Shown: piece after piece, positions 1-64,000 of the stretch
How positions within the stretch are numbered: the stretch's first letter is position 1
How the letters are laid out: every line of letters begins with the position of its first letter
Assembly: GCF_000425785.1 (NCBI RefSeq)
Contig: NZ_KE384450.1
Location: forward strand, 1 to 64,000
Direction: 5' to 3'
Source of the DNA: Pseudomonas taiwanensis DSM 21245
GTDB taxonomy: Bacteria; Pseudomonadota; Gammaproteobacteria; Pseudomonadales; Pseudomonadaceae
Length of the DNA stretch: 64,000 nt
Program-made: the position numbers and the translations under genes
Notes under the pieces: generated by a model
Database searches by the model: none
What the model saw: the letters and a program-made list of their open reading frames with translations, nothing else
Told to the model about the DNA's origin: nothing

Positions 1-1800
1 CGGATTGGCGACCAGATTCTCGTAATTGCCCCCGGAAACGCTGGTGATGCTGTTGGTGACTGGTGCGTGCCCTTGGTAGACGTCGTTGCTCACAGCACCG
101 GTGGCCGTGCCGGAGCTTTGGCCGACTGGGATGGTGATGGTCTGGCCGTTGGCCAGGGTGACCACCACCGGACTACCGGTGACCGGTGCACCAACACACG
201 CGGTGTAAATAATCGTGCCACCCTCGGCCACCGATGGCGTGGCGGTCAGGGTGACCGTGGTGGTGTCTTGAACATCGGTGACGGTGGTGCTCACCGGCGT
301 CGGATTGGCGACCAGGTTCTCGTAGTTACCCCCGCTCACCCCGGTGATGCTGTTGCTGACCGGTGCCTGCCCTTGGTAGACGTCGTTGCTCACGGCGCCG
401 GTGGCCGTGCCGGAGCTTTGCCCGACCGGGATGGTGATGGTCTGGCCGTTGGCGAGAGTCACCACGACCGGTGAGCCCGTCACTGGCGCATCGACCGTGG
501 CGGTGTAGACGATCGTGCCGCTTTCGGCCACAAATGGGGTGGCGGTCAGGGTCACTGTCGATGTATCCCGGGTATCAGTAACGGTCGTCACCGCAGGTGT
601 GCCGTTGATGGTGAGGTTCTCGAAGTCGCCGCCCGTGGCGCTGGTGATGCGCGAACTGACGACCCCGGCATCGATATAGCGATCATCGCTCGGCGCCGGC
701 ACGCTGACACTGCCTGAGGTCTGGTTGGCCGCGATGACGATGCTAACGCCATTGCTCAGGGTGACGGTGACCGCGGACTGGCCGGGGTTGCTGAGGGTCG
801 CGGTGTAGATGATCTGGCCACCTTCGGCAACGTTTGGGGTTGCGCTTAGGGTAACCGTGGTCGTGTCCTGCACATCGGTGACCGTGGTGCTCACTGGCGT
901 TGGATTGGCGACGAGGTTCTCGTAGCTACCGCCGCTCACGCCAGTGATGCTGTTGGTGACTTGCCCCTGCGATTGATACACATCGTTGCCCACCGGCACG
1001 CTGATCGTGCCGCTGCTTTGGCCAACCGGGACAGTGATGGCTTGCCCGTTGGCGAGCGTGACCACCACCGGACTACCCGTCACAGGCGCCGAAAGACTCG
1101 CCGTGTAGACGATGGTGCCGTGCTCGCTCACCGATGGTGTCGCAGTAAGAGTAACCGTGCTGTCGTCGGTCGAGTCGTTGACGACTGTCAGGGCAGGGGC
1201 CGGATTGACCTCCAGGTGTTCGAAGTTGCCTCCGCTCGCCGAGGTGAGGCTGGCACTGAGCGTCGTGCCGCCCTTGTACACATCGTTGGCGGTCTGCAGC
1301 GTTACGCTGCCACTGGTCTGTCCAGCCCCGATAGTGATGACTTGGCCGTTGGACAGCGTCAGTGTCACGGCCGTCTGCGCGGGGTTGCTCAAGGTTGCGG
1401 TATAAGTGACAGTCCCTCCCTCGGTGACCGCCGGGCTGGCAGTGAGGGTCGCGGTGGTGGTGTCCACCGTATCGACCACGCGCGTGGTGGCGGGGGTGCC
1501 ATCGATGCTGACCGGCTGGCCACCTCCGCGGGTCCCGCTGATGCTCGCCGACACCGCGTGGTCATCGACATAAACCGTATCGTTGGCAGGAACCGCTACG
1601 CTCACCGAGCCGCTGGTTTGCCCGGCGGCAATGACGATGACCGCGCCATTGGACAGGGTCACTGTGAGGTCGCTGAGCGGTGCCTGGCCGACAGTGGCGA
1701 CATAGACGATCGAACCCCCAGCCTCGCTGATCGAAGGAGTGGCGCTCAAGACTACGGCCGTGCCCGCAACAACTGGATCGGAAGGCGTCGTCGTATTCGA
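1..1800 (-). repeat. 300-bp tandem repeats inside lapA
   Basis: Near-identical blocks recur at exactly 300-bp spacing: the motif reading GGATTGGCGACnAGnTTCTCG on the plus strand is at 2, 302 and 902, with diverged copies at about 602 and 1202. Each block encodes one 100-residue adhesin repeat ending in a Gly-Gly-Asn/Asp-Tyr/Phe-Glu-Asn-Leu motif. Identity is highest in the copies nearest the window edge and falls towards the N-terminus, as expected if the inner repeats are homogenised by recombination. Confidence 0.9.
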
Positions 1801-2289
1801 AGCCTGTAACCCTGCGAACTGCTCGAGGCTCAGCGCGTCGCTGAAGTCCAAGGGGCCGGTGGTATAACCCACGGTGGGTGCGACTGCGCCCGCAGTTGCC
1901 TCCAGCAGCACGAAGCTGTGTCCGCCACCGAGAGCGCCGCTACCGCCCGCGGCGCTTGGCCCGGCAGCGGTTGCCTCCAACGCAGTGGTCGGGTCGACAC
2001 CAGCCTGGATCGCCTGCTGCAACTGTTCGACCGAGGGTGCTGCCTGCGCCGTTGCCTGGCTCAAATCGGTGCTGCTGTCTGGCGTTTCGGCGCTCCATTG
2101 GCTGTCACGCCCCAAGTCCACGTAGCGACCATCGGCCAGCTGCAAGGTGACGGCGCCACCCGGCCCGGTCAGCACTTGCTCACCCGCATACAGGCGGTCA
2201 CCTTCGATCAGCAGGCGTCGGATGCCTTCTGGGGATACCGCGATGACTTGGCCAACTATGCTTTTGACGATGGCAACCACAGTGCTCAT
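1..2289 (-). CDS. lapA: LapA-type giant surface adhesin, N-terminal part (gene continues past the left edge)
   Basis: The reverse strand is open from an ATG at 2289-2287 to base 1 with no stop, giving 763 residues. A ribosome site (GGGAGAG) lies just upstream. The first ~130 residues match the retention module of LapA adhesins, beginning MSTVVAIVKSIVGQV. It is followed by T107-A108-A109-G110, the site at which the periplasmic protease LapG cleaves P. fluorescens LapA (known between A108 and A109). From about residue 165 the protein is made of ~100-residue Ig-like beta repeats. LapA holds cells to surfaces; the retention module keeps the exported protein in the outer membrane until LapG releases it when c-di-GMP falls. 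The C-terminal RTX and secretion signals lie outside the window. lapB and lapC are divergent next door; lapD and lapG are not in view. Confidence 0.9.
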   Translation of the reverse strand, partial: MSTVVAIVKSIVGQVIAVSPEGIRRLLIEGDRLYAGEQVLTGPGGAVTLQLADGRYVDLGRDSQWSAETPDSSTDLSQATAQAAPSVEQLQQAIQAGVDPTTALEATAAGPSAAGGSGALGGGHSFVLLEATAGAVAPTVGYTTGPLDFSDALSLEQFAGLQASNTTTPSDPVVAGTAVVLSATPSISEAGGSIVYVATVGQAPLSDLTVTLSNGAVIVIAAGQTSGSVSVAVPANDTVYVDDHAVSASISGTRGGGQPVSIDGTPATTRVVDTVDTTTATLTASPAVTEGGTVTYTATLSNPAQTAVTLTLSNGQVITIGAGQTSGSVTLQTANDVYKGGTTLSASLTSASGGNFEHLEVNPAPALTVVNDSTDDSTVTLTATPSVSEHGTIVYTASLSAPVTGSPVVVTLANGQAITVPVGQSSGTISVPVGNDVYQSQGQVTNSITGVSGGSYENLVANPTPVSTTVTDVQDTTTVTLSATPNVAEGGQIIYTATLSNPGQSAVTVTLSNGVSIVIAANQTSGSVSVPAPSDDRYIDAGVVSSRITSATGGDFENLTINGTPAVTTVTDTRDTSTVTLTATPFVAESGTIVYTATVDAPVTGSPVVVTLANGQTITIPVGQSSGTATGAVSNDVYQGQAPVSNSITGVSGGNYENLVANPTPVSTTVTDVQDTTTVTLTATPSVAEGGTIIYTACVGAPVTGSPVVVTLANGQTITIPVGQSSGTATGAVSNDVYQGHAPVTNSITSVSGGNYENLVANP

Positions 2290-2837
2290 AGGGCTCTCCC
2301 GATAATCCCGATGCGTGTCTTCCATGACCGACCGATGGGTGAAATCAGCCGATGTCGAAGGTGCGGCGAAATGCAGTTAGTGTTTAATTATCAATGTGTC
2401 GAAGTCTTTCCCGTTCAAACGGCGGAACGTGGCGAACTATTGACTCCCCAGTCTCATCGCAGGACTTGGGCAATCTAATGTCATATCGTTAATTCGCTTG
2501 TTGCCAACTCTTACTTTTGTATTAGTTGGAATGTGAGCTCTTGGGCTTGGTGATCATTTAGTAACGACTTCCTGACCCGCACCCGGGTTGGTGCGCTGTA
2601 TCTCAAGGGCGGCGATACCTTTTGTCATAGCGCTGTGTGGGCGATTTATATGTAACTTTTGGCTTGCGCCCATGGCGCCAGGCGTTAGTCTTTGAAGTAG
2701 TGTTGCCTGGCAACATGCGCCTGTACGAAATACTCAATGCACGCATGAACCTTTGGGTTGCCAAGGCGTCACCTGAAAGAACATCGGGCCATGGTTGACG
2801 GATTGTTACCCTCAACCACCAAGGAAGAGAGCGCCAC
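2290..2837. promoter_or_regulatory. Divergent lapA / lapB control region
   Basis: A 548-bp gap between two outward-facing genes, with no credible ORF. It is AT-rich from about 2380 to 2570, unlike its surroundings. On the minus strand, TTGGCA (2507-2502) and TATGAC (2485-2480), 16 bp apart, could be a sigma-70 promoter for lapA with a ~185-nt leader. A perfect 15-bp palindrome, TGTTGCCTGGCAACA, lies at 2701-2715, about 120 bp before lapB, and could be an operator. FleQ is known to control lapA in P. putida, but I could not place a convincing FleQ box. Confidence 0.45.
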
Positions 2838-4994
2838 GTGGAATCCGAAGTCGGTCGAGTCCAACTCAGTCACGATCCGCGTAGTCAGCACGACGATCCC
2901 CTGCTGGACTGTCTGCTGACCTTGTGTGTGTTGCATCAAAAGCCCGCCAGTCGGGTGATGCTGACCACCGGATTGCCACTGCCTGCCCAGCGCCTGTCCC
3001 CCGAGTTGCTACCCCGTGCCGCAGCCCGCGCCGGGTTGCAGGGGCGCTTGCTGCAGCGCAGGTTGGAGCAGATTCCCAGTATCGCCATGCCCGCCATATT
3101 GTTGCTCAAGGAGGGCCGCGCCGCTGTTCTGCTGGGCTGGGAAAACGCCGACACGGCACGCCTGCTGCTCAGCGAGAGCGACGGTGGCGAGGTCCTGGTC
3201 AGCCGCGAAGCATTGCTTAGTGATTACAGTGGCCGTGTGTTCTTCGCCCAGCCGCAGCACAAGTTCGATGTCAACCACGGCAACCTCATCCCACGAGCCC
3301 GCTCCTGGTTCCGCGATACGCTGCTGCGCAGCAAATGGCTTTACATCGACGCCATCGCCGCCAGCCTGGTCATTAACCTGATCGCTTTGGCCGCACCACT
3401 GTTCGTGATGAACGTGTACGACCGAGTCGTACCCAACCAGGCCACCTCCACCCTCTGGGTATTGGCGGTGGGCATCACCGGGGCCTATGTCTTCGACCTT
3501 ATCCTCAAGGGATTGCGCAGCCTGTGCCTGGACCTGGCTGGCAAGAAGACCGACCTGATCATTTCGGCGACGCTGTTCGAGCGCATCGTCGGCATGGCGA
3601 TGAAGTATCGCCCGGCGCGGGTCGGCAGTTACGCGCAGAACATCCACGAATTCCAAGGGCTGCGCGACTTCCTGGCCTCGTTGACGCTCACCAGCCTGAT
3701 CGACCTGCCGTTCACCCTGATCATCCTCATGGTGATCGCGATCATCGGGGGGCACCTGGTATGGATTCCCGTCCTGGCCTTCCCGTTGGCCCTGGGTATC
3801 GGCTACGCCTTGCAGAAGCCCTTGATGGCAACCATGGAAAAGACCATGGCACTGGCCTCCGAGCGTCAGTCGAGCCTGATCGAGACCTTGGCGGGCCTTG
3901 ACGCGGTCAAGGTCAACAACGCCGAAAGCGAACGTCAGTACATGTGGGAGCAGACCCTCGGCACCCTCAGCCGCCTGGAGCTACGGGTCAAGGTGCTGTC
4001 GGGTCTGGCCATGAACATCACCCTGTTGATCCAGCAACTGGCCGGGGTCGCGATGATCTGCGTCGGCGTCTACCTCATCATCGACGGCAGCCTCAGCATG
4101 GGTGGCCTGGTAGCCTGCTATATGCTCAGCGGCCGTGCGCTCGGACCGCTGGGCCAGCTTAACGGGCTGCTGGCGCGCTACCAGCAGGCGAAGGTGACCA
4201 TGGCTGCCACCGACCAGATGATGGAGCTGCCTCAGGAGCGCAATTTCGAAGAGCGTCCGCTCAGGCGCCAGGTGCTGCAAGGCGCCATCGAGTTCCGTGG
4301 TGTTGATTTCACCTACCCCAACCAGCAGAACCAGGCACTGAAGAACGTCAGCCTTACCATTCGCCCAGGGGAGAAGGTGGGCATCATCGGACGCAGCGGC
4401 TCGGGCAAGAGCTCGCTGGCCAAACTCATCGTCGGCCTGTACGAAGCTTCCAACGGTTCGCTGTTGGTCGACGGGGTGGACATTCGCCAGATCGACGTCA
4501 GCGAACTGCGCCACAACATCGGCTACGTGCCCCAGGATATCCAACTGCTGGCCGGCACCCTTCGCGATAACCTGGTCAGTGGTGCCCGCTACATCGAAGA
4601 CGAGATGATCCTGCAGGCCGCCGAGCTGTCCGGCGTGCATGAGTTCGCCCGCCTGCACCCCGATGGCTACGAGCTGCAGGTTGGCGAGCGCGGGCAGAAC
4701 CTTTCCGGCGGCCAGCGCCAGAACGTCGCCCTGGGCCGGGCACTGCTGCTCAACCCGCAGATCCTGTTGCTCGACGAACCGACCGCGTCCATGGACAACA
4801 CCGGCGAAGAGCGCCTCAAGCAGCGCCTGCAGGCGGTCATCGAAACCAAGACTGTGGTGCTGGTGACCCACCGCGCTTCGCTGCTGTCGCTGGTCGACCG
4901 GCTGGTGGTCATCGACCGTGGCCAAGTGGTTGCAGACGGTCCGAAAACCGCCGTCATGGATGCGCTGAAGAAGGGGCAGATCAGTGTCGCTTAG
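2838..4994 (+). CDS. lapB: LapB, type I secretion ABC transporter for the LapA adhesin
   Basis: Inner-membrane ABC exporter of 718 residues that drives ATP-dependent, one-step export of LapA with LapC and a TolC-like outer-membrane partner. Order of parts: an N-terminal C39-like domain (about 1-130) without a recognisable catalytic Cys motif, a six-helix membrane domain (about 160-440), and a nucleotide-binding domain. The last has Walker A GRSGSGKSS at 518-526, signature LSGGQ at 622-626 and Walker B ILLLDEP at 642-648. The GTG start at 2838 is chosen for its AGGAAGAG ribosome site and fit to the family. It overlaps lapC by 11 bp, so the two are co-translated. lapE, the TolC-like partner, is not in this window. 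Confidence 0.93.
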   Translation: MESEVGRVQLSHDPRSQHDDPLLDCLLTLCVLHQKPASRVMLTTGLPLPAQRLSPELLPRAAARAGLQGRLLQRRLEQIPSIAMPAILLLKEGRAAVLLGWENADTARLLLSESDGGEVLVSREALLSDYSGRVFFAQPQHKFDVNHGNLIPRARSWFRDTLLRSKWLYIDAIAASLVINLIALAAPLFVMNVYDRVVPNQATSTLWVLAVGITGAYVFDLILKGLRSLCLDLAGKKTDLIISATLFERIVGMAMKYRPARVGSYAQNIHEFQGLRDFLASLTLTSLIDLPFTLIILMVIAIIGGHLVWIPVLAFPLALGIGYALQKPLMATMEKTMALASERQSSLIETLAGLDAVKVNNAESERQYMWEQTLGTLSRLELRVKVLSGLAMNITLLIQQLAGVAMICVGVYLIIDGSLSMGGLVACYMLSGRALGPLGQLNGLLARYQQAKVTMAATDQMMELPQERNFEERPLRRQVLQGAIEFRGVDFTYPNQQNQALKNVSLTIRPGEKVGIIGRSGSGKSSLAKLIVGLYEASNGSLLVDGVDIRQIDVSELRHNIGYVPQDIQLLAGTLRDNLVSGARYIEDEMILQAAELSGVHEFARLHPDGYELQVGERGQNLSGGQRQNVALGRALLLNPQILLLDEPTASMDNTGEERLKQRLQAVIETKTVVLVTHRASLLSLVDRLVVIDRGQVVADGPKTAVMDALKKGQISVA

Positions 4995-6360
4995 GCTCGA
5001 TATCGGTCACCTCAAGGACCACCTGCGGCGTTACTTCAAAGGCTCGGATTCGCTCCGTGGGCAGCCGCTGCCCGAGGTCAACAAGGCGCTGATCGAAGAT
5101 GCCCCGCGGGTGGTGCGCATGACCATCTGGGGGGTGATCACCTTCTTCATTTTCCTCATCGTCTGGGCCAGCTTCGCGCCCATCGACGAAGTGACGCGGG
5201 GCGAGGGCAAGGCGATTCCGTCGTCCAGGGTGCAGAAAATCCAGAACCTCGAAGGAGGTATCGTCGCCGAAATCTTCGCCAAGGAAGGGGAGATCGTCGA
5301 AGTGGGCGAGCCACTGTTACGCCTGGACGAAACCCGCTTCGCGTCGAACAAGGGCGAAACCGAGGCCGATCGCGTGGCCATGGCCCTGCGTGTCGAACGC
5401 CTGAGCGCCGAGGTTGAAGGCACGCCTCTGAACATCGACCAGAAACTGCGCGACGCAGCGCCCAGCCAGGCCGCGAGCGAAGAGTCGCTGTACCAGAGCC
5501 GACGTCAGCAGCTAAGCGATGAGGTGGGGGGCTTGCAGCAACAGTTGGTGCAGCGCCAGCAAGAGCTGCGCGAGTTCCAGTCCAAGCACGACCAGTACGC
5601 CAGAAGCCTGCAGCTGCTGCGTCAGGAAATCAGCATGTCCGAGCCACTGGTGGCCAAAGGCGCGATCTCCCAGGTCGAGATCCTGCGCCTGCGTCGTTCC
5701 GAGGTAGAAACCCGCGGCGAGGTCGATGCTACGGCCCTTGCCATTCCCCGCGCCGAGGCGGCGGTGAAGGAGATCCAGAGCAAGATCGAGGAAACGCGCG
5801 GCAAGTTCCGCAGTGATGCCCTGACCCAACTCAATGAAGCCCGGACCGAACTGAACAAAGCCACCGCTACCACCAAGGCGCTCGACGATCGAGTCAACCG
5901 CACCGTGGTCACCTCGCCGGTGCGTGGCATCGTCAAGCAGTTGCTGGTCAATACGATCGGCGGCGTGATCCAGCCGGGCAGCGACATCATGGAAGTGGTG
6001 CCGCTGGACGACTCCCTGGTCATCGAGGCCAAGATCCTGCCCAAGGACATCGCCTTCCTGCACCCGGGCCAGGAAGCCATGGTCAAGTTCACGGCCTATG
6101 ACTTCACCATCTATGGCGGCCTGGAAGCCAAGCTCGAACAAATAGGCGCCGATACCATCCTCGATGAGGACAAGAAGACCACTTACTATCCCATTCGTCT
6201 GCGCACCGAGCGCAGTCACCTCGGCAGCGACGATAATCCGCTGCTGATCATCCCTGGCATGGTAGCCACGGTCGATATCAAGACCGGCAAGAAAACCATC
6301 ATGAGTTACCTGCTCAAGCCGATCATCAAGGCGCAGACCGAGGCGCTGCGGGAGCGTTAG
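4984..6360 (+). CDS. lapC: LapC, HlyD-family membrane fusion protein of the LapA secretion system
   Basis: Periplasmic adaptor of 458 residues that links LapB to the outer-membrane channel. It has a short cytoplasmic N-terminus, one transmembrane helix (about 47-65), a lipoyl/barrel-sandwich half beginning near residue 85 (QNLEGGIV), and a long coiled coil rich in Gln, Glu and Arg (about 155-300). The second barrel half starts near 310 with the typical SPVRGIVKQL motif, and a beta-barrel C-terminal domain follows. The GTG start at 4984 lies inside the end of lapB. No hairpin followed by a T-run is visible after the stop, so some readthrough into the cellulose genes is possible. Confidence 0.93.
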   Translation: MSLRLDIGHLKDHLRRYFKGSDSLRGQPLPEVNKALIEDAPRVVRMTIWGVITFFIFLIVWASFAPIDEVTRGEGKAIPSSRVQKIQNLEGGIVAEIFAKEGEIVEVGEPLLRLDETRFASNKGETEADRVAMALRVERLSAEVEGTPLNIDQKLRDAAPSQAASEESLYQSRRQQLSDEVGGLQQQLVQRQQELREFQSKHDQYARSLQLLRQEISMSEPLVAKGAISQVEILRLRRSEVETRGEVDATALAIPRAEAAVKEIQSKIEETRGKFRSDALTQLNEARTELNKATATTKALDDRVNRTVVTSPVRGIVKQLLVNTIGGVIQPGSDIMEVVPLDDSLVIEAKILPKDIAFLHPGQEAMVKFTAYDFTIYGGLEAKLEQIGADTILDEDKKTTYYPIRLRTERSHLGSDDNPLLIIPGMVATVDIKTGKKTIMSYLLKPIIKAQTEALRER

Positions 6361-6649
6361 GCGCTGTGCAAGCGTCGGCGGAATGCGTTTGCGGGCGGCT
6401 GGCGAGATCTGGAATTACCGGCGAAATTTGACCTTGGTCACACAAATCGTTCGGCAAACGTGTGCGCCCGCGTCGTTACATATCATGTTGACACTACTTT
6501 TCCGAAGTGCTGTAGAATTGACGTCCTAAACCAAGCCTGCCTTCGCATATGTCGTTTTTTTGACGCCTCCTTTTCGTCATTAAGCCGCAGTTGCTCGTGT
6601 GCGGCTCTAACCCTCGAAATAGCTTCATCTAGAATTCAGAGTCAGAGTT
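6361..6649 (+). promoter_or_regulatory. Upstream region and candidate promoter of the bcs operon
   Basis: A 289-bp gap with no gene. TTGACA at 6488-6493 is followed after 19 bp by TAGAAT at 6513-6518 (or after 17 bp by TGTAGA), a good sigma-70 candidate leaving a ~125-nt leader before bcsE. The stretch 6530-6600 is rich in T runs and not obviously structured. No clear terminator for lapBC was found here. Confidence 0.45.
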
Positions 6650-8152
6650 TTGACGAAAAGCATTCCGTTGTTGGCTATTCCCGGATTAGGTGCCGAGCAT
6701 AGTCAGTTTCATGAGCAAGGCCTGTATTGGTTGGCCTGTGACACCGCAGAAGACGCCACCACACTATGCCGGCAAGTCATCGAGGGCATGTCCGATCAGG
6801 GTCGGGCGGCTCTGATCGGTGACGGGCGTGGTGTGCGTGAGGTACTGGATGGGCTGGATGCGGCTCGCGGTCCAGCGGAGCTGGCACTGTACGAGGCCGA
6901 AGGCCAGGCTACCTTGCGCCTGCTCGATGACCTGCCCCGTATCGATATCCCCGGACGCGTTATCCTGGCCCTGGTACCCACCGACGTGTGGGAGGGTAGC
7001 AAGGTCGAGCGCTGGTGCCATGCGCTACGCCAGGCTGCCCTCAAGGATGGCGCATTGCTGCTGGTCGTCAGCACGGGGCAAAGCGTCTGGCTGGTGGAAC
7101 GGCTTCGCGCGTTCAACCAGGCTATCGACGGGCTGGCACAGGTTTACCGTGGCAAAGGCGGCGTGCGGTACCTGCAGCATTTCTGGAGCAACATGCTCGG
7201 CGTGACGGGTACGCAGGACGTCGAGCTGGCGCGCCAGGAAGGGGGCTTCGCGGTTGCCGGTACCCTGCAATCGCTGCCTGATACCGGCGGCGATGAAATA
7301 CTCTGCCTGGCCCAGCGCGAGGTGCTGGAAGGTGCGCCCGCGTTCTCCGAGCATTGGGAAGTGTTCGACAGTATCAGCGAGCTTGGCGCCAAAGCCAGTC
7401 GCGCCATCTCGGCCACCGTGATCTTCGCCATGGACGCTGGGCAGCGTCTCGATGTCCTGGCCCGTCAGCTGCATACCCTGCGCCAGTTGCGCGGTAATGC
7501 CCTGAAACTGGTCGTGCGCGAGATGGCCCCCACACTGCGCTATCAGGACGAACAGTTGCTGCTGGCCTGTGGCGCCACGCAGATCGTGCCGTTCGGTGCC
7601 AGCCTTTCGCGCTTCCTCACCATGGTCGACAGCATCCAGGGCTATGTCTGGCGCCGCAGCTTGCCAACCGATTTCGATGCCTTGCTTGCGCGCCTCCGCC
7701 CGCTCCCCGTGTGTGGTTTGGTTGCGCCCCGTACCTTCGCCGAGGCGGTGCAACAGATGTGGCATGGCGTGCGCAATGGTGAAATCGTCCACCAGTTGTT
7801 GGTGCTGCGCCCAGCGCCCGGCTTGAGTCCCTTGCAGGCGTGTTCGCGCACGGTGTTCCGCCGCGATGGCGACATAGCCTGTGTCGTGGGCGATGTGCTG
7901 TTCCTGTTCCTGTTCGCATGCCGCTCGGAAGGTGTTGAACAGGCGCTGGATCATATCTTCCAGCTGTCCTGGAAAGAGCTCTTCATCAGTCAGGATGTGT
8001 TGGTGGGTCTGGACAACCTGGCCACCCCGGCATTTCTCGACGAAACCATGCCGAAGCCTCCGCTGGCCGAATCGGTCGCCTTGCCATCGGCGCAGAAAAG
8101 GGCGGCCCTGGCGCCTCGTCAGATCGCCCTGCGTCAGTGGGGGGCAGTATGA
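6650..8152 (+). CDS. bcsE: BcsE, c-di-GMP-binding cellulose biosynthesis protein
   Basis: About 500 residues, near the usual length for BcsE. This cytosolic factor of E. coli-type (class II) cellulose systems boosts synthesis by binding c-di-GMP through its GIL domain. The GIL-type motif RxGD is visible as R405-D-G-D408 in a segment reading VFRRDGDIACVV. The N-terminal half resembles a degenerate P-loop/REC-like region. The start is the TTG at 6650, since the next in-frame Met is residue 47 and the N-terminus looks family-like; its ribosome site is weak. It overlaps bcsF by 4 bp (ATGA) and opens the operon. Residue assignments in the motif are read directly; the function is from family knowledge. 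Confidence 0.88.
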   Translation: MTKSIPLLAIPGLGAEHSQFHEQGLYWLACDTAEDATTLCRQVIEGMSDQGRAALIGDGRGVREVLDGLDAARGPAELALYEAEGQATLRLLDDLPRIDIPGRVILALVPTDVWEGSKVERWCHALRQAALKDGALLLVVSTGQSVWLVERLRAFNQAIDGLAQVYRGKGGVRYLQHFWSNMLGVTGTQDVELARQEGGFAVAGTLQSLPDTGGDEILCLAQREVLEGAPAFSEHWEVFDSISELGAKASRAISATVIFAMDAGQRLDVLARQLHTLRQLRGNALKLVVREMAPTLRYQDEQLLLACGATQIVPFGASLSRFLTMVDSIQGYVWRRSLPTDFDALLARLRPLPVCGLVAPRTFAEAVQQMWHGVRNGEIVHQLLVLRPAPGLSPLQACSRTVFRRDGDIACVVGDVLFLFLFACRSEGVEQALDHIFQLSWKELFISQDVLVGLDNLATPAFLDETMPKPPLAESVALPSAQKRAALAPRQIALRQWGAV

Positions 8153-8334
8153 ATTTTGCGCAATTGCTGCAGGTCATTGGCCTCAGCGCACTGATGACCC
8201 TGCTGCTGGTTCTGTTCGTGATGCGTGTTCGCACCCTGGCGCTGGGCTGGCTGCGCCGTCATTTGCGCCCCCGCCACTTGCGACCGGTCGGTGTGCGCCG
8301 CCGAGTCGTGCGCCAGGATCCTGAACATGACTAG
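8149..8334 (+). CDS. bcsF: BcsF, small membrane protein of the cellulose complex
   Basis: A 61-residue protein with one hydrophobic helix (about 4-27, starting NFAQLLQVIGLSALMTLLLV) followed by an Arg-rich cytoplasmic tail. Length, topology and position between bcsE and bcsG match BcsF, which in E. coli helps recruit BcsE and supports BcsG. The ATG at 8149 overlaps the bcsE stop; a longer reading from 8137 would lie inside bcsE and is less likely. The stop overlaps the bcsG start by 8 bp. Confidence 0.82.
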   Translation: MNFAQLLQVIGLSALMTLLLVLFVMRVRTLALGWLRRHLRPRHLRPVGVRRRVVRQDPEHD

Positions 8335-9946
8335 TTCGACACTCACCGCATCGGTACCCGCAGGCTGGCGCGGCCTGGGTGCCTGGAACCTGTATTTCCT
8401 GGCCAAGTTCCTGTTGGTCGCGCTTGGCATGCTCGACTTCCAGGCATTGCCGAACCTGCTGTTCGCGGCACTGCTGTTGGTACCGTTGCCGGGAAAGTGG
8501 CTGCGAATCGGTCGGCAGGTCGTCGCGATCCCGCTGGGTGCAGCGTTGTTTTATCACGACACTTGGCTGCCGCCGTTCCGCCGTCTGCTGGAGCAACCGG
8601 GGGTACTCGACTTTTCCTGGAGCTACCTGCTGGAGCTGATGGCAAGGTTCATCAATTGGAACCTGATCGGTGCACTGGTATTGCTGTTGGTGGGCTACCT
8701 GTTCCTGCGCCACTGGTTGCGCCTGAGCACCCTGAGCCTGGTCGGGCTCGCGTGGCTGGCCGTCGGCGGCCTGCCATCGCTGAACGTCGTGAGCAGCTCA
8801 CCGACCCTTGCGGGAACCACCACGGCGGCTGCCAGTGCGCCCACGGCGGCGGTGGCTGACAATGCGACCCTCAATGCCTGGCTCGACCGCTTCTTTGCCA
8901 GCGAGCGCCAGCGGGTGACCTCATTCCCCGCTGTGAAAGAGGATGAGCAGCCGTTCGACTTACTGGTGATCAACGTCTGCTCGTTGGCGTGGGACGACCT
9001 CTCGGCCGTCGGCCTGCATGACAACCCGTTGTTCTCCCGGATGGACGTGATCTTCGATCAATTCAACTCGGCCACTTCCTACAGCGGCCCCGCCGCCATT
9101 CGTGTGCTCAGGGCCAGTTGCGGGCAGTCGTCCCATGCCGGCCTGTACCAGCCGGCTCCCGACCAGTGTCTGTTGTTCCAGAACCTCTCCAGGCTGGGCT
9201 TCCAGAGCCAGACCTTGCTCAACCACAGCGGCCGTTTCGACAATTTCATTGGCGACATCACTAGCCAGCACATGCCCCAACCTGGTTTCAGCACCGGCGA
9301 TTTTCCAAGGGCGCTGGTCAGCTTCGACGGCTCGCCGATCGCTGGCGACCTGGATGTCCTGAGCGGATGGTGGGGCAAGCGCAAGGCCTCGGGAGAGCAG
9401 CATGTCTCGCTGTTCTACAACACCATCAGCCTGCATGACGGCAACCGCATGGTGACGGCCGACGGCGGTACACGCCCGGCTGACTATGCCACGCGGGCCA
9501 ATCGCCTGTTCTCGGACCTTGGCAAGTTCTTCGATGAGCTCGAAGGCAGCGGCCGTCGGGTGGTGGTGGCCATCGTCCCGGAACACGGCGCCGCCTTGCA
9601 CGGCGACCGCATGCAGTTGTCCGGTATGCGTGAGATTCCAACGCCATCGATCACCCACGTACCGGTCGGCCTCAAGTTCATCGGCATGGGCCAGCCTGCT
9701 CGTAGCGAGCCGCTCAAGGTCAGTTCGCCGACCAGCTTCCTGGCCTTGTCCGAGCTGGTGTCGCGCGTGTACGCAGGCCTCGGGGCTGGCCAAACCCTGG
9801 ACTTGCCAAGCTTGCTGACAGACCTGCCGACCACCGAGCTTGTTTCGGAAACCTCCGGTGCCCAGGTCCTGAACTTCCAGGGCCATACCTACATGCGCTT
9901 GCAAGGCCAGCCGGATTGGCAGCCCATTCCCAAGGAGAGCCCGTGA
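8327..9946 (+). CDS. bcsG: BcsG, cellulose phosphoethanolamine transferase
   Basis: A 539-residue membrane enzyme that moves phosphoethanolamine from phosphatidylethanolamine onto cellulose in the periplasm. Four or five N-terminal helices (about 20-145) precede a zinc-dependent alkaline-phosphatase-fold domain. C218 and S253 are spaced exactly as the E. coli catalytic C243 and S278. H370, E419 and H420 fit E. coli H396, E442 and H443. All key residues are therefore present and the enzyme should be active, so the polymer is probably pEtN-cellulose. The ATG at 8327 is used; the in-frame extension to 8225 overlaps bcsF too far to be likely. The stop overlaps the next start as TGATG. Confidence 0.92.
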   Translation: MTSSTLTASVPAGWRGLGAWNLYFLAKFLLVALGMLDFQALPNLLFAALLLVPLPGKWLRIGRQVVAIPLGAALFYHDTWLPPFRRLLEQPGVLDFSWSYLLELMARFINWNLIGALVLLLVGYLFLRHWLRLSTLSLVGLAWLAVGGLPSLNVVSSSPTLAGTTTAAASAPTAAVADNATLNAWLDRFFASERQRVTSFPAVKEDEQPFDLLVINVCSLAWDDLSAVGLHDNPLFSRMDVIFDQFNSATSYSGPAAIRVLRASCGQSSHAGLYQPAPDQCLLFQNLSRLGFQSQTLLNHSGRFDNFIGDITSQHMPQPGFSTGDFPRALVSFDGSPIAGDLDVLSGWWGKRKASGEQHVSLFYNTISLHDGNRMVTADGGTRPADYATRANRLFSDLGKFFDELEGSGRRVVVAIVPEHGAALHGDRMQLSGMREIPTPSITHVPVGLKFIGMGQPARSEPLKVSSPTSFLALSELVSRVYAGLGAGQTLDLPSLLTDLPTTELVSETSGAQVLNFQGHTYMRLQGQPDWQPIPKESP

Positions 9947-10167
9947 TGGCTGGTAAAGCTGACCCATCCGATCGCAGTGACGACATCGCTCAGCTTCGTC
10001 AGTTTCTGGACATGTCTACCCTGAGTTACCAGGACATCTCCATGATGGTGGGTGTGCAGCAGGCATTGCAGCGCTGGCCATTGCTGGGTGAAAGCTGCCG
10101 GGCTCGCCAGGAGCAGGCCCGGCATGATCGCGATCGTACAGTGCAGCCTGAGGCAGTCGTGCCATGA
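9946..10167 (+). CDS. bcsR: BcsR, small YhjR-family cellulose regulator
   Basis: A 73-residue soluble protein with the family core LRQFLDMSTLSYQDIS followed by ALQRWPLLGE, which resembles the RWPLL motif of E. coli BcsR/YhjR. In E. coli BcsR forms a complex with BcsQ that is needed for assembly and polar placement of the synthase. The start at 9946 has a strong AAGGAGAG ribosome site. Both ends overlap neighbours (1 bp with bcsG, 4 bp with bcsQ), so it should be made in fixed ratio with BcsQ. Confidence 0.87.
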   Translation: MAGKADPSDRSDDIAQLRQFLDMSTLSYQDISMMVGVQQALQRWPLLGESCRARQEQARHDRDRTVQPEAVVP

Positions 10168-10880
10168 TCAGCCTGGCGATGCACGGTTTGCGTGGTGGCC
10201 TCGGCCGCAGTGCTGTGCTTGCAGCGCTGGGTTATGCCCTGCGCGAATTGGGCGAGCGCGTGCTGTTGGTCGATCTGAGCCCGGATAATCTGCTGGGCCT
10301 GCATTTCAACCTGCCACTGGACCAGCAAGACGGTTGGGCACTTGCCGAACTGCAAGGGCGGCCCGTCGAAGAGCCTCTGTACGAAGTGCTCGATAGACTG
10401 TGCCTGATCCCCTTTGGCGACGTTGGCCACAGCCAGCTCAGGGGCCTCGAGGGTTACGACACGGCTGAGCGTTGGCGTCTGCGACAGGCCGTGCTGAGCA
10501 AGCATTTCGACTGGCTGTTGTTCGACCTTCCCCATCCTGTCAGTGCCGAGACCACCCGTGGTTTCGAGACGGACATGCGAATCTTGGTGGCCGAGGCCGA
10601 GATGGCAAGCCACGTCCTGCTCGGTCGCCAGCAGGTCGAGCGCTACGACCTGCTCATGGTCAATCGCTTCGACCCCGCGAGCAGCCTGCAGAGCGATGTA
10701 TTGATGGTTTGGCGTGACCTGTTCCGCAACCGTTTGCCGATGCAGTTGGTGCACCGGGACGAAGCTTTCGTCGAAGCCTTCGCCTGCAAGGCGCCGGTGG
10801 GCCACTATGCACCGCAGAGCCTGGCATCCCGTGATGTGCAGAGCCTGGCGGTGCGTTGCCTGGCGAGGCGGCAAGCGTGA
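10164..10880 (+). CDS. bcsQ: BcsQ, ParA/MinD-like ATPase-fold cellulose protein
   Basis: A 238-residue SIMIBI-class protein expected to act with BcsR at the inner membrane to position and regulate the BcsAB synthase. The P-loop segment reads R10-G-G-L-G-R15-S16: both lysines of the deviant Walker A motif (KGGxGKT) are replaced by Arg. The E. coli protein, as I recall it, also lacks the signature Lys (RGGVGTTT), so this is probably a family trait. The later motifs LLVDLSPDN and WLLFDLP are kept. It overlaps bcsR and bcsA by 4 bp each. Confidence 0.87.
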   Translation: MISLAMHGLRGGLGRSAVLAALGYALRELGERVLLVDLSPDNLLGLHFNLPLDQQDGWALAELQGRPVEEPLYEVLDRLCLIPFGDVGHSQLRGLEGYDTAERWRLRQAVLSKHFDWLLFDLPHPVSAETTRGFETDMRILVAEAEMASHVLLGRQQVERYDLLMVNRFDPASSLQSDVLMVWRDLFRNRLPMQLVHRDEAFVEAFACKAPVGHYAPQSLASRDVQSLAVRCLARRQA

Positions 10881-13486
10881 ATCTGACGCCTCTTTCGGCC
10901 TACGACTACTTCACCGCTCGGGGCGCTCATCGCCCCGTCGCACTGCTGTTCACCCTGGGCGTATGGCTGGCATATCTGTTCCTGCGCCTTGAGTCGCCTG
11001 CCTGGCAAGCGTTGCTGGCTGAGCGTCAGCGACTGTTTCCGCAGTTCGTCGGCAAACGGCCCACGTTGGGCGACCCGCTGCGCCTGTTGATCCAGTGCCT
11101 GTGGTTACTGCTCAGACGCGTACCCTCACCTCGCAATCCAGGCCGATTGGCGCGTGGTTTGACCGCCGTGGCGAGTCGCCTGCGTAGCGTGTGGCAGGGT
11201 ATACGCCGTTACCGCGCCCGATTGGCCGAAACCATGATGCAGGTCCCCGCGCGCTTTCGAGACAGTGCCTTGCAGCACGATGCGGCCCAGCGCTTGCGCC
11301 GCTTGAGCGTTTTCGGCAGGCGCCTGTTCTATACCGTTCTTACCCTGTGCGCCGTGGCGCTGGCCCTGCTGTGCGTGACGGAGCCCTTCGGGTATATGGC
11401 GCAGTTGGTGTTCATTTTCCTGCTGTGGGGCATCGCCATGCTGGTGCGCTACATGCCAGGCCGATTCCCGACGCTAATGCTCATCGTGTTGTCGACGATC
11501 ATCTCGTGCCGCTACCTGTGGTGGCGTTACACCTCGACACTGAACTGGAACGACACGCTCGACCTGGTCTGCGGTGTGATTCTGCTGGCAGCGGAGACCT
11601 ACTCGTGGTTCGTCTTGATCCTGGGTTATATCCAGACGTGCTGGCCGCTGCAGCGCAAACCCGCAAGCCTTCCGCAGAACCCCGGACACTGGCCCACCGT
11701 CGACCTGATGATCCCCACTTACAACGAGGATCTGTCGGTGGTACGCACCACCGTGCTCGCCGCACTCGGCCTGGACTGGCCACGTGATCGCCTGCGCATC
11801 TATATCCTCGACGATGGCCGGCGCGACGCGTTCCGTGCCTTCGCCGACGAAGTGGGTGTGGGCTACATCGTGCGCCCCGACAACAAGCACGCGAAAGCTG
11901 GCAACCTCAACCATGCCCTTGGTGTGACCGAGAGCGAGCTGATTGCCATTTTCGACTGCGACCATGTGCCGGTGCGCTCCTTCCTGCAGATGACCGTTGG
12001 CTGGTTCCTCAAGGATCCCAAGCTGGCGCTGGTACAGACACCGCATCACTTCTTCTCGCCCGATCCATTCGAGCGCAACCTGGGCTCTTTCCGCCGGCGG
12101 CCAAACGAAGGCGAGTTGTTCTATGGGCTGATCCAGGACGGCAACGACATGTGGAACGCCGCCTTCTTCTGCGGCTCCTGTGCCGTCCTGCGCCGCACCG
12201 CGCTGGAAAGCATTGGTGGTTTCGCCGTCGAAACGGTCACCGAAGATGCCCATACGGCCTTGCGCATGCACCGCCAGGGCTGGACCTCGGCCTACCTGAG
12301 CATTCCCCAGGCCGCCGGGCTTGCCACCGAAAGCCTGTCGGCGCACATCGGCCAGCGCATTCGCTGGGCGCGTGGCATGGTGCAGATATTCCGTACCGAC
12401 AACCCATTGTTCGGCCGTGGCTTGAGCCTGTTCCAGAGGGTGTGCTACGCCAACGCCATGCTGCACTTCCTTGCGGGTCTGCCTCGGTTGATCTTCCTCA
12501 CGGCGCCCTTGGCGTTTCTGCTGCTGCATGCCTACATCATCTATGCGCCTGCCGTGATGATCCTGCTCTACGTGCTGCCGCACATGATTCATGCCAGCCT
12601 CACCAACTCGCGCATGCAGGGTAAATATCGTCAGACCTTCTGGGGCGAGGTCTACGAGACGGTGCTGGCCTGGTACATCGCACGCCCCACCACCGTTGCA
12701 TTGTTTGCGCCGAAGAAGGGCAAGTTCAATGTCACGGCCAAGGGCGGGTTGATGGAGCAGGAGCAGTTCGACTGGCGCATTGCCCAACCGTACTTGGTCC
12801 TGGCGGCGCTCAATGTCGTTGGTCTCGGGTTCGCCGTCTGGCGCTTGATCACAGGCCCTGCTGCGGAAATCGGCACCGTGATCGTCAGTTCGCTGTGGGT
12901 GATCTACAACCTGCTGATCCTCGGCGCCGCCTGCGCGGTGGCTGCCGAAGTGCGTCAGGTACGTCGGGCCCACCGTGTACAGATGCACTTGCCGGCTGCG
13001 CTGCTGCTCGAAAGTGGCCACGGCTTCCCCTGCACATTGGTCGACTACTCCGATGGCGGCATCGGCCTGCAACTGGGCGACGGTGTGACGCCAGCCCCAG
13101 GAGCGCGTGTACGCTTGCTGTTGACCCGGGGCCAGCGCGAGTTTGCGTTCAATGCCCGGGTCACCCGAATCGTCGGCCGTCACCTGGGCCTGACCTTCGA
13201 CGGCCTGAGCCTGCAACAACGTATCGACCTGGTGCACTGCACCTTTGCCCGTGCCGACGCCTGGCTGGGCTGGCAGGACAAGCATGAAGTCGATCGCCCG
13301 CTGCGCAGCCTCGGCGAGGTGCTCAAGCTGGGTGGCATAGGCTACCTACGGCTGGTCGAACACGCCCCGGGCTGGCTCAGCGAGCGTCTGCAACCAGTGC
13401 GTGAACTGGCGCGTTGGCTGGCCAGCTACATGCCACGCACACCACAACCCCTTCCATCCACGAATCTTGTTGACCGAGACGCATGA
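10877..13486 (+). CDS. bcsA: BcsA, cellulose synthase catalytic subunit
   Basis: Inner-membrane GT2 glycosyltransferase of 869 residues that polymerises UDP-glucose and extrudes the glucan, activated by c-di-GMP. Catalytic motifs are intact: DDG at 312-314, DCD at 360-362, TED at 455-457 and QRIRW at 493-497. The C-terminal PilZ domain has RRAHR at 696-700 and DYSDGG at 723-728, both needed for c-di-GMP binding. Transmembrane helices lie at about 25-45, 155-260 and 525-690. The GTG at 10877 forms a GTGA overlap with bcsQ and is preferred to a TTG seven codons upstream. The long N-terminal extension fits the E. coli-type enzyme. Confidence 0.95.
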   Translation: MNLTPLSAYDYFTARGAHRPVALLFTLGVWLAYLFLRLESPAWQALLAERQRLFPQFVGKRPTLGDPLRLLIQCLWLLLRRVPSPRNPGRLARGLTAVASRLRSVWQGIRRYRARLAETMMQVPARFRDSALQHDAAQRLRRLSVFGRRLFYTVLTLCAVALALLCVTEPFGYMAQLVFIFLLWGIAMLVRYMPGRFPTLMLIVLSTIISCRYLWWRYTSTLNWNDTLDLVCGVILLAAETYSWFVLILGYIQTCWPLQRKPASLPQNPGHWPTVDLMIPTYNEDLSVVRTTVLAALGLDWPRDRLRIYILDDGRRDAFRAFADEVGVGYIVRPDNKHAKAGNLNHALGVTESELIAIFDCDHVPVRSFLQMTVGWFLKDPKLALVQTPHHFFSPDPFERNLGSFRRRPNEGELFYGLIQDGNDMWNAAFFCGSCAVLRRTALESIGGFAVETVTEDAHTALRMHRQGWTSAYLSIPQAAGLATESLSAHIGQRIRWARGMVQIFRTDNPLFGRGLSLFQRVCYANAMLHFLAGLPRLIFLTAPLAFLLLHAYIIYAPAVMILLYVLPHMIHASLTNSRMQGKYRQTFWGEVYETVLAWYIARPTTVALFAPKKGKFNVTAKGGLMEQEQFDWRIAQPYLVLAALNVVGLGFAVWRLITGPAAEIGTVIVSSLWVIYNLLILGAACAVAAEVRQVRRAHRVQMHLPAALLLESGHGFPCTLVDYSDGGIGLQLGDGVTPAPGARVRLLLTRGQREFAFNARVTRIVGRHLGLTFDGLSLQQRIDLVHCTFARADAWLGWQDKHEVDRPLRSLGEVLKLGGIGYLRLVEHAPGWLSERLQPVRELARWLASYMPRTPQPLPSTNLVDRDA

Positions 13487-15765
13487 TGACTCGTTACCCC
13501 GCGCGCACTTGGGGCCTGGCGCTGGCGCTGCTCGCCTCCCTGTTCCAGAACGCAGCTGTCGCCTCCGTAGCCCCTCTCGTTATGCCGGCCGAGCCAACGG
13601 TCCCCAACTGGCCGGTGATCAAGACGTTCGAGCAACTCGGCCAAGCCTCCGACAGCCTGTTGCTGGGTGTGCGCAACAGCGAAAACATCGAGTTCGGCGT
13701 GCGTCGGGATCGGCTGGCCACCGAGGCGGTCCTGCAACTGGACTACACCCCTTCGCCAGCGCTGTTGCCGAACCTTTCCCACCTGCGCGTCTACCTCAAC
13801 GACGAGTTGATGGGCGTGGTTCCGGTAGAGAAGGATCAGCTCGGCCAGCGTGTGCGGCGTCAACTGCCTTTGGACCCGAAGCTGGTGACCGACTTCAACC
13901 GCGTTCGCCTGGAGTTCGTCGGGCATTACACCGACATCTGTGAAGACCCGGCACACAGCGGCCTGTGGTTGAACCTCAACCGCAAGAGCCAGGTGCAGCT
14001 GCGCGAGCAGGCGCTGGCTGTGGAAAACGACCTCGCTTACTTCCCGCTGCCGTTCTTCGACGCGCGCGACACTAGCAAGGTCGAGCTTCCGGTGGTGTTC
14101 GCCGATTCGCCGACGCTGGGTGAGCAGCGAGCGGCAGCGATCCTGTCGTCATACTTCGGCAGCAAGGCCGGCTGGCGCAAGGCGACCTTCCCGGTATCGT
14201 TCGACAGCCTGCCTGCCAGCGGCGACAAGCCCAAGCCGGCCATCGTGTTCGCCAGTAACGAACGGCGCCCGGCGTTCCTCGCCGACCTGGAGAAATTTCC
14301 GCCGGTAGATGGTCCAGTGGTGCAACTGATCGACCATCCGACCGATCGCTGGAGCAAACTGCTGCTAGTGCTTGGGCGCAACGACGACGACTTGGTCAAG
14401 GCCGCCTCGGCGCTGGCGGTGGGCACCGAATTGTTCCGCGGGTCTCGGGTCAAGGTCGAGCAGATGGCCGCCCTTGAGCCGCGCAAGCCATACGACGCGC
14501 CGAACTGGACGCGCACCGACCGGCCGGTGCGTTTCTCCGAGCTGCTCGATTATCCGGAACAGTTGCAGGTCAGCGGCTTACAGCCACGGCCGATTACCCT
14601 TGACGTGAACCTGCCACCGGACCTGTTCGTCTGGCGCAACCAGGGTATTCCGTTGCAGACCCTGTACCGCTACACACCGCCGGCCGTTACCGACGAGTCG
14701 CGCCTGAGCATCAGCGTCAACGACCAGTACATCACCAGCATGCCGTTGGTGGGTAACGATCGTCGCAGCAGTACGCTCGAAGAAATGCGCTTGAGCGTGC
14801 TGTCCACCGACAGTACTGCATTGACCGAGCAATCGTTGGTGCCCGCCCTGAAAATCGGTGCGCGTAACCGCTTGCGCTTCGATTTCAGCTTCGCCAGCAC
14901 CCTGGGCAGCGCCCAGCGTGACCATTGCCAGACCTCACTGCCCGTTGATGTGCGAGCGGCGATCGATGAGAACTCGACCATCGACCTGTCCGGTTACCAC
15001 CACTACATGGCCATGCCAGACCTGCGCGCCTTCGCCCGCAGCGGTTTCCCTTACAGCCGCATGGCCGACCTTTCCGAAACCGTGATCGTCGTACCGAGCA
15101 CGCCCACACCGATGCAGGTCGGTACCTTGCTCGACGTCGTCGGCAGCCTGGCTGGGCAGATCGGTTACCCCGCGCTGAACGTCCGCCTGAGTGACAACTG
15201 GAGAAACGTCGCGGATGCCGACGCCGACCTGCTGCTCATCGGCACACTGCCCGAGAGCCTGCACGACGTCCCCAACCTCGGGCTGTTGCTCAATGCCCAG
15301 CGAGACTGGATGGTGCAGGGGCGTACCCTGGATGTACCGGGCAGCCAGCGCTTCGATAACGCGCCGGTTGTGCCCAATAGCCGCGTCGAAGTCAGCGCGC
15401 AGGCGCCGCTCGCTGCAATCACCGGTTTGAAGTCGCCGTTCCATGAGCAACGCAGTGTCGTGGCGCTGCTGGCCCGTTCCGACGCCGATTACGCCTTGTT
15501 GCGCGACGTGCTGGCGGACTCCGGCAAGCTGGAAGCCGTGGCCGGTTCTGTCGCGTTGGTGCGCACCAGCGGCGTCAGCAGCCAGTTCGTCGGTGAGCAT
15601 TACTTCGTCGGTGAGCTGCCATGGTGGCTGTTGCTGTGGTTCCACCTGTCCGACTACCCGATGCTGATCGCAGTGATCGCTACCGTCAGCGTGCTGTTGT
15701 TCGCCTTCCTTCTGTGGCGTGCGCTGCGTTGGGCCGGGCGTCGTCGCCTGGGTGAGGCTGACTGA
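13483..15765 (+). CDS. bcsB: BcsB, periplasmic co-polymerase subunit of cellulose synthase
   Basis: A 760-residue protein with an N-terminal signal peptide (about 1-28, ending near AAVASVA), two rounds of carbohydrate-binding and flavodoxin-like periplasmic domains, and one C-terminal helix (about 720-745) that anchors it beside BcsA. The family motif WxRTDRPVRFSEL is visible near residue 343. BcsB guides the glucan across the periplasm and is essential for BcsA activity. It starts ATGATG: the first Met overlaps the bcsA stop and either could be used. It ends 2 bp before bcsZ. Confidence 0.93.
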   Translation: MMTRYPARTWGLALALLASLFQNAAVASVAPLVMPAEPTVPNWPVIKTFEQLGQASDSLLLGVRNSENIEFGVRRDRLATEAVLQLDYTPSPALLPNLSHLRVYLNDELMGVVPVEKDQLGQRVRRQLPLDPKLVTDFNRVRLEFVGHYTDICEDPAHSGLWLNLNRKSQVQLREQALAVENDLAYFPLPFFDARDTSKVELPVVFADSPTLGEQRAAAILSSYFGSKAGWRKATFPVSFDSLPASGDKPKPAIVFASNERRPAFLADLEKFPPVDGPVVQLIDHPTDRWSKLLLVLGRNDDDLVKAASALAVGTELFRGSRVKVEQMAALEPRKPYDAPNWTRTDRPVRFSELLDYPEQLQVSGLQPRPITLDVNLPPDLFVWRNQGIPLQTLYRYTPPAVTDESRLSISVNDQYITSMPLVGNDRRSSTLEEMRLSVLSTDSTALTEQSLVPALKIGARNRLRFDFSFASTLGSAQRDHCQTSLPVDVRAAIDENSTIDLSGYHHYMAMPDLRAFARSGFPYSRMADLSETVIVVPSTPTPMQVGTLLDVVGSLAGQIGYPALNVRLSDNWRNVADADADLLLIGTLPESLHDVPNLGLLLNAQRDWMVQGRTLDVPGSQRFDNAPVVPNSRVEVSAQAPLAAITGLKSPFHEQRSVVALLARSDADYALLRDVLADSGKLEAVAGSVALVRTSGVSSQFVGEHYFVGELPWWLLLWFHLSDYPMLIAVIATVSVLLFAFLLWRALRWAGRRRLGEAD

Positions 15766-15767
15766 AC

Positions 15768-16880
15768 ATGCGTCGGCTGCTGGGAGCATTGCTGGTGATG
15801 TGCTTGCCCACTGTCGCGGCGGCCTCGACGGCTTGTCCGTGGCCGGCCTGGGAGCGTTTCAAGACCGAGTTGGTCAGCGAAGATGGCCGGGTGCTCGACC
15901 GCAGTGACAAACGCTTGGTCTCGACGTCCGAAGGGCAGAGCTACGCGTTGTTCTTTGCCCTGGTGGGCAATGATCGCCAAGCCTTCGCCAACGTGCTGCG
16001 CTGGACCAGCAACAACCTTGCCGAAGGGAACCTCGCAAGGCATCTGCCAGCCTGGCTTTGGGGGCGTAGCCCGCAAAACCAGTGGCAGGTGCTGGACAGC
16101 AACAATGCCAGCGATGCCGACCTGTGGATCGCCTACAGCCTGCTCGAAGCAGGGAGGCTCTGGAGCGAACCCGGCTATGGCCAATTGGGCCAGAGCATGC
16201 TCTGGCGTATTGCGGCACAGAGCGTCCGCAAGCTTCCCGGCCTGGGCGTCATGTTGCTACCCGCGGACTACGGTTTCGAGAGCGACAAGGGCTGGCGGTT
16301 GAACCCCAGCTACCTGCCACCGCAACTGTTCGACCGCTTCGCCCTGGTCGACCCGTTGTGGGGCGAGATGGCCAGTAACGTTCGCCGAGTCTGGTTGCAG
16401 GCTTCGCCCAAAGGGTTCGCACCGGACTGGCTGTTGTGGACTCCAGCGGCCGCTATCCGCCCCGACCCTGAGCATGGAAGTGGCGGTGACTATGACGCCA
16501 TTCGCGTTTACCTGTGGCTCGGCATGCTGGCCGAGGGGGCGGCGCAGCGCGACGAGATGCTGCGCCATTTCGCACCGATGGCTGCGTTGACCCTGCGCAG
16601 CGGCCTGCCGCCGGAAAGCATCGATGCCCGCAGCGGTCAGGAAAGTGGCCATGGCCCGATTGGCTTTTCAGCGGCCTTGCTGCCACTGCTGGCCAGCATT
16701 CCGAATGGCCAGGTGGCCCTCGAAGCCCAGCGCAAACGGCTGCATGAGTCACCGGCCGAGCCGCAAGCGTATTACAACCAGGTCCTCGCCTTGTTCGGCC
16801 AAGGCTGGGACGAAGCCCGCTATCGCTTCGACAAAGAAGGTCGTTTGCTGCCTGCCTGGAGTGCACCATGTTCCGAATGA
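15768..16880 (+). CDS. bcsZ: BcsZ, periplasmic endo-1,4-beta-glucanase (GH8)
   Basis: A 370-residue family 8 glycoside hydrolase with a signal peptide (about 1-20, ending AAAST). The general acid is E55 in STSEGQSY, at the same number as E55 in E. coli BcsZ. The motifs NASDADLWIAY and YDAIRVYLWLG, holding the catalytic Asp residues, follow. It trims or releases misassembled glucan in the periplasm, and its loss usually changes cellulose amount and crystallinity. It overlaps bcsC by 13 bp. Confidence 0.94.
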   Translation: MRRLLGALLVMCLPTVAAASTACPWPAWERFKTELVSEDGRVLDRSDKRLVSTSEGQSYALFFALVGNDRQAFANVLRWTSNNLAEGNLARHLPAWLWGRSPQNQWQVLDSNNASDADLWIAYSLLEAGRLWSEPGYGQLGQSMLWRIAAQSVRKLPGLGVMLLPADYGFESDKGWRLNPSYLPPQLFDRFALVDPLWGEMASNVRRVWLQASPKGFAPDWLLWTPAAAIRPDPEHGSGGDYDAIRVYLWLGMLAEGAAQRDEMLRHFAPMAALTLRSGLPPESIDARSGQESGHGPIGFSAALLPLLASIPNGQVALEAQRKRLHESPAEPQAYYNQVLALFGQGWDEARYRFDKEGRLLPAWSAPCSE

Positions 16881-19800
16881 TCGGCGTGCTGACGCTGAGC
16901 GCGTTGTCCTGTGCCGTGGCCGCTCAACCGAAGGACAGCGACGGGCAGCGCCAATGGCTGCTTGAGCAGGTGCGAATCGGCGAGGCGTTGCACCGTGACG
17001 ATCTGGTTCATAACGCCCTGGCCAGGTTGCGGTTGTTGGAGCCACGAAACCCCGACGCGTTGCTCGCCGCGCTGAGCCTGGCGCTGCGTGAGCAAAAGCC
17101 GCAGGAAGCAGAGCAACTGCGCGAAAGCATAAGCCAAGTCGCTCCCGGCAGCCCCCAGGAGCGCCAGGCCAGGCGTTTGCTGCAACTGCAGCAGCCGGAG
17201 CAGGTGCAACGCCTTCAGCAAGCCCGCCTCATGGCCGTGACAGGGCGCTATGACGAGGCACTGGTTGCCTATGACCAGTTGTTCGCGGGCGAGCCCCCTA
17301 GTCTGGAGTTGGCCCTGGATTATTGGCGCGTGCGAGGAAACCTCGCCGGTCAGCGGCCGGACGCGATCGAGCAGTTGCAGCAACTGGATCGACAGTACCC
17401 GGGCAACGCCGGTCTACGGCAAACCCTGGCCAGCTGGTTGTTCAGTGAAGGGCGCAACCACGAAGCGCTGGCGGTGCTCGAACAGCTGTCCCGCGACCCA
17501 GCGGCACGCGACGCTGCCGCGCAGCGCGAATTCGACTATCTGTCCGAACAACCTGTGAGCGCCAACAGTGTCGCGGGCTGGCAGGCTTTCGCCCAGCGCT
17601 ATCCCGCTTCGCCGCTGTTGCCACTGGCCGGCGAAAACCTCAAGCAGCAGCGCACCCTCGTGGCTGACCCTGCCTGGCAGGCCGGCCAGCGGGGCAAAGC
17701 GTTGCTCGACCAGGAGCAGAACGTTCAAGCCGAGGCACAACTGCGCCTGGCGCTGCGTCGTTATGCGGACGATGCAAGCCTGCACGGGGCGCTGGGCGTC
17801 GCATTGATGCGCCAGCGTCGCTATGCGGAGGCGAACACGTCATTCCGCCAGGCGGCGTCCATCGAGCAGAACACTCGCCTGATGAGCAAGTGGAAAGACC
17901 TTGAAGCGTCCAGTCAGTACTGGGGCCTGCTGCAGAAGGCAGACAGCTTGCTCGAGAAGCAAGACCTGCGCGGTGCTCGTGCACTTTACCAACAGGCGCG
18001 TCAGCAACGTCCTGAAGACGAGTTCGCCTTGCTTGGTCTGGCCGATGTGGCATTTGCCGAAGGCGATCTGGCCGGTGCCGAGCGGCAGTACCTGCAAGTG
18101 CGGCGAATGGTGCCGGACAATGAAAGCGCGGTGCGCGGCCTGATGCGTATCTATCAGGCGCAATCCACGGCCAAGGCCGAAGCCTATCTGGACAGCTTGC
18201 CAGCAGCGCAACAGGCCCAGTTCGCCAGCCTGCGCCGCAGCCTTGTCCTTGGCCGCCTGCGCGAGCAGGGCGACGCGGCCCTACAGCGACAGGACTGGAT
18301 CACTGCCAGCCAAGTGCTGGGGCAGGCTGTCGAGCTCGCACCGGATGAGCCATGGCTGGTTTATCAACTGGCCAACAGCCTGCGCCAGCAAGGGCGTGAC
18401 GGCGAGGCGGACGCCGCGTTCGCAAGGTTGCTGCAGCGCCAGCCAGCGGATCCGGCTACCCGCTATGCCCATGGCTTGTACCTTGAGTCCAGCGACCGTG
18501 ATGCATTGGCTCGCAATACCCTGCAGGCTGTCCCGCAAAGCGCCTGGACCGACGATATGCATGCGCTGGACAAGCGCGTGCGTCGTCGCATGACCTTGGC
18601 GCAAGCTCAGCGCTTGCAGGAGCAGGGCCGTACCGATGAGGCGACCGCCGTTCTGGAAGCGGGTCTGGCCCACGGCGAGGGTGACCCCGACGACCTCCTG
18701 CTGATGGCTGACTGGGCGGCAGAGCGGGGCGAGCATGGCAAGGCCCGTGGCTATTACCAGCGTGTGCTGGACGTTCAGCCGCAGCGAGCCGAAGCGCGCC
18801 TTGGCGTGATGGAGAGCTGGGTTGCCGAAGGTGACCTGGCGCGTGTGCGACAGGCATTGGCCGCACAGCCGCTGCAACTGAACGATCAGGAGATCGACTC
18901 CCAGCGGCGCCTGGCGACCGTCTGGGTCGCATTGGGTGAGAAGGACAAGGCCGCCAGGCTATTGGACCGGATTGCCGCGCGGCAGACCCAGCCCGACCCA
19001 TTGCTGCGCCGAGATGCTGCCCGCCTGGTCGCGGCCAAGGACCCTCAGCGGGCGCTGGACTTGTATGCCGCAGCGATGGCCGACGCGCAGTTGCTCAGCC
19101 GCTCGGCGGTATCGCCACGCGACGACCGCGCCCTGACCTTGGCCAGTCGCGCCAAGGACGCGGACGACTGGTTGGTGCGCAGCCTGCGCAGCGATGTGGA
19201 TGAGCTGTACCGCCAGCGCAATACCAACGTCACCCTGATGCATGACTACGGTTGGCGCAAGAACGACGGCACTCCTGGTATTTCCAGGTTGAGCACCCAA
19301 TCGACCCTGCTGCATGTCGATACCCCCTGGGAAGACGGTAGGGCGTTTGCGCGCGTGGAGCGCATCGGCATGGATGCTGGTTCGTTCGATCTGGACGAGA
19401 ATGGCAACAACACCGCTGATTTCGGTACTTGCCAGTTTGTCGGCGTCACCCGTAGCGGGGCGCTATTGCCGACCTGCCGCCCGGGCTCGCAAACGGCCAA
19501 TGGAGGTGTTTTGGCGCTTGGTTGGCAGAACGAGCGCTGGGGCTTCGACCTGGGCACTACCCAAGGGTACGAGGTCAATAACTGGCTGGGCGGCGCAATC
19601 GTCAACGGCGACCTCGGACAGGTCGGTTGGTCGCTGGCTGCCTCGCGCCGGCCGATGAGCAACTCGTTGCTGTCTTTCGCAGGTGCTCGCGACCCGGCTA
19701 CCAACGTCCGCTGGGGCGGTGTTACGGCCAACGGTGCCACCCTTGGCCTGAGCTGGGACCAAGGTGGGGACCATGGCGTCTGGGCAAGCCTCGGGCACCA

Positions 19801-20389
19801 CTGGCTGTACGGTGAGAACGTTGCCGACAACCAGCGTACCCGCGCGATGGCCGGCTATTACTACCGTGCGGTCGAAAAGGCGGACGAGCGCGTGCGGGTC
19901 GGCCTGACCCTGATGCACTGGCGATATGACAAGGACCTGGGAGGCTACAGTCTGGGCCAGGGCGGTTACTACAGCCCGCAGCGCTATGAGTCGATCGGAG
20001 TACCGGTCAGCTATGCCTGGCGCAACTACGATTGGTCGTTCCTGGTGGAGGGGTCGGTCAGTTGGTCCCGTGCCCACAGCGACAGCAGTCGTGTCTATCC
20101 GAACGAGAGCCTGAACCGCAAGTTGCTGGCGCGTTACGACATCATCGCGTCGAACATCGACGCCATGACCGAAGCCAGCGACAGCAATGGCCTGGGCTAC
20201 CGCTTGCATGGGGCGTTCGAACGGCGCTTGAGCGACCGCTGGGCATTGGGCGGTGGGTTCGACTGGCAACACAGCGATGACTACGCACCCAGCCATGCGA
20301 TGCTCTATGTGCGCTACATGTTCGAACCATGGCGAGGCAACCTGGCGTTACCGGTCACCTCACTGGAGCCCTACAGCGAGTGGCGCTGA
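16868..20389 (+). CDS. bcsC: BcsC, TPR-rich outer-membrane cellulose exporter
   Basis: A 1173-residue protein with a signal peptide (about 1-18), a long alpha-solenoid of TPR repeats (about 25-790) that spans the periplasm and contacts peptidoglycan, and a C-terminal BcsC beta-barrel (about 820-1173) through which cellulose exits. The barrel region shows alternating aromatic strands and ends in MFEPWRGNL and PYSEWR. Length is typical for the E. coli-type protein. The ATG at 16868 lies inside bcsZ. It is the last gene of the operon; no bcsD or other dedicated regulator follows. Confidence 0.93.
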   Translation: MFRMIGVLTLSALSCAVAAQPKDSDGQRQWLLEQVRIGEALHRDDLVHNALARLRLLEPRNPDALLAALSLALREQKPQEAEQLRESISQVAPGSPQERQARRLLQLQQPEQVQRLQQARLMAVTGRYDEALVAYDQLFAGEPPSLELALDYWRVRGNLAGQRPDAIEQLQQLDRQYPGNAGLRQTLASWLFSEGRNHEALAVLEQLSRDPAARDAAAQREFDYLSEQPVSANSVAGWQAFAQRYPASPLLPLAGENLKQQRTLVADPAWQAGQRGKALLDQEQNVQAEAQLRLALRRYADDASLHGALGVALMRQRRYAEANTSFRQAASIEQNTRLMSKWKDLEASSQYWGLLQKADSLLEKQDLRGARALYQQARQQRPEDEFALLGLADVAFAEGDLAGAERQYLQVRRMVPDNESAVRGLMRIYQAQSTAKAEAYLDSLPAAQQAQFASLRRSLVLGRLREQGDAALQRQDWITASQVLGQAVELAPDEPWLVYQLANSLRQQGRDGEADAAFARLLQRQPADPATRYAHGLYLESSDRDALARNTLQAVPQSAWTDDMHALDKRVRRRMTLAQAQRLQEQGRTDEATAVLEAGLAHGEGDPDDLLLMADWAAERGEHGKARGYYQRVLDVQPQRAEARLGVMESWVAEGDLARVRQALAAQPLQLNDQEIDSQRRLATVWVALGEKDKAARLLDRIAARQTQPDPLLRRDAARLVAAKDPQRALDLYAAAMADAQLLSRSAVSPRDDRALTLASRAKDADDWLVRSLRSDVDELYRQRNTNVTLMHDYGWRKNDGTPGISRLSTQSTLLHVDTPWEDGRAFARVERIGMDAGSFDLDENGNNTADFGTCQFVGVTRSGALLPTCRPGSQTANGGVLALGWQNERWGFDLGTTQGYEVNNWLGGAIVNGDLGQVGWSLAASRRPMSNSLLSFAGARDPATNVRWGGVTANGATLGLSWDQGGDHGVWASLGHHWLYGENVADNQRTRAMAGYYYRAVEKADERVRVGLTLMHWRYDKDLGGYSLGQGGYYSPQRYESIGVPVSYAWRNYDWSFLVEGSVSWSRAHSDSSRVYPNESLNRKLLARYDIIASNIDAMTEASDSNGLGYRLHGAFERRLSDRWALGGGFDWQHSDDYAPSHAMLYVRYMFEPWRGNLALPVTSLEPYSEWR

Positions 20390-20600
20390 TGGGCATCCAG
20401 CGCTTGGGGCGATGCATGAACGGCTTCATATGGTTATTCGTTAAAGATATTTAAATTATTTTTCTTATGCCCTTATAGTCGCTCCCACTGCGTACCCGCC
20501 GACCAATCGGCGCGCCGCACGACTTGAACCCACACGGGAAAACCCCGTGCGTTTCTGATCGTCGCGCGCCCTGAAGTCGCGCACTGCGTGGGAGTGAAAC
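20390..20600 (+). promoter_or_regulatory. Leader of the sulfonate gene cluster
   Basis: A 211-bp gap after bcsC. An AT-rich block at 20435-20480 ends in TTATAGT, a plausible -10. An inverted repeat CACGGG-aaaac-CCCGTG lies at about 20533-20549 without a T-run, so it could be leader structure rather than a terminator. AT-rich promoter blocks of this kind are common before sulfur-starvation genes in pseudomonads; control by a CysB-type activator is inference only. Confidence 0.35.
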
Positions 20601-21500
20601 ATGTCAGCCGCCTCGAACGCCTTGTCGTCCATCGACAGCGCCCAGCCGCAATTCTTCGAAATCCGTCCATTCTCCGGTGCCGTGGGGGCCGAGATCATCG
20701 GCCTGGACTTGGCCAAACCAGTCAACGCCGAAGATTTCCAGCGCATTCACCGTGCCCACCTTGACCACCATGTGCTGGTGTTCCGGGAGCAACGGATCAG
20801 CCCCGAACAACAAATCGTCTTCAGCCGCCGCTTCGGCGAGCTGCAGATTCATGTGCTCAAGCAGTTCCTGTTGGCGGGCCACCCGGAAATCCTGATCGTG
20901 TCCAACATCGTCGAGGAAGGTCGCAACATAGGCCTGGGTGATGCTGGCAAGTTCTGGCACTCGGACCTTTCGTACAAGGAACTCCCCAGCCTCGGCTCGA
21001 TGCTCCATGCCCAGGAGCTGCCCAGCGAAGGGGGCGACACGTTGTTCGCTGACATGCACAAGGCCTGGGACGCGGTGCCCGAAGCCCTGCGCAAGGTGGT
21101 CGAGGGCCGCAGCGCTGCACACTCCTATACCGCGCGCTACGCCGAGACCAAGTTCGAAGGCAACTGGCGTCCGACCCTGACCGCCGAACAACTGGCTCAA
21201 GTACAGGAGGTCATCCATCCGGTGGTGCGTACGCACCCGGAAAACGGGCGCAAGGCACTGTTCGTCAGCGAGGGGTTCACCACCCGTATCGTCGGCCTGC
21301 CAGAGGACGAAAGCCGTGACGTGCTGCAGCAGCTCTACGCCTTGAGCGTGCTTGAGCAAAACATCTACCGCCATCAGTGGCAGCCCCATGACTTGGTGTT
21401 CTGGGACAACCGCTCGCTGATCCACCTAGCCACCGGCTGCCCCGCACACCTGCGGCGCAAGCTGTACCGCACCACCATCCAGGGCGATGCCCCGTTCTGA
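20601..21500 (+). CDS. TauD/TfdA-family alpha-ketoglutarate-dependent dioxygenase
   Basis: A 299-residue Fe(II)/2-oxoglutarate dioxygenase. The iron ligands are visible: H120-x-D122 in KFWHSDLSY and H275 in NRSLIHLATG, with an Arg shortly after for 2-oxoglutarate. Such enzymes hydroxylate the carbon next to a sulfonate or sulfate ester, releasing sulfite or sulfate. It sits 18 bp before an ABC importer of the SsuA/TauA type, so its substrate is probably what that importer brings in. Taurine is possible, but the sequence does not fix the substrate, and 2,4-D-like or alkyl-sulfate dioxygenases belong to the same family. The ribosome site is GGGAGTG. Confidence 0.85.
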   Translation: MSAASNALSSIDSAQPQFFEIRPFSGAVGAEIIGLDLAKPVNAEDFQRIHRAHLDHHVLVFREQRISPEQQIVFSRRFGELQIHVLKQFLLAGHPEILIVSNIVEEGRNIGLGDAGKFWHSDLSYKELPSLGSMLHAQELPSEGGDTLFADMHKAWDAVPEALRKVVEGRSAAHSYTARYAETKFEGNWRPTLTAEQLAQVQEVIHPVVRTHPENGRKALFVSEGFTTRIVGLPEDESRDVLQQLYALSVLEQNIYRHQWQPHDLVFWDNRSLIHLATGCPAHLRRKLYRTTIQGDAPF

Positions 21501-21518
21501 CGACTGAGGAACCACATC

Positions 21519-22538
21519 ATGCGCAAATCCATCAGCCGCCTGGCGGCGAGCATCGGCCTGGGCGCAAGCCTGGTCATCGGCAGCCTCGCCGCACCCGCGG
21601 TAGCCCAGGCCGAAGGCAAGATCCGCATCGCCGAGCAGTTCGGCATCGTCTATCTGCTGTTGAATGTGGTGCGCGACCAGCACCTGATCGAGAAGCACGG
21701 CAAGGAGCAGGGCATCGACATCGAAGTCGACTGGGCCCAGCTTTCCGGTGGCGCCGCGATCAACGACGCGTTGCTGTCTGGCTCGGTTGACATCGCAGGT
21801 GCCGGTGTCGGCCCGCTGCTCACTGTCTGGGACCGCACCAAGGGCCGGCAGAACGTCAAGGCCGTGGCTTCGCTAGGCAACTTCCCGTACTACCTGGTCA
21901 GCAGCAATCCTAATGTGAAGACCATCGCCGACCTTTCCGAGAAGGACCGCATCGCGGTGCCGGCCGTGGGTGTTTCGGTGCAGTCACGCTTCCTGCAGTA
22001 CGCTGCCGCGCAGCAGTGGGGTGACAAGGAATACAATCGCCTGGACAAGTACACCCTGGCCGTTCCGCACCCGGATGCCACCGCAGCCCTGTTGGCGGGT
22101 GGCACGGAACTCAATGGACACTTCTCCAACCCGCCGTTCCAGGACCAGGTGTTGGCCAACAAGAACGTGCATGTAGTGCTCAACAGCTACGACTTGCTAG
22201 GGCCAAATTCGCCGACCTTGCTGTTCGCCACCGAGAAATTCCGCAAGGACAACCCCAAAACCTACAAGGCCTTCGTCGACGCGCTGGCCGAGGCGGCGGA
22301 CTTCGCCCAGAAGAACAAGGCCGCCGCGGCCGATACCTACATCCGCGTGACCAAGGCCAAGATCGACCGTGACGCGCTGATCAAGCTCATCGACAACCCG
22401 CAATACGAATTCACCGTTACGCCGAAGAACACCTACAAGCTGGCGGATTTCCTCTACCGCGTCGGTGCCATCAAGAACAAGCCGGAGTCGTGGAAGGACT
22501 ACTTCTTCCAGGATGAACGCCCGCTGCAGGGGAGCTGA
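21519..22538 (+). CDS. Periplasmic sulfonate-type substrate-binding protein
   Basis: A 339-residue ABC importer binding protein with a clear signal peptide (about 1-31, ending AVAQAEG). The body has the SsuA/TauA/NMT1-like fold with motifs IRIAEQFGIVYLLLNVVRD and SGSVDIAGAGVGPLL. It would capture an organosulfur or similar small anion and hand it to the permease encoded two genes on. It is 6 bp from the ATPase gene and clearly in the same transcript as the dioxygenase. Confidence 0.87.
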   Translation: MRKSISRLAASIGLGASLVIGSLAAPAVAQAEGKIRIAEQFGIVYLLLNVVRDQHLIEKHGKEQGIDIEVDWAQLSGGAAINDALLSGSVDIAGAGVGPLLTVWDRTKGRQNVKAVASLGNFPYYLVSSNPNVKTIADLSEKDRIAVPAVGVSVQSRFLQYAAAQQWGDKEYNRLDKYTLAVPHPDATAALLAGGTELNGHFSNPPFQDQVLANKNVHVVLNSYDLLGPNSPTLLFATEKFRKDNPKTYKAFVDALAEAADFAQKNKAAAADTYIRVTKAKIDRDALIKLIDNPQYEFTVTPKNTYKLADFLYRVGAIKNKPESWKDYFFQDERPLQGS

Positions 22539-22544
22539 TCGATC

Positions 22545-23408
22545 ATGACCGCCCCATTGCCAGGCCACACGGCCAGCAACCTGAGCCGTGCCGACGCACC
22601 CGCCTTGCTGCAGGTGAATAATCTCAGTCTCGAATACCGCACGGCGCAGCGCGTGGTGCGGGCTACCCACCAGGTCAGCTTCGAAGTCGATCACGCCGAC
22701 CGATTCGTTCTGCTCGGCCCGTCTGGTTGCGGCAAGTCCACCTTGCTCAAGGCCGTGGCCGGCTTCATCGAGCCCCAGGAAGGGCAGATCCTGTTGCAGG
22801 GCCAGCCGGTCAAGGGCCCCGGCCCCGACCGCATCGTGGTATTCCAGGAATTCGACCAACTGCCGCCGTGGAAGACGGTGAAGCAGAATGTGATGTTCCC
22901 GCTGCTGGTGTCTGGTCAGCTCAAGCGCGCCGAGGCCCAGGAGCGCGCCCTGCACTATTTGAACAAGGTTGGCCTGGCGGCATTCGCCGATGCCTACCCG
23001 CATACCCTGTCGGGTGGCATGAAGGCGCGGGTGGCCATTGCCCGGGCACTGGCCACCCAGCCCAAGATCCTGCTGATGGACGAGCCTTTCGCCGCGCTCG
23101 ATGCACTGACCCGTCGCAAGATGCAGGAAGAACTGCTGCTGCTTTGGGAAGAGGTGCGTTTCACCCTGTTGTTCGTCACCCACTCCATCGAAGAGGCGTT
23201 GGTGGTGGGTAACCGCATTCTGCTGTTGTCGCCGCACCCAGGGCGGGTGAGGGCGCAAGTGCACAGCCATCAGTACGACCTTGGCAGCCTGGGGGCTGCC
23301 GATTTCCAGGCCAGCGCCCGGCGTATCCATCGTCTGCTGTTCGACGAGGCGGACGCACCCGAGCAGGCGGCTGACCTCGGCTTCAACGATATTCGCATCG
23401 CCTACTGA
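22545..23408 (+). CDS. ABC transporter ATP-binding subunit (SsuB/TauB type)
   Basis: A 287-residue ATPase with Walker A GPSGCGKST at 58-66, signature LSGGMKAR near 152, Walker B ILLMDEPFAALD and the switch histidine in LLFVTHSIEEAL. The Q-loop region reads VFQEFDQLPPW, as in nitrate/sulfonate importers. It powers import of the ligand bound by the preceding protein. The permease gene starts 13 bp after its stop, with a CAGGAG ribosome site. Confidence 0.9.
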   Translation: MTAPLPGHTASNLSRADAPALLQVNNLSLEYRTAQRVVRATHQVSFEVDHADRFVLLGPSGCGKSTLLKAVAGFIEPQEGQILLQGQPVKGPGPDRIVVFQEFDQLPPWKTVKQNVMFPLLVSGQLKRAEAQERALHYLNKVGLAAFADAYPHTLSGGMKARVAIARALATQPKILLMDEPFAALDALTRRKMQEELLLLWEEVRFTLLFVTHSIEEALVVGNRILLLSPHPGRVRAQVHSHQYDLGSLGAADFQASARRIHRLLFDEADAPEQAADLGFNDIRIAY

Positions 23409-23421
23409 CAGGAGCTCAGCC

Positions 23422-24285
23422 ATGACCACTACACCTGTACGCCAGGAATACGAGGTGCAGCTGGAGCCGCTGCTCAGTGTGCCTCTTGAACGTCGACTGC
23501 CACTGGCCCAGCGCCTTTGGCAACTGGGCGGGTTGCGCAAGGTGGTGATCCTGATCGCCATCGCCGCCCTGTGGGAAGCCATCGCCCGCTACCAGGGCAA
23601 TGACCTGTTGTTGCCGAGCTTTTTGCAAACTGCAACAGCGCTCTGGGACGGCATGTTCAGTGGTGAACTGCCAGCCAAGGTCGGCGTGTCGCTGGTGGTG
23701 TTGCTCAAGGGCTACGTGCTCGGCATCGTCCTGGCGTTCGGGCTGACCAGCCTGGCGGTATCGACCCAGCTCGGACGCGACTTGCTCGGCACCCTCACCT
23801 CGATGTTCAACCCATTGCCGGCCATCGCCCTGCTGCCCTTGGCCTTGCTGTGGTTCGGTCTGGGGGACAACAGCTTGATCTTCGTGTTGGTGCACTCGGT
23901 CCTTTGGGCGCTGGCGCTCAATACCTATGCAGGGTTCCTCGGGGTATCGGACACCTTGCGCATGGCCGGGCGCAACTACGGCCTCAAGGGACTGCGCCTG
24001 GTGTTGCACATTCTGGTGCCGGCAGCGTTGCCGTCGATTCTGTCGGGGCTGAAGATCGGCTGGGCGTTTGCCTGGCGTACCTTGATCGCGGCGGAACTGG
24101 TGTTCGGCGCCAGCAGCGGCAAGGGCGGCTTAGGCTGGTACATCTTCCAGAACCGCAACGAGCTTTACACCGACAAGGTGTTCGCAGGCTTGGCCGTGGT
24201 GATCCTGATCGGCTTGCTGGTGGAAGGGTTGGTGTTCAACACCCTGGAGCGGCTGACGGTGCGGCGATGGGGAATGCAGCGGTAG
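23422..24285 (+). CDS. ABC transporter permease (SsuC/TauC type)
   Basis: A 287-residue inner-membrane permease with about six helices. The cytoplasmic loop that docks the ATPase (EAA-like) is visible as GVSDTLRMAGRNYGLKG. The ATG at 23422 is preferred over in-frame codons inside the ATPase gene because of the ribosome site and the family-like N-terminus. It closes the four-gene organosulfur unit and is followed by a convergent antiporter gene 80 bp away; that gap shows no clear terminator. Confidence 0.88.
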   Translation: MTTTPVRQEYEVQLEPLLSVPLERRLPLAQRLWQLGGLRKVVILIAIAALWEAIARYQGNDLLLPSFLQTATALWDGMFSGELPAKVGVSLVVLLKGYVLGIVLAFGLTSLAVSTQLGRDLLGTLTSMFNPLPAIALLPLALLWFGLGDNSLIFVLVHSVLWALALNTYAGFLGVSDTLRMAGRNYGLKGLRLVLHILVPAALPSILSGLKIGWAFAWRTLIAAELVFGASSGKGGLGWYIFQNRNELYTDKVFAGLAVVILIGLLVEGLVFNTLERLTVRRWGMQR

Positions 24286-24365
24286 ATGACGGTGCAAACG
24301 ACCTTTGCCAAGCCGCGCGGCGGGAGCCCCCTCCCTTGGCGCGACTGGCTTTGGCCTAAAGGCGC

Positions 24366-26153
24366 TCAATCCGCATCGGAGTCGAACAACCGCTCCAGCT
24401 CCATGCGCGCCTCCTTGGCGGTCTGCATGACTTTTGCCCGGTCATCGCGCACCTGTCCCTGAGCAACCAGCACTTCTTCATCATGCTGGGTGAATCGTTC
24501 GATGCGGTCAGTGGCCTGCTCTTCGCTCAAGCCCAACCCAACCAGAGCGCGGCGTGACATTTCCAGGCTCGAGTAGAACGTCTCGCGAATCGGTTCGGCA
24601 CCCACATCCACCAGCTTGTGCACATGCTGACGGTTGCGTGCGCGTGCCAGCACCTTCAGGTGGGGGTACAGACGCTTCACGCGTTCCGCCGTGCGAGTGG
24701 TGATTTCCGGATCATCTGTGGTGATCACGAAGTACTCCGCTTCGCCGACCTTGGCCGCGTGCAGCACTTCAGGACGCAGTGGGTCGCCGTAGAACACCGG
24801 AGCCTGCTCGAACATGCGCGTCATTTCGATGGCGTCCACCGACGTTTCCAGGGCAATGAATGGGATCTTCTGGGCCCGCAGGATACGCGACACGATCTGC
24901 CCCATGCGGCCCATGCCGACAATCACCACGCGTGGCGTACCAGCATCGATGGACTTGTACTGCTCCGGCACTTCACGCGGTGGCTGCGGGCGTTTCAGTG
25001 CCCGAGCGCAACCGAGCATCAGCAGCGGCGTGATGGCCATCGACAGGGTGATGGTCATCAGCAGCAGGTCGTAAGTCTGGGCATCGAACAAGCCCTGGTC
25101 CTTGCCGAGCTTGAACACCACGAAGGCAAACTCGCCACCCGCCGCCAGGACCATGCCCAGGCGCAGGGCGCTGGCGCTGTTCAGGCCACCGGCCAAACGC
25201 CCCACCCCAATCAACAGCACCAGCTTCACTGCCACCAGCAACAGTGTCAGGCCCAGCAGTACCAGCGGCATGTCCAGCAGCAGGCGCAGGTTAGCGCCCA
25301 TGCCCACGCTGATGAAGAACAAGCCCAGCAGCAGCCCTTTGAACGGTTCGATTTGCGATTCCAGCTCGTGGCGGTACTCCGAGTCAGCCAGCAGCAGGCC
25401 GGCAAGGAAGGCGCCCAAGGCCATGGAAATACCGGCTTGCTCCATCAGCCAGGCGGTGCCGATGACCACCAGCAGCGCCGTGGCGGTGGACACTTCCGGC
25501 AGTCCGGTACGGGCCACCGTGCGGAATACCGGACGCAGCAGGTAACGACCACCGACGATCACCACGGCGATACTGGCAAAAACCTTGAGGCCATGTTCCA
25601 GACTGTCGCCGTGGCTGGTGTCAGGGCCGCTCGCGGCCAACAGCGGTACCAAGGCAATCAACGGGATGGCGGCAATGTCCTGGAACAGCAGGATGGCGAA
25701 CGCCAGGCGGCCATGGGGGGCATTGAGTTGCTTGCTTTCGGCCAGGCTCTGCAGGCCCAGGGCGGTAGACGACAACGCAAGGCCCAGGCCCAGCACCACG
25801 GCGGCGGGCAATGACTGGTCGAAGCCATACAAGGCAATGGCACCGATGACCGCGCCGGTCAGCAGCACCTGTGCAGTACCAACGCCGAACACCGATTTGC
25901 GCATCAGCCAAAGGCGCCGAGGTGACAGTTCCAGGCCGATGATGAACAGCAGCAGGACGACTCCCAGTTCCGAGATGTGGGCGACGCTTTCGGTGTCGCG
26001 AATCAGGCCCAACGCCTGCGGGCCGATGGCCACGCCGGCCAGCAGGTAACCAATGACGGCGCCCAGTTGCAGGCGCTTGGCCAAGGGCACGGCGACAACG
26101 GCGGCGAGCAGGAAGATGACGGCGGTTTGCAGCAGGCTGCTTTCATGTGGCAT
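24366..26153 (-). CDS. KefB/KefC-like CPA2 cation:proton antiporter with TrkA-N domain
   Basis: A 595-residue membrane protein. About twelve helices form a Na+/H+ exchanger domain (residues ~5-380), and a cytosolic RCK/TrkA-N domain follows with the dinucleotide motif VIVGMGRMGQ. The family exports K+ or other cations in exchange for protons; KefB and KefC are gated by glutathione adducts. I see no adjacent kefF/kefG-type ancillary flavoprotein, so glutathione gating is unproven. The start at 26153 is favoured by an upstream GGAG; a Met five codons earlier (26168) is possible. Confidence 0.87.
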   Translation of the reverse strand: MPHESSLLQTAVIFLLAAVVAVPLAKRLQLGAVIGYLLAGVAIGPQALGLIRDTESVAHISELGVVLLLFIIGLELSPRRLWLMRKSVFGVGTAQVLLTGAVIGAIALYGFDQSLPAAVVLGLGLALSSTALGLQSLAESKQLNAPHGRLAFAILLFQDIAAIPLIALVPLLAASGPDTSHGDSLEHGLKVFASIAVVIVGGRYLLRPVFRTVARTGLPEVSTATALLVVIGTAWLMEQAGISMALGAFLAGLLLADSEYRHELESQIEPFKGLLLGLFFISVGMGANLRLLLDMPLVLLGLTLLLVAVKLVLLIGVGRLAGGLNSASALRLGMVLAAGGEFAFVVFKLGKDQGLFDAQTYDLLLMTITLSMAITPLLMLGCARALKRPQPPREVPEQYKSIDAGTPRVVIVGMGRMGQIVSRILRAQKIPFIALETSVDAIEMTRMFEQAPVFYGDPLRPEVLHAAKVGEAEYFVITTDDPEITTRTAERVKRLYPHLKVLARARNRQHVHKLVDVGAEPIRETFYSSLEMSRRALVGLGLSEEQATDRIERFTQHDEEVLVAQGQVRDDRAKVMQTAKEARMELERLFDSDAD

Positions 26154-26274
26154 AGGCTCGGACTCCATGAGCTGCCTGGGCAGCGAGGTACAGGGTGAAT
26201 ACGCATTTTGCGGACTGTGGCCGGGTACGACAATCCCGCGGCGAGGGGACAGATTGTCCCATCATGGAAGACAA

Positions 26275-27249
26275 TCAATGCCCGCCAAACTGCGCCCGAT
26301 ACTGCGCCGGCGTCATGCCGATTCGCTCGCAAAATACTTTGCGCATGTGCCGGTCGCTGCTGAATCCGCATTGTGCCGCCACGACTTTCAATGGCAGGTC
26401 GCTCTCTTCCAGCAGCTTGCGCGCCCGGTCTATACGGGCATTCTGCAGGTACTGCATGGGTGTGATGCCGACTTCGCGCTGGAAAGCACGGGCGAAGTTG
26501 CGGCTGCTCATGGCCACCCGCTCAGCCATTTTCTGCACCGTGAAGGGTTGCTCGATATGGTCGACGATGTAGGCCTGAGCGCGGGCGATGGGGGTGTCGT
26601 CCCGAGGTACAGCTGCCAACAGCGGCCCATACGGCGTCTGCCCGCCCTGGCGATGGCGGGCTACCAGCAACACCTTCGCCACCTCCAGGGCAAGCGACTT
26701 GCCGTGGTCTTCCGCCACCACGGCCAATGCCAGGTCGATACCCGCGGTGATGCCGCCGGAAGTGATCAAATTGCGGTCCATGACGTAGATCTGCTCGGTT
26801 TCCACTTTCGCTTCGGGAAAGGCCCGGGCCAGGCGCTCTACGTAGTTCCAGTGAGTCGTGCATCGATAACCGTCCAGCAACCCGGCACGCCCCAGCAGGA
26901 AGACGCCCGTGCAGATGGCACCGAACCGTCTGGCGCTACGCGCCGCCTGGGGTAACCAGCGCTCCAGTGCGGGCAAGGCGACATCGTAGGCCCCCGGTCC
27001 ACCCGGCACCAGCAGCAGGTCGACCGCCTCGGGCAAGTCTTCGAGGGGCGCATCGGCCAGGGCCTTCAACCCACAGGATCCGCGAATCGCGGCGTGCCCT
27101 TCGGCCACCGTGATCAAGCGATAGTGTCGATCCTCCGGTAAGAACCGGTTGGCGATGGCAAAGGCATCCAGCGGGCCGGTGACATCCAGCAACAGCACAT
27201 CATTGAACAACACCATGGCCACGGTGCGGTGAGCACGATTTTCCTGCAT
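26275..27249 (-). CDS. GlxA-family transcriptional regulator (DJ-1/PfpI domain plus AraC HTH)
   Basis: A 324-residue regulator. Residues ~10-185 form a class I glutamine-amidotransferase-like domain with the nucleophile-elbow motif AICTGVFLLG, and ~220-320 form an AraC-type double helix-turn-helix (MSSRNFARAFQREVGITPMQY, then CGFSSDRHMRKVF). Relatives control amine, arginine or quaternary-amine catabolism after sensing a small metabolite in the first domain. Its own target is not evident: the neighbours are an antiporter gene in the same direction and a divergent short AraC gene. Confidence 0.88.
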   Translation of the reverse strand: MQENRAHRTVAMVLFNDVLLLDVTGPLDAFAIANRFLPEDRHYRLITVAEGHAAIRGSCGLKALADAPLEDLPEAVDLLLVPGGPGAYDVALPALERWLPQAARSARRFGAICTGVFLLGRAGLLDGYRCTTHWNYVERLARAFPEAKVETEQIYVMDRNLITSGGITAGIDLALAVVAEDHGKSLALEVAKVLLVARHRQGGQTPYGPLLAAVPRDDTPIARAQAYIVDHIEQPFTVQKMAERVAMSSRNFARAFQREVGITPMQYLQNARIDRARKLLEESDLPLKVVAAQCGFSSDRHMRKVFCERIGMTPAQYRAQFGGH

Positions 27250-27427
27250 GCCTTTCTCGCCTTGATACGGGCCCGTTCAGGGGCCGACTACTGAACACGA
27301 AACTCATCTTAGGTTATCGGTCTGGCAGGGAGGGCCAGTAGTGCAGGTTTAAGAACTATTAAGGTTCGGCTCAGGACTTTGTCATGCTCCGGGCGCGAGA
27401 CTTTCTCCATTGAACAGGAGAGTCGCC

Positions 27428-27793
27428 ATGCACCCGGACCCTTGCCCTCCCGGCGCCCTGACCCCCGCCCGCCTGCATCAGGCCAAGGAGCTGATGCTGC
27501 GCAGCTCGTTGTCGATCATCGAGATTGCCGGGGTGTGCAACCTCACCCGCAGTCACTTCTCGCGCGCCTTCAAGGTCACCACGGGTCTCTCGCCCCAGGC
27601 ATGGCGTTTGCTGGCGCGGATGGAAAAGGCCAAGCGCCTGCTGGCCACCGAGGCGCCGATCACCCATGTGAGCCTGGAGTGCGGTTTTTGCGATCAGGCC
27701 CACTTCACCCGTGCATTCAGCCGTCTGGTCGGACAACCGCCCAAAGCCTGGCGTCAGGCAGCCAAGGCCGAGCCCCTCGGCGCACATCCTTAA
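27428..27793 (+). CDS. Short AraC-family regulator with only the DNA-binding domain
   Basis: A 121-residue protein that is almost entirely an AraC double helix-turn-helix (about 15-112), with LTRSHFSRAFKVTTGLSPQAW and then CGFCDQAHFTRAFSRLVGQPP. There is no sensing domain, as in SoxS and MarA, so activity would be set by its own expression level. The ATG at 27428 has an AGGAG ribosome site; an upstream TTG at 27410 is less likely. It lies 74 bp before a cysteine hydrolase gene in the same direction, which is its most likely local target. Confidence 0.82.
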   Translation: MHPDPCPPGALTPARLHQAKELMLRSSLSIIEIAGVCNLTRSHFSRAFKVTTGLSPQAWRLLARMEKAKRLLATEAPITHVSLECGFCDQAHFTRAFSRLVGQPPKAWRQAAKAEPLGAHP

Positions 27794-27867
27794 GCCGAAA
27801 GTATCCGTCGGTATAGCCACATAGGGACAGTACCGGCCCCGTTCACCCAACCCAAGGAGTCACACTC

Positions 27868-28494
27868 ATGAGCCAACCAGACTACAAGCGCCTGAACAAA
27901 GACGACGCAGTCGTACTGCTGGTCGACCACCAGACCGGCCTGATCTCGCTGGTGCAGGATTTTTCCCCCAACGAGTTCAAGAACAATGTGCTGGCCCTGG
28001 GCGATCTGGCCAAGTTCTTCGGCTTGCCAACCATCCTCACCACCAGCTTCGAGCAAGGCCCTAACGGCCCGCTGGTGCCAGAGCTCAAGGAAATGTTCCC
28101 GGATGCTCCCTACATCGCACGTCCGGGGCAGATCAATGCCTGGGACAACGAAGACTTCGTCAAGGCGATCAAGGCGACCGGCCGCAAGCAACTGATCATC
28201 GCGGGTGTAGTGACTGACGTCTGCGTGGCGTTCCCGACCCTGTCGGCGCTGGCCGAGGGCTTCGAGGTGTTCGTGGTGACCGACGCCTCGGGCACCTTCA
28301 ACGAAACCGTGCAGCAGGCTGCTTGGGTACGCATGACCGAGGCGGGCGCGCAGATGATGAACTGGTTCTCGGTGGCCTGTGAGCTGCACCGTGACTGGCG
28401 CAACGATATCGAAGGCCTGGGTAACCTGCTGTCGCAGCGTATTCCCAACTACCGCAACCTGATGAACAGCTATGCGGCCCTGAGCGCCCGCTGA
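27868..28494 (+). CDS. YcaC-like cysteine hydrolase of the isochorismatase fold
   Basis: A 208-residue enzyme. The catalytic triad can be placed at D20 (LLVDHQTG), R85 (PYIARPG) and C119 (VVTDVCVAF), one residue offset from D19/R84/C118 known for E. coli YcaC. The Arg in place of the usual Lys marks the YcaC branch, whose natural substrate is unknown. The ribosome site (AAGGAG) is strong. It ends 28 bp from the convergent end of the giant sensor kinase and follows a small AraC gene, so it is a candidate output of either regulator. Confidence 0.88.
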   Translation: MSQPDYKRLNKDDAVVLLVDHQTGLISLVQDFSPNEFKNNVLALGDLAKFFGLPTILTTSFEQGPNGPLVPELKEMFPDAPYIARPGQINAWDNEDFVKAIKATGRKQLIIAGVVTDVCVAFPTLSALAEGFEVFVVTDASGTFNETVQQAAWVRMTEAGAQMMNWFSVACELHRDWRNDIEGLGNLLSQRIPNYRNLMNSYAALSAR

Positions 28495-28522
28495 CCTTAC
28501 CCAGTCGCCGGCTAGCCGGTGG

Positions 28523-31500
28523 CTACGCGAGGGGAGGCTGGATCGGTACGCTGAATCTGATCCGGCATCCCCCCAGCTCCGACACCAAAGCTTGCAAGCG
28601 CCCGCCGTGGGCCTGCACCACTGAATTGCAGATCGCCAGCCCCATGCCCAATCCACCCGACTTGGACGTGTAGAAAGCCCCGAACACACGCTCCCGTTCT
28701 TCTGGCGCTATGCCTGGGCCGTTGTCATCCACGCAGATTTCCACCGTATCGCCCACCACTGTCGAGACAATGCGTAGCACGCCGTCACTGCGGTAACCCG
28801 CCAGGGCTTCCAGGGCATTGGTGATCAGGTTGTACACCAATTGTTGCAACTGCACCGGATCTGCCATGACGCTCACTGCCGCGTGCAATTGGGTACTCAC
28901 CTGCACCCCACACTTGAGGGCATCGGCGGAGGTCAGGCGGACCACTTCAACGACTAGCTCATCGAGATTCATGGCCTTGCGCTGCATCGGTGACTGTTTG
29001 GCCAACGAGCGCAACGCCTGGACGATGTTCGCGGCCCGCTCGCTGTCAGCACGGATGTCTTCCAGGCCGGCGATGGCTTCGGCCAGGTCAGGCTCACCGC
29101 GCTTGAGCCAACGAAGGCTGGCCGCGGCGTTGGAGGCTATGCCCAGCAGCGGTTGGCTGATTTCGTGGGCAATGGACGCCGACAGTTCGTTCATCACCTG
29201 CAGGTGCGCGCTGCGGGCCAGTTCGGCGCGCGACCGACGCAGTTCGGCTTCCATCTGGGCGCGGGCCTGATTGTCCTCGGCCAGGCGTGTATAGAACTTG
29301 GCGGTCTGCAGCGACACCGCCGCCTGTGAGGCGAGGATTTCCAGCATGGCCAGACGCTGGCTGCCGAACAGGTTGGGCACCAGACGGTTTTCCAGGTAGA
29401 CCAGGCCGATCAGCACGCCCTGGATCACCAGGGGCAGGCACAGCACGGATCGCGCGCCGCGGGCCTGAAGCTCCGGGCGAAAGGCTTCCGGGCAATCGTT
29501 CGCTGCGTCGTTGAGCGTCAAGGGCTTCTTGGTACGCATGGTGGCATTGATGATCGACAGTGGCGCCTGGGTCCTGAACGTCTGGCAGTCATCCAGCCGG
29601 ACATGCAGGCCCGCGTCGTCGATATAGGACAGTGCTGCCATCTGGAACTCGGCACCGCTGACGATCAGCAGGGCACCATGGTCGGCACCGGAATGCTGGG
29701 TCAGGTGGCCCATCAGGGTTTCGATCAGCCCTTCGAGCAGCACTTCTTCGGACAGCGCTCGCGCGGCTTCGATGCCCACTTCCAGGTCCAGCCGGGCCTG
29801 GCTGGAGGCGCGGTAGGTTTCCTGCACCGGTTGAGTTCGCAGGAATGGGTGCAAGGTCTCCAACTGGCGGACCTTGCCTGTCGCACCCCAAATGTGGAAG
29901 CAGTCGCGTGCAAGTCGCAGGTGCAGGTTGGCACCGGAGATCAGGCCGCTGGGGATGCACACTTCGGCCAACTGTTCGTGGGCGAGCGCCTGTTCGTGAA
30001 TGAAGCCGGCGGCAGTGGCGGCGATCTGGGCCTGGTCGAAGCAGCGTATGGCTGCCAGGCCGTCACCGTTAAGCTTGGCGATGACGCCTTCGATCAACAA
30101 CAGCTTGTTACGGAACGTGATGGGGTTGAACTCGGCCCATTGCGCGAAGCGCTCGCGCAGTTCGTCCAAGGTCTTGCGTTTCATCTCGGGTGTGCCAGGC
30201 GCTTCTGGGCTGCCCAGCGCCAGACCGCGAAACAGCTGGTAGTCGGCCAGGTTGATATGCGCCGGGGCAGCCCAGGCATGTGTTCCGGCTTCGTCCAGGC
30301 TTACGATCGCCTGGCGTATATCGCCCAGGTAGAACGCGGACATACCGTTGAACAGCGCCTGGAAGAACCGCGTCGTTCGGGAGGTGCCGAGTTCGTGCGT
30401 GAGGGTCGCTGTCGTGCCTGACGTCAAGCCACTGCGGCAAGGTTCGGCAGTGCTCATGTTGGCAACGAAGTGTTGTTGCGCCAGGAGGATGCGTTCGATA
30501 TCCCGATAGCCGTAACGGCGCACGGTGTCGAGGCCCTGTTCTACCTCGGCAGCGACTGTTTGCAGATGGTGGCCCATGAACAGCGAATCCGACACCAGGT
30601 GGTTGCAGGCATAGCAGGCCATGGCCAGGTCGCCGCTCAGGCGCGCCGAATCGATGGCTTCGAGTGCGGTGCGTCGGGCGAACTCCATCGGGGCGGTCCA
30701 GGCACTGACTTGGTCCAGCGCGAGCAGGGCGCTGGTCAGGTCGGCCTCGAACCCCTGTCGCTCGATCAACTTGAGCGCGGCCAGGCAGTAGGCGTGCCCA
30801 TCATGATAGGCGGCGAAGCGTTCGGCATTCATGACCCCGAACCAGGCCAGCCCATAAGTGCTGCCAGGGGCCACGCCATATGCCAGGGTCAGCTCCATGA
30901 TCTTGGCCAGGTGCAGGCAGCACAGGTCATCCTCCACGAAGAACGACGAAGAGAGCGTCGCCAGCAGTTCTATCGCGACGATCGCGTGCTCGGCTTCGGC
31001 CTTGGGCAGCGATTCGAGGCAGTGGCGACCTTGCTGCTCGATCAGGCCGCGTATCCGTGCATATTCGCTCTCGACCATGTGCCTATCGTTGCCGCGTGCC
31101 AGCGAGATACCCAGCAGACCAAGGCCTGTCAGGGCTGCATCGATGGCGGTTTCATAGTCGGAACGCAAAGTGTGCAACCGTGCCTCCAGCCGGTAGGCGC
31201 GGGCGTGCAGCAGGGGTGTGCTGGCGCGTTGTCGGCATTGGGCGATGTGTGCTTCGGCTTCGGGCATGCGCGACATCAGCATGTCGCACTCCGCCGCCAG
31301 GGCGGCGAAGGTGAAGGCCTTGGCCCTGTACGTTGCTGATTCGCAGCTTTGCCTCAGCAGGGCTTCACCGGCTGCCAGGTAGCTGGCGGCTTGCGCGTAT
31401 GAGGCGTCATCGCGGGCCCGAAGCGCGGCGTCCTCCAGCATCGTCAGGAACGTTGAGTATTCATCTGCTTCGAAGGCCTGCAGGCTGGCGCGTTGCACCT

Positions 31501-33619
31501 GGTTGGCGATATCGAGCACGGCATTGTGCAGGTCGTCCTGCCAAACCTCGCGCATGGCCTTGGCGATACGTGCATGTTGCGCAGCTCGTTCGCACTCTGG
31601 GGTCAGTTCGTAGGCAGCTTGCATGACCCGGTCATGGGCGAAGCACAGGCCTTTCTGGCTGGGCAGCAGAAAGCCCGCGTCGACCAGTGCCTTTAGCCGT
31701 TCACCGAGACGGGGTACGCCGCAAGGCAGCGTCTTTTCAAGCAAGCGCTCGTCGCAACGGCCGCCTGCAGCACTGGCAAGGCGCAGCACATCGCGTTGGG
31801 CAACCGGCAGGCGTGTCAGGCGATCGACCATCAGGTCGGCGACGTTGTCGGCGTAGCGATGCTGCGACACGGCCTGTAAGGACCACGTCCAGCGCATGGT
31901 CTGGGTGTCGAAGGTGAGCAGGCCATCTTCGACCATGACCTGCAGGATCTGGTTGATGAAGAACGGGTTGCCGGCGGTCTTGGCGTGCACCAGTCGTGCG
32001 ACCTGTATCGCCTCTTCGGGCGGCACATGGTAGCGCTCGCCGATCAGATCCGACACCGCCGCAACGGAGATCGGGCGTAGCTCGATGGTCGTGATGCGCA
32101 CTTCCTCGGGGCGAGTCGGTAGGGCATGGGCGGGTGCTGGATCGTTGCGCCGGGCGAGGATCAACAACAGGCTGTCGGGCGGCTGCGCGAGCAGTTCTGC
32201 TAAAAGGTGCAGGGTTGCGCTATCGGCCCACTGCGCATCATCGAAAAACAGCACCAAAGGCTGGCCGGGCCGGCTGAACACCCCTAGAAACTCGACCACC
32301 GCCCGCAGCTCTTTCTGCATCGCAAGGCGGGTGGGTTTTTCCGGCAATTCCGCCATGGGCCCGATGATCAATTGCAGGTCAGGGGCGAGCTTGCCCAGCA
32401 GCCGTCCGCGTCCCTTGAGGCGACGCAGGATCTTGTGTCGCAAGGAAGCCAGGTCTTCGCTGTTCTTGGCCAGCAGCTGCGTGGCCAACGAACCCAGTAT
32501 GTCCAGCCACGGCGCATAAGGCGCGCCTTGTTCCAGGCAGGTGCACTTGCCAGATGCCCAATACCCCTCGGCGTAAGTCTTCAGTGCGGCATGGACCAGG
32601 CTGGACTTGCCCATGCCGGTGGCACCGTTGACGAACAGCACTTGGGGCTTGCTGTCCCGGCGCAGGGCCCTGAACAGTAGGCCGATGGTTTTCAGCTCGG
32701 CCGTGCGTCCATGAAGTCGCTCGCGGGTGGGTGATATCGGTTCGGCGCAGCCAGGCGTGAAGTGATCGAGGGGCTCTTTGGCTGGGTAATGTCGGCGGCA
32801 ATGGGCAAGGTCGATCGCCAGCGCCCGTGCACTCTGGTAGCGGGCATCGGGTTCCTTGGCCAGCGCCTTGTTCAGCACTTGGCTAAGTGCCCGTGGCACC
32901 TTGGCGTCGACTTCGCAGGCCGTTCTGGGCTGCACGCCAGCATGCAGTTGGCGCCAGTGCGACATGTCACGGCCTAGCAGAGGCAGTTCGCCCAGCAGCA
33001 GCTGGTAGAGGATTGCGCCCAAGGCATAGATGTCGCTGCGCCGGTCGCTGACGCTGCCATGGGGGCAGACCTGCTCTGGGGCGAGGTAAGCCCAACTGCC
33101 TACCGGTGTCTGCTGTTCGCCGACCAGCTCCGGTGGATCGGCATGGAAGCCGCCGATCTTCACGCCCAGGTCGTGCTGGACGAACACATGCTGAGGTTGC
33201 AGGGCACCGTGCAGCACGTTGCGCTCGTGGGCCTGAGCCAAGGCCGTGGCGGCGTTGGTCGCCACGTCGAGGAACGTCGATAGCGTGATCGGGCCAAGCT
33301 CCGCAAGGTCATTGATCGAGCGACCTGCCGGATAGATCAGCAACGGGCCTTCTGCGGAGCGGACGAAGGCTGAGGGAAGTACAGCCCATTGCGGGTCCAG
33401 CTGAAGGCGGTAGTTGCGTTCGAGGCGCCGGCAGGCGGCAGGGGCTGCGAGGGCCGCGCGAATCGCTACCCAGGCCTGTCCCGTCGCACTGTCGCGCAGA
33501 CGGAAGTAGGTCAGGTCGCCTTCCTGCCCCAAAGGCGTGATGTCGCAGCGGCCCAGCCAGCCGTCGTCGATCGACTGGTCATAATCGATGGGCCTGTAGG
33601 CAAGGCGTTCATCGAGCAT
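28523..33619 (-). CDS. Giant multidomain sensor: degenerate Ser/Thr kinase, AAA-type NTPase, GAF and histidine kinase
   Basis: A 1698-residue soluble signalling protein. Residues ~20-275 have a Ser/Thr kinase fold, but its catalytic residues are replaced: the beta-3 Lys is Arg (VAIR 51-54), HRDLKPxN reads HGALQPQH (137-144) and DFG reads GGF (156-158). Next is a STAND/AAA-type NTPase with Walker A GATGMGKSS at 332-340 and Walker B LVLFFDD at 455-461, then a long alpha-helical TPR-like region. A GAF domain follows (~1290-1440), then a histidine kinase with H1485 in IAHEISQPL, N-box NLITNALEAL, and the G boxes DNGPGI and GLGMGLAI. It is related in layout to cyanobacterial HstK-type kinases. It is divergent from two response regulator genes that are its likely partners. 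Confidence 0.9.
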   Translation of the reverse strand: MLDERLAYRPIDYDQSIDDGWLGRCDITPLGQEGDLTYFRLRDSATGQAWVAIRAALAAPAACRRLERNYRLQLDPQWAVLPSAFVRSAEGPLLIYPAGRSINDLAELGPITLSTFLDVATNAATALAQAHERNVLHGALQPQHVFVQHDLGVKIGGFHADPPELVGEQQTPVGSWAYLAPEQVCPHGSVSDRRSDIYALGAILYQLLLGELPLLGRDMSHWRQLHAGVQPRTACEVDAKVPRALSQVLNKALAKEPDARYQSARALAIDLAHCRRHYPAKEPLDHFTPGCAEPISPTRERLHGRTAELKTIGLLFRALRRDSKPQVLFVNGATGMGKSSLVHAALKTYAEGYWASGKCTCLEQGAPYAPWLDILGSLATQLLAKNSEDLASLRHKILRRLKGRGRLLGKLAPDLQLIIGPMAELPEKPTRLAMQKELRAVVEFLGVFSRPGQPLVLFFDDAQWADSATLHLLAELLAQPPDSLLLILARRNDPAPAHALPTRPEEVRITTIELRPISVAAVSDLIGERYHVPPEEAIQVARLVHAKTAGNPFFINQILQVMVEDGLLTFDTQTMRWTWSLQAVSQHRYADNVADLMVDRLTRLPVAQRDVLRLASAAGGRCDERLLEKTLPCGVPRLGERLKALVDAGFLLPSQKGLCFAHDRVMQAAYELTPECERAAQHARIAKAMREVWQDDLHNAVLDIANQVQRASLQAFEADEYSTFLTMLEDAALRARDDASYAQAASYLAAGEALLRQSCESATYRAKAFTFAALAAECDMLMSRMPEAEAHIAQCRQRASTPLLHARAYRLEARLHTLRSDYETAIDAALTGLGLLGISLARGNDRHMVESEYARIRGLIEQQGRHCLESLPKAEAEHAIVAIELLATLSSSFFVEDDLCCLHLAKIMELTLAYGVAPGSTYGLAWFGVMNAERFAAYHDGHAYCLAALKLIERQGFEADLTSALLALDQVSAWTAPMEFARRTALEAIDSARLSGDLAMACYACNHLVSDSLFMGHHLQTVAAEVEQGLDTVRRYGYRDIERILLAQQHFVANMSTAEPCRSGLTSGTTATLTHELGTSRTTRFFQALFNGMSAFYLGDIRQAIVSLDEAGTHAWAAPAHINLADYQLFRGLALGSPEAPGTPEMKRKTLDELRERFAQWAEFNPITFRNKLLLIEGVIAKLNGDGLAAIRCFDQAQIAATAAGFIHEQALAHEQLAEVCIPSGLISGANLHLRLARDCFHIWGATGKVRQLETLHPFLRTQPVQETYRASSQARLDLEVGIEAARALSEEVLLEGLIETLMGHLTQHSGADHGALLIVSGAEFQMAALSYIDDAGLHVRLDDCQTFRTQAPLSIINATMRTKKPLTLNDAANDCPEAFRPELQARGARSVLCLPLVIQGVLIGLVYLENRLVPNLFGSQRLAMLEILASQAAVSLQTAKFYTRLAEDNQARAQMEAELRRSRAELARSAHLQVMNELSASIAHEISQPLLGIASNAAASLRWLKRGEPDLAEAIAGLEDIRADSERAANIVQALRSLAKQSPMQRKAMNLDELVVEVVRLTSADALKCGVQVSTQLHAAVSVMADPVQLQQLVYNLITNALEALAGYRSDGVLRIVSTVVGDTVEICVDDNGPGIAPEERERVFGAFYTSKSGGLGMGLAICNSVVQAHGGRLQALVSELGGCRIRFSVPIQPPLA

Positions 33620-33863
33620 AAAGCACCCCTGCTAGCGACATCCAAGGGCGCGAGTATACGCAGCGCGAATGCCCCGCACGCTCTGGCTGGCCGGTTTGGC
33701 AGGATCGGGAACCATCTTGACCGTAATCGGCCCCAGGGTGGCGGCGCTGGCTTGTATAGTCCAAAGGCCAACCTATCCCTCGGGATAATTGTATGAATGT
33801 GGATGCTGGCCTAGATTGCACGGGGCTGCGCAACCGCCCGGACTCGCGAGATTCGAAAAGATC
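33620..33863. promoter_or_regulatory. Divergent promoter region of the sensor and regulator genes
   Basis: A 244-bp gap between the giant sensor gene (minus) and the response regulator gene (plus). Sequence near 33750-33760 reads TTGTATAGTCC, a possible plus-strand -10 without an obvious -35. CCCTCGGGATAATTG follows at about 33777-33791. The sensor gene has a CAGGGGTG ribosome site. Nothing else is recognisable. Confidence 0.3.
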
Positions 33864-34856
33864 ATGATCCGTATAGGCAATGCCCAGGTGTCGCTGGAGC
33901 GGCGGGAAGTGTTTCTGGACGGCAAACCGCTGCCCTTGGGTGGGCGTGCGTTCGAGGTGCTGGCGACGCTGATCCGGGCCAACGGCCGGGTGGTGTGCAA
34001 GGACGAGCTGTTCAGCCAGGTCTGGGCCGGCACAGTGGTGGAAGACAACAACCTGCAGGTGCAGATTTCGCTGCTGCGCAAAGCCTTTGGTGACCGGGGC
34101 CTGATCCAGACCGTTCCCCGCAGGGGTTACCGGCTGGCGGCGCAAGTGTCCAGCGATGTGGCTGCGTTGGCGCCAGGCAGATCGCCGCTTTCAGCCACTG
34201 CTGGGCCGCCGCAGGACGACATCGAAGCCGTGATGGTGCTGGTGGTCGATGACGACCCGTCGGTACGCACGGCCCTGGGCCGGCTGTTCCGTGCCGAGAA
34301 TATTCCTCATCGGTTGTACGCCTCGGCGGAGGAACTGCTCGAACAACCCTGCGACACACCCTACGCCTGCCTGTTGCTGGACATGAACCTGCCGGCTGCC
34401 AGCGGCCTGGACGTGCAGCAGGCGCTGCGCAGGCTCGATGTTCCCTGGCCGGTCGTGTTCATGACCGGTTACGGCACCATCCCTATGACCGTTCAGGCCA
34501 TGCGTGCGGGTGCTGTTGAATTTCTCACCAAGCCGTTCGATGAGTACGAGCTGCTGACGCTGCTGGGGTCGGTACGTGCGCGCGCCTTGGCGCAGGGGCG
34601 CAAATGGTGGGATACGCGTCAGGTCCGGGAAAAGTACCGGCGCCTGACCCAGCGCGAGCGGCAAGTGTTCTCGCTGGTGGTAGGGGGGCTGACGCACAAA
34701 CAGATCGCCAAGACCATCGGTACCAGTGAAGTGACGACCAAGGTTCACAAGAAGAACATCATGAACAAGATGCAGTCGCGCTCGCTGGTCGAGCTGGTCG
34801 CCATGCACCATGTCATCGATGCCGGCCCCCGCCTTGAAGACCAGGGCGTTGCATGA
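33864..34856 (+). CDS. Response regulator with OmpR-type winged helix, receiver and LuxR HTH
   Basis: A 330-residue protein with three domains in an uncommon order. Residues ~1-95 form a Trans_reg_C winged helix (ending LIQTVPRRGYRLAAQV), ~125-245 a FixJ-like receiver with phospho-acceptor D173 (LLLDMNLP) and the Lys of LTKPFDE, and ~265-325 a LuxR/NarL helix-turn-helix (LTQRERQVFSLVVGG, then KQIAKTIGTSEVTTKVH). Two different DNA-binding domains therefore flank one receiver. The ATG at 33864 gives a clean winged-helix start; a TTG at 33789 would add 25 residues without family character. Its stop overlaps the next gene by 4 bp. The likely phosphodonor is the divergent giant kinase. Confidence 0.85.
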   Translation: MIRIGNAQVSLERREVFLDGKPLPLGGRAFEVLATLIRANGRVVCKDELFSQVWAGTVVEDNNLQVQISLLRKAFGDRGLIQTVPRRGYRLAAQVSSDVAALAPGRSPLSATAGPPQDDIEAVMVLVVDDDPSVRTALGRLFRAENIPHRLYASAEELLEQPCDTPYACLLLDMNLPAASGLDVQQALRRLDVPWPVVFMTGYGTIPMTVQAMRAGAVEFLTKPFDEYELLTLLGSVRARALAQGRKWWDTRQVREKYRRLTQRERQVFSLVVGGLTHKQIAKTIGTSEVTTKVHKKNIMNKMQSRSLVELVAMHHVIDAGPRLEDQGVA

Positions 34857-35224
34857 GCGCAACGGTATGCATCGTCGATGACGATGCTTTCGTGCGCAGA
34901 AGCCTGGCCAACCTGTTGCGTTCGGCCGGCTTCGACACCTTGCTGTTCGGGTCGGGTGCGCAGCTGCTGGCTTCGCCCCAGGCGCGTGGGGCGGGGTGTG
35001 CCTTGCTGGACTTGAGAATGCCTGGACTGACAGGTTTGCAGGTCCAGGGCGAGCTGGCCCGGTTGGGTTGGCAGCTGCCCGTGATCTGCATGTCGGCGCA
35101 TTGGGATGATGCGGCCTTGGAAGCTTCCCAGCGCAATGGCGCGGTAGCCTGCCTGGGCAAACCGTTCAATGAAGACGTACTGCTGAAGGCGGTCGAGGCT
35201 GCGTTGGCCTTGAACGTGCGTTGA
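34853..35224 (+). CDS. Stand-alone response regulator receiver
   Basis: A 123-residue single-domain receiver. Acidic pocket D10/D11 (CIVDDDAF), phospho-acceptor D53 (ALLDLRMPG) and the conserved Lys in LGKPFNED are all present, so it should be phosphorylatable. With no output domain it may act as a phosphate sink, a relay, or by binding a partner protein. ATGA overlap with the preceding regulator makes co-translation certain. It resembles the receiver half of FixJ proteins. Confidence 0.87.
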   Translation: MSATVCIVDDDAFVRRSLANLLRSAGFDTLLFGSGAQLLASPQARGAGCALLDLRMPGLTGLQVQGELARLGWQLPVICMSAHWDDAALEASQRNGAVACLGKPFNEDVLLKAVEAALALNVR

Positions 35225-35271
35225 ACGTTCACGAGCCAGGCCGCCCAAGCGGCCTGTCCGTGCGCGTCGCC

Positions 35272-35526
35272 TCAATTCTGGTTGGCCAGGTTGGTGTTGG
35301 GTTGGCTGTAGCTCAAGGAGCGGACTTGGCCATTGCTGTCGCGGTAGGTCAGGGTGGCTTTAGTGGTGTGGCCTTGAGCGTTGGCTGGCGTTTGCACGGC
35401 GATCACCTGGGCAATATCCAGCGCCATGCCGTAATGGTAGGGCGTGGCTTCGACGGACTGGGCGAAAGCGCCGGTGCTGGTGACCAAGGCGAAGGTGGCG
35501 GCGGTGAGTGCTTTGCTGAGGGTCAT
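35272..35526 (-). CDS. DUF2790 small periplasmic protein
   Basis: An 84-residue protein with a signal peptide (about 1-22, ending TGAFAQS). The short mature domain matches the Pseudomonas DUF2790 family, with MALDIAQVIAV and the TKATLTYRDSNGQ strand. Function is unknown; several paralogues in the genus respond to metals or stress. An imperfect inverted repeat around an AATTAATT centre lies upstream at 35584-35608 in a short AT-rich block and may be its operator. Confidence 0.8.
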   Translation of the reverse strand: MTLSKALTAATFALVTSTGAFAQSVEATPYHYGMALDIAQVIAVQTPANAQGHTTKATLTYRDSNGQVRSLSYSQPNTNLANQN

Positions 35527-35671
35527 GATCGTTCTCCAGGTTCAGTGAGGTGGGTGACGACTGCTTGCTGCCTGGAGTTAATATTGCGCTCAATTAATTA
35601 GCGCGCAAAATAAAATACCACTATGGCCTGCATTGACTTCGCCCATCGGCGAATCTGCACACGTCGATGAG

Positions 35672-37159
35672 TCAGGTGCCAGGGCGATACTGGAGGGCTT
35701 CGGCCAAATGAGCCCTGGCTATCGAGTCGGTTCTGTCCAGGTCAGCCAGCGTCCGCGCGACCTTGAGTAGGCGGTGCGCAGCCCGTAGCGACAGGGTCAG
35801 CCGTTCGCAGGCGCTTTCCAGCCAGGCCTGGTCAGCTGCAGTGAGCTCGCAGTGACGGCGCAAGCCATCGAGGTCGAGGAAGGCATTCGCGCAGCCCTGG
35901 CGGCGCTGCTGCCGTTCGCGGGCCTCAGCCACGACACGGGCGACCTTGGCGCTGGTGTCGCCACAGGGGTGGTTGTCGAGTGTGGTGGCTTCGCGCGCCA
36001 CAGTCAGGTGCAGGTCGATGCGGTCGAGCAACGGGCCTGACAGTTTGTTGCGGTAGCGCTGGATCTGCTCTGTGCTGCAGCGGCAGCGGCCTGAGGGATC
36101 GCCGAGGTAGCCACAAGGGCAGGGGTTCATCGCCGCTACCAGTTGGAAACGGGCAGGGAAGCGCACTTTGTCCTTGGCACGGGCGATGACGATCTCGCCG
36201 GACTCCAAGGGTTCACGCAGAACCTCAAGCACCCGTCGCTCGAACTCTGGCAACTCATCGAGAAACAACACACCATGGTGCGCCAGCGTGATTTCGCCGG
36301 GTTGCGGCCGGCTACCGCCGCCTACCAGCGCAGGCCCGGATGCTGAGTGATGGGGGTGGCGGAACGGACGCTGCGGCCAGCTTTTCAGGGGCGTGTGCCC
36401 ACTGATCGACTGGATAGCCGCGACCTCCAGGGCTTCGTGCTCGTCCAGCGGCGGCAGCAGCCCTGGCAAGCGACTGGCCAGCAAGGTCTTGCCGGTACCG
36501 GGTGGCCCGGTGAACAGCAGGTTGTGCGCGCCAGCGGCTGCCAGCAGCAGTGCCCGTTTGGCCGCGACCTGGCCTTGTACTTCGCTCAAGTCGGGGTAGG
36601 GCCGACTTTGCAGCAGCAGGCCATTGGCGGCATATGGCGGCAACACCACCTGGCCGTTGAGGTGGGCGACCAACTCTAGAAGGTGCCCCACTGCGTAGAC
36701 CACCAGGCCACCCGCCAGACTGGCTTCTTCAGCGTTTTCCTGCGGGACCACCAAGGCCCGACCTGCTTCGCGCGCTGCCAGGGCGGCCGGCAGTATCCCC
36801 TGCACAGGCCGTAATTTGCCGGACAACGCCAGCTCACCCAGGCACTCGATGTCGTTCAAGGCGTGCACCGGTACCTGGCCGTTGGCGGCGAGTATCCCCA
36901 AGGCGATGGCCAGGTCATAACGGCCGCCATCCTTGGGCAGATCGGCTGGGGCAAGGTTCTGGGTGATACGCCTGGCGGGATAGTCCAGGCCGGAATTGAC
37001 GATGGCGCTGCGTACTCGATCCTTGCTCTCCTTGACCGTGGTTTCGGGTAAGCCGACCAGAGTGAGATTGGGCAGGCCGTTGGCCAGATGCGTTTCGACA
37101 CTGACTGCAGGTGCCTGCACGCCCACCTGGGCGCGACTGTGGACGAGGGCTAGGGACAT
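35672..37159 (-). CDS. comM: ComM/YifB-family AAA+ ATPase
   Basis: A 495-residue protein with an N-terminal Lon-protease-like domain (starting MSLALVHSRAQVGVQAP), an AAA+ Mg-chelatase-type core with Walker A GPPGTGKT, and a C-terminal domain. In naturally competent bacteria ComM is a hexameric helicase that promotes branch migration during transformation; it is also widespread in species not known to be competent. The ATG at 37159 is chosen because the next 55 upstream codons have no family character. Confidence 0.88.
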   Translation of the reverse strand: MSLALVHSRAQVGVQAPAVSVETHLANGLPNLTLVGLPETTVKESKDRVRSAIVNSGLDYPARRITQNLAPADLPKDGGRYDLAIALGILAANGQVPVHALNDIECLGELALSGKLRPVQGILPAALAAREAGRALVVPQENAEEASLAGGLVVYAVGHLLELVAHLNGQVVLPPYAANGLLLQSRPYPDLSEVQGQVAAKRALLLAAAGAHNLLFTGPPGTGKTLLASRLPGLLPPLDEHEALEVAAIQSISGHTPLKSWPQRPFRHPHHSASGPALVGGGSRPQPGEITLAHHGVLFLDELPEFERRVLEVLREPLESGEIVIARAKDKVRFPARFQLVAAMNPCPCGYLGDPSGRCRCSTEQIQRYRNKLSGPLLDRIDLHLTVAREATTLDNHPCGDTSAKVARVVAEARERQQRRQGCANAFLDLDGLRRHCELTAADQAWLESACERLTLSLRAAHRLLKVARTLADLDRTDSIARAHLAEALQYRPGT

Positions 37160-37407
37160 GGACGCTCCGTTGTCGTTTAAGGCGCCGCATCCTGCGGCAT
37201 CTGCCAAGCATAGTGAGCCGGCGCAGGAGAGGCGGCAGAAGAGTGCGTCGAGGTTTTGCAGGGTGGCCGAGCACCTGCCGGGCCACGATAGGTTGCCTGT
37301 GCCGTCGTGGCATTCGGCAGGCACAGCAATGTGCTCGAAGGAAAATCGAAATGAACCCTCACAGCTGGCCGGGACTCAATCGAATACATGCCAGCAGGAG
37401 AGTGCTT

Positions 37408-37620
37408 ATGGAAATCGGAACGATCTGGATCATTGTCGCGGCCTTGGTCATCATCCTTGAGATCTTTGCCATCTGGCACATCATCGGCAGCGACCGGCGC
37501 GCAGAGCGCAAGATGCTGTGGATCGTGTTCGTGGTCTATGCACCGTTCCCAGGGTTGCTTTTCTGGGCCTGGCGGGGGCCGCGGGCGGTGAAGGGCAGGG
37601 CGGTGCTGCAGGAGAAATGA
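37408..37620 (+). CDS. Small membrane protein with PLDc_N-like domain
   Basis: A 70-residue protein with two hydrophobic helices (about 4-27 and 37-56) separated by a charged turn. The second contains YAPFPGLLFWAWRGPR, typical of the phospholipase-D N-terminal (PLDc_N) small proteins of proteobacteria, which lack any enzymatic domain. The ATG at 37408 has an AGGAG ribosome site. Function is unknown. Confidence 0.72.
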   Translation: MEIGTIWIIVAALVIILEIFAIWHIIGSDRRAERKMLWIVFVVYAPFPGLLFWAWRGPRAVKGRAVLQEK

Positions 37621-37948
37621 TTGAGCGACCAGGATGAAATCCCTTGACCCGGTAGCGCAACGCCATGAGCAAGGCTCAGCAGGCTCTCTCTTAGGGCTCG
37701 CTATGCTCAGTTACTTGCTTGACCGCTTCGATCTTGAATGCTTTGGGGTTGCGTTGACCCGTCATGACACCTCCTGGGCCTCATCATGTGGGCCTGGAGT
37801 CTCCGAAAGTCAGGGCGTTTTAATCCGCAACTTAAGGATCCAATAATTTTGCGCAGGGCTTGCCAATGGCTTAGTGTTCAACGATCACTGACGTTGTCAC
37901 CGGACGACAACGCGGCTTCGTCAAAATGGACTTACAAGGTAAAGCCCT
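37621..37948. other. Gene-poor gap holding an IS relic
   Basis: A 328-bp stretch between the small membrane protein and the DUF4034 gene. It contains a 24-codon fragment of an IS3-type OrfA on the minus strand (37691-37765) with its ribosome site and ~40 bp of probable IS leader up to about 37815. The remainder shows only an AT-rich patch at 37815-37850 and the leader of the DUF4034 gene. Confidence 0.6.
37691..37765 (-). pseudogene. Remnant of an IS3-family transposase OrfA
   Basis: Minus-strand reading from an ATG at 37765, preceded by a perfect AGGAGG ribosome site 4 bases upstream, gives MTGQRNPKAFKIEAVKQVTE. This matches the start of IS3-family OrfA proteins (pattern: basic, (Y/A)-F-K-I-E-A-V-K-Q-V-T-E). 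It then runs into HSEP and a stop after 24 codons, so all of the helix-turn-helix and the whole OrfB are gone. The surviving piece is the left end of an element deleted rightwards. The stretch up to about 37815 may hold its terminal repeat, but I could not identify a matching right end. Confidence 0.6.
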
Positions 37949-39973
37949 GTGCAAACGCTCACTCGCACCCGTCAGGACATCCACGAACTGGTGCAGGCCA
38001 ATGCATTTCCTGAACTCAACGATTACTTAAACGTTCTCGAAGCGCGCTGGTTGCAGGCGTCCCCTGGTGAGTGTCCTGCTTATCTGGAGGCATTCGAATG
38101 GCACCTGCAGGCCCGTTCGGGCATCCAGGGTGGCAAGGCTCTCACCCAGTTCCTCAAGGCCTGGATCCAGGCCTGCCCCAATGCCTATCACCCGCGGGTG
38201 GCCATGGGTTTTCACTGCCTTGATCGTGCCCGCCATGTACAGGGGGGCGATGGCACCGACGAAGTGAGCGAAGCGCGTTGGCTGGCGGCCGAGCAGGTCT
38301 GCGAAATCGGCGCGGTGCACCTGCTGCGGGCCATGGCGCTGTCCAACGTGCCGGTGGCAGCGGCCATCTGCATGCTGCACATGAGCGCGCATTTCCGTGA
38401 ACCGGGGTGGCTGAACGAGCTTCTACATGGCAAGCCCGCACGCTACAGGCCCAGTGCCCACCCTGACGTGGAGATCCAGGAGGCAGCGGCACCGTTTCTG
38501 GTCCGATTTGGCTTCGCACCTTTAGTCGACCTGCCACAGTACCTGCCACCCTGCCTGGCCATGCGGTCTGCGCGCTGGGACGAAAGTGCGCAGCAGTATT
38601 GGCTGGGCCATGCTCTGCGCTGGTTTGCCGGCTGCTTCGAGGCGGTCGAGGCATATGCAACCTACCTGCTACCCCGTTGGGGTGGGAGCCTGCAGGCGCT
38701 CGAAGATTTGGTCAGCGGCCCGTTTTGCCAAGGTTGGGGGGACGCCCAACGTAACGCCATCCGCGCGCTGCAGTTCGAAGGCGACTTCCGGCTATCGGGC
38801 CCCCTGCAGTCTCAGGAGACCGGCCAATGGCAATGTATCTTCGACCACTGGTGGCCGCGTGAACTCAGGCCGAGGGAGCGTGCCATGCTTCTGGCACGAC
38901 GGGGTACATGGCGCTGGCACACGTCGCGTGACCATGCCGGTGCCATGGACGACTTCGTAGCCTGTGTCGACCTGAGCCCTGACCACTGCTTCGAGCGCGG
39001 CGGGGCGCAGTCGTTCTACACCTTCGCCTGCCTGGTCGTGCAGCACGGCATGCAGGACGACAGGCAGTCGCTGCGCATCGCCATCGAGCATCTGTGCGAG
39101 AGCCGCATGTTTGCGGCCGCCTGTGCGCTGCGGGCTGTAGGGTGTCAGTTCGGGCTGTGGGGCTTTGTCCGGTCCCTTGAGCAGGCCCGCGAATGGTTGG
39201 AGGCCGCTGTAAACCGGCAATCGGAATGCCAAGGGCAGGGCTTCGACATGCAGGAAGTACCGCGTCTGTTATGGGCAGCCCGGTTGTACGAGCCCGCGCG
39301 TTTCTTCGACGAGCAATGTGCCGAATGCGGGCTGTCGGACGCTGCCATGCGCCTTCACGATCTGCATCGGGGAGGGCTGGAGGGCACGCCGGAATGCTAT
39401 CTGGACGCCGGGGCCGCGCAGCGCTGGTTGATGCGTGCGCTGGCCTTGGGCAGCCCGCGGGCTAGCTACGAGGTGGCTTGTCGGCGCATGGCTGATGAGG
39501 ACCTGAGTGAGCGCGGTGCGATGCTGTCGGTCAAGCGATTGTTGCTCGATGCCATGGGCCACGCGCAGACAGATGCCCATGCGCGGCTGCAACTGGGAAG
39601 CTTGTTGCGCCAGTTCGGTGAACCTGTCGAGCGCGAAGAGGCCGTCGGATACTTGCTTGAACTGGTACAGCACGAGGATCCCTGCATCGCCGGGCGTGCC
39701 TGCGCGCACATGGGGCTGGCCTGGATGCAGGGACACGGCACACGCAAGCAAAGCCGCTTCGCCGCCATCGAGTGGGTAAGCAGGGCGGCCGTGCTGCAGC
39801 CGGACGACCCGGAAGTCGAAGGTATCCGCAGCGCGATACTCAACTCGCACAACGTGTTCAGGACACTGCTCACGTTCTGCGGCGCAACGCTGTTTCGCGG
39901 AACGCTTTACCCCAACGAGTTACCGCCTCCGGCATCGACCGCCAGGCGCGAGCGCACGCGCGCCTTGGTGTAG
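37949..39973 (+). CDS. DUF4034 family protein of unknown function
   Basis: A 674-residue protein without signal peptide or membrane helices. It is rich in Trp, Cys and helical segments. The N-terminal third (about 1-200) resembles the DUF4034 region (LEARWLQASPGECPAYLEAFEW), and the C-terminal part (about 440-640) has Sel1/TPR-like helical pairs, such as RWLMRALALGSPRASYEVACRRMAD-type repeats. No catalytic motif is recognised. DUF4034 proteins occur in variable loci of pseudomonads, and a transposase relic lies just upstream. GTG start with an AAGG ribosome site. Confidence 0.7.
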   Translation: MQTLTRTRQDIHELVQANAFPELNDYLNVLEARWLQASPGECPAYLEAFEWHLQARSGIQGGKALTQFLKAWIQACPNAYHPRVAMGFHCLDRARHVQGGDGTDEVSEARWLAAEQVCEIGAVHLLRAMALSNVPVAAAICMLHMSAHFREPGWLNELLHGKPARYRPSAHPDVEIQEAAAPFLVRFGFAPLVDLPQYLPPCLAMRSARWDESAQQYWLGHALRWFAGCFEAVEAYATYLLPRWGGSLQALEDLVSGPFCQGWGDAQRNAIRALQFEGDFRLSGPLQSQETGQWQCIFDHWWPRELRPRERAMLLARRGTWRWHTSRDHAGAMDDFVACVDLSPDHCFERGGAQSFYTFACLVVQHGMQDDRQSLRIAIEHLCESRMFAAACALRAVGCQFGLWGFVRSLEQAREWLEAAVNRQSECQGQGFDMQEVPRLLWAARLYEPARFFDEQCAECGLSDAAMRLHDLHRGGLEGTPECYLDAGAAQRWLMRALALGSPRASYEVACRRMADEDLSERGAMLSVKRLLLDAMGHAQTDAHARLQLGSLLRQFGEPVEREEAVGYLLELVQHEDPCIAGRACAHMGLAWMQGHGTRKQSRFAAIEWVSRAAVLQPDDPEVEGIRSAILNSHNVFRTLLTFCGATLFRGTLYPNELPPPASTARRERTRALV

Positions 39974-40000
39974 AGCAAGGCCAGCAGGGCTGGCCGGGGG

Positions 40001-40264
40001 TTATTCCTGGGCGTTAGACGCCATGCGGGCTTCCAGCTCGGCGACCTGCTTTTCCAGGGCCTCCAGGCGAGCACGGGTGCGTGCCAGAACGACCATCTGG
40101 CTGTCGAATTCGTCGCGGCTGACCAGGTCCAGCTTGCTGAAAGCGCCTTGCATCAGCACCTTGAACTGGCTTTCCAGTTCGGCGCGGGGTTGGGCAGTGT
40201 CGCTGTTGAACAGGCGCGAGGCCTGGTCGCTCAGTGCGTCGAGAAAAGCTTTTGGCGCGAGCAT
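40001..40264 (-). CDS. ubiK: UbiK, ubiquinone biosynthesis accessory factor
   Basis: An 87-residue BMFP/YqiC-family protein. An amphipathic helix at the N-terminus (MLAPKAFLDALSDQASRLF) is followed by a C-terminal coiled coil (about 50-82) that trimerises. UbiK binds UbiJ and lipids and supports aerobic ubiquinone synthesis in the Ubi complex. In pseudomonads it commonly lies divergent from glnK, as here. Confidence 0.88.
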   Translation of the reverse strand: MLAPKAFLDALSDQASRLFNSDTAQPRAELESQFKVLMQGAFSKLDLVSRDEFDSQMVVLARTRARLEALEKQVAELEARMASNAQE

Positions 40265-40390
40265 GTTCGGCTTGTCCGGTAATCGTCGAGAAAGAGCGGC
40301 AGTGTAGCACGCGGGCGTTTGGCTGCTTCAGGGCGCCGTCGATCGCTGCCGAGCATGACCCAACAGAGGGCGGGGATGAACTGCTTGGGT

Positions 40391-40407
40391 TGCACGCTTT
40401 TTGCGCA
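40391..40407 (+). promoter_or_regulatory. Upstream NtrC-like enhancer site of glnK
   Basis: TGCACGCTTTTTGCGCA matches the 17-bp NtrC consensus TGCACCA-N3-TGGTGCA at 10 of 14 defined positions. Its centre is 33 bp, about three helical turns, from the second site, which is the arrangement that lets NtrC dimers bind cooperatively. Confidence 0.6.
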
Positions 40408-40423
40408 GTGTGCGAGGGCTGCG

Positions 40424-40440
40424 CGCACCGAAATTGTGCA
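40424..40440 (+). promoter_or_regulatory. Proximal NtrC-like enhancer site of glnK
   Basis: CGCACCGAAATTGTGCA matches the NtrC consensus at 11 of 14 defined positions. It lies about 85 bp upstream of the -24 element of the sigma-54 promoter, a normal enhancer distance. Confidence 0.68.
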
Positions 40441-40514
40441 TCTTTTTAGTGCTGGCGACTGGCCAATTCCGACTGTTTTACGCAACACGCTGTTTTTTGG
40501 CGGTTTATCGGAAC

Positions 40515-40530
40515 TGGCAAGGTTTCTGCA
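40515..40530 (+). promoter_or_regulatory. Sigma-54 promoter of glnK-amtB
   Basis: TGGCAAGGTTTCTGCA has GG at 40516-40517 and GC at 40528-40529 with exactly 10 bases between, fitting the -24/-12 pattern of RpoN promoters. Transcription would begin near 40541, leaving a ~190-nt leader before glnK. Paired upstream NtrC sites support activation under nitrogen limitation. Confidence 0.75.
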
Positions 40531-40570
40531 AAGACCACTGCGAGCCATGCACTGATGCAGTTCCTTGTGA

Positions 40571-41071
<501 letters not shown>

Positions 41072-41118
41072 AGCGACAAAAAAAGCCTCACCAAACCCAA
41101 CGCCCCAGGAGAAAACAA

Positions 41119-42450
41119 ATGACTCTGCGTAAGATCGCAGGGCTAGGAGCCCTATTGTCCCTCGTAATGCCCGGTCTCGCCCTGGCAGAGGAGGCTGCCC
41201 CAGTGCTGAACTCCGGCGACACCGCGTGGATGCTGACCGCGACGGCGCTGGTGCTGTTCATGACCATCCCAGGCCTGGCCCTGTTCTACGGTGGCATGGT
41301 GCGTTCCAAGAACGTGCTCTCGGTGATGATGCAGTGCTTCGCCATCACCGGCCTGATGAGCATTCTCTGGGTCGTCTACGGCTACAGCATGGCCTTCGAT
41401 ACCACAGGTATGGAAAAGGGCGTGCTCAACTTCAATTCCTTCGTCGGCGGCTTCTCCAAGGCGTTTCTGAGCGGTGTCACGCCCAGCAACCTGACCTCGG
41501 CCGCTGCGCTGTTCCCTGAGGCAGTGTTCATCACCTTCCAGATGACCTTCGCCATCATCACCCCGGCGCTGATCGTCGGTGCGTTCGCCGAGCGCATGAA
41601 GTTCTCCGCCATGCTGATCTTCATGGGCGTCTGGTTCACCCTGGTCTATGCGCCGATTGCGCACATGGTCTGGAGCGGTGACGGCGCGCTGATGTGGGAC
41701 TGGGGCGTGCTGGACTTCGCGGGCGGCACCGTGGTGCACATCAACGCCGGTATCGCCGGTCTGGTGGCCTGCCTGGTGTTGGGCAAGCGCAAAGGCTACC
41801 CAACCACTCCGATGGCACCGCATAACCTGGGCTACACCCTGATGGGTGCTGCCATGCTGTGGGTCGGTTGGTTCGGCTTCAACGCAGGCTCCGCCGCCGC
41901 TGCCAACGGCACTGCCGGCATGGCCATGCTGGTTACCCAGATCGCTACCGCCGCTGCCGCGCTGGGCTGGATGTTTGCCGAATGGATTGGTCACGGTAAG
42001 CCGAGCGCCCTGGGCATCGCCTCGGGTGTGGTGGCTGGCCTGGTGGCCATCACCCCTGCCGCCGGCACCGTTGGTCCGATGGGCGCACTGGTGATCGGCC
42101 TGGTCGCTGGCGTGGTCTGCTACTTCTGCGCCACCACCCTCAAGCGCAAGCTGGGCTACGACGACTCGCTGGATGCTTTCGGTGTGCACGGTATCGGCGG
42201 CATCATCGGTGCACTGCTGACCGGTGTGTTCGCAGCCCCGGCCCTGGGGGGCTTCGGCGCGGTCACCGATATCGGCGCACAGCTCTGGATTCAGGCCAAG
42301 GGCGTGATCTTCACCGTGGTCTACACCGCTATCGTCACCTACATCATCCTCAAGGTGCTGGACGTGGTGATGGGCCTGCGGGTCAACGAAGAAGAAGAGT
42401 CGGTCGGCCTCGACCTGGCTCAACACAACGAGCGCGGCTACAACCTGTAA
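41119..42450 (+). CDS. amtB: AmtB ammonium transporter
   Basis: A 443-residue inner-membrane channel with a cleaved signal peptide (about 1-24, ending LALAEE) and eleven helices. The twin pore histidines are in GTVVHINAG and FGVHGIGG, and the signature segment FGFNAGSA is present. It conducts ammonium when nitrogen is scarce and is gated by GlnK. Ribosome site AGGAGAA. A strong terminator follows the stop. Confidence 0.97.
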   Translation: MTLRKIAGLGALLSLVMPGLALAEEAAPVLNSGDTAWMLTATALVLFMTIPGLALFYGGMVRSKNVLSVMMQCFAITGLMSILWVVYGYSMAFDTTGMEKGVLNFNSFVGGFSKAFLSGVTPSNLTSAAALFPEAVFITFQMTFAIITPALIVGAFAERMKFSAMLIFMGVWFTLVYAPIAHMVWSGDGALMWDWGVLDFAGGTVVHINAGIAGLVACLVLGKRKGYPTTPMAPHNLGYTLMGAAMLWVGWFGFNAGSAAAANGTAGMAMLVTQIATAAAALGWMFAEWIGHGKPSALGIASGVVAGLVAITPAAGTVGPMGALVIGLVAGVVCYFCATTLKRKLGYDDSLDAFGVHGIGGIIGALLTGVFAAPALGGFGAVTDIGAQLWIQAKGVIFTVVYTAIVTYIILKVLDVVMGLRVNEEEESVGLDLAQHNERGYNL

Positions 42451-42470
42451 CCGCGACGCTGGAAAAACTT

Positions 42471-42494
42471 GCCCGGTTCGCCGGGCATTTTTTT
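42471..42494 (+). terminator. Rho-independent terminator of glnK-amtB
   Basis: Hairpin GCCCGG-TTCG-CCGGGC (42471-42486) with a stable TTCG tetraloop, followed by a run of seven T. Confidence 0.92.
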
Positions 42495-42882
42495 GCCTGA
42501 AATTCGTCATTTCCAGCAGTGCAAACGGTTTATCGTTCACGTTCGCGACGTAGGGCGAATACTTACAAGATGCAGGGCATTCATGGTGCTTTGCTTTTTC
42601 TGCGAGCGCGCTAGAATGCGCGCCGAAGGGTGTTTGACGAGCAGTCCACACGCTTCGCCAGCCTTTGCTAGGCTTGCCAATAGCGTGTGGCCAGCAGGGT
42701 CCGGAAGAATTTGTCAGTCCCTGCCAGGAGTAGGGTCTGTTTGGTACCGCCTCCCATCAGGAGCGGGTGCCACAAGGGCAGTGGCCAACCCACGGCCAGT
42801 TGAATTTTCACTGGTGACAGCCGGTCTACGGCTGCGCACTGGTCTATAACTAACCTGCTTTTCGCAAGTCATGAGGTAGAAC
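42495..42882 (+). promoter_or_regulatory. sutA upstream region with candidate promoter and long leader
   Basis: A 388-bp gap without an ORF. A -10-like TAGAAT at 42612-42617 follows TTTGCT-type -35 sequence about 16 bp upstream. If used, it leaves a ~260-nt leader before sutA. That leader contains GC-rich inverted segments, for instance around 42745-42775 (GGTACCGCCTCCC with GGAGCGGGTGCC), which could fold. The ribosome site is GAGGT. Confidence 0.4.
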
Positions 42883-43215
42883 ATGAGCGACGACGATCTG
42901 GAAAACGATGACCTCGAAGTAGGCGACGAAGACGAGGGTGATGAGGGCCTCGAAGCTGCGGCTGACGATGGCGCCGAAGATGCTGGCGATGACGACAGCA
43001 GCCCGGCACCCACTGCCAAGGGCAAATCCTCCAAGTCGGCTGTCTCGGTAGACGAGATGCCGAGCATGGAAGCCAAGCAGAAGGAACGTGACGCCCTGGC
43101 CAAGGCCATGGAAGAGTTCCTGGCCCGTGGTGGCAAGGTTCAAGAGGTCGAGGCCAACGTGGTCGCCGATCCACCCAAGAAGCCGGACAACAAGTACGGC
43201 AGCCGCCCTATCTGA
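42883..43215 (+). CDS. sutA: SutA, RNA-polymerase-binding regulator of slow growth
   Basis: A 110-residue protein whose first ~45 residues are extremely acidic (DDDLENDDLEVGDEDEGDEG) and surely disordered. A helical stretch (about 62-82, EAKQKERDALAKAMEEFLAR) and a conserved basic tail ending DNKYGSRPI follow. Layout, tail and position right after amtB match P. aeruginosa SutA, which binds the beta subunit of RNA polymerase and raises housekeeping transcription during starvation. It ends before a bidirectional terminator. Confidence 0.87.
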   Translation: MSDDDLENDDLEVGDEDEGDEGLEAAADDGAEDAGDDDSSPAPTAKGKSSKSAVSVDEMPSMEAKQKERDALAKAMEEFLARGGKVQEVEANVVADPPKKPDNKYGSRPI

Positions 43216-43225
43216 GTGGCTGACG

Positions 43226-43257
43226 CAAAAAAGCCCGCCGTCGCTGCGGGCTTTTTT
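43226..43257. terminator. Bidirectional terminator between sutA and the HAD phosphatase gene
   Basis: Stem AAGCCCGC (43231-43238) with GCGGGCTT (43246-43253). An A-run on the left and a T-run on the right mean it can stop both converging transcripts. Confidence 0.92.
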
Positions 43258-43293
43258 GTGGGCCGTGGTCAGGCCTGAAGGCGCGGGCGAGCG

Positions 43294-43989
43294 TCAGCGC
43301 CAGCGCGCGATCACGTCGGGCAACTGCGACAGTCGTTGAATTTCGGCATCCGGTGCGTTTTCTCCGGCCCAGGTCTTGCCCTGCGGGTTGAACCACACAG
43401 CGCGCAATCCAGCACGCTGAGCCCCGGCAATGTCATCGCCTGGGTGGTCACCGATATGCACCGCCGCGCTCGCGTCAACCTCGCCACGGCGCAGCGCTTC
43501 CACGAACGGTGCGGGGTCCGGCTTGCCGATGCCAAGGTCTTCGGCGCACAGGGCAAACTTGAAGTAGTCCGCCAGCCCCAGGCGGCTCACGTCGGCATTG
43601 CCGTTGGTCACCACTCCCAGGGTGTAGTGGTGACGCAGGATTTCCAGCACGGGCTGCACCTCGGGGAAAACCTCGACCTGGTGCCGCGCGTGCAGGAACA
43701 CTTCGAACCCTTCGTTTGCCAGCTCCTGGGCGTGCTTTTCGCTGTAGCCGACTTCTTCAAGGGCATGGAACAGTACGCGCCGACGCAACGCGCTGATGCG
43801 GTGCTTGAGGCCTGGTTCGGCCGCCACCAGCCGCTCACGGATGGCGAACAGGTGTTCTACAGGCACACCGCCGAGGATTGGGGCATTGGCTTCGAGCCAG
43901 TCGCGCAGGACCACCTCCGCGCTGGCGATCACCGGCGCGGTGTCCCACAGAGTATCGTCAAGGTCGAAGGTGATCAGCTTGATGCTCAT
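43294..43989 (-). CDS. HAD-family phosphatase, YigB-like
   Basis: A 231-residue haloacid dehalogenase hydrolase. Motif I has nucleophile D9 and acid D11 (FDLDDTLWD), motif II is VVTNGN, the motif III Lys lies in GIGKPDP, and motif IV is GDHPGDD. An alpha-helical cap lies at about 18-95. E. coli YigB, an FMN/pyrimidine phosphatase of riboflavin synthesis, also sits directly after xerC, so that role is likely but not proven. It overlaps xerC by 4 bp and is last in the lptM-lysA-dapF-DUF484-xerC operon. Confidence 0.85.
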
Positions 43990-44885
43990 GAGTCTGTGCC
44001 TGTGCTGCGTTTGGCCCGAGGGTGGGCGCTGTCGTAGACCGCGGCCAGGTGCTGGAAGTCCAGGTGGGTGTAGATCTGCGTGGTGCTGATGTCGGCATGG
44101 CCGAGCATCTCCTGCACCGCGCGCAGGTCCTGGGACGACTCCAGCACATGGCTTGCGAAAGAATGGCGAAGCATGTGCGGATGCAGGTGTTGGCCAAGCT
44201 CGCGCTCGCCAGCGGCTTTTACCCGCATCTGGATGGCTCGTGGGCTCAGGCGGTTACCTTGACGCGTGATGAACACCGCGCCGTCGCGAGGGTTGCCGAT
44301 GCCGCGCAGTCGATACCATTCCTGCAAGGCCTCACGGGCCTTGCGGCCTACCGGCAGTACGCGCGCCTTGCCGCCCTTGCCGAGCACTTGCACTAGGCCG
44401 GCGGCCAGGTCGAGGTGTCCGAGGTCGAGGTTGGTCAGCTCGGACAGGCGCAGGCCAGAGGAATAGAACAGCTCGAGAATGGCCTGGTCGCGGCGGGCGA
44501 TGAAGTCATTGTCCACGCCTCCTTCCAGCAACTGCAGGGCGCGGTCGGTGTCCAGTACCTTGGGCAGGCGTCGCTCGGTCTTGGGCGGTGCCAGGCCGTT
44601 GGCGGGATCGTGCTGGCACAGGCCTTCACGGACCAGATAGCGATACAGTCCGCGCACCGCTGAAAGCAAGCGCGCCAGGCTGCGTGAGGATTGGCCATCG
44701 TGATGCAGGCGTGCGATCAGCTGTCGAAGCTGCTGGATCTGTAGTTCATTCCAGCTGGCGATGCCTTGGTTCTTGCAGTATTGGATGACCTTGGCGAGGT
44801 CGCGGCGATAGCCCAGCAGGGTGTGGTCGGACACTTGGCGCTCGTTGCGCAGGTACGCGCAATAAGCCTCCAGCTGGCGCTCCAT
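43986..44885 (-). CDS. xerC: XerC site-specific tyrosine recombinase
   Basis: A 299-residue recombinase that, with XerD, resolves chromosome dimers at dif. It has an N-terminal SAM-like core-binding domain (about 1-85) and a catalytic domain with Arg in SGLRLSEL, Lys in GKGGKAR, HMLRHSF, LGHADIS and the nucleophile Y272 in TTQIYTHLD. It begins inside the stop of the DUF484 gene (1-bp overlap). Gene order dapF-DUF484-xerC-HAD is the same as in enterobacteria. Confidence 0.95.
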
Positions 44886-45595
44886 CAGCGCACCGGGCGC
44901 AGGGTCTGGGTGACACGGGGAACCACGCGGCCAAGCACCTCAGCGATGTAGCCGAGGAACAGCGTACCGACACTACTCTTGTAGTGTTGCGGGTCACGGC
45001 TGCCGATTGCCAGGACCCCATGCAGCCCCTGGTATTCAAGGGCGGCCACGGCGCTGGAGCCGACTTCGTGACGCTGCTCCTCACCGAACAGAAAGGCCAG
45101 TTCGTGTTCGCGCAGGTTGCCGCTGACGGTCTTGCCACCGCCCAGCAGCCCGCCAATGGCCTGCTGGGCCTCGGCATTGCTGACCCAGCGTCCGACTGGG
45201 GCGACGTTTTCCCCGAACAGGATCAGGCTCACGAAGGGCACCTGGAATTCCTGGCGCAGGCTGTCTTCGACGGCCATCACCACTTCTTCGAGGCTGGCGG
45301 CATCCAGCAAGTCGAGGATCAGCCGACGGGTCTTGTCGAACAGTCGGTCGTTGTCCCGTGCCACGTCCATCAGTTGCGACAGGCGATGGCGCATCTCGAT
45401 GTTGCGGTCGCGCAGCAGCTTGAGCTGACGCTCTACCAGCGACACGCTGTCGCCACGCTGATGCGGAATGCGCTGCTCCATCAGCAACTCATCGTGCTCG
45501 GCGAAGAAGGTCGGGTGGGCGCGCAAATACGTGACCACCGCTTCGGCATCGAGCTCGCTGGGTTGCTGGGGTACAACGTTAGGCTGTTCGGTCAT
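44885..45595 (-). CDS. DUF484 family GAF-like protein
   Basis: A 236-residue protein with an N-terminal helical segment ([19 protein letters not shown]), a coiled coil around 55-95 and a GAF-like domain (about 100-225). It is always found between dapF and xerC in gammaproteobacteria, yet its function is unknown. The Met at 45595 is preferred to upstream in-frame codons that lie in the end of dapF. Confidence 0.87.
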
Positions 45596-45608
45596 GGCGG
45601 TTACTCGT

Positions 45609-46439
45609 TTAGAGACGAACCTGTCCTTCGTAGACACGCACGGCGGGGCCGGTCATCAACACAGGCTTGCCGGGGCCGGCCCATTCGATGTTCAGGCGTC
45701 CACCAGGCAGGTCGAGGGTGATCGGAGAATCCATCCACCCCTGACTGATTGCAGCGACCGCCGCAGCGCAAGCACCGGTGCCGCAGGCCTGGGTTTCCCC
45801 CGCGCCGCGCTCCCACACTCGCAGGTTGGCACGATGACGGTCGATGACCTGGAGGAACCCGGCATTGACCCGTTGTGGGAAGCGAGGATGATTTTCGATC
45901 TTCGGCCCCAGCTCATGCACCGGTGCCGTTTGTACGTCATCGACACGCAGCACCGCATGGGGGTTACCCATGGAGAGGGCGGCAATCGAATAATCGCGGC
46001 CGTCGACCTCCAGCGAGTAGCTCAGCGCCTGTTGCTCGGCGATGAAGGGAATCTCGGCCGGGATGAACCGTGGCGGGCCCATGTCGACGCATACCTGGCC
46101 ATCGTTCTGCACGTCCAGCTCGATGATCCCGCCTTTGGTTTCGACGCGGATGCGCTTCTTCGCAGTCAGGCGCTTGTCCAGCACGAAGCGGGCGAAGCAG
46201 CGCGCGCCGTTGCCACACTGTTCAACCTCGGACCCGTCAGCGTTGAAGATGCGGTAACGGAAATCCACTTCCGGATTGTTCGGCGCCTCGACGATCAGCA
46301 ACTGGTCGAAACCGATGCCGGTATGGCGGTCACCCCATTGCTTGGCGTGCTTAGGCTGGATGTGGGCGTGCTGGCTGACCAGGTCCAGGACCATGAAGTC
46401 GTTGCCCAGCCCATGCATCTTGGTAAAACGCAGCAGCAT
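45609..46439 (-). CDS. dapF: DapF, diaminopimelate epimerase
   Basis: A 276-residue cofactor-independent racemase that converts LL- to meso-diaminopimelate for lysine and peptidoglycan synthesis. The two catalytic cysteines are C75 ([10 protein letters not shown]) and C219 (TQACGTGAC), each in a conserved motif. The start at 46439 has a GGAGTGA ribosome site that overlaps the lysA stop, so the two steps of the pathway are translationally linked. Confidence 0.97.
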
Positions 46440-46443
46440 GGGC

Positions 46444-47691
46444 TCACTCCGGCAGCAGGCTTTCGCCAGCGTACAGTTCGGCGATGGTCTCGCGGCGGCG
46501 GACTTCGAAAGCCTGATCGCCGTCGACCAGGATTTCCGCGCAACGGCCACGGGTGTTGTAGTTCGAGCTCATGACGAAACCATAGGCGCCCGCGGACTGA
46601 ACGGCCAGCAGGTCGCCCTCGGCCAGGTTCAGCTCACGGTCCTTGGCCAGGAAGTCGCCGGTTTCGCAGATCGGCCCGACCAGGTCATAGGCCCGGCCTT
46701 TGCCCTCGCGTGGCTTGACCGCGCTGACACCCATCCAGGCCTGGTACAGGGCGGGGCGGATCAGGTCGTTCATCGCCGCATCGATGATGGCGAAGTCCTT
46801 GTGTTCGGTGTGCTTGAGATATTCCACGCGGGTCAGCAGGACACCTGCGTTGGCCACGATGTAGCGGCCCGGCTCGAACACCAATGCCAGGTCGCGGTCG
46901 CCCACGCGCTCACGGATGGCTTTGATGTAGTCGGCCACCCGCGGTGGCTCTTCGTCACGGTAACGCACGCCAACACCGCCGCCCAGGTCCAGATGGCGCA
47001 GGTGGATACCACACTCGGCAAGGCGGTCGACCAGCACCAGCAGGCGGTCGAGGGCATCGAGGAACGGGTCGACGGTGGTCAGCTGCGAACCGATATGGCA
47101 GTCGACGCCGACCACTTCCAGGTTCGGTAACTGCGCGGCGCGCACGTAGATGGCTTCGGCATCGGCAATGGCGATGCCGAACTTGTTCTCTTTGAGGCCG
47201 GTGGAGATGTACGGGTGGGTACCGGCATCGACGTCCGGGTTGACCCGCAGCGAGACCGGGGCGACCTTGCCCATCTCGGCGGCCACCACTTGCAGGCGTT
47301 CGAGTTCGTCGGTGGATTCGACGTTGAAGCAGTGCACGCCGACTTCCAGTGCCCGGCGCATGTCTTCGCGGGTCTTGCCGACGCCAGAGAACACCACGCG
47401 ATCGGCGCGGCCGCCCGCGGCCAGCACACGCTCCAGCTCACCGCCGGAAACGATGTCGAAGCCCGCGCCCAGGCGCGCCAGGACGTTCAGTACGCCCAGG
47501 TTGGAGTTGGCCTTGACCGCGAAGCACACCAGGTGCTCGACGCCTTGCAGGGCATCGGTGTAGCTGCGGTACTGAGCCTCGATATGGGCGCGCGAGTACA
47601 CGTAGGTAGGGGTGCCGAAACGTTCGGCAATGGCCGACAGGGCCACGCCCTCCGCGAACAGTTCACCGTCGCGGTAGTTGAAAGCGTTCAT
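46444..47691 (-). CDS. lysA: LysA, diaminopimelate decarboxylase
   Basis: A 415-residue PLP enzyme of the alanine-racemase fold that makes L-lysine from meso-diaminopimelate. The PLP lysine is K60 in CFAVKANSN. Other family motifs include SGGELE, HIGSQL and EPGRYIVA. Its ribosome site (AAGGAA) overlaps the lptM stop codon. No lysine riboswitch is seen upstream, as expected because the gene is inside an operon. Confidence 0.97.
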
Positions 47692-47700
47692 CTGATTTCC

Positions 47701-47913
47701 TTACTGCTCTGGCGTCTGCTCGGGCTCGATTGGCTGCTCTGGCTGCTGCTCTTGCATTGGCGCAGGTTGAGCGTGCTGGTGCTGATGCGATTTGTGGCTG
47801 CCTTTGCCGTCCTTGCCTTCTTCAGGCAGGTACAGAGGGCCTTTCTGACCGCAGGCCGAAACGAGGCAGGCAACAGCGACCAGCGCCGCAAGTGAGGAAA
47901 TCAGGCGCTTCAT
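47701..47913 (-). CDS. lptM: LptM-family small lipoprotein (LppL)
   Basis: A 70-residue lipoprotein with lipobox LVSAC and acylated C21, followed by the family-defining CGQKGPLYLPEE and a variable His/Gln/Pro-rich tail. In E. coli LptM (YifL) helps mature the LptD/E lipopolysaccharide translocon; in P. aeruginosa the equivalent gene before lysA is called lppL. It is first in the lysA-dapF-xerC operon. Ribosome site AAAGGA. Confidence 0.9.
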   Translation of the reverse strand: MKRLISSLAALVAVACLVSACGQKGPLYLPEEGKDGKGSHKSHQHQHAQPAPMQEQQPEQPIEPEQTPEQ

Positions 47914-48047
47914 GGGTGAAATCCTTTGAAATAAGCAGTATTGCGACCGAGTATACCGAGCGACCAGCGGATTGCCTATGCAAGAGCCGGTCCGTCGGGC
48001 GGGCTATCCTTGTGTGCTGCCGGTGCCGGAAATCGCCTTGCGCAGGC

Positions 48048-48077
48048 ACTGTAGGAGCCGGCTTGCCGGCGATGAGG
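48048..48077. repeat. REP-like palindromic element
   Basis: ACTGTAGGAGCCGGCTTGCC followed by GGCGATGAGG carries the core seen in the elements at 53709-53772 and typical of P. putida-group REP sequences. It lies between the divergent lptM and cyaY genes, in a 257-bp gap that otherwise shows nothing definite. Confidence 0.8.
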
Positions 48078-48170
48078 CCAATGAAGGCCACGGCAAACCT
48101 TTGCATTCAACGGCAAGCGCCCGTATCTTGCCCGCCTTGCCTGTAAGCAGCCAATTTCGAGGTTCCTGCA

Positions 48171-48503
48171 ATGAGTTTGAGCGAAGCGCGTTTCCATGAT
48201 CTGGTCGACGCGACCCAACAGGCCCTGGAAGACCTGTTCGACGAGAGCGACCTGGACTTGGACATGGAGAATTCCGCAGGGGTGCTGACCATCAAGTTCG
48301 ACAACGGCAGCCAGCTGATCTTCAGCCGCCAGGAGCCGCTGCGCCAATTGTGGCTGGCCGACCGTTCCGGTGGGTTCCACTTCGATTATGACGAAGAGAG
48401 CGGCAAGTGGGTCTGCGAGAAAAGCGAAGAGCTGCTCGGCGAGATGCTCGAGCGCATTGTCTGGGAACGGGCCGGCGAGAAGCTGGACTTCGACGAGATC
48501 TGA
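48171..48503 (+). CDS. cyaY: CyaY, bacterial frataxin
   Basis: A 110-residue frataxin with the acidic first helix (EARFHDLVDATQQALEDLF), the iron-binding acidic ridge and strands GVLTIKFDNGSQLIFSRQ and QLWLADRSGGFHFDY. It binds iron and modulates IscS/IscU iron-sulfur cluster assembly. Divergent from the lptM-lysA operon as in other pseudomonads. Confidence 0.96.
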   Translation: MSLSEARFHDLVDATQQALEDLFDESDLDLDMENSAGVLTIKFDNGSQLIFSRQEPLRQLWLADRSGGFHFDYDEESGKWVCEKSEELLGEMLERIVWERAGEKLDFDEI

Positions 48504-48504
48504 C

Positions 48505-48726
48505 ATGAGCGCCCAGGTGCGGCCGCCCAAGCCGCTGTACAGCAATGTCAGTCCCGCAGTGCCGTCGCCATGCATCAGCGTTTGCCGACTGGATGAGCAC
48601 AAGGTTTGTACCGGCTGCCACCGCCATGTCGAGCACATCCGTGAATGGCGCTCGGCGGACGACGAACGGCGCCGGCAGATCTGCCGCGAGGCCCAGGCGC
48701 TGCGCGAGCAGGCACAGGCACATTGA
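48505..48726 (+). CDS. DUF1289 small cysteine-motif protein
   Basis: A 73-residue protein with the DUF1289 pattern SPCISVCRLDEHKVCTGCHR, four cysteines likely to bind a metal or an Fe-S cluster, then a charged helix. It starts 2 bp after the cyaY stop, so the two are co-expressed. Linkage to frataxin hints at a role in iron-sulfur biology, which is inference. Confidence 0.82.
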   Translation: MSAQVRPPKPLYSNVSPAVPSPCISVCRLDEHKVCTGCHRHVEHIREWRSADDERRRQICREAQALREQAQAH

Positions 48727-48736
48727 CCCCACGGGG

Positions 48737-48826
48737 TTGAGTATTTGCCCGTCTGTGGTAGTGTCGGGGTCTGCGTCGGTGACGCCAAAGCATCCACAAA
48801 CCCCGCCCTTGGGCGGGGTTTTGCTT
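48737..48826 (+). ncRNA. Candidate short RNA or attenuated leader before rnk
   Basis: TTGAGT (48737-48742), 16 bp, then TAGTGT (48759-48764) preceded by TG as in extended -10 promoters, predicts a start near 48771. Just downstream are a perfect small hairpin GCGTC-GGT-GACGC (48773-48785) and a strong terminator stem (48799-48820) with T-rich tail. The product would be about 55 nt with two stem-loops. It could equally be only the terminator of cyaY-DUF1289 plus an rnk leader. Confidence 0.3.
48799..48826 (+). terminator. Rho-independent terminator upstream of rnk
   Basis: AACCCCGCCC pairs with GGGCGGGGTT across a TT turn (closing to a slightly larger loop in practice), followed by TTGCTTTA. 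It would end the cyaY-DUF1289 transcript. Confidence 0.85.
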
Positions 48827-48873
48827 TATCTGTCCGATGAAAACAGCCTGTTCACAAGGAGCCTGACTGGATC

Positions 48874-49284
48874 ATGAGCACCAAGCCTTCCCTCATCCTC
48901 ACCCGATTGGACGTACAGCGTCTCGAGCGCCTGATCGACAGCCTCGACGAAAGTACCCCGGGTGTGCTCGCCCTCCAGGGCGAGCTGGACCGCGCCGAGC
49001 AGGTGGTCGGTCATGAGGAAGTGCCAGCCGGCGTGGTGACCATGAACTCCCGCGTGCATTGCCGCGAGGAGGCCAGCGGCAAGGACTACCACCTGACCCT
49101 AGTGTACCCGAAGGATGCCGGTGCTGACGGCAAGGTCTCGATCCTGGCGCCCATTGGCTGTGCGCTGTTGGGCCTGTCGGTGGGTGAGCAGATCGACTGG
49201 CCGGCGCCGGGTGGCAAGACCCTCAAACTGAAGCTGCTGGCAGTCGAGTACCAGCCGGAAGCTGCGGGCGACTTCGACCTCTGA
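48874..49284 (+). CDS. rnk: Rnk, regulator of nucleoside diphosphate kinase
   Basis: A 136-residue GreA/GreB-related protein with an N-terminal coiled-coil-like helical pair (about 1-45) and a C-terminal FKBP-like domain (HLTLVYPKDAGADGKVSILA, then IGCALLGLSVGEQIDW). Rnk binds RNA polymerase and influences Ndk and alginate production in P. aeruginosa. The coiled coil is too short to reach the polymerase active site as GreA does. AAGGAG lies 12 bases before the ATG, rather far. Confidence 0.92.
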   Translation: MSTKPSLILTRLDVQRLERLIDSLDESTPGVLALQGELDRAEQVVGHEEVPAGVVTMNSRVHCREEASGKDYHLTLVYPKDAGADGKVSILAPIGCALLGLSVGEQIDWPAPGGKTLKLKLLAVEYQPEAAGDFDL

Positions 49285-49300
49285 CGTTCATCGCGGCCGT

Positions 49301-52165
49301 TCAGGGCTCCAGGGCCGCCTGTAACTGTGCCAGGCCCTCGTTAAGCGACTGTTCCAGTTGGCGCTTGTAGCGCAAGTAGAGAATGGTCGACCCTAGTTCG
49401 TCGCCGAGCAGCTCCGAGAGGTCCAGGTCGGTGATGTAGCACCGGTACTGCCCGGCGCTACGACGCTGGCCGAGAATCTGTCGGGCGACCACGGCATACA
49501 GCTCATCGCCGTGGTCCAACTCGGAAAATTCCAACTGGTCGCAATAGAGCGTCACATGCACGTCGTTGTCAGTGCCTGCCTGAAGAATGGCCTGGACTTC
49601 GTAGCAAGGCTGATCGAGGCCTTCGTTCGGTGCGGGTCGTGGCTCGATGCCGCGTGCCTTGCCAGGCCCGGACGGCAACAGCTGCGCATAGTGGATTTGC
49701 AGCGGCACTTGCCTTGAGTAATCCAGGGGTAAGCGGGCATCACGGCGCATCACCACCGAACGCAGAAAACGCTGCAAGGGCAGCAATAGATGACGCTCGT
49801 CCTGCAGCGGCAGGCGTTGCTGCCACAGGGCGTTGTACTCGTCGAGCACATACAGGTCAGCCCAGCCATCGAACAATCGGTAGAACACCTGGATGCAGTC
49901 GGGGCGGCCTTGCTCGAGCACCAGTGGCAGATCGTGGTCCTGCAGGGCATTGGCGTCCAGGTACAGTGGGCTGTAAGCGCTGCGTTCCTCGCCCAGGTAA
50001 TCGAGCACGGCCTCCTGGCTATCCAGCGTGACCAGGGCGACTTGGCCGGGTTGCAACTCCAGGGCATGCGTATGCTGTGCTACTTGCAGCAGGTAGCGAT
50101 GGTTCTGGCCTTGATCGAGCAGCAGTTGCACCGTGTCGAAAATCTCTTCGACCCGCTGGCTGATGGCCTGGGCGCGGTTGTGGCAGAAACAGCGCACCCG
50201 CACCCGTGGTCGATGGCTGCGCTGGCCGAGTGTGTTGAGGAAGTCGCGTAGGCAACGCAGCAGCGCATGCTCGCCGTCGTAACGCTGCACCAGCACTTCG
50301 TTCCAGCTATTGAGGGTGATTTGGTCAACGGTCAGCACCAGGTTCTCGCGCACCCCGGCGTAGCTCAACGAGTCGGTGCGCTCGGTGGTCATCAGGATGT
50401 TCAGGTCACGGTGATGGCGCAGCGGGTCGACCCCGACGTTGACCAGCAGCAGAATTTCATCGGCAACGCTGGGTTGCAGCAGGCGCACCTCGCTGACACT
50501 GCCCAACGGCAGGGGGAGGCTCTGCTGCAGGCTGCCCAGCAGGTTGAACAGCTCGAATTCCGTCAGGTCGCTGACCCCAGGGTGCAGCGCCAGGCGCGTG
50601 CTGCTGTCGATGACGCCGTTGCGGTGGGCCCAGGTCAGCAGTTCGAGCAATTCGCGGCAGCGCTTGATCGGGCTGAAGTGTTCCCACTCGTGCACACCGA
50701 GATTGCCGTTGTACAGGCCCCAATGGTGGCTGCCAGGCTCCTTGCGATTGGGCGACTGGACCAGCGTCAGGGTGTCCTCGGCCAGGTCCGGGGCAATGCC
50801 GGGGTTGATTACCTCGATCTTGCCCGCCCGGCGCTCGAAGGCGGCATACAGGCGTCGGCCGAGCACGTTGAGGTCGCGCTGGTCAGCGCGGCTGCTGGCA
50901 TTCTGGTTGTGTGCGAACTGGCTGAGGAAGCGGTAACTGTGGTTGAGTTCGGCAACCAGTTCGCGGCGTTCGAGGGCGACCTGGCGCACTTTCCACTGGC
51001 TACGGCTGTCGAGCATGGCCAGTTGTCGTTCGTCCCAACCCCACTCATCGGTCAGGCGCTGCAATAGCCGACGCTGCCAGCCACTGTTGCGTGAGCGGTC
51101 AAGTGTGCTGATTTTCTTGTTTACCTTCAGGTAGAGGCTGCGCCGCACCAGTTCGAGGCGGGCGGTTTCTCCCCGTTGCAGCAGATAACGCTCGATTCGC
51201 CGGTACACCATCACGTAGGGGTCCAGTTCATCGAGGTTGAGCTGATTGGCGAAGACAGATTGCTTGTAGTCCAGGCTCAGGCAGCGCCCGCTCGGGTGTT
51301 CACTGGCATAGACCTCGGTCAGCAGTAACTTGAGCAAGGATTTGTAGGGTGAGTCGATCCCCTTGAACAGCTGCCACAGGCCGGCGCCGACAAACTCACC
51401 GGGCGGAATGTGCGCCAGGTTGCCCAGGTCCAGGGCATCGGTGCTACGAATGAATCGCTTGGACAACAAGGTTTCGGTGTAGCCGCGATAGTTGTGTTCC
51501 TCATACACGGGCACGAGCCACCACAGCGGCGTACGTCCGGCCAACCAGATAGCGGTGCGGTAAAATTCATCGAGCAGCAAAAAATGCTGGGTGGTACCGC
51601 AATCGTCCGAGCTGAGCTGGCTGTCTCGCTGGCCCTGGGCGAAACCTTGCGGGTCGATCAGGAAGAAGTGCGCTTCGGCGCCCTGGCTGTCGGCCCAGGT
51701 TTCGAGCAACTGGCATTTGCGCCGCAGCTCCTGGAGCTGATGGTCGTTCAGGCCTGGTGCATGGCACACCCAGAGGTCCATGTCGCTCTGTTCGGCCTGG
51801 GCCAGGGAACCCAGGCTCCCCATCAGGAACAGGCCATGAATCGGCCGATGCGGGTTGCCCAGGCGCGTCTTGTACGAGAACGAGCGGGCCAGTCGTTGGC
51901 CCTCGGCGACCAGTTCTGCATCGGGCTCGAAGCCCGAGACACCGGCCGGTGTGCTGCCGGAGACATAACCGGGCAGCAACGGATGGTTGACGTGAAACAA
52001 CAGCGGCAGAAGGGTCAGCACCTGTTGCTGGCGCGTCGAAAGCCCGTCCTTGGCGCGCTGCAGCCTGCCTTCGTTGACCTGCAGGAACCGCGCACGCAAT
52101 TTCGCCAGCACCTTGCGGTCGATGCCTTCGTCCAGGTCGGGGCGGATTTCGTGGGGGTGGTTCAT
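49301..52165 (-). CDS. cyaA: CyaA, class I adenylate cyclase
   Basis: A 954-residue class I (enterobacterial-type) adenylate cyclase. The N-terminal nucleotidyltransferase domain has the motif GSLGSLAQAEQSDMDLWVC with the metal-binding Asp pair, near residues 113-133. The large C-terminal half is the regulatory region. It makes cAMP for Crp/Vfr. In pseudomonads cAMP works through Vfr on virulence and surface genes rather than sugar use. It ends 16 bp from the convergent end of rnk without an obvious terminator. Confidence 0.95.
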   Translation of the reverse strand: MNHPHEIRPDLDEGIDRKVLAKLRARFLQVNEGRLQRAKDGLSTRQQQVLTLLPLLFHVNHPLLPGYVSGSTPAGVSGFEPDAELVAEGQRLARSFSYKTRLGNPHRPIHGLFLMGSLGSLAQAEQSDMDLWVCHAPGLNDHQLQELRRKCQLLETWADSQGAEAHFFLIDPQGFAQGQRDSQLSSDDCGTTQHFLLLDEFYRTAIWLAGRTPLWWLVPVYEEHNYRGYTETLLSKRFIRSTDALDLGNLAHIPPGEFVGAGLWQLFKGIDSPYKSLLKLLLTEVYASEHPSGRCLSLDYKQSVFANQLNLDELDPYVMVYRRIERYLLQRGETARLELVRRSLYLKVNKKISTLDRSRNSGWQRRLLQRLTDEWGWDERQLAMLDSRSQWKVRQVALERRELVAELNHSYRFLSQFAHNQNASSRADQRDLNVLGRRLYAAFERRAGKIEVINPGIAPDLAEDTLTLVQSPNRKEPGSHHWGLYNGNLGVHEWEHFSPIKRCRELLELLTWAHRNGVIDSSTRLALHPGVSDLTEFELFNLLGSLQQSLPLPLGSVSEVRLLQPSVADEILLLVNVGVDPLRHHRDLNILMTTERTDSLSYAGVRENLVLTVDQITLNSWNEVLVQRYDGEHALLRCLRDFLNTLGQRSHRPRVRVRCFCHNRAQAISQRVEEIFDTVQLLLDQGQNHRYLLQVAQHTHALELQPGQVALVTLDSQEAVLDYLGEERSAYSPLYLDANALQDHDLPLVLEQGRPDCIQVFYRLFDGWADLYVLDEYNALWQQRLPLQDERHLLLPLQRFLRSVVMRRDARLPLDYSRQVPLQIHYAQLLPSGPGKARGIEPRPAPNEGLDQPCYEVQAILQAGTDNDVHVTLYCDQLEFSELDHGDELYAVVARQILGQRRSAGQYRCYITDLDLSELLGDELGSTILYLRYKRQLEQSLNEGLAQLQAALEP

Positions 52166-52264
52166 TCAGCGCTCAGAGCAGGCCAGGGTAGCTGCGGCGA
52201 GTTTAGCCTGAGTATCGCAGTCGGATAAGTCGAAAAGCGCAAAATTTGACGCCATTTTGCCAGC

Positions 52265-52307
52265 GCATGGGCCCCCACCAGCGGCGCGCCGCTGATGGGG
52301 CCCATGC
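52265..52307 (-). terminator. Large GC-rich hairpin between a TIGR02647 gene and cyaA
   Basis: Outer arms GCATGGGCCCC (52265-52275) and GGGGCCCATGC (52297-52307) pair perfectly, and the interior holds a perfect 16-bp palindrome CAGCGGCGCGCCGCTG (52279-52294). There is no T-run on either side. It starts 3 bases beyond the end of the minus-strand gene above and ~100 bp before cyaA, so it may end one transcript or structure the cyaA leader. Confidence 0.5.
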
Positions 52308-52309
52308 CA

Positions 52310-52555
52310 TCAGGCCGGTTGCGCAGTCTTGAGGATGGTCAGCAGCTGCTGGACACTCTGGGCGGCATCGAGCCCCAGGCTAGTCAGGTAGCCGCCGTCA
52401 GGCTGGTCGGTCAGTTGTTTGTCGAACAGCCGCTTGGCTGCCGCGACAAGGGCGGGCGACGCGTTGCTGTGGACCTTGATGCCTTCCTGATGGCTGTCCA
52501 GGTTGAACAGGGCGAGGACTTCCAATTCGGCGATCAGTTCGGGGGTGAAGGACAT
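52310..52555 (-). CDS. TIGR02647 family small protein
   Basis: An 81-residue protein matching the Pseudomonas-type family TIGR02647: MSFTPELIAELEVLALFNLD, then a helical core and QPDGGYLTSLG. The layout looks like a small winged-helix or helical bundle. Function is unknown. Ribosome site AGGAGT. Confidence 0.78.
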   Translation of the reverse strand: MSFTPELIAELEVLALFNLDSHQEGIKVHSNASPALVAAAKRLFDKQLTDQPDGGYLTSLGLDAAQSVQQLLTILKTAQPA

Positions 52556-52624
52556 GGCGACTCCTGACTTCCAGACGAGGATGGCGGCACCGGCAGCGGT
52601 GCCTGATCCTGGAGTGTAGTCGGC

Positions 52625-52927
52625 TTATTCGTCGTCGCCTTGATACGCCTCAGGGGGAAGCTCCGGCAACGCGCGCAAGGCTGTTTCGTACCACTCACCG
52701 TCGAACGGACGGTCTTCATCGAGCATGTTGTCGATTTCAATGGCCAGCACATGGGCCATGAGGTTGAGGATGTCTTCGCGCGCGTAACCCACCAGGGTCA
52801 GCTTGTTGAACGTGGCCTTGGCAGCGGGCGGCTCGCCGCTTTCGATCTGGTTCTCGATAGCCTGGGTCAGCGTCGCTTCGGCGAACGCTTCTTCGTCGTC
52901 ATTGTCGATGTCGGTGGGCTCGCTCAT
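52625..52927 (-). CDS. Conserved acidic protein of unknown function
   Basis: A 100-residue soluble protein, strongly acidic at both ends (SEPTDIDNDDEEAF and PPEAYQGDDE), with a helical centre containing LTLVGYAREDILNLMAHVLA. I do not recognise a named family. The Met at 52927 has an AGGAG ribosome site, and the 17 codons upstream of it are not gene-like. It lies 69 bp upstream of the TIGR02647 gene and may be co-transcribed. Confidence 0.7.
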   Translation of the reverse strand: MSEPTDIDNDDEEAFAEATLTQAIENQIESGEPPAAKATFNKLTLVGYAREDILNLMAHVLAIEIDNMLDEDRPFDGEWYETALRALPELPPEAYQGDDE

Positions 52928-53039
52928 GGCGGTACTCCTGTAGTGGGGCGTACAGTTTGCCACGCCTTGGCTGGTCATGCCTGGCTGTTCAGTCTATAAA
53001 AGCCGGGCCAACCCCACACGGCCTGGAGGCTGTCAACCA

Positions 53040-53702
53040 ATGCTCAAGCTTCATGGATTCTCGGTCAGCAACTACTACAACATGGTCAAGCTGGCGCTGC
53101 TGGAGAAAGAAATCCCCTTCGAAGAGGTGCCGTTCTTCGGCGGCCAGCTGCCCAATGCCTTGGCCATCAGCCCGCGTGGCAAGGTGCCGGTGCTGGAGAC
53201 TGAGCACGGTTTCCTGAGCGAAACCAGCGTCATCCTGGACTACATCGAGCAGACGCAGGGCGGTAAGCCATTGCTGCCTGCCGATGCGTTTGCCCAGGCC
53301 AAGGTGCGTGAGCTGCTCAAGGAAATCGAGCTGTATATAGAGTTGCCCGCGCGTACCTGCTATGCCGAGTCGTTCTTCGGTATGGCGGTCGAGCCATTGA
53401 TCAAGGAGCGTGCGCGCGCCGATCTGCTGGCGGGGTTCGCCACACTCAAGCGCAACGGGCGTTTCGCGCCCTATGTCGCGGGCGAGCAGATGACCATCGC
53501 CGACCTGATGTTCTGCTTCTCGGTGGACCTGGCTTGTGCCGTGGGCAAGAAGGTGCTGGGCATCGACTTCCTGGCGGACTTCCCGCAGGCGAAGGCGTTG
53601 CTGGGTCAAATGAATGAGAACCCGCACATGGCGCGGATCGTGGCGGACAAGGAGGCGGCGATGCCGGCGTTCAGGGAGATGGTGCGCAGCGGTAAGCGCT
53701 GA
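53040..53702 (+). CDS. Glutathione S-transferase family protein
   Basis: A 220-residue GST with an N-terminal thioredoxin-like domain (MLKLHGFSVSNYYNMVKLAL, cis-Pro in GKVPVLE, ETSVILDYIEQ) and an all-helical C-terminal domain with the folding motif MTIADLMFCF. The first-helix Ser/Tyr region (SVSNYYN) gives the likely catalytic residue. Substrate is unknown. It converges on argH across a REP pair. Confidence 0.88.
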   Translation: MLKLHGFSVSNYYNMVKLALLEKEIPFEEVPFFGGQLPNALAISPRGKVPVLETEHGFLSETSVILDYIEQTQGGKPLLPADAFAQAKVRELLKEIELYIELPARTCYAESFFGMAVEPLIKERARADLLAGFATLKRNGRFAPYVAGEQMTIADLMFCFSVDLACAVGKKVLGIDFLADFPQAKALLGQMNENPHMARIVADKEAAMPAFREMVRSGKR

Positions 53703-53708
53703 AAGCAA

Positions 53709-53772
53709 TCGCCGGCAAGCCGGCTTCTACAGGTCGCACATCCACTGTAGGAGCCGGCTTGCCAGCGATCGA
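53709..53772. repeat. Inverted pair of REP elements between GST and argH
   Basis: Two oppositely oriented copies: AATCGCCGGCAAGCCGGCTT then CTACAGG on the left, and CTGTAGGAGCCGGCTTGCCA then GCGATCG on the right. The pair fills the 75-bp gap between the convergent GST and argH genes, a usual place for REPs. Together they form a long stem-loop and can act as a transcription end for both genes. Confidence 0.9.
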
Positions 53773-53777
53773 GTGCC

Positions 53778-55172
53778 TTAGCGCGAAGCCAGCAGGGCCT
53801 TGCCGCGCGCCACCGCAGCACGCACCTGGGCAGGTGCGGTGCCGCCAATGTGGTTACGGGCATTCACCGACCCTTCCAGGGTCAACACGGCGAACACGTC
53901 CTGTTCGATCTGGTCGCTGAACTGGCGCAGTTCGTCCAGGCTCATCTCGGCCAGGTCCTTGCCAGTGTCGACGCCGTACTTCACGGCATGGCCCACGATT
54001 TCGTGGCAATCACGGAACGGCAAGCCGCGGCGTACCAGGTAGTCCGCCAGGTCGGTCGCGGTGGAGAAGCCGCGCAGCGCCGCCTCGCGCATGATGGCAT
54101 GGCGTGGCTTGATGGCCGGGATCATGTCGGCGAAGGCACGCAGCGAGTCGCGCAGGGTGTCGGCAGCGTCGAACAGCGGCTCTTTGTCTTCCTGGTTGTC
54201 CTTGTTGTAGGCCAGCGGCTGGCCTTTCATCAGGGTCAGCAGGCCGGTCAGGGCGCCGAACACACGGCCGCTCTTGCCGCGCACCAGTTCCGGCACGTCC
54301 GGGTTCTTCTTCTGCGGCATGATCGAGCTGCCGGTGCAGAAACGATCGGGCAGGTCGATGAACTGGAACTGGGCGCTGGTCCATAGCACCAGCTCCTCGG
54401 AGAAGCGCGACAGGTGCATCATGGCCAGGCTGGCGGCGGCGCAGAACTCAATGGCGAAGTCGCGGTCCGAGACGCCGTCCAGCGAGTTGCCGGCCACGGC
54501 CTCGAAGCCCAGCAGCTTGCAGGTCAGTTCGCGGTCGATCGGGTAGGTGGTGCCGGCCAGCGCCGCGCTGCCCAGGGGCATGCGGTTGGTGCGCTTGCGG
54601 CAGTCGACCAGACGCTCGTAGTCGCGGCTGAGCATTTCGAACCAGGCCAGCAGGTGGTGGCCGAAGGTAACGGGCTGGGCCGTCTGCAGATGAGTGAAGC
54701 CGGGCATGATGGTTTCGGCTTCGCGCTCGGCCTGCTCCAGCAAGCCCTGCTGCAGGCGGGTGATCTCGGCCAGGATCAGGTCGATCTCGTCGCGCAGCCA
54801 CAGGCGAATGTCGGTGGCGACCTGGTCGTTGCGGCTACGGCCGGTGTGCAACTTCTTGCCGGTGATGCCAATACGATCGGTCAGGCGAGCTTCGATGTTC
54901 ATGTGCACGTCTTCCAGGTCGACGCGCCAGTCGAAGTTGCCGGCCTCGATTTCAGCCTGGATGGTTTTCAGGCCATCGACGATGGCATCGCGCTCGGCAT
55001 CGGTGAGGACGCCGACCTGCGCCAGCATGGTGGCGTGGGCGATCGAACCCATGATGTCGTGGCGGTACAGGCGCTTGTCGAAATCGACCGAGGCGGTGAA
55101 ACGGGCGACGAAGGCGTCGACGGGCTCACTGAAGCGGCCGCCCCAGGACTGATTGGTCTTGTCGGTGCTCAT
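53778..55172 (-). CDS. argH: ArgH, argininosuccinate lyase
   Basis: A 464-residue fumarase/aspartase-superfamily enzyme that splits argininosuccinate into arginine and fumarate, the last step of arginine synthesis. The signature loop [12 protein letters not shown] is intact, with the catalytic Ser, and so are [13 protein letters not shown] and TVFGH-type substrate segments ([12 protein letters not shown]). The Met at 55172 gives the standard length; a Met four codons earlier has no ribosome site. Confidence 0.97.
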
Positions 55173-55482
55173 GGATTCACTCATTGAAGGCGTGAACGAA
55201 AAAAGTGGCGCCGATGATAACAGGGTTGGGCTGGCCGCCGTAGGACGCCGGTCGAGAGAAATATCGAGAAAATACCCGCAGGCGGGGAGGCCAGCGATAT
55301 TTGACGATTGAACGGCAGTGTTCCACGGACCGTCTACAGTTGGACAAAGGACTGGCAACGAATATGCCGGCCTAGTGAATCTTTGGCCATCGCACCGGTC
55401 TAGAGCGTGACCGCAGTGTCGCTCGAACCATACCTGTCTACGCTATACCTGTGCGAGACTCACTCAGGAATCCAGCGCAATT
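55173..55482. other. argH-algR divergent gap, no sensor gene
   Basis: A 310-bp region between divergent argH and algR. Six-frame reading gives no remnant of the AlgZ/FimS histidine kinase. It is AT-richer near argH (55200-55300). The 100 bases before algR (for instance CTATACCTG at about 55441) could hold its promoter, but no element is convincing. Confidence 0.6.
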
Positions 55483-56226
55483 ATGAATGTCCTGATCGTT
55501 GATGACGAACCCCAGGCCCGCGAACGCCTAACACGGCTGCTTGGCGAACTGGAGGGTTACACCGTGCTGGAGCCCAGCGCCACCAACGGCGAGGAGGCCT
55601 TGGCCCTGATCGAAAGCCTCAAGCCCGACGTGGTCCTGCTGGACATCGGCATGCCAGGCCTTGACGGCTTGCAGGTGGCCGCCCGCCTGTGCGAGCGCGA
55701 GGCTCCGCCGTCGGTGGTGTTCAGCACCGGCGACGATGAATACGGTAGCGAGGCGTTCAAGGGCAGCGCGCTCAGCCATGTGACCAAACCGATTCAGCCC
55801 CAGGCGCTGCGCGAGGCGCTGCGCAAGGCCGAAAAGCCCAACCGCGCCCAGTTGGCAGCGCTTACCCGACCGGGCAGCGAAGGGGGCGGCCCGCGCAGCC
55901 ATATCAGTGCGCGAACCCGCAAGGGCATCGAGCTGATCCCTTTACCCCAGGTCATCTACTTCATTGCCGACCACAAGTACGTCACCTTGCGTCATGAAGC
56001 AGGCGAGGTGCTGCTCGACGAGCCCCTCAAGGCACTCGAGGACGAATTCGGCGAGCGGTTCGTACGCATTCACCGCAACGCGCTGGTCGCCCGCGAGCGT
56101 ATCGAGCGCTTGCAACGCACGCCGCTAGGGCACTTCCAGCTGTTTCTCAAGGGGCTGGAAGGCGATGCCCTGACAGTCAGCCGCCGCCATGTCGCTGGCG
56201 TGCGCAAGATGATGCAGACGCTCTAA
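55483..56226 (+). CDS. algR: AlgR, LytTR-type response regulator
   Basis: A 247-residue regulator with a receiver (about 1-115; acidic D7/D8, phospho-acceptor D54 in VVLLDIGMPG as in P. aeruginosa AlgR, and Lys in VTKPIQP) and a LytTR DNA-binding domain (about 145-245; VIYFIADHKYVTLRHE, FVRIHRNALV). AlgR controls alginate, twitching and virulence genes in P. aeruginosa. The cognate sensor gene is missing next to it. It runs in the same direction as hemC. Confidence 0.93.
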   Translation: MNVLIVDDEPQARERLTRLLGELEGYTVLEPSATNGEEALALIESLKPDVVLLDIGMPGLDGLQVAARLCEREAPPSVVFSTGDDEYGSEAFKGSALSHVTKPIQPQALREALRKAEKPNRAQLAALTRPGSEGGGPRSHISARTRKGIELIPLPQVIYFIADHKYVTLRHEAGEVLLDEPLKALEDEFGERFVRIHRNALVARERIERLQRTPLGHFQLFLKGLEGDALTVSRRHVAGVRKMMQTL

Positions 56227-56233
56227 GCGCGTC

Positions 56234-56280
56234 TCGTCGGCAAGTCGGCTGCGACCACGCCCAAGCCGGCTTGCCGACGA
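56234..56280. repeat. Inverted repeat, REP-like, between algR and hemC
   Basis: Arms TCGTCGGCAAGTCGGCT (56234-56250) and AGCCGGCTTGCCGACGA (56264-56280) match at 16 of 17 positions. The right arm carries the GCCGGCTTGCC core of the other REPs. It begins 8 bases after the algR stop and may limit readthrough into hemC or protect the algR 3' end. A further ~100 bp before hemC has no clear promoter. Confidence 0.8.
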
Positions 56281-56384
56281 TAGCCCCGCAACAGGCAGCG
56301 CCAGACGAGCGATTGACCCGCATCTGCTAGCGAAGCCGGCGGAGCTGTTATCATCGGCGGCATTTCTCTGGTTCGGGGCGTTCC

Positions 56385-57326
56385 ATGTCCACTCGCGAAA
56401 TCCGCATTGCCACCCGTAAAAGTGCCTTGGCCCTGTGGCAGGCCGAATACGTCAAAGCCCGTCTGGAGCAGGCCCATCCAGGTCTGCTGGTTACGCTGGT
56501 GCCCATGGTCAGCCGGGGCGACAAGCTGCTCGACGCGCCTTTGGCGAAAATCGGCGGCAAGGGCCTGTTCGTCAAGGAGCTGGAAACCGCCTTGCTGGAC
56601 AACGAGGCCGACATCGCCGTGCATTCCATGAAGGATGTACCGATGGATTTCCCCGAGGGCCTGGGCCTTTATTGCATCTGCGAGCGCGAAGACCCGCGCG
56701 ATGCCTTCGTTTCCAATACCTTCGCCAGCCTGGAGGCACTGCCGGCCGGCAGCATCGTCGGCACCTCGAGTCTGCGCCGTCAGGCGCAATTGCTGGCGCG
56801 TCGTCCTGACCTTCAGATCCGTTTCCTGCGCGGCAACGTCAATACTCGCCTGGCCAAGCTCGACGCCGGTGAGTACGACGCGATCATCCTCGCCGCGGCG
56901 GGTCTGATTCGCCTGGGCTTCGAAGACCGTATCACCTCGACCATCAGCGTCGATGACAGCCTGCCGGCAGGCGGCCAGGGCGCGGTTGGCATCGAATGCC
57001 GCAGCGCCGACAGCGAGATTCATGCTCTGCTGGCACCGCTACACCACGTCGACACCGCTGACCGCGTGGTGGCCGAGCGGGCCCTGAACAAGCGACTCAA
57101 TGGCGGTTGCCAGGTGCCCATTGCCTGCTACGCGGTGCTCGAAGGAGAGCAGTTGTGGCTGCGCGGGCTGGTCGGCCAGCCAAGCGGAGGTACCTTGCTG
57201 GTGGCCGATGCCCGTGCTCCCCGCTCCCAGGCCGAGACGCTCGGTGTTCGGGTGGCTGAAGACCTGCTGGGCCAGGGTGCCGAGGCAATTCTCAAGGAAG
57301 TCTACGGCGAGGCGGGTCACCCGTGA
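56385..57326 (+). CDS. hemC: HemC, porphobilinogen deaminase
   Basis: A 313-residue enzyme that links four porphobilinogens into hydroxymethylbilane. The dipyrromethane cofactor cysteine is C242 in NGGCQVPIA, at the E. coli position, and the motif [11 protein letters not shown] with the substrate-binding arginines is intact. It overlaps hemD by 4 bp (GTGA), passing its unstable product to the next enzyme. Confidence 0.97.
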
Positions 57327-58090
57327 GCCCCTGGCGCCTGTTGCTGACCCGGCCCGAAGAGGACTGCGCGGCACTGGCGCAGAGCCTGCTTGCCGCAGGA
57401 ATAGCCAGTAGTTGTCTGCCGTTGCTAGCGATCGAGCCAGTTGCGCTGGATGACGGTCGACGTCAGTTGCTGGCCGATCTGCACCGTTACCAGGCAATCA
57501 TCGTGGTCAGCAAGCCGGCGGCCCGGTTGCTGCTCGAACGGTTGGCGGAGGTCGGCTTGCCCCTCCCGGAGCGCGGCTGGTTCACGGTAGGCGAGGCGAC
57601 CGCTCAGGTGCTGCGCGAGGCGGGGGCGTACGTGACTTGCCCGCCACGGGGCGATGACAGCGAGGCCTTGTTGGCGCTCCCTGAATTGCGTGAAGCCATC
57701 GAGGCGTCTGCGCCGCGGGTTCTGATCGTTCGTGGCAAGGGAGGTCGCGAACTGCTCTGCGAGCGTCTTGGAGAGCAAGGTGCTAGTGTCGATTATCTGG
57801 AACTGTATCGTCGATGCCTGCCAGAGTATCCGGCGGGCACGTTGCTGCGTCGCATCGAAGCGGAACGCCTCAATGGGCTGATGGTCAGCAGTGGGCAAGG
57901 TCTTGAACATCTGCGGCAAATGGCGGGCGCCGACTGGGCCAAGCTCGCGCAACTGCCGCTGTTCGTGCCAAGCCCCCGAGTCGCCGAGCAGGCCAGGGCC
58001 GCTGGGGCTCAACAGGTTGTGGATTGCCGTGGCGCCAGTGCCGCGGCCTTGCTGGCAGCCGTGCAGCGCAGCGCTGCACCTGCCTCTTAA
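57323..58090 (+). CDS. hemD: HemD, uroporphyrinogen-III synthase
   Basis: A 255-residue two-domain enzyme that closes hydroxymethylbilane with inversion of ring D. The sequence is weakly conserved as usual for the family; visible landmarks are [13 protein letters not shown] at the start, [16 protein letters not shown], and [10 protein letters not shown] with PSPRVAEQA late in the protein. GTG start overlapping hemC. Confidence 0.92.
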
Positions 58091-58135
58091 GGCGCTAAGC
58101 TCAGAGCGATGCGCCCCCATGCAAAGGATGGATAC

Positions 58136-59236
58136 GTGAGCGAAACTGTCTTGTCCAACAATGATCAACCGTCGGCACAGGCGTCGGCGGATCCTGTCAG
58201 CACGACACCCACCAAACGTTCCGGTAATGGCCTGGCCCTGCTTGCTCTGCTGCTGGGTGCGGCCGGTGTGGCAGTGGGCGGCTGGGGTGTCTGGCAAGTG
58301 CGGCAGCTGCAAGGCAGCGAGCAAGGCCAGGGACAGCACCTGGAGGCACTGACCTTGCGCGCCGAGGCATTGCAGCAGCGCGAGCAGCAGATCAGCGCGC
58401 AGCTGGCCAGCCTGCCGGCAGCCAGCGAGTTGGAAGACCGCCGTCGTCTGGTGGCCCAGCTGCAAAGTGATCAGCAGCGCCTGAGTCAGCGTCTGGAGAC
58501 CGTGCTCGGTGAGAGCCGCAAGGAATGGCGCCTGGCCGAGGCCGAGCACCTGCTGCGTCTGGCTACCCTGCGTCTGTCGGCGTTGCAGGACATCACCAGC
58601 GCCAAGGCCCTGGTCGAAGGGGCCGACGAAATCCTCCGCGAGCAGAGCGACCCGGGTGCCTTCGCGGCTCGCGAGCAACTGGCACGCAGCCTCGCGACGC
58701 TCAACAGCACCCAGCAGCCGGACCGCACCGGGCTATTCCTCAAGCTTGCCGCCCAACGTGAACTGGTGCAGCAGCTCAGTGCCCAGTCCCCAGAATTCGA
58801 TAGCAACGCCGATGCGCTGGGCGCCTTGACCTCCGACGGCGATGGCGCCAGTCGCTGGTCGCAGTGGTGGGCAGAGATATCCAAGTATTTCCAGATCGAC
58901 TTCAACGCCGATGAAAATGTGCGGCCCTTGCTGGCCGGGCAGTCGCTCAACCAGCTTCGCCTGGCCCTGAGCCTGACCATCGAGCAGGCCCAATGGGCGG
59001 CGCTCAACGGCGAGGCCAAGGTGTACGACCAGGCTCTGGACGATGCTCGCAGCGTGCTGCTGGCCAACTTCAATGCCGACAACCCACAAAGCAAGGCGAT
59101 GCTCGAAAGCCTCAATGAACTGGCCGCACAGCCGGTCTCGGTCGTTACCCCTGACCTGAGTGAAAGCCTTGCTGCCGTGCAGGCCTACATCCAGCGCCGC
59201 CATCTGCCCGCCGAGGCTGAAGGGGGCAAACCATGA
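58136..59236 (+). CDS. hemX: HemX, membrane-anchored heme-operon protein
   Basis: A 366-residue protein with a short cytoplasmic Ser/Thr/Pro-rich N-terminus, one transmembrane helix (about 34-55, LALLALLLGAAGVAVGGWG) and a long coiled-coil-rich periplasmic part (LRAEALQQREQQISAQLASL). It is the non-enzymatic HemX of gammaproteobacteria, not the siroheme methyltransferase, and its role is unclear. The GTG at 58136 has an AAGGATGG ribosome site. It overlaps hemY by 4 bp. Confidence 0.85.
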   Translation: MSETVLSNNDQPSAQASADPVSTTPTKRSGNGLALLALLLGAAGVAVGGWGVWQVRQLQGSEQGQGQHLEALTLRAEALQQREQQISAQLASLPAASELEDRRRLVAQLQSDQQRLSQRLETVLGESRKEWRLAEAEHLLRLATLRLSALQDITSAKALVEGADEILREQSDPGAFAAREQLARSLATLNSTQQPDRTGLFLKLAAQRELVQQLSAQSPEFDSNADALGALTSDGDGASRWSQWWAEISKYFQIDFNADENVRPLLAGQSLNQLRLALSLTIEQAQWAALNGEAKVYDQALDDARSVLLANFNADNPQSKAMLESLNELAAQPVSVVTPDLSESLAAVQAYIQRRHLPAEAEGGKP

Positions 59237-60471
59237 AGCGCGTCTACTTGCTGGCGGTGCTGGCCATCGTGGTCGCAGCAGCGCTGGGCATTGCTGTCGC
59301 CAAGCACAGCGGCTATGTGCTGATCTCCTACGGCAGCTTCCGCTATCAATCGGGGCTCTGGGCGGCTTTGGCAGCATTGCTCGTGATCGTTGCGCTGCTG
59401 TGGTTGCTGCGTTACCTGGTTGGCCTGGTGCTGACGTCTTCCGGTGTAGTCAACCCATGGTCGCGGCGCAATCGTAGTCGGCGTATCCGCCTGGCGGTCG
59501 AACAGGGTCAACTCGACCTCGCCGAGGGACGCTGGGCCAGTGCGCAGCGTCACCTGCATCGAGCCGCCGAGGCCGAGCGCCAGCCTTTGCTGTACTACCT
59601 CGGCGCTGCCCGCGCCGCCAACGAGCTTGGGCGTACGGAAGACAGCGACAACCTGCTGGAGCGCGCTCTTGAGCGTCAGCCCCAGGCTGAGTTGGCGGTG
59701 GCCTTGACCCATGCCCAGCTGCAGATGGACCGTGGCGACAGTGATGGCGCCCTGGAAACCCTGCTGGCGATGCACGAGCGCCACCCGCACAACGGCCAGG
59801 TGCTGCGTTTGCTGCAACGCCTGTATCTCGAGCGTGGCGACTGGTCGGCGCTGATCCGTCTGCTGCCTGAGTTGCGCAAGGGCAAGGTGCTGCCCGCCGA
59901 TGAACTCGCCGCGCTGGAGCAACGCGCCTGGGGCCAGAACCTGAGCCTGGCAGCGACCCGCGGTGAAGATCCAGGCAGCGCGCGCCAGTCACTGGAACGG
60001 GCCTGGCAGCAACTGACCTCGGCACAGCGTCAGGAGCCGCAGTTGGTGCTGGCCTACGCCGAGCAACTGCGGCAGGTGGGCGCCCAGGGTGAAGCCGAGC
60101 AGGTGCTGCGCAACGCTCTGAAGCGCGAATACGAAAGCCACCTGGCCCGCCTCTACGGGCTGGTACGTGGCGATGACCCCGCGCGGCAGCTGCAAACTGC
60201 CGAGGGCTGGCTCAAGGCCCATCCACAAGACCCAAGCTTGTTGCTGACATTGGGGCGCCTGAGCTTGCAGAACCGCCTCTGGGGCAAGGCGCGCGATTAC
60301 CTGGAGAGCAGCCTGCGGATGGAGCGCAACCCTGAAGCCTGTGCTGAACTGGCCCGTCTATTGGCAGGCCTGGGTGAAACCGAGCGCAGCAATCAGCTGT
60401 TCCAGGAAGGCTTGGGTCTGTTGGACGAGCGCCTCTTGGCCTTGCCGCTGCCGGAGAGCGTTCGCGCTTGA
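59233..60471 (+). CDS. hemY: HemY, TPR membrane protein of the heme operon
   Basis: A 412-residue protein with two N-terminal helices (about 4-22 and 38-62) and a TPR-rich domain (about 85-400). It is the proteobacterial HemY-N/TPR type, not protoporphyrinogen oxidase. Proposed to organise late heme enzymes at the membrane. A GC-rich hairpin follows its stop. Confidence 0.88.
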   Translation: MKRVYLLAVLAIVVAAALGIAVAKHSGYVLISYGSFRYQSGLWAALAALLVIVALLWLLRYLVGLVLTSSGVVNPWSRRNRSRRIRLAVEQGQLDLAEGRWASAQRHLHRAAEAERQPLLYYLGAARAANELGRTEDSDNLLERALERQPQAELAVALTHAQLQMDRGDSDGALETLLAMHERHPHNGQVLRLLQRLYLERGDWSALIRLLPELRKGKVLPADELAALEQRAWGQNLSLAATRGEDPGSARQSLERAWQQLTSAQRQEPQLVLAYAEQLRQVGAQGEAEQVLRNALKREYESHLARLYGLVRGDDPARQLQTAEGWLKAHPQDPSLLLTLGRLSLQNRLWGKARDYLESSLRMERNPEACAELARLLAGLGETERSNQLFQEGLGLLDERLLALPLPESVRA

Positions 60472-60483
60472 CCGCCCCATGGG

Positions 60484-60501
60484 CCCGCGCCAAGGCGCGG
60501 G
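60484..60501 (+). terminator. Hairpin after hemY
   Basis: CCCGCGCC-AA-GGCGCGGG, 8-bp arms (7 with a four-base loop), begins 13 bases after the hemY stop. Only TT follows, so it may be a weak or Rho-assisted terminator. Confidence 0.5.
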
Positions 60502-60662
60502 TTCACGGGCCGGGTAACTTATCTTCTTCTGTAAGCTGGTTCTGCAGTCCATTTCTTCGGAGTTTTCCTACTGCACGACTGGAAAATTCTCTGCTATTCA
60601 GCGACTTGTCACGCCTGTAGCGCCTTGAAACAAAGCGCGCGTTTCCTCTACCGTTTCAGGCC

Positions 60663-61196
60663 ATGTCACTGACCCTGGGACTCTCACTGCCCATGCTGCC
60701 GGCCCGTTTGCGCACCTATTTCGTTCCTGCATGCCTTGCATCGTTGGCCGTGCTGCTGGCGTCTTTCCATCTGGAGCACGCGCTTGGGCTGGTTCCTTGC
60801 CCGCTGTGCTTCAGCCAGCGTCTGCTGCTTGGCCTCTATTCGCTCGCGGGCCTCTGCGCGGTGTTGCATTTCCCTGGGCCATCGGGGCAGCTTCGCTACT
60901 CACGGGCGATGCTCGCTTTCGCTGGCAGCGGGGCCTTGCTCGCCGGGCGGCATGTCTGGTTGCAAGGTGATGAGACGGTGCACGGTTGCCCGCTGCCGTT
61001 CCTGCAGGTGCTGGAGCGGTCCTGGAGCGAGGCTGCACGGCAGTTGCTGCTGGGAGGCCCTGACTGCAACTCGCTGACTTGGAGTTTTCTCGAGCTGACG
61101 CTGCCAGAATGGAGCCTCTTGGCCTTCCTGCTCCTGGCGGCGCTGCCCTTGAGCTGCCTGCTGGCGTATCGTTTCCGCACACTGAGCAAAGCTTGA
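60663..61196 (+). CDS. dsbB: DsbB-family disulfide bond formation protein
   Basis: A 177-residue four-helix inner-membrane quinone reductase that reoxidises DsbA. The first periplasmic redox pair is C46-x-x-C49 (VPCPLCFSQR) and the second is C109 and C135 (HGCPLPFLQ and GGPDCNS). In P. aeruginosa the copy at this place between hemY and algQ is called dsbH, one of two DsbB paralogues. The start has a poor ribosome site; a Met ten codons later is possible. Confidence 0.88.
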   Translation: MSLTLGLSLPMLPARLRTYFVPACLASLAVLLASFHLEHALGLVPCPLCFSQRLLLGLYSLAGLCAVLHFPGPSGQLRYSRAMLAFAGSGALLAGRHVWLQGDETVHGCPLPFLQVLERSWSEAARQLLLGGPDCNSLTWSFLELTLPEWSLLAFLLLAALPLSCLLAYRFRTLSKA

Positions 61197-61427
61197 TCCA
61201 GAGCAAGGCCGACCCTGCAGCGCGACCAATGGTGCTGAGAAAGGGTATTAAACACTTGTATGAACTTTGTCCGCTGCGTACCTTGAAGCTCAGCACGCGC
61301 GGGAATAATCTCCCAGCACGCATACCGAAAACACAACTGCTCGATGCCGTCCTGCTGATGTCACCTTTGTGCTGCACGGTCGTGGTGCGAGGTGCAGCGG
61401 CATCTACCCAGAAGGGATGAGAACGCC

Positions 61428-61898
61428 ATGCTCGATAGTTGTCAGAACGCTCAGGAACGCTGGGGTGGGGTTCACAAGCTGATCGACCGCTGGCTGAAAG
61501 AGCGCCAGGACCTGGTGCAGGCTTTCCGCAATTTGCGGGACGTCAAGCCAGCTTTTGCCGACAAGGACAAGAACCGCGATTTCTGCGCGATCCTGGTCGA
61601 TTACGTTTCGGCGTGGCACTTCGAAGTGTGTGAGCAACTGGTCAGCGAGGCGAAGGCCTTCGGTGATGAGAAAGCGCTGAAGCTCGCCGAAGAAATCAAC
61701 CCGCGGATCAACGACATCACTCAGATCGCCATCGCCTTCAACGACCACTGCGAAAAGGGCGAGTGCAAGGACACCGAGCGCTTTGCCGAGAAACTGGGCA
61801 AGCTGGGCAGCCTGTTGCACGAGCGCTTCGAACTCGAAGACTGCCTGATCGAAGTGCTGCATAACGCGCACAGCCAAGAGGATGTTGTCCAGGCCTGA
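61428..61898 (+). CDS. algQ: AlgQ/Rsd-family anti-sigma-70 regulator
   Basis: A 156-residue helical protein of the Rsd/AlgQ family, with CQNAQERWGGVHKLIDRWL, FCAILVDYVSAWHFEVCEQL and LLHERFELEDCLIEVL. Rsd binds sigma-70 region 4 and frees core polymerase for alternative sigma factors; AlgQ supports alginate and siderophore expression in P. aeruginosa. The ATG at 61428 follows an AGAAGGG ribosome site and gives the family start MLDSCQ. The 231-bp gap upstream shows no clear terminator or promoter. Confidence 0.92.
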   Translation: MLDSCQNAQERWGGVHKLIDRWLKERQDLVQAFRNLRDVKPAFADKDKNRDFCAILVDYVSAWHFEVCEQLVSEAKAFGDEKALKLAEEINPRINDITQIAIAFNDHCEKGECKDTERFAEKLGKLGSLLHERFELEDCLIEVLHNAHSQEDVVQA

Positions 61899-61907
61899 TG
61901 GCCTGGA

Positions 61908-62573
61908 TCAGTTAGCCACCGACAGCAACTCGATTTCGAACACCAGTGGTGTGTAGGGCGCAATCAGATCACCTGCGCCCTCGGCACCGTAAGCTTTTGC
62001 CGAAGGGATCACCAAGCGCCATTTCGCACCTGTCTTCATGTGCGGTAATGCCACCTGCCAGCCTTCGATCACCGAGTCCAGGCTGAACCATTGCGGCTGC
62101 TGGTTCTGGTCGAACACAGAGCCATCCGGCAATCGGCCTACGTAACGCACCTGTACCTTGCCCCCGGCCTTGGGTTGAGCGCCTGTACCGCTTTGCAATT
62201 CACTGTAGAGCACGCCTTCTGGCAACTCGTGCACGCCAGCGCGTGCCCGTTCGTTGGCCATGAAGCGCGTTTCCACTGCCTGCAGTTTGTCCGCTTCAGC
62301 CTGCTCGACGGCGCTGCCTGCCTGTTCTTCATGCTGCTGGAGGATGGCCTGCATCCGCGCTTTGTCGAGCTTCAGCGGCTGGCCTTGATAGGACTGGCGC
62401 AGGCCTTCGATCAGGGCATCCAGCTGCAACCCGGGCATTTCCTGGCGCAAGCGCTCACCCAGGCTGGCGCCAAGGCTGTAGGCGAGATCCTGGTCGTTGG
62501 CAGGAGGGGTGTCAGGGTTGGCCAGGGCAGCGGTGGCCAGAAGGCAAAGGCCGAATAAAAGATGACGAGACAT
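61908..62573 (-). CDS. FKBP-type peptidyl-prolyl isomerase (periplasmic, FkpA/Mip-like)
   Basis: A 221-residue protein with a signal peptide (about 1-18, LLFGLCLLATAALA), an N-terminal helical dimerisation domain (about 25-110; DLAYSLGASLGERLRQEMPG) and a C-terminal FKBP domain (VQVRYVGRLPDGSVFDQ, VIEGWQVALPHMKTG, LIAPYTPLVFEIELL). It assists folding of envelope proteins. Several active-site aromatics of FKBP can be seen. The Met at 62573 follows AGGAG. Confidence 0.9.
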   Translation of the reverse strand: MSRHLLFGLCLLATAALANPDTPPANDQDLAYSLGASLGERLRQEMPGLQLDALIEGLRQSYQGQPLKLDKARMQAILQQHEEQAGSAVEQAEADKLQAVETRFMANERARAGVHELPEGVLYSELQSGTGAQPKAGGKVQVRYVGRLPDGSVFDQNQQPQWFSLDSVIEGWQVALPHMKTGAKWRLVIPSAKAYGAEGAGDLIAPYTPLVFEIELLSVAN

Positions 62574-62798
62574 GCTCAACTCCTGCTCCAATGAGCGGGG
62601 AAGTATGCCAGCCCTGTTGTCGATGGATGTGTAAATATCAGCAACGATTTATTAAGCAACTACACTTGCACGGAGCTGCAAGATAACAACTTTGCCCAGG
62701 CATGCAACGCGGCGCCATCGATACTGTCAACATGCCCTAGCGGCGGTAGCAGCAGAAGCATAGTATGAGCCGCAATCTCGTCAGCCAGGAGGTAAACC

Positions 62799-63941
62799 AT
62801 GTCGGCTAAGAAGAAGCCAGTCAGTACGCCGTTGCACCTGCTCCAGCAACTTTCGGGCAGCCTGCTCGAACATTTGGAAGACGCCTGCTCCCAAGCGCTG
62901 GCGGATGCTGAGAAACTGCTGGCCAAGTTGGAAAAACAACGCGTAAAGGCCCAGGAAAAACTGCATAACGGTCGCCTGAAGTTGCAGGACGCGGCCAAGG
63001 CAGGCAAAGCCAAGGCCCAGAGCAAAGCGCACAAAGCCATTGGCGAACTTGAAGAGTTGCTCGATTCGCTCAAAGACCGTCAATCGCAGACACGTACTTA
63101 TATCCAACAACTCAAGCGCGATGCTCAGGAAAGCCTGAAACTGGCCCAGGGTGTTGGCAAGGTTCGTGAAGCCGTGAGCAAGGCGCTCGACCAGCGTGCA
63201 GTGGCCACTAAAGCCAAGCCTGCGGTTGCCAAGGCGCCGGCGAAGGCTGCCGCTAAACCAGCCGCTGCCAAATCTCCTGCCAAAGCGGCTGCTGCGAAAA
63301 CCCCAGCCAGGACTGCTGCCGCCAAGCCAGCTGCTGCGAAAGCTCCAGCCAAGACTGCTGCCGCCAAGCCAACTGCTTCGAAAGCTCCAGCCAAGACAGC
63401 TGCCGCCAAGCCCGCCGCTGCGAAAGCCCCAGCCAGGACTGCTGCTGCCAAGCCCGCCGCTGCGAAAGCCCCCGCCAAGGCTGCTGCTGCCAAGCCCGCC
63501 GCTGCGAAAGCCCCCGCCAAGGCTGCTGCTGCCAAGCCCGCCGCTGCGAAAGCCCCCGCCAAGGCTGCTGCTGCCAAGCCAGCTGCTGCGAAAGCCCCAG
63601 CCAAGACTGCTGCTGCCAAGCCAGCTGCTGCGAAAGCTCCAGCCAAGGCGACTGCTACCAAGCCAGCTGCTGCGAAAGCCCCCGCCAAGGCAACTGCTGC
63701 CAAGCCGGCGGCTACCAAGGCGCCAGCCAAAGCCACTGCTGCCAAGCCAGCCGCTGCCAAAGCTCCCGTCAAAGCTGCTACCGCCAAGCCAACTGCTGCC
63801 AAGGCGCCAGCCAAGCCAGCCGTCAGCCAGGCACCTGAAGCCAAGCCGGCCTCACCCGCACCCGCGACCAATTCGGCCGCTCCCGCCCCATCGCCGGCAC
63901 CTGTGAGTACTGCTGTTCAGGCGCCGTCCTCGGCGTCCTGA
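62799..63941 (+). CDS. algP: AlgP, histone H1-like protein with Lys-Pro-Ala-Ala repeats
   Basis: A 380-residue DNA-binding protein. The N-terminal ~130 residues form charged helices and coiled coil (LQQLSGSLLEHLEDA, DSLKDRQSQTRTYIQQLKRD). Residues ~140-350 are a low-complexity Ala/Lys/Pro tail made of KPAAAKAPAK-type units like the tail of eukaryotic histone H1, ending in a Pro/Ala/Ser stretch. In P. aeruginosa AlgP affects algD transcription. Strong AGGAGG ribosome site at about 62787-62792. Confidence 0.93.
   Translation: MSAKKKPVSTPLHLLQQLSGSLLEHLEDACSQALADAEKLLAKLEKQRVKAQEKLHNGRLKLQDAAKAGKAKAQSKAHKAIGELEELLDSLKDRQSQTRTYIQQLKRDAQESLKLAQGVGKVREAVSKALDQRAVATKAKPAVAKAPAKAAAKPAAAKSPAKAAAAKTPARTAAAKPAAAKAPAKTAAAKPTASKAPAKTAAAKPAAAKAPARTAAAKPAAAKAPAKAAAAKPAAAKAPAKAAAAKPAAAKAPAKAAAAKPAAAKAPAKTAAAKPAAAKAPAKATATKPAAAKAPAKATAAKPAATKAPAKATAAKPAAAKAPVKAATAKPTAAKAPAKPAVSQAPEAKPASPAPATNSAAPAPSPAPVSTAVQAPSSAS
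63453..63578 (+). repeat. Perfect 42-bp tandem repeats in algP
   Basis: Three identical 42-bp units run back to back, each coding KPAAAKAPAKAAAA (with frame offset), flanked by diverged copies from about 63290 to 63800. Forty-two base pairs is close to four helical turns. Such perfect in-frame units can expand or contract by slippage without breaking the frame. Confidence 0.9.
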
Positions 63942-64000
63942 GTCCCTGCGGCCGCGACGCGCAATCGAACCAGCGCGTCGTGGCTTCGGGCCTGGTCCGG

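Follow-up and report, generated by a model that had tools for sequence, protein, structure and literature searches.

A Ser/Thr kinase fold lacking all six scored catalytic residues is joined to an NTPase and a motif-intact histidine kinase in Pseudomonas taiwanensis

We analysed a stretch of 64,000 nucleotides from Pseudomonas taiwanensis DSM 21245 (contig NZ_KE384450.1; hereafter the window), in which a single long gene encodes a kinase-like fold, an NTPase, a TPR-like region, a GAF domain and a histidine kinase (Table 1). The Pfam Pkinase model scored 51.1 bits against a cut-off of 31.7, and the AAA_16, GAF and HATPase_c matches were all above their own cut-offs, with HisKA (23.6 versus 26.9) and TPR_CHK1 (19.7 versus 27) falling below theirs. 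The Pkinase match starts late, but the N-lobe is present: a profile built from 30 family kinase domains covered both lobes of PknB, a kinase of solved structure (E 6.8e-56, with positions 13-263 of the 283 in the profile aligned). Modelling of residues 1-295 with AlphaFold2 as a lone sequence gave a pLDDT of 40.1 and a pTM of 0.29, with an order of strands and helices compatible with a kinase N-lobe. By simple hydropathy alone, the strongest 19-residue stretch starts at residue 1391, in the GAF domain, and the second, at residue 197 in the kinase C-lobe, barely exceeds 1.6.

Table 1. Features of the kinase gene and its two neighbouring receiver genes, in window coordinates.
Feature	Position	Strand	Basis
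Whole gene, 1698 aa: pseudokinase, NTPase, TPR-like region, GAF, histidine kinase	28523..33619	-	single uninterrupted ORF, ATG to stop; Pfam
Pseudokinase domain, residues about 25-281	32777..33547	-	Pfam Pkinase 102-267; whole-fold profile match to PknB
Beta-3 stretch AWVAIRA, residues 49-55, without Lys (VAIR = 51-54)	33455..33475	-	alignment; Lys scan
WAVLP, residues 78-82, the clade's WAxxP motif	33374..33388	-	50/57 clade rows, 0/41 outside (counted only after being noticed)
Degenerate catalytic loop HGALQPQH, residues 137-144	33188..33211	-	alignment
Degenerate DFG, G157-F158-H159	33143..33151	-	alignment
Retained APEQ, residues 180-183	33071..33082	-	APE Glu in 56/57 clade rows
AAA_16 NTPase, residues 302-487; P-loop 332-340	32159..32716	-	Pfam; motif reading
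Middle region, residues 491-1290; CHK1-like TPR match at 1136-1213 below threshold	29750..32149	-	Pfam
GAF domain, residues 1295-1437	29309..29737	-	Pfam
HisKA, residues 1476-1542, phospho-acceptor H1485	28994..29194	-	Pfam below cut-off; H-box reading
HATPase_c, residues 1587-1694	28538..28861	-	Pfam; box reading
Response regulator (Trans_reg_C, receiver, GerE/LuxR), divergent from the kinase gene; likely partner (inferred)	33789..34856	+	Pfam; neighbourhood
Single-domain receiver; likely second acceptor (inferred)	34853..35224	+	Pfam; neighbourhood

The motifs of the NTPase and of the histidine kinase are intact. The P-loop is GATGMGKSS, H1485 lies within SIAHEIS, and the N-box (NLITNALEA, 1597-1605), G1-box (DNGPGI, 1632-1637) and G2-box (GGLGMGLA, 1655-1662) follow. 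In the 14-member clade to which the window protein belongs, the P-loop and the H-, N-, G1- and G2-boxes were found in 14 of 14 members, and one member (L010) deviates in the Walker B stretch. A cruder pattern scan of the wider clade of 57 sequences recovered the H-box in 56, the N-box in 45, G1 in 48 and G2 in 43, the lower counts being uninformative because some loci are cut off ahead of the C-terminus and four clade sequences that read correctly escaped the N pattern. The regulator and the single receiver lie next to the kinase gene, divergent from it, in 14/14 nearest loci, both with their phospho-Asp.

The neighbourhood showed further regularities. In the window's regulator, two DNA-binding domains flank one receiver; in 16 of the 20 loci fetched (L101-L114, L119 and L120) it is matched without interruption, in L115 it is divided into two separate genes, and the matches of L116 and L117 have no winged helix. 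A small AraC-type gene (27410-27793, +) has a relative in 17 of the 20 fetched 20-kb stretches around family members. The isochorismatase-family hydrolase encoded at 27868-28494 (+) is 97.6-99.5% identical in all nine closest loci (L101-L109), compared with only 67-74% identity for the kinase protein in the same loci. Hydrolase genes near family members also occur in Oscillatoria and Pantoea plasmids (L151, 2043-2705; L157, 4329-5021), one of them annotated YcaC of the isochorismate family.

To place the kinase fold, we aligned 112 distinct family kinase domains together with two canonical kinases encoded in the genome from which the window comes. The sequences were drawn from genomes of the genus (149), the class (321) and the phylum (349) and from 14 plasmid records. 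At genus level, 44 of 149 genomes gave a match at E 1e-25; identity was at least 44% in 15 of the 44, and one of the 15 (G034) was broken; both of its family copies (L114 and L132) are split between frames, through breakage or assembly error. The class and phylum searches, which found matches in 19/321 and 38/349 genomes, relied on a profile made from proteins of the window's genus, with E 1e-60 as the threshold, and therefore favour near relatives. A further 148 genomes of the family were searched separately, outside the tree.

Six positions were scored: the beta-3 Lys, the alpha-C Glu, the HRD Asp, the loop Lys, the loop Asn and the DFG Asp. Both control kinases read K-E-D-K-N-D at these positions and the window protein reads A-N-A-Q-H-G. 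Each of the six residues was kept in 0 of the 14 aligned members of the window's clade, and the original prediction of a degenerate kinase fold in a protein whose P-loop and histidine kinase boxes are intact was borne out with its motifs as read. The loss of the DFG Asp, also part of that prediction, stands, although its placement at GGF 156-158 has to be moved by one residue: the register set by the two canonical kinases and by the LTGFG of relatives puts the Asp column on G157 and the degenerate motif on GFH 157-159. Similarly, VAIR has indeed lost the beta-3 Lys, whose column falls on A52, with R54 two residues further on; the register there is uncertain, which is harmless to the pseudokinase claim because residues 1-153 of the window protein contain no Lys.

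Catalytic residues could also have moved elsewhere in the domain, as in WNK kinases, in which the catalytic Lys is relocated. Across residues 20-100 of the 14 clade members the sole Lys was at position 64 in one sequence, and in the 57-member clade no column before the catalytic loop carried Lys in more than 17 sequences. A replacement acid sought in residues 125-175 of the 14 members was found at best at positions acidic in only 10 of 14. At the level of sequence, the search for displaced catalytic residues thus agreed with the original prediction. These results argue that the kinase fold is a pseudokinase, presumably without kinase activity.

We then determined how far this loss extends in the family. 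For the tree we used 98 sequences, omitting the other 14 of the 112 for poor coverage, and excluded the kinase columns to keep the trait itself from influencing the topology. The window protein sits in a clade of 57 sequences (support 100) and, within it, in its own subclade of 14 (support 99). The outer joins are unsure because of several long outer branches, sequences of odd composition, and a quick method with SH-aLRT support only. The beta-3 Lys and the DFG Asp were kept in none of the 57 clade members, compared with 36 of the 41 sequences outside for the former (three of the 41 have no residue there) and 34 of 41 for the latter. The other positions were less uniform: the alpha-C Glu was kept in 42/57 inside versus 32/41 outside, the HRD Asp in 41/57 versus 30/41, the loop Lys in 38/57 versus 7/41 (21 of the 41 have Asn) and the loop Asn in 16/57 versus 34/41. 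The HRD Asp is also gone in L080, the sister of the 14-member clade, and in L077 on another branch, whose residue pattern is shared by L136, outside the tree. The tree requires at least three changes for the beta-3 Lys, eight for the DFG Asp and ten for the HRD Asp, and losses are therefore also scattered among sequences beyond the clade, two examples being Fischerella L147 and Flammeovirga L152. In another genus of the same family, L160 repeats the window pattern when read by eye, and L180-L183, from the same family as L160, keep the beta-3 Lys, HRD Asp, loop Asn and DFG Asp by the same reading.

The family thus forms a graded series, from outer sequences with nearly all residues, through middle ones with the HRD Asp only, to inner ones with none. 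This suggests that the ATP- and metal-binding residues were lost early in the 57-member clade and that the loss became fixed, with the window's 14-member clade having lost the catalytic-loop Asp, Lys and Asn in addition. The original prediction had treated the window protein as a lone departure from dual-activity relatives, which did not hold up: neither the beta-3 Lys nor the DFG Asp is present in any of the 57 clade members, and the contrast lies with the outer sequences, cyanobacterial ones among them. Conservation scored at the catalytic positions across the clade, as had been proposed, gave 0/14 at each in the window's own clade, and the catalytic decay is older than first thought.

We next compared the window protein with known systems. 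A contig scan with the whole protein returned three loci in which the similarity (27-28% identity) was confined to histidine kinase or ATPase stretches, and the named comparisons are therefore based on plasmid records. WP_181727154.1, from a Pseudomonas putida plasmid and annotated 'trifunctional serine/threonine-protein kinase/ATP-binding protein/sensor histidine kinase', has the window's layout, falls in the same 57-member clade and is 32.6% identical over residues 10-468. It reads VEDKHG, keeping the HRD Asp and loop Lys, with Gly for the DFG Asp, His for the loop Asn and no beta-3 Lys. A literature search found no paper on proteins described by 'trifunctional serine' and 'sensor histidine kinase'. 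According to the available text of O'Boyle et al. 2025 (PMC12599244), CP1 kinases are mainly cyanobacterial and proteobacterial, about 40% of them are called pseudokinases, and these pseudokinases, which often bear GAF or PAS and lack a transmembrane region, invariably come fused to a COG3899 ATPase. The window protein resembles them in combining a kinase fold, a predicted ATPase and a GAF domain with degraded motifs (6/6 lost); the ATPase was compared by the AAA_16 model, above its Pfam cut-off. We conclude that it is a well-supported member of this published kind, as far as the available text defines it. The same text contains no histidine kinase output, regulator pair, order of loss, clade-wide fixed loss, WAxxP motif or ATPase-less relatives, and the present analysis adds to it the clade-wide loss, its order and the clade-only N-lobe motif WAxxP.

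ATPase-less relatives were found among our sequences: unlike the CP1 pseudokinases described in that text, L133-L136 have no AAA_16. In L133 and L135, GAF and histidine kinase follow immediately after the kinase fold, L134 has the same layout with no HATPase found, and L136 is missing only the NTPase. L133, L134 and L135 are short relatives of 627-771 aa without NTPase or TPR region, found in three of 149 genus genomes; they show the layout but not the fully dead form, because they keep the HRD Asp and loop Lys.

The window chain also resembles the cyanobacterial dual kinases (HstK type, cbSTKIII), which combine a Ser/Thr kinase fold, GAF and histidine kinase and, in the available portions of the reports, keep the catalytic-loop Asp and Asn and mostly the DFG Asp (PMC1262709, PMC2176072). 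The window protein has none of these three residues, whereas the cyanobacterial sequences in our alignment mostly read KEDNND. An HstK-type dual kinase would be expected to carry catalytic residues in both kinase domains; in the window protein the Ser/Thr half lacks all six and the histidine half is intact. The order S_TKc, AAA-16, GAF and histidine kinase is likewise that of Chk1, Mak2 and Mak3, and the TPR_CHK1 model matches the window protein below its cut-off, but those proteins are fungal and, as the accessible text describes them, hybrid kinases with a receiver domain (PMC9069115, PMC5383687). In Candida, joint removal of S_TKc and AAA-16 from Chk1 resembled full deletion on mucosa, according to the text available (PMC9069115). 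By analogy, this would fit an input role of the kinase fold, though the two domains were removed together.

Because the fold, the P-loop and the histidine kinase persist despite the loss of the catalytic residues, we interpret the kinase fold as a module for input or docking. Our main reading, to which we give a probability of about 0.7, is that the fold is kept for its shape and that, with the NTPase/TPR-like region and GAF, it would set the activity of the C-terminal histidine kinase. The histidine kinase would phosphorylate the adjoining winged-helix/receiver/LuxR regulator, and the single receiver could be a second acceptor or a phosphate sink. The sensor or scaffold role suggested by the original prediction fits this evidence; that the kinase fold is coupled to the histidine kinase, and the latter to the neighbouring receivers, is what we infer. 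A decaying relic without function would account for the loss of six of six catalytic residues, but is the least probable reading. Median dN/dS, taken from 36 pairwise comparisons, not independent of one another, among the nine closest sequences, was as low as 0.094 for the N-lobe and 0.145 for the C-lobe, with 0.193 for the NTPase, 0.214 for the middle region, 0.099 for GAF, 0.053 for the HisKA part and 0.142 for the HATPase part. Moreover, 76 of 265 positions are invariant across the 14 sequences, and the APE Glu, the alpha-F Asp and one C-lobe Arg are each kept in 56 of 57 clade members. HGAL[QR]P is invariant in the ten closest sequences, RSDIYALG (residues 194-201) can be read in the window protein, and WAxxP, counted only after being noticed, follows alpha-C in 50/57 clade members and 0/41 outside. 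Together, this shows purifying selection on the kinase-fold domain, and not decay. It is also very unlikely, albeit slightly less so, that the domain is an active kinase of atypical kind or uses its fold for some other ATP-dependent transfer. Atypical activity has a precedent in plant ILK1, which has GFG for DFG and, in the available text, is active with Mn preferred over Mg (PMC9403797), and the question is more open for the 41 of 57 clade members that keep the HRD Asp; in the window's clade, however, neither the HRD Asp nor the loop Lys survives in any of the 14 members, and nothing conserved nearby, whether Lys or an acidic residue, is left to take their place.

Two further readings keep the domain non-catalytic, and we consider each of them improbable to the same degree, though well ahead of the active kinase. 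The pocket might bind ATP or another nucleotide through arginines, free of metal, and report to the histidine kinase, which would be a special case of the main reading. All 14 clade members share R54, R65, R68 and R87, and metal-independent ATP binding via arginines has been proposed from AlphaFold3 models for the related DLHK family in the available text of PMC12599244, but the residues that would hold nucleotide and metal (beta-3 Lys, loop Asn, DFG Asp) are absent. Alternatively, the kinase fold could act on the NTPase instead of the histidine kinase, which speaks against our main reading: the pseudokinase would control the NTPase/TPR-like module, for example its assembly, and the histidine kinase would respond only via that module. 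The two domains adjoin, the P-loop is kept in all 14 members, and the CP1 pseudokinases are all joined to an ATPase in the available account (PMC12599244); against this, L133, L135 and L136 have the kinase fold without the NTPase, and L010, one of the 14, departs in Walker B. A more detailed scenario, which we hold less likely than not, is the following: a Ser/Thr kinase may have become the dedicated non-catalytic sensor half through early fixed residue loss, after which the N-lobe WAxxP motif might have come to bind a ligand or the histidine kinase, so that the fused pseudokinase gates the latter. Our literature searches, in sources available in part, found no report of a fused Ser/Thr pseudokinase gating a histidine kinase.

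For annotation, the Ser/Thr kinase part of the database label 'trifunctional kinase' is very probably wrong for the window's clade and doubtful for all 57 sequences. The graded series within this family offers a test bed for the role of a kinase fold in a signalling protein once catalysis is lost.
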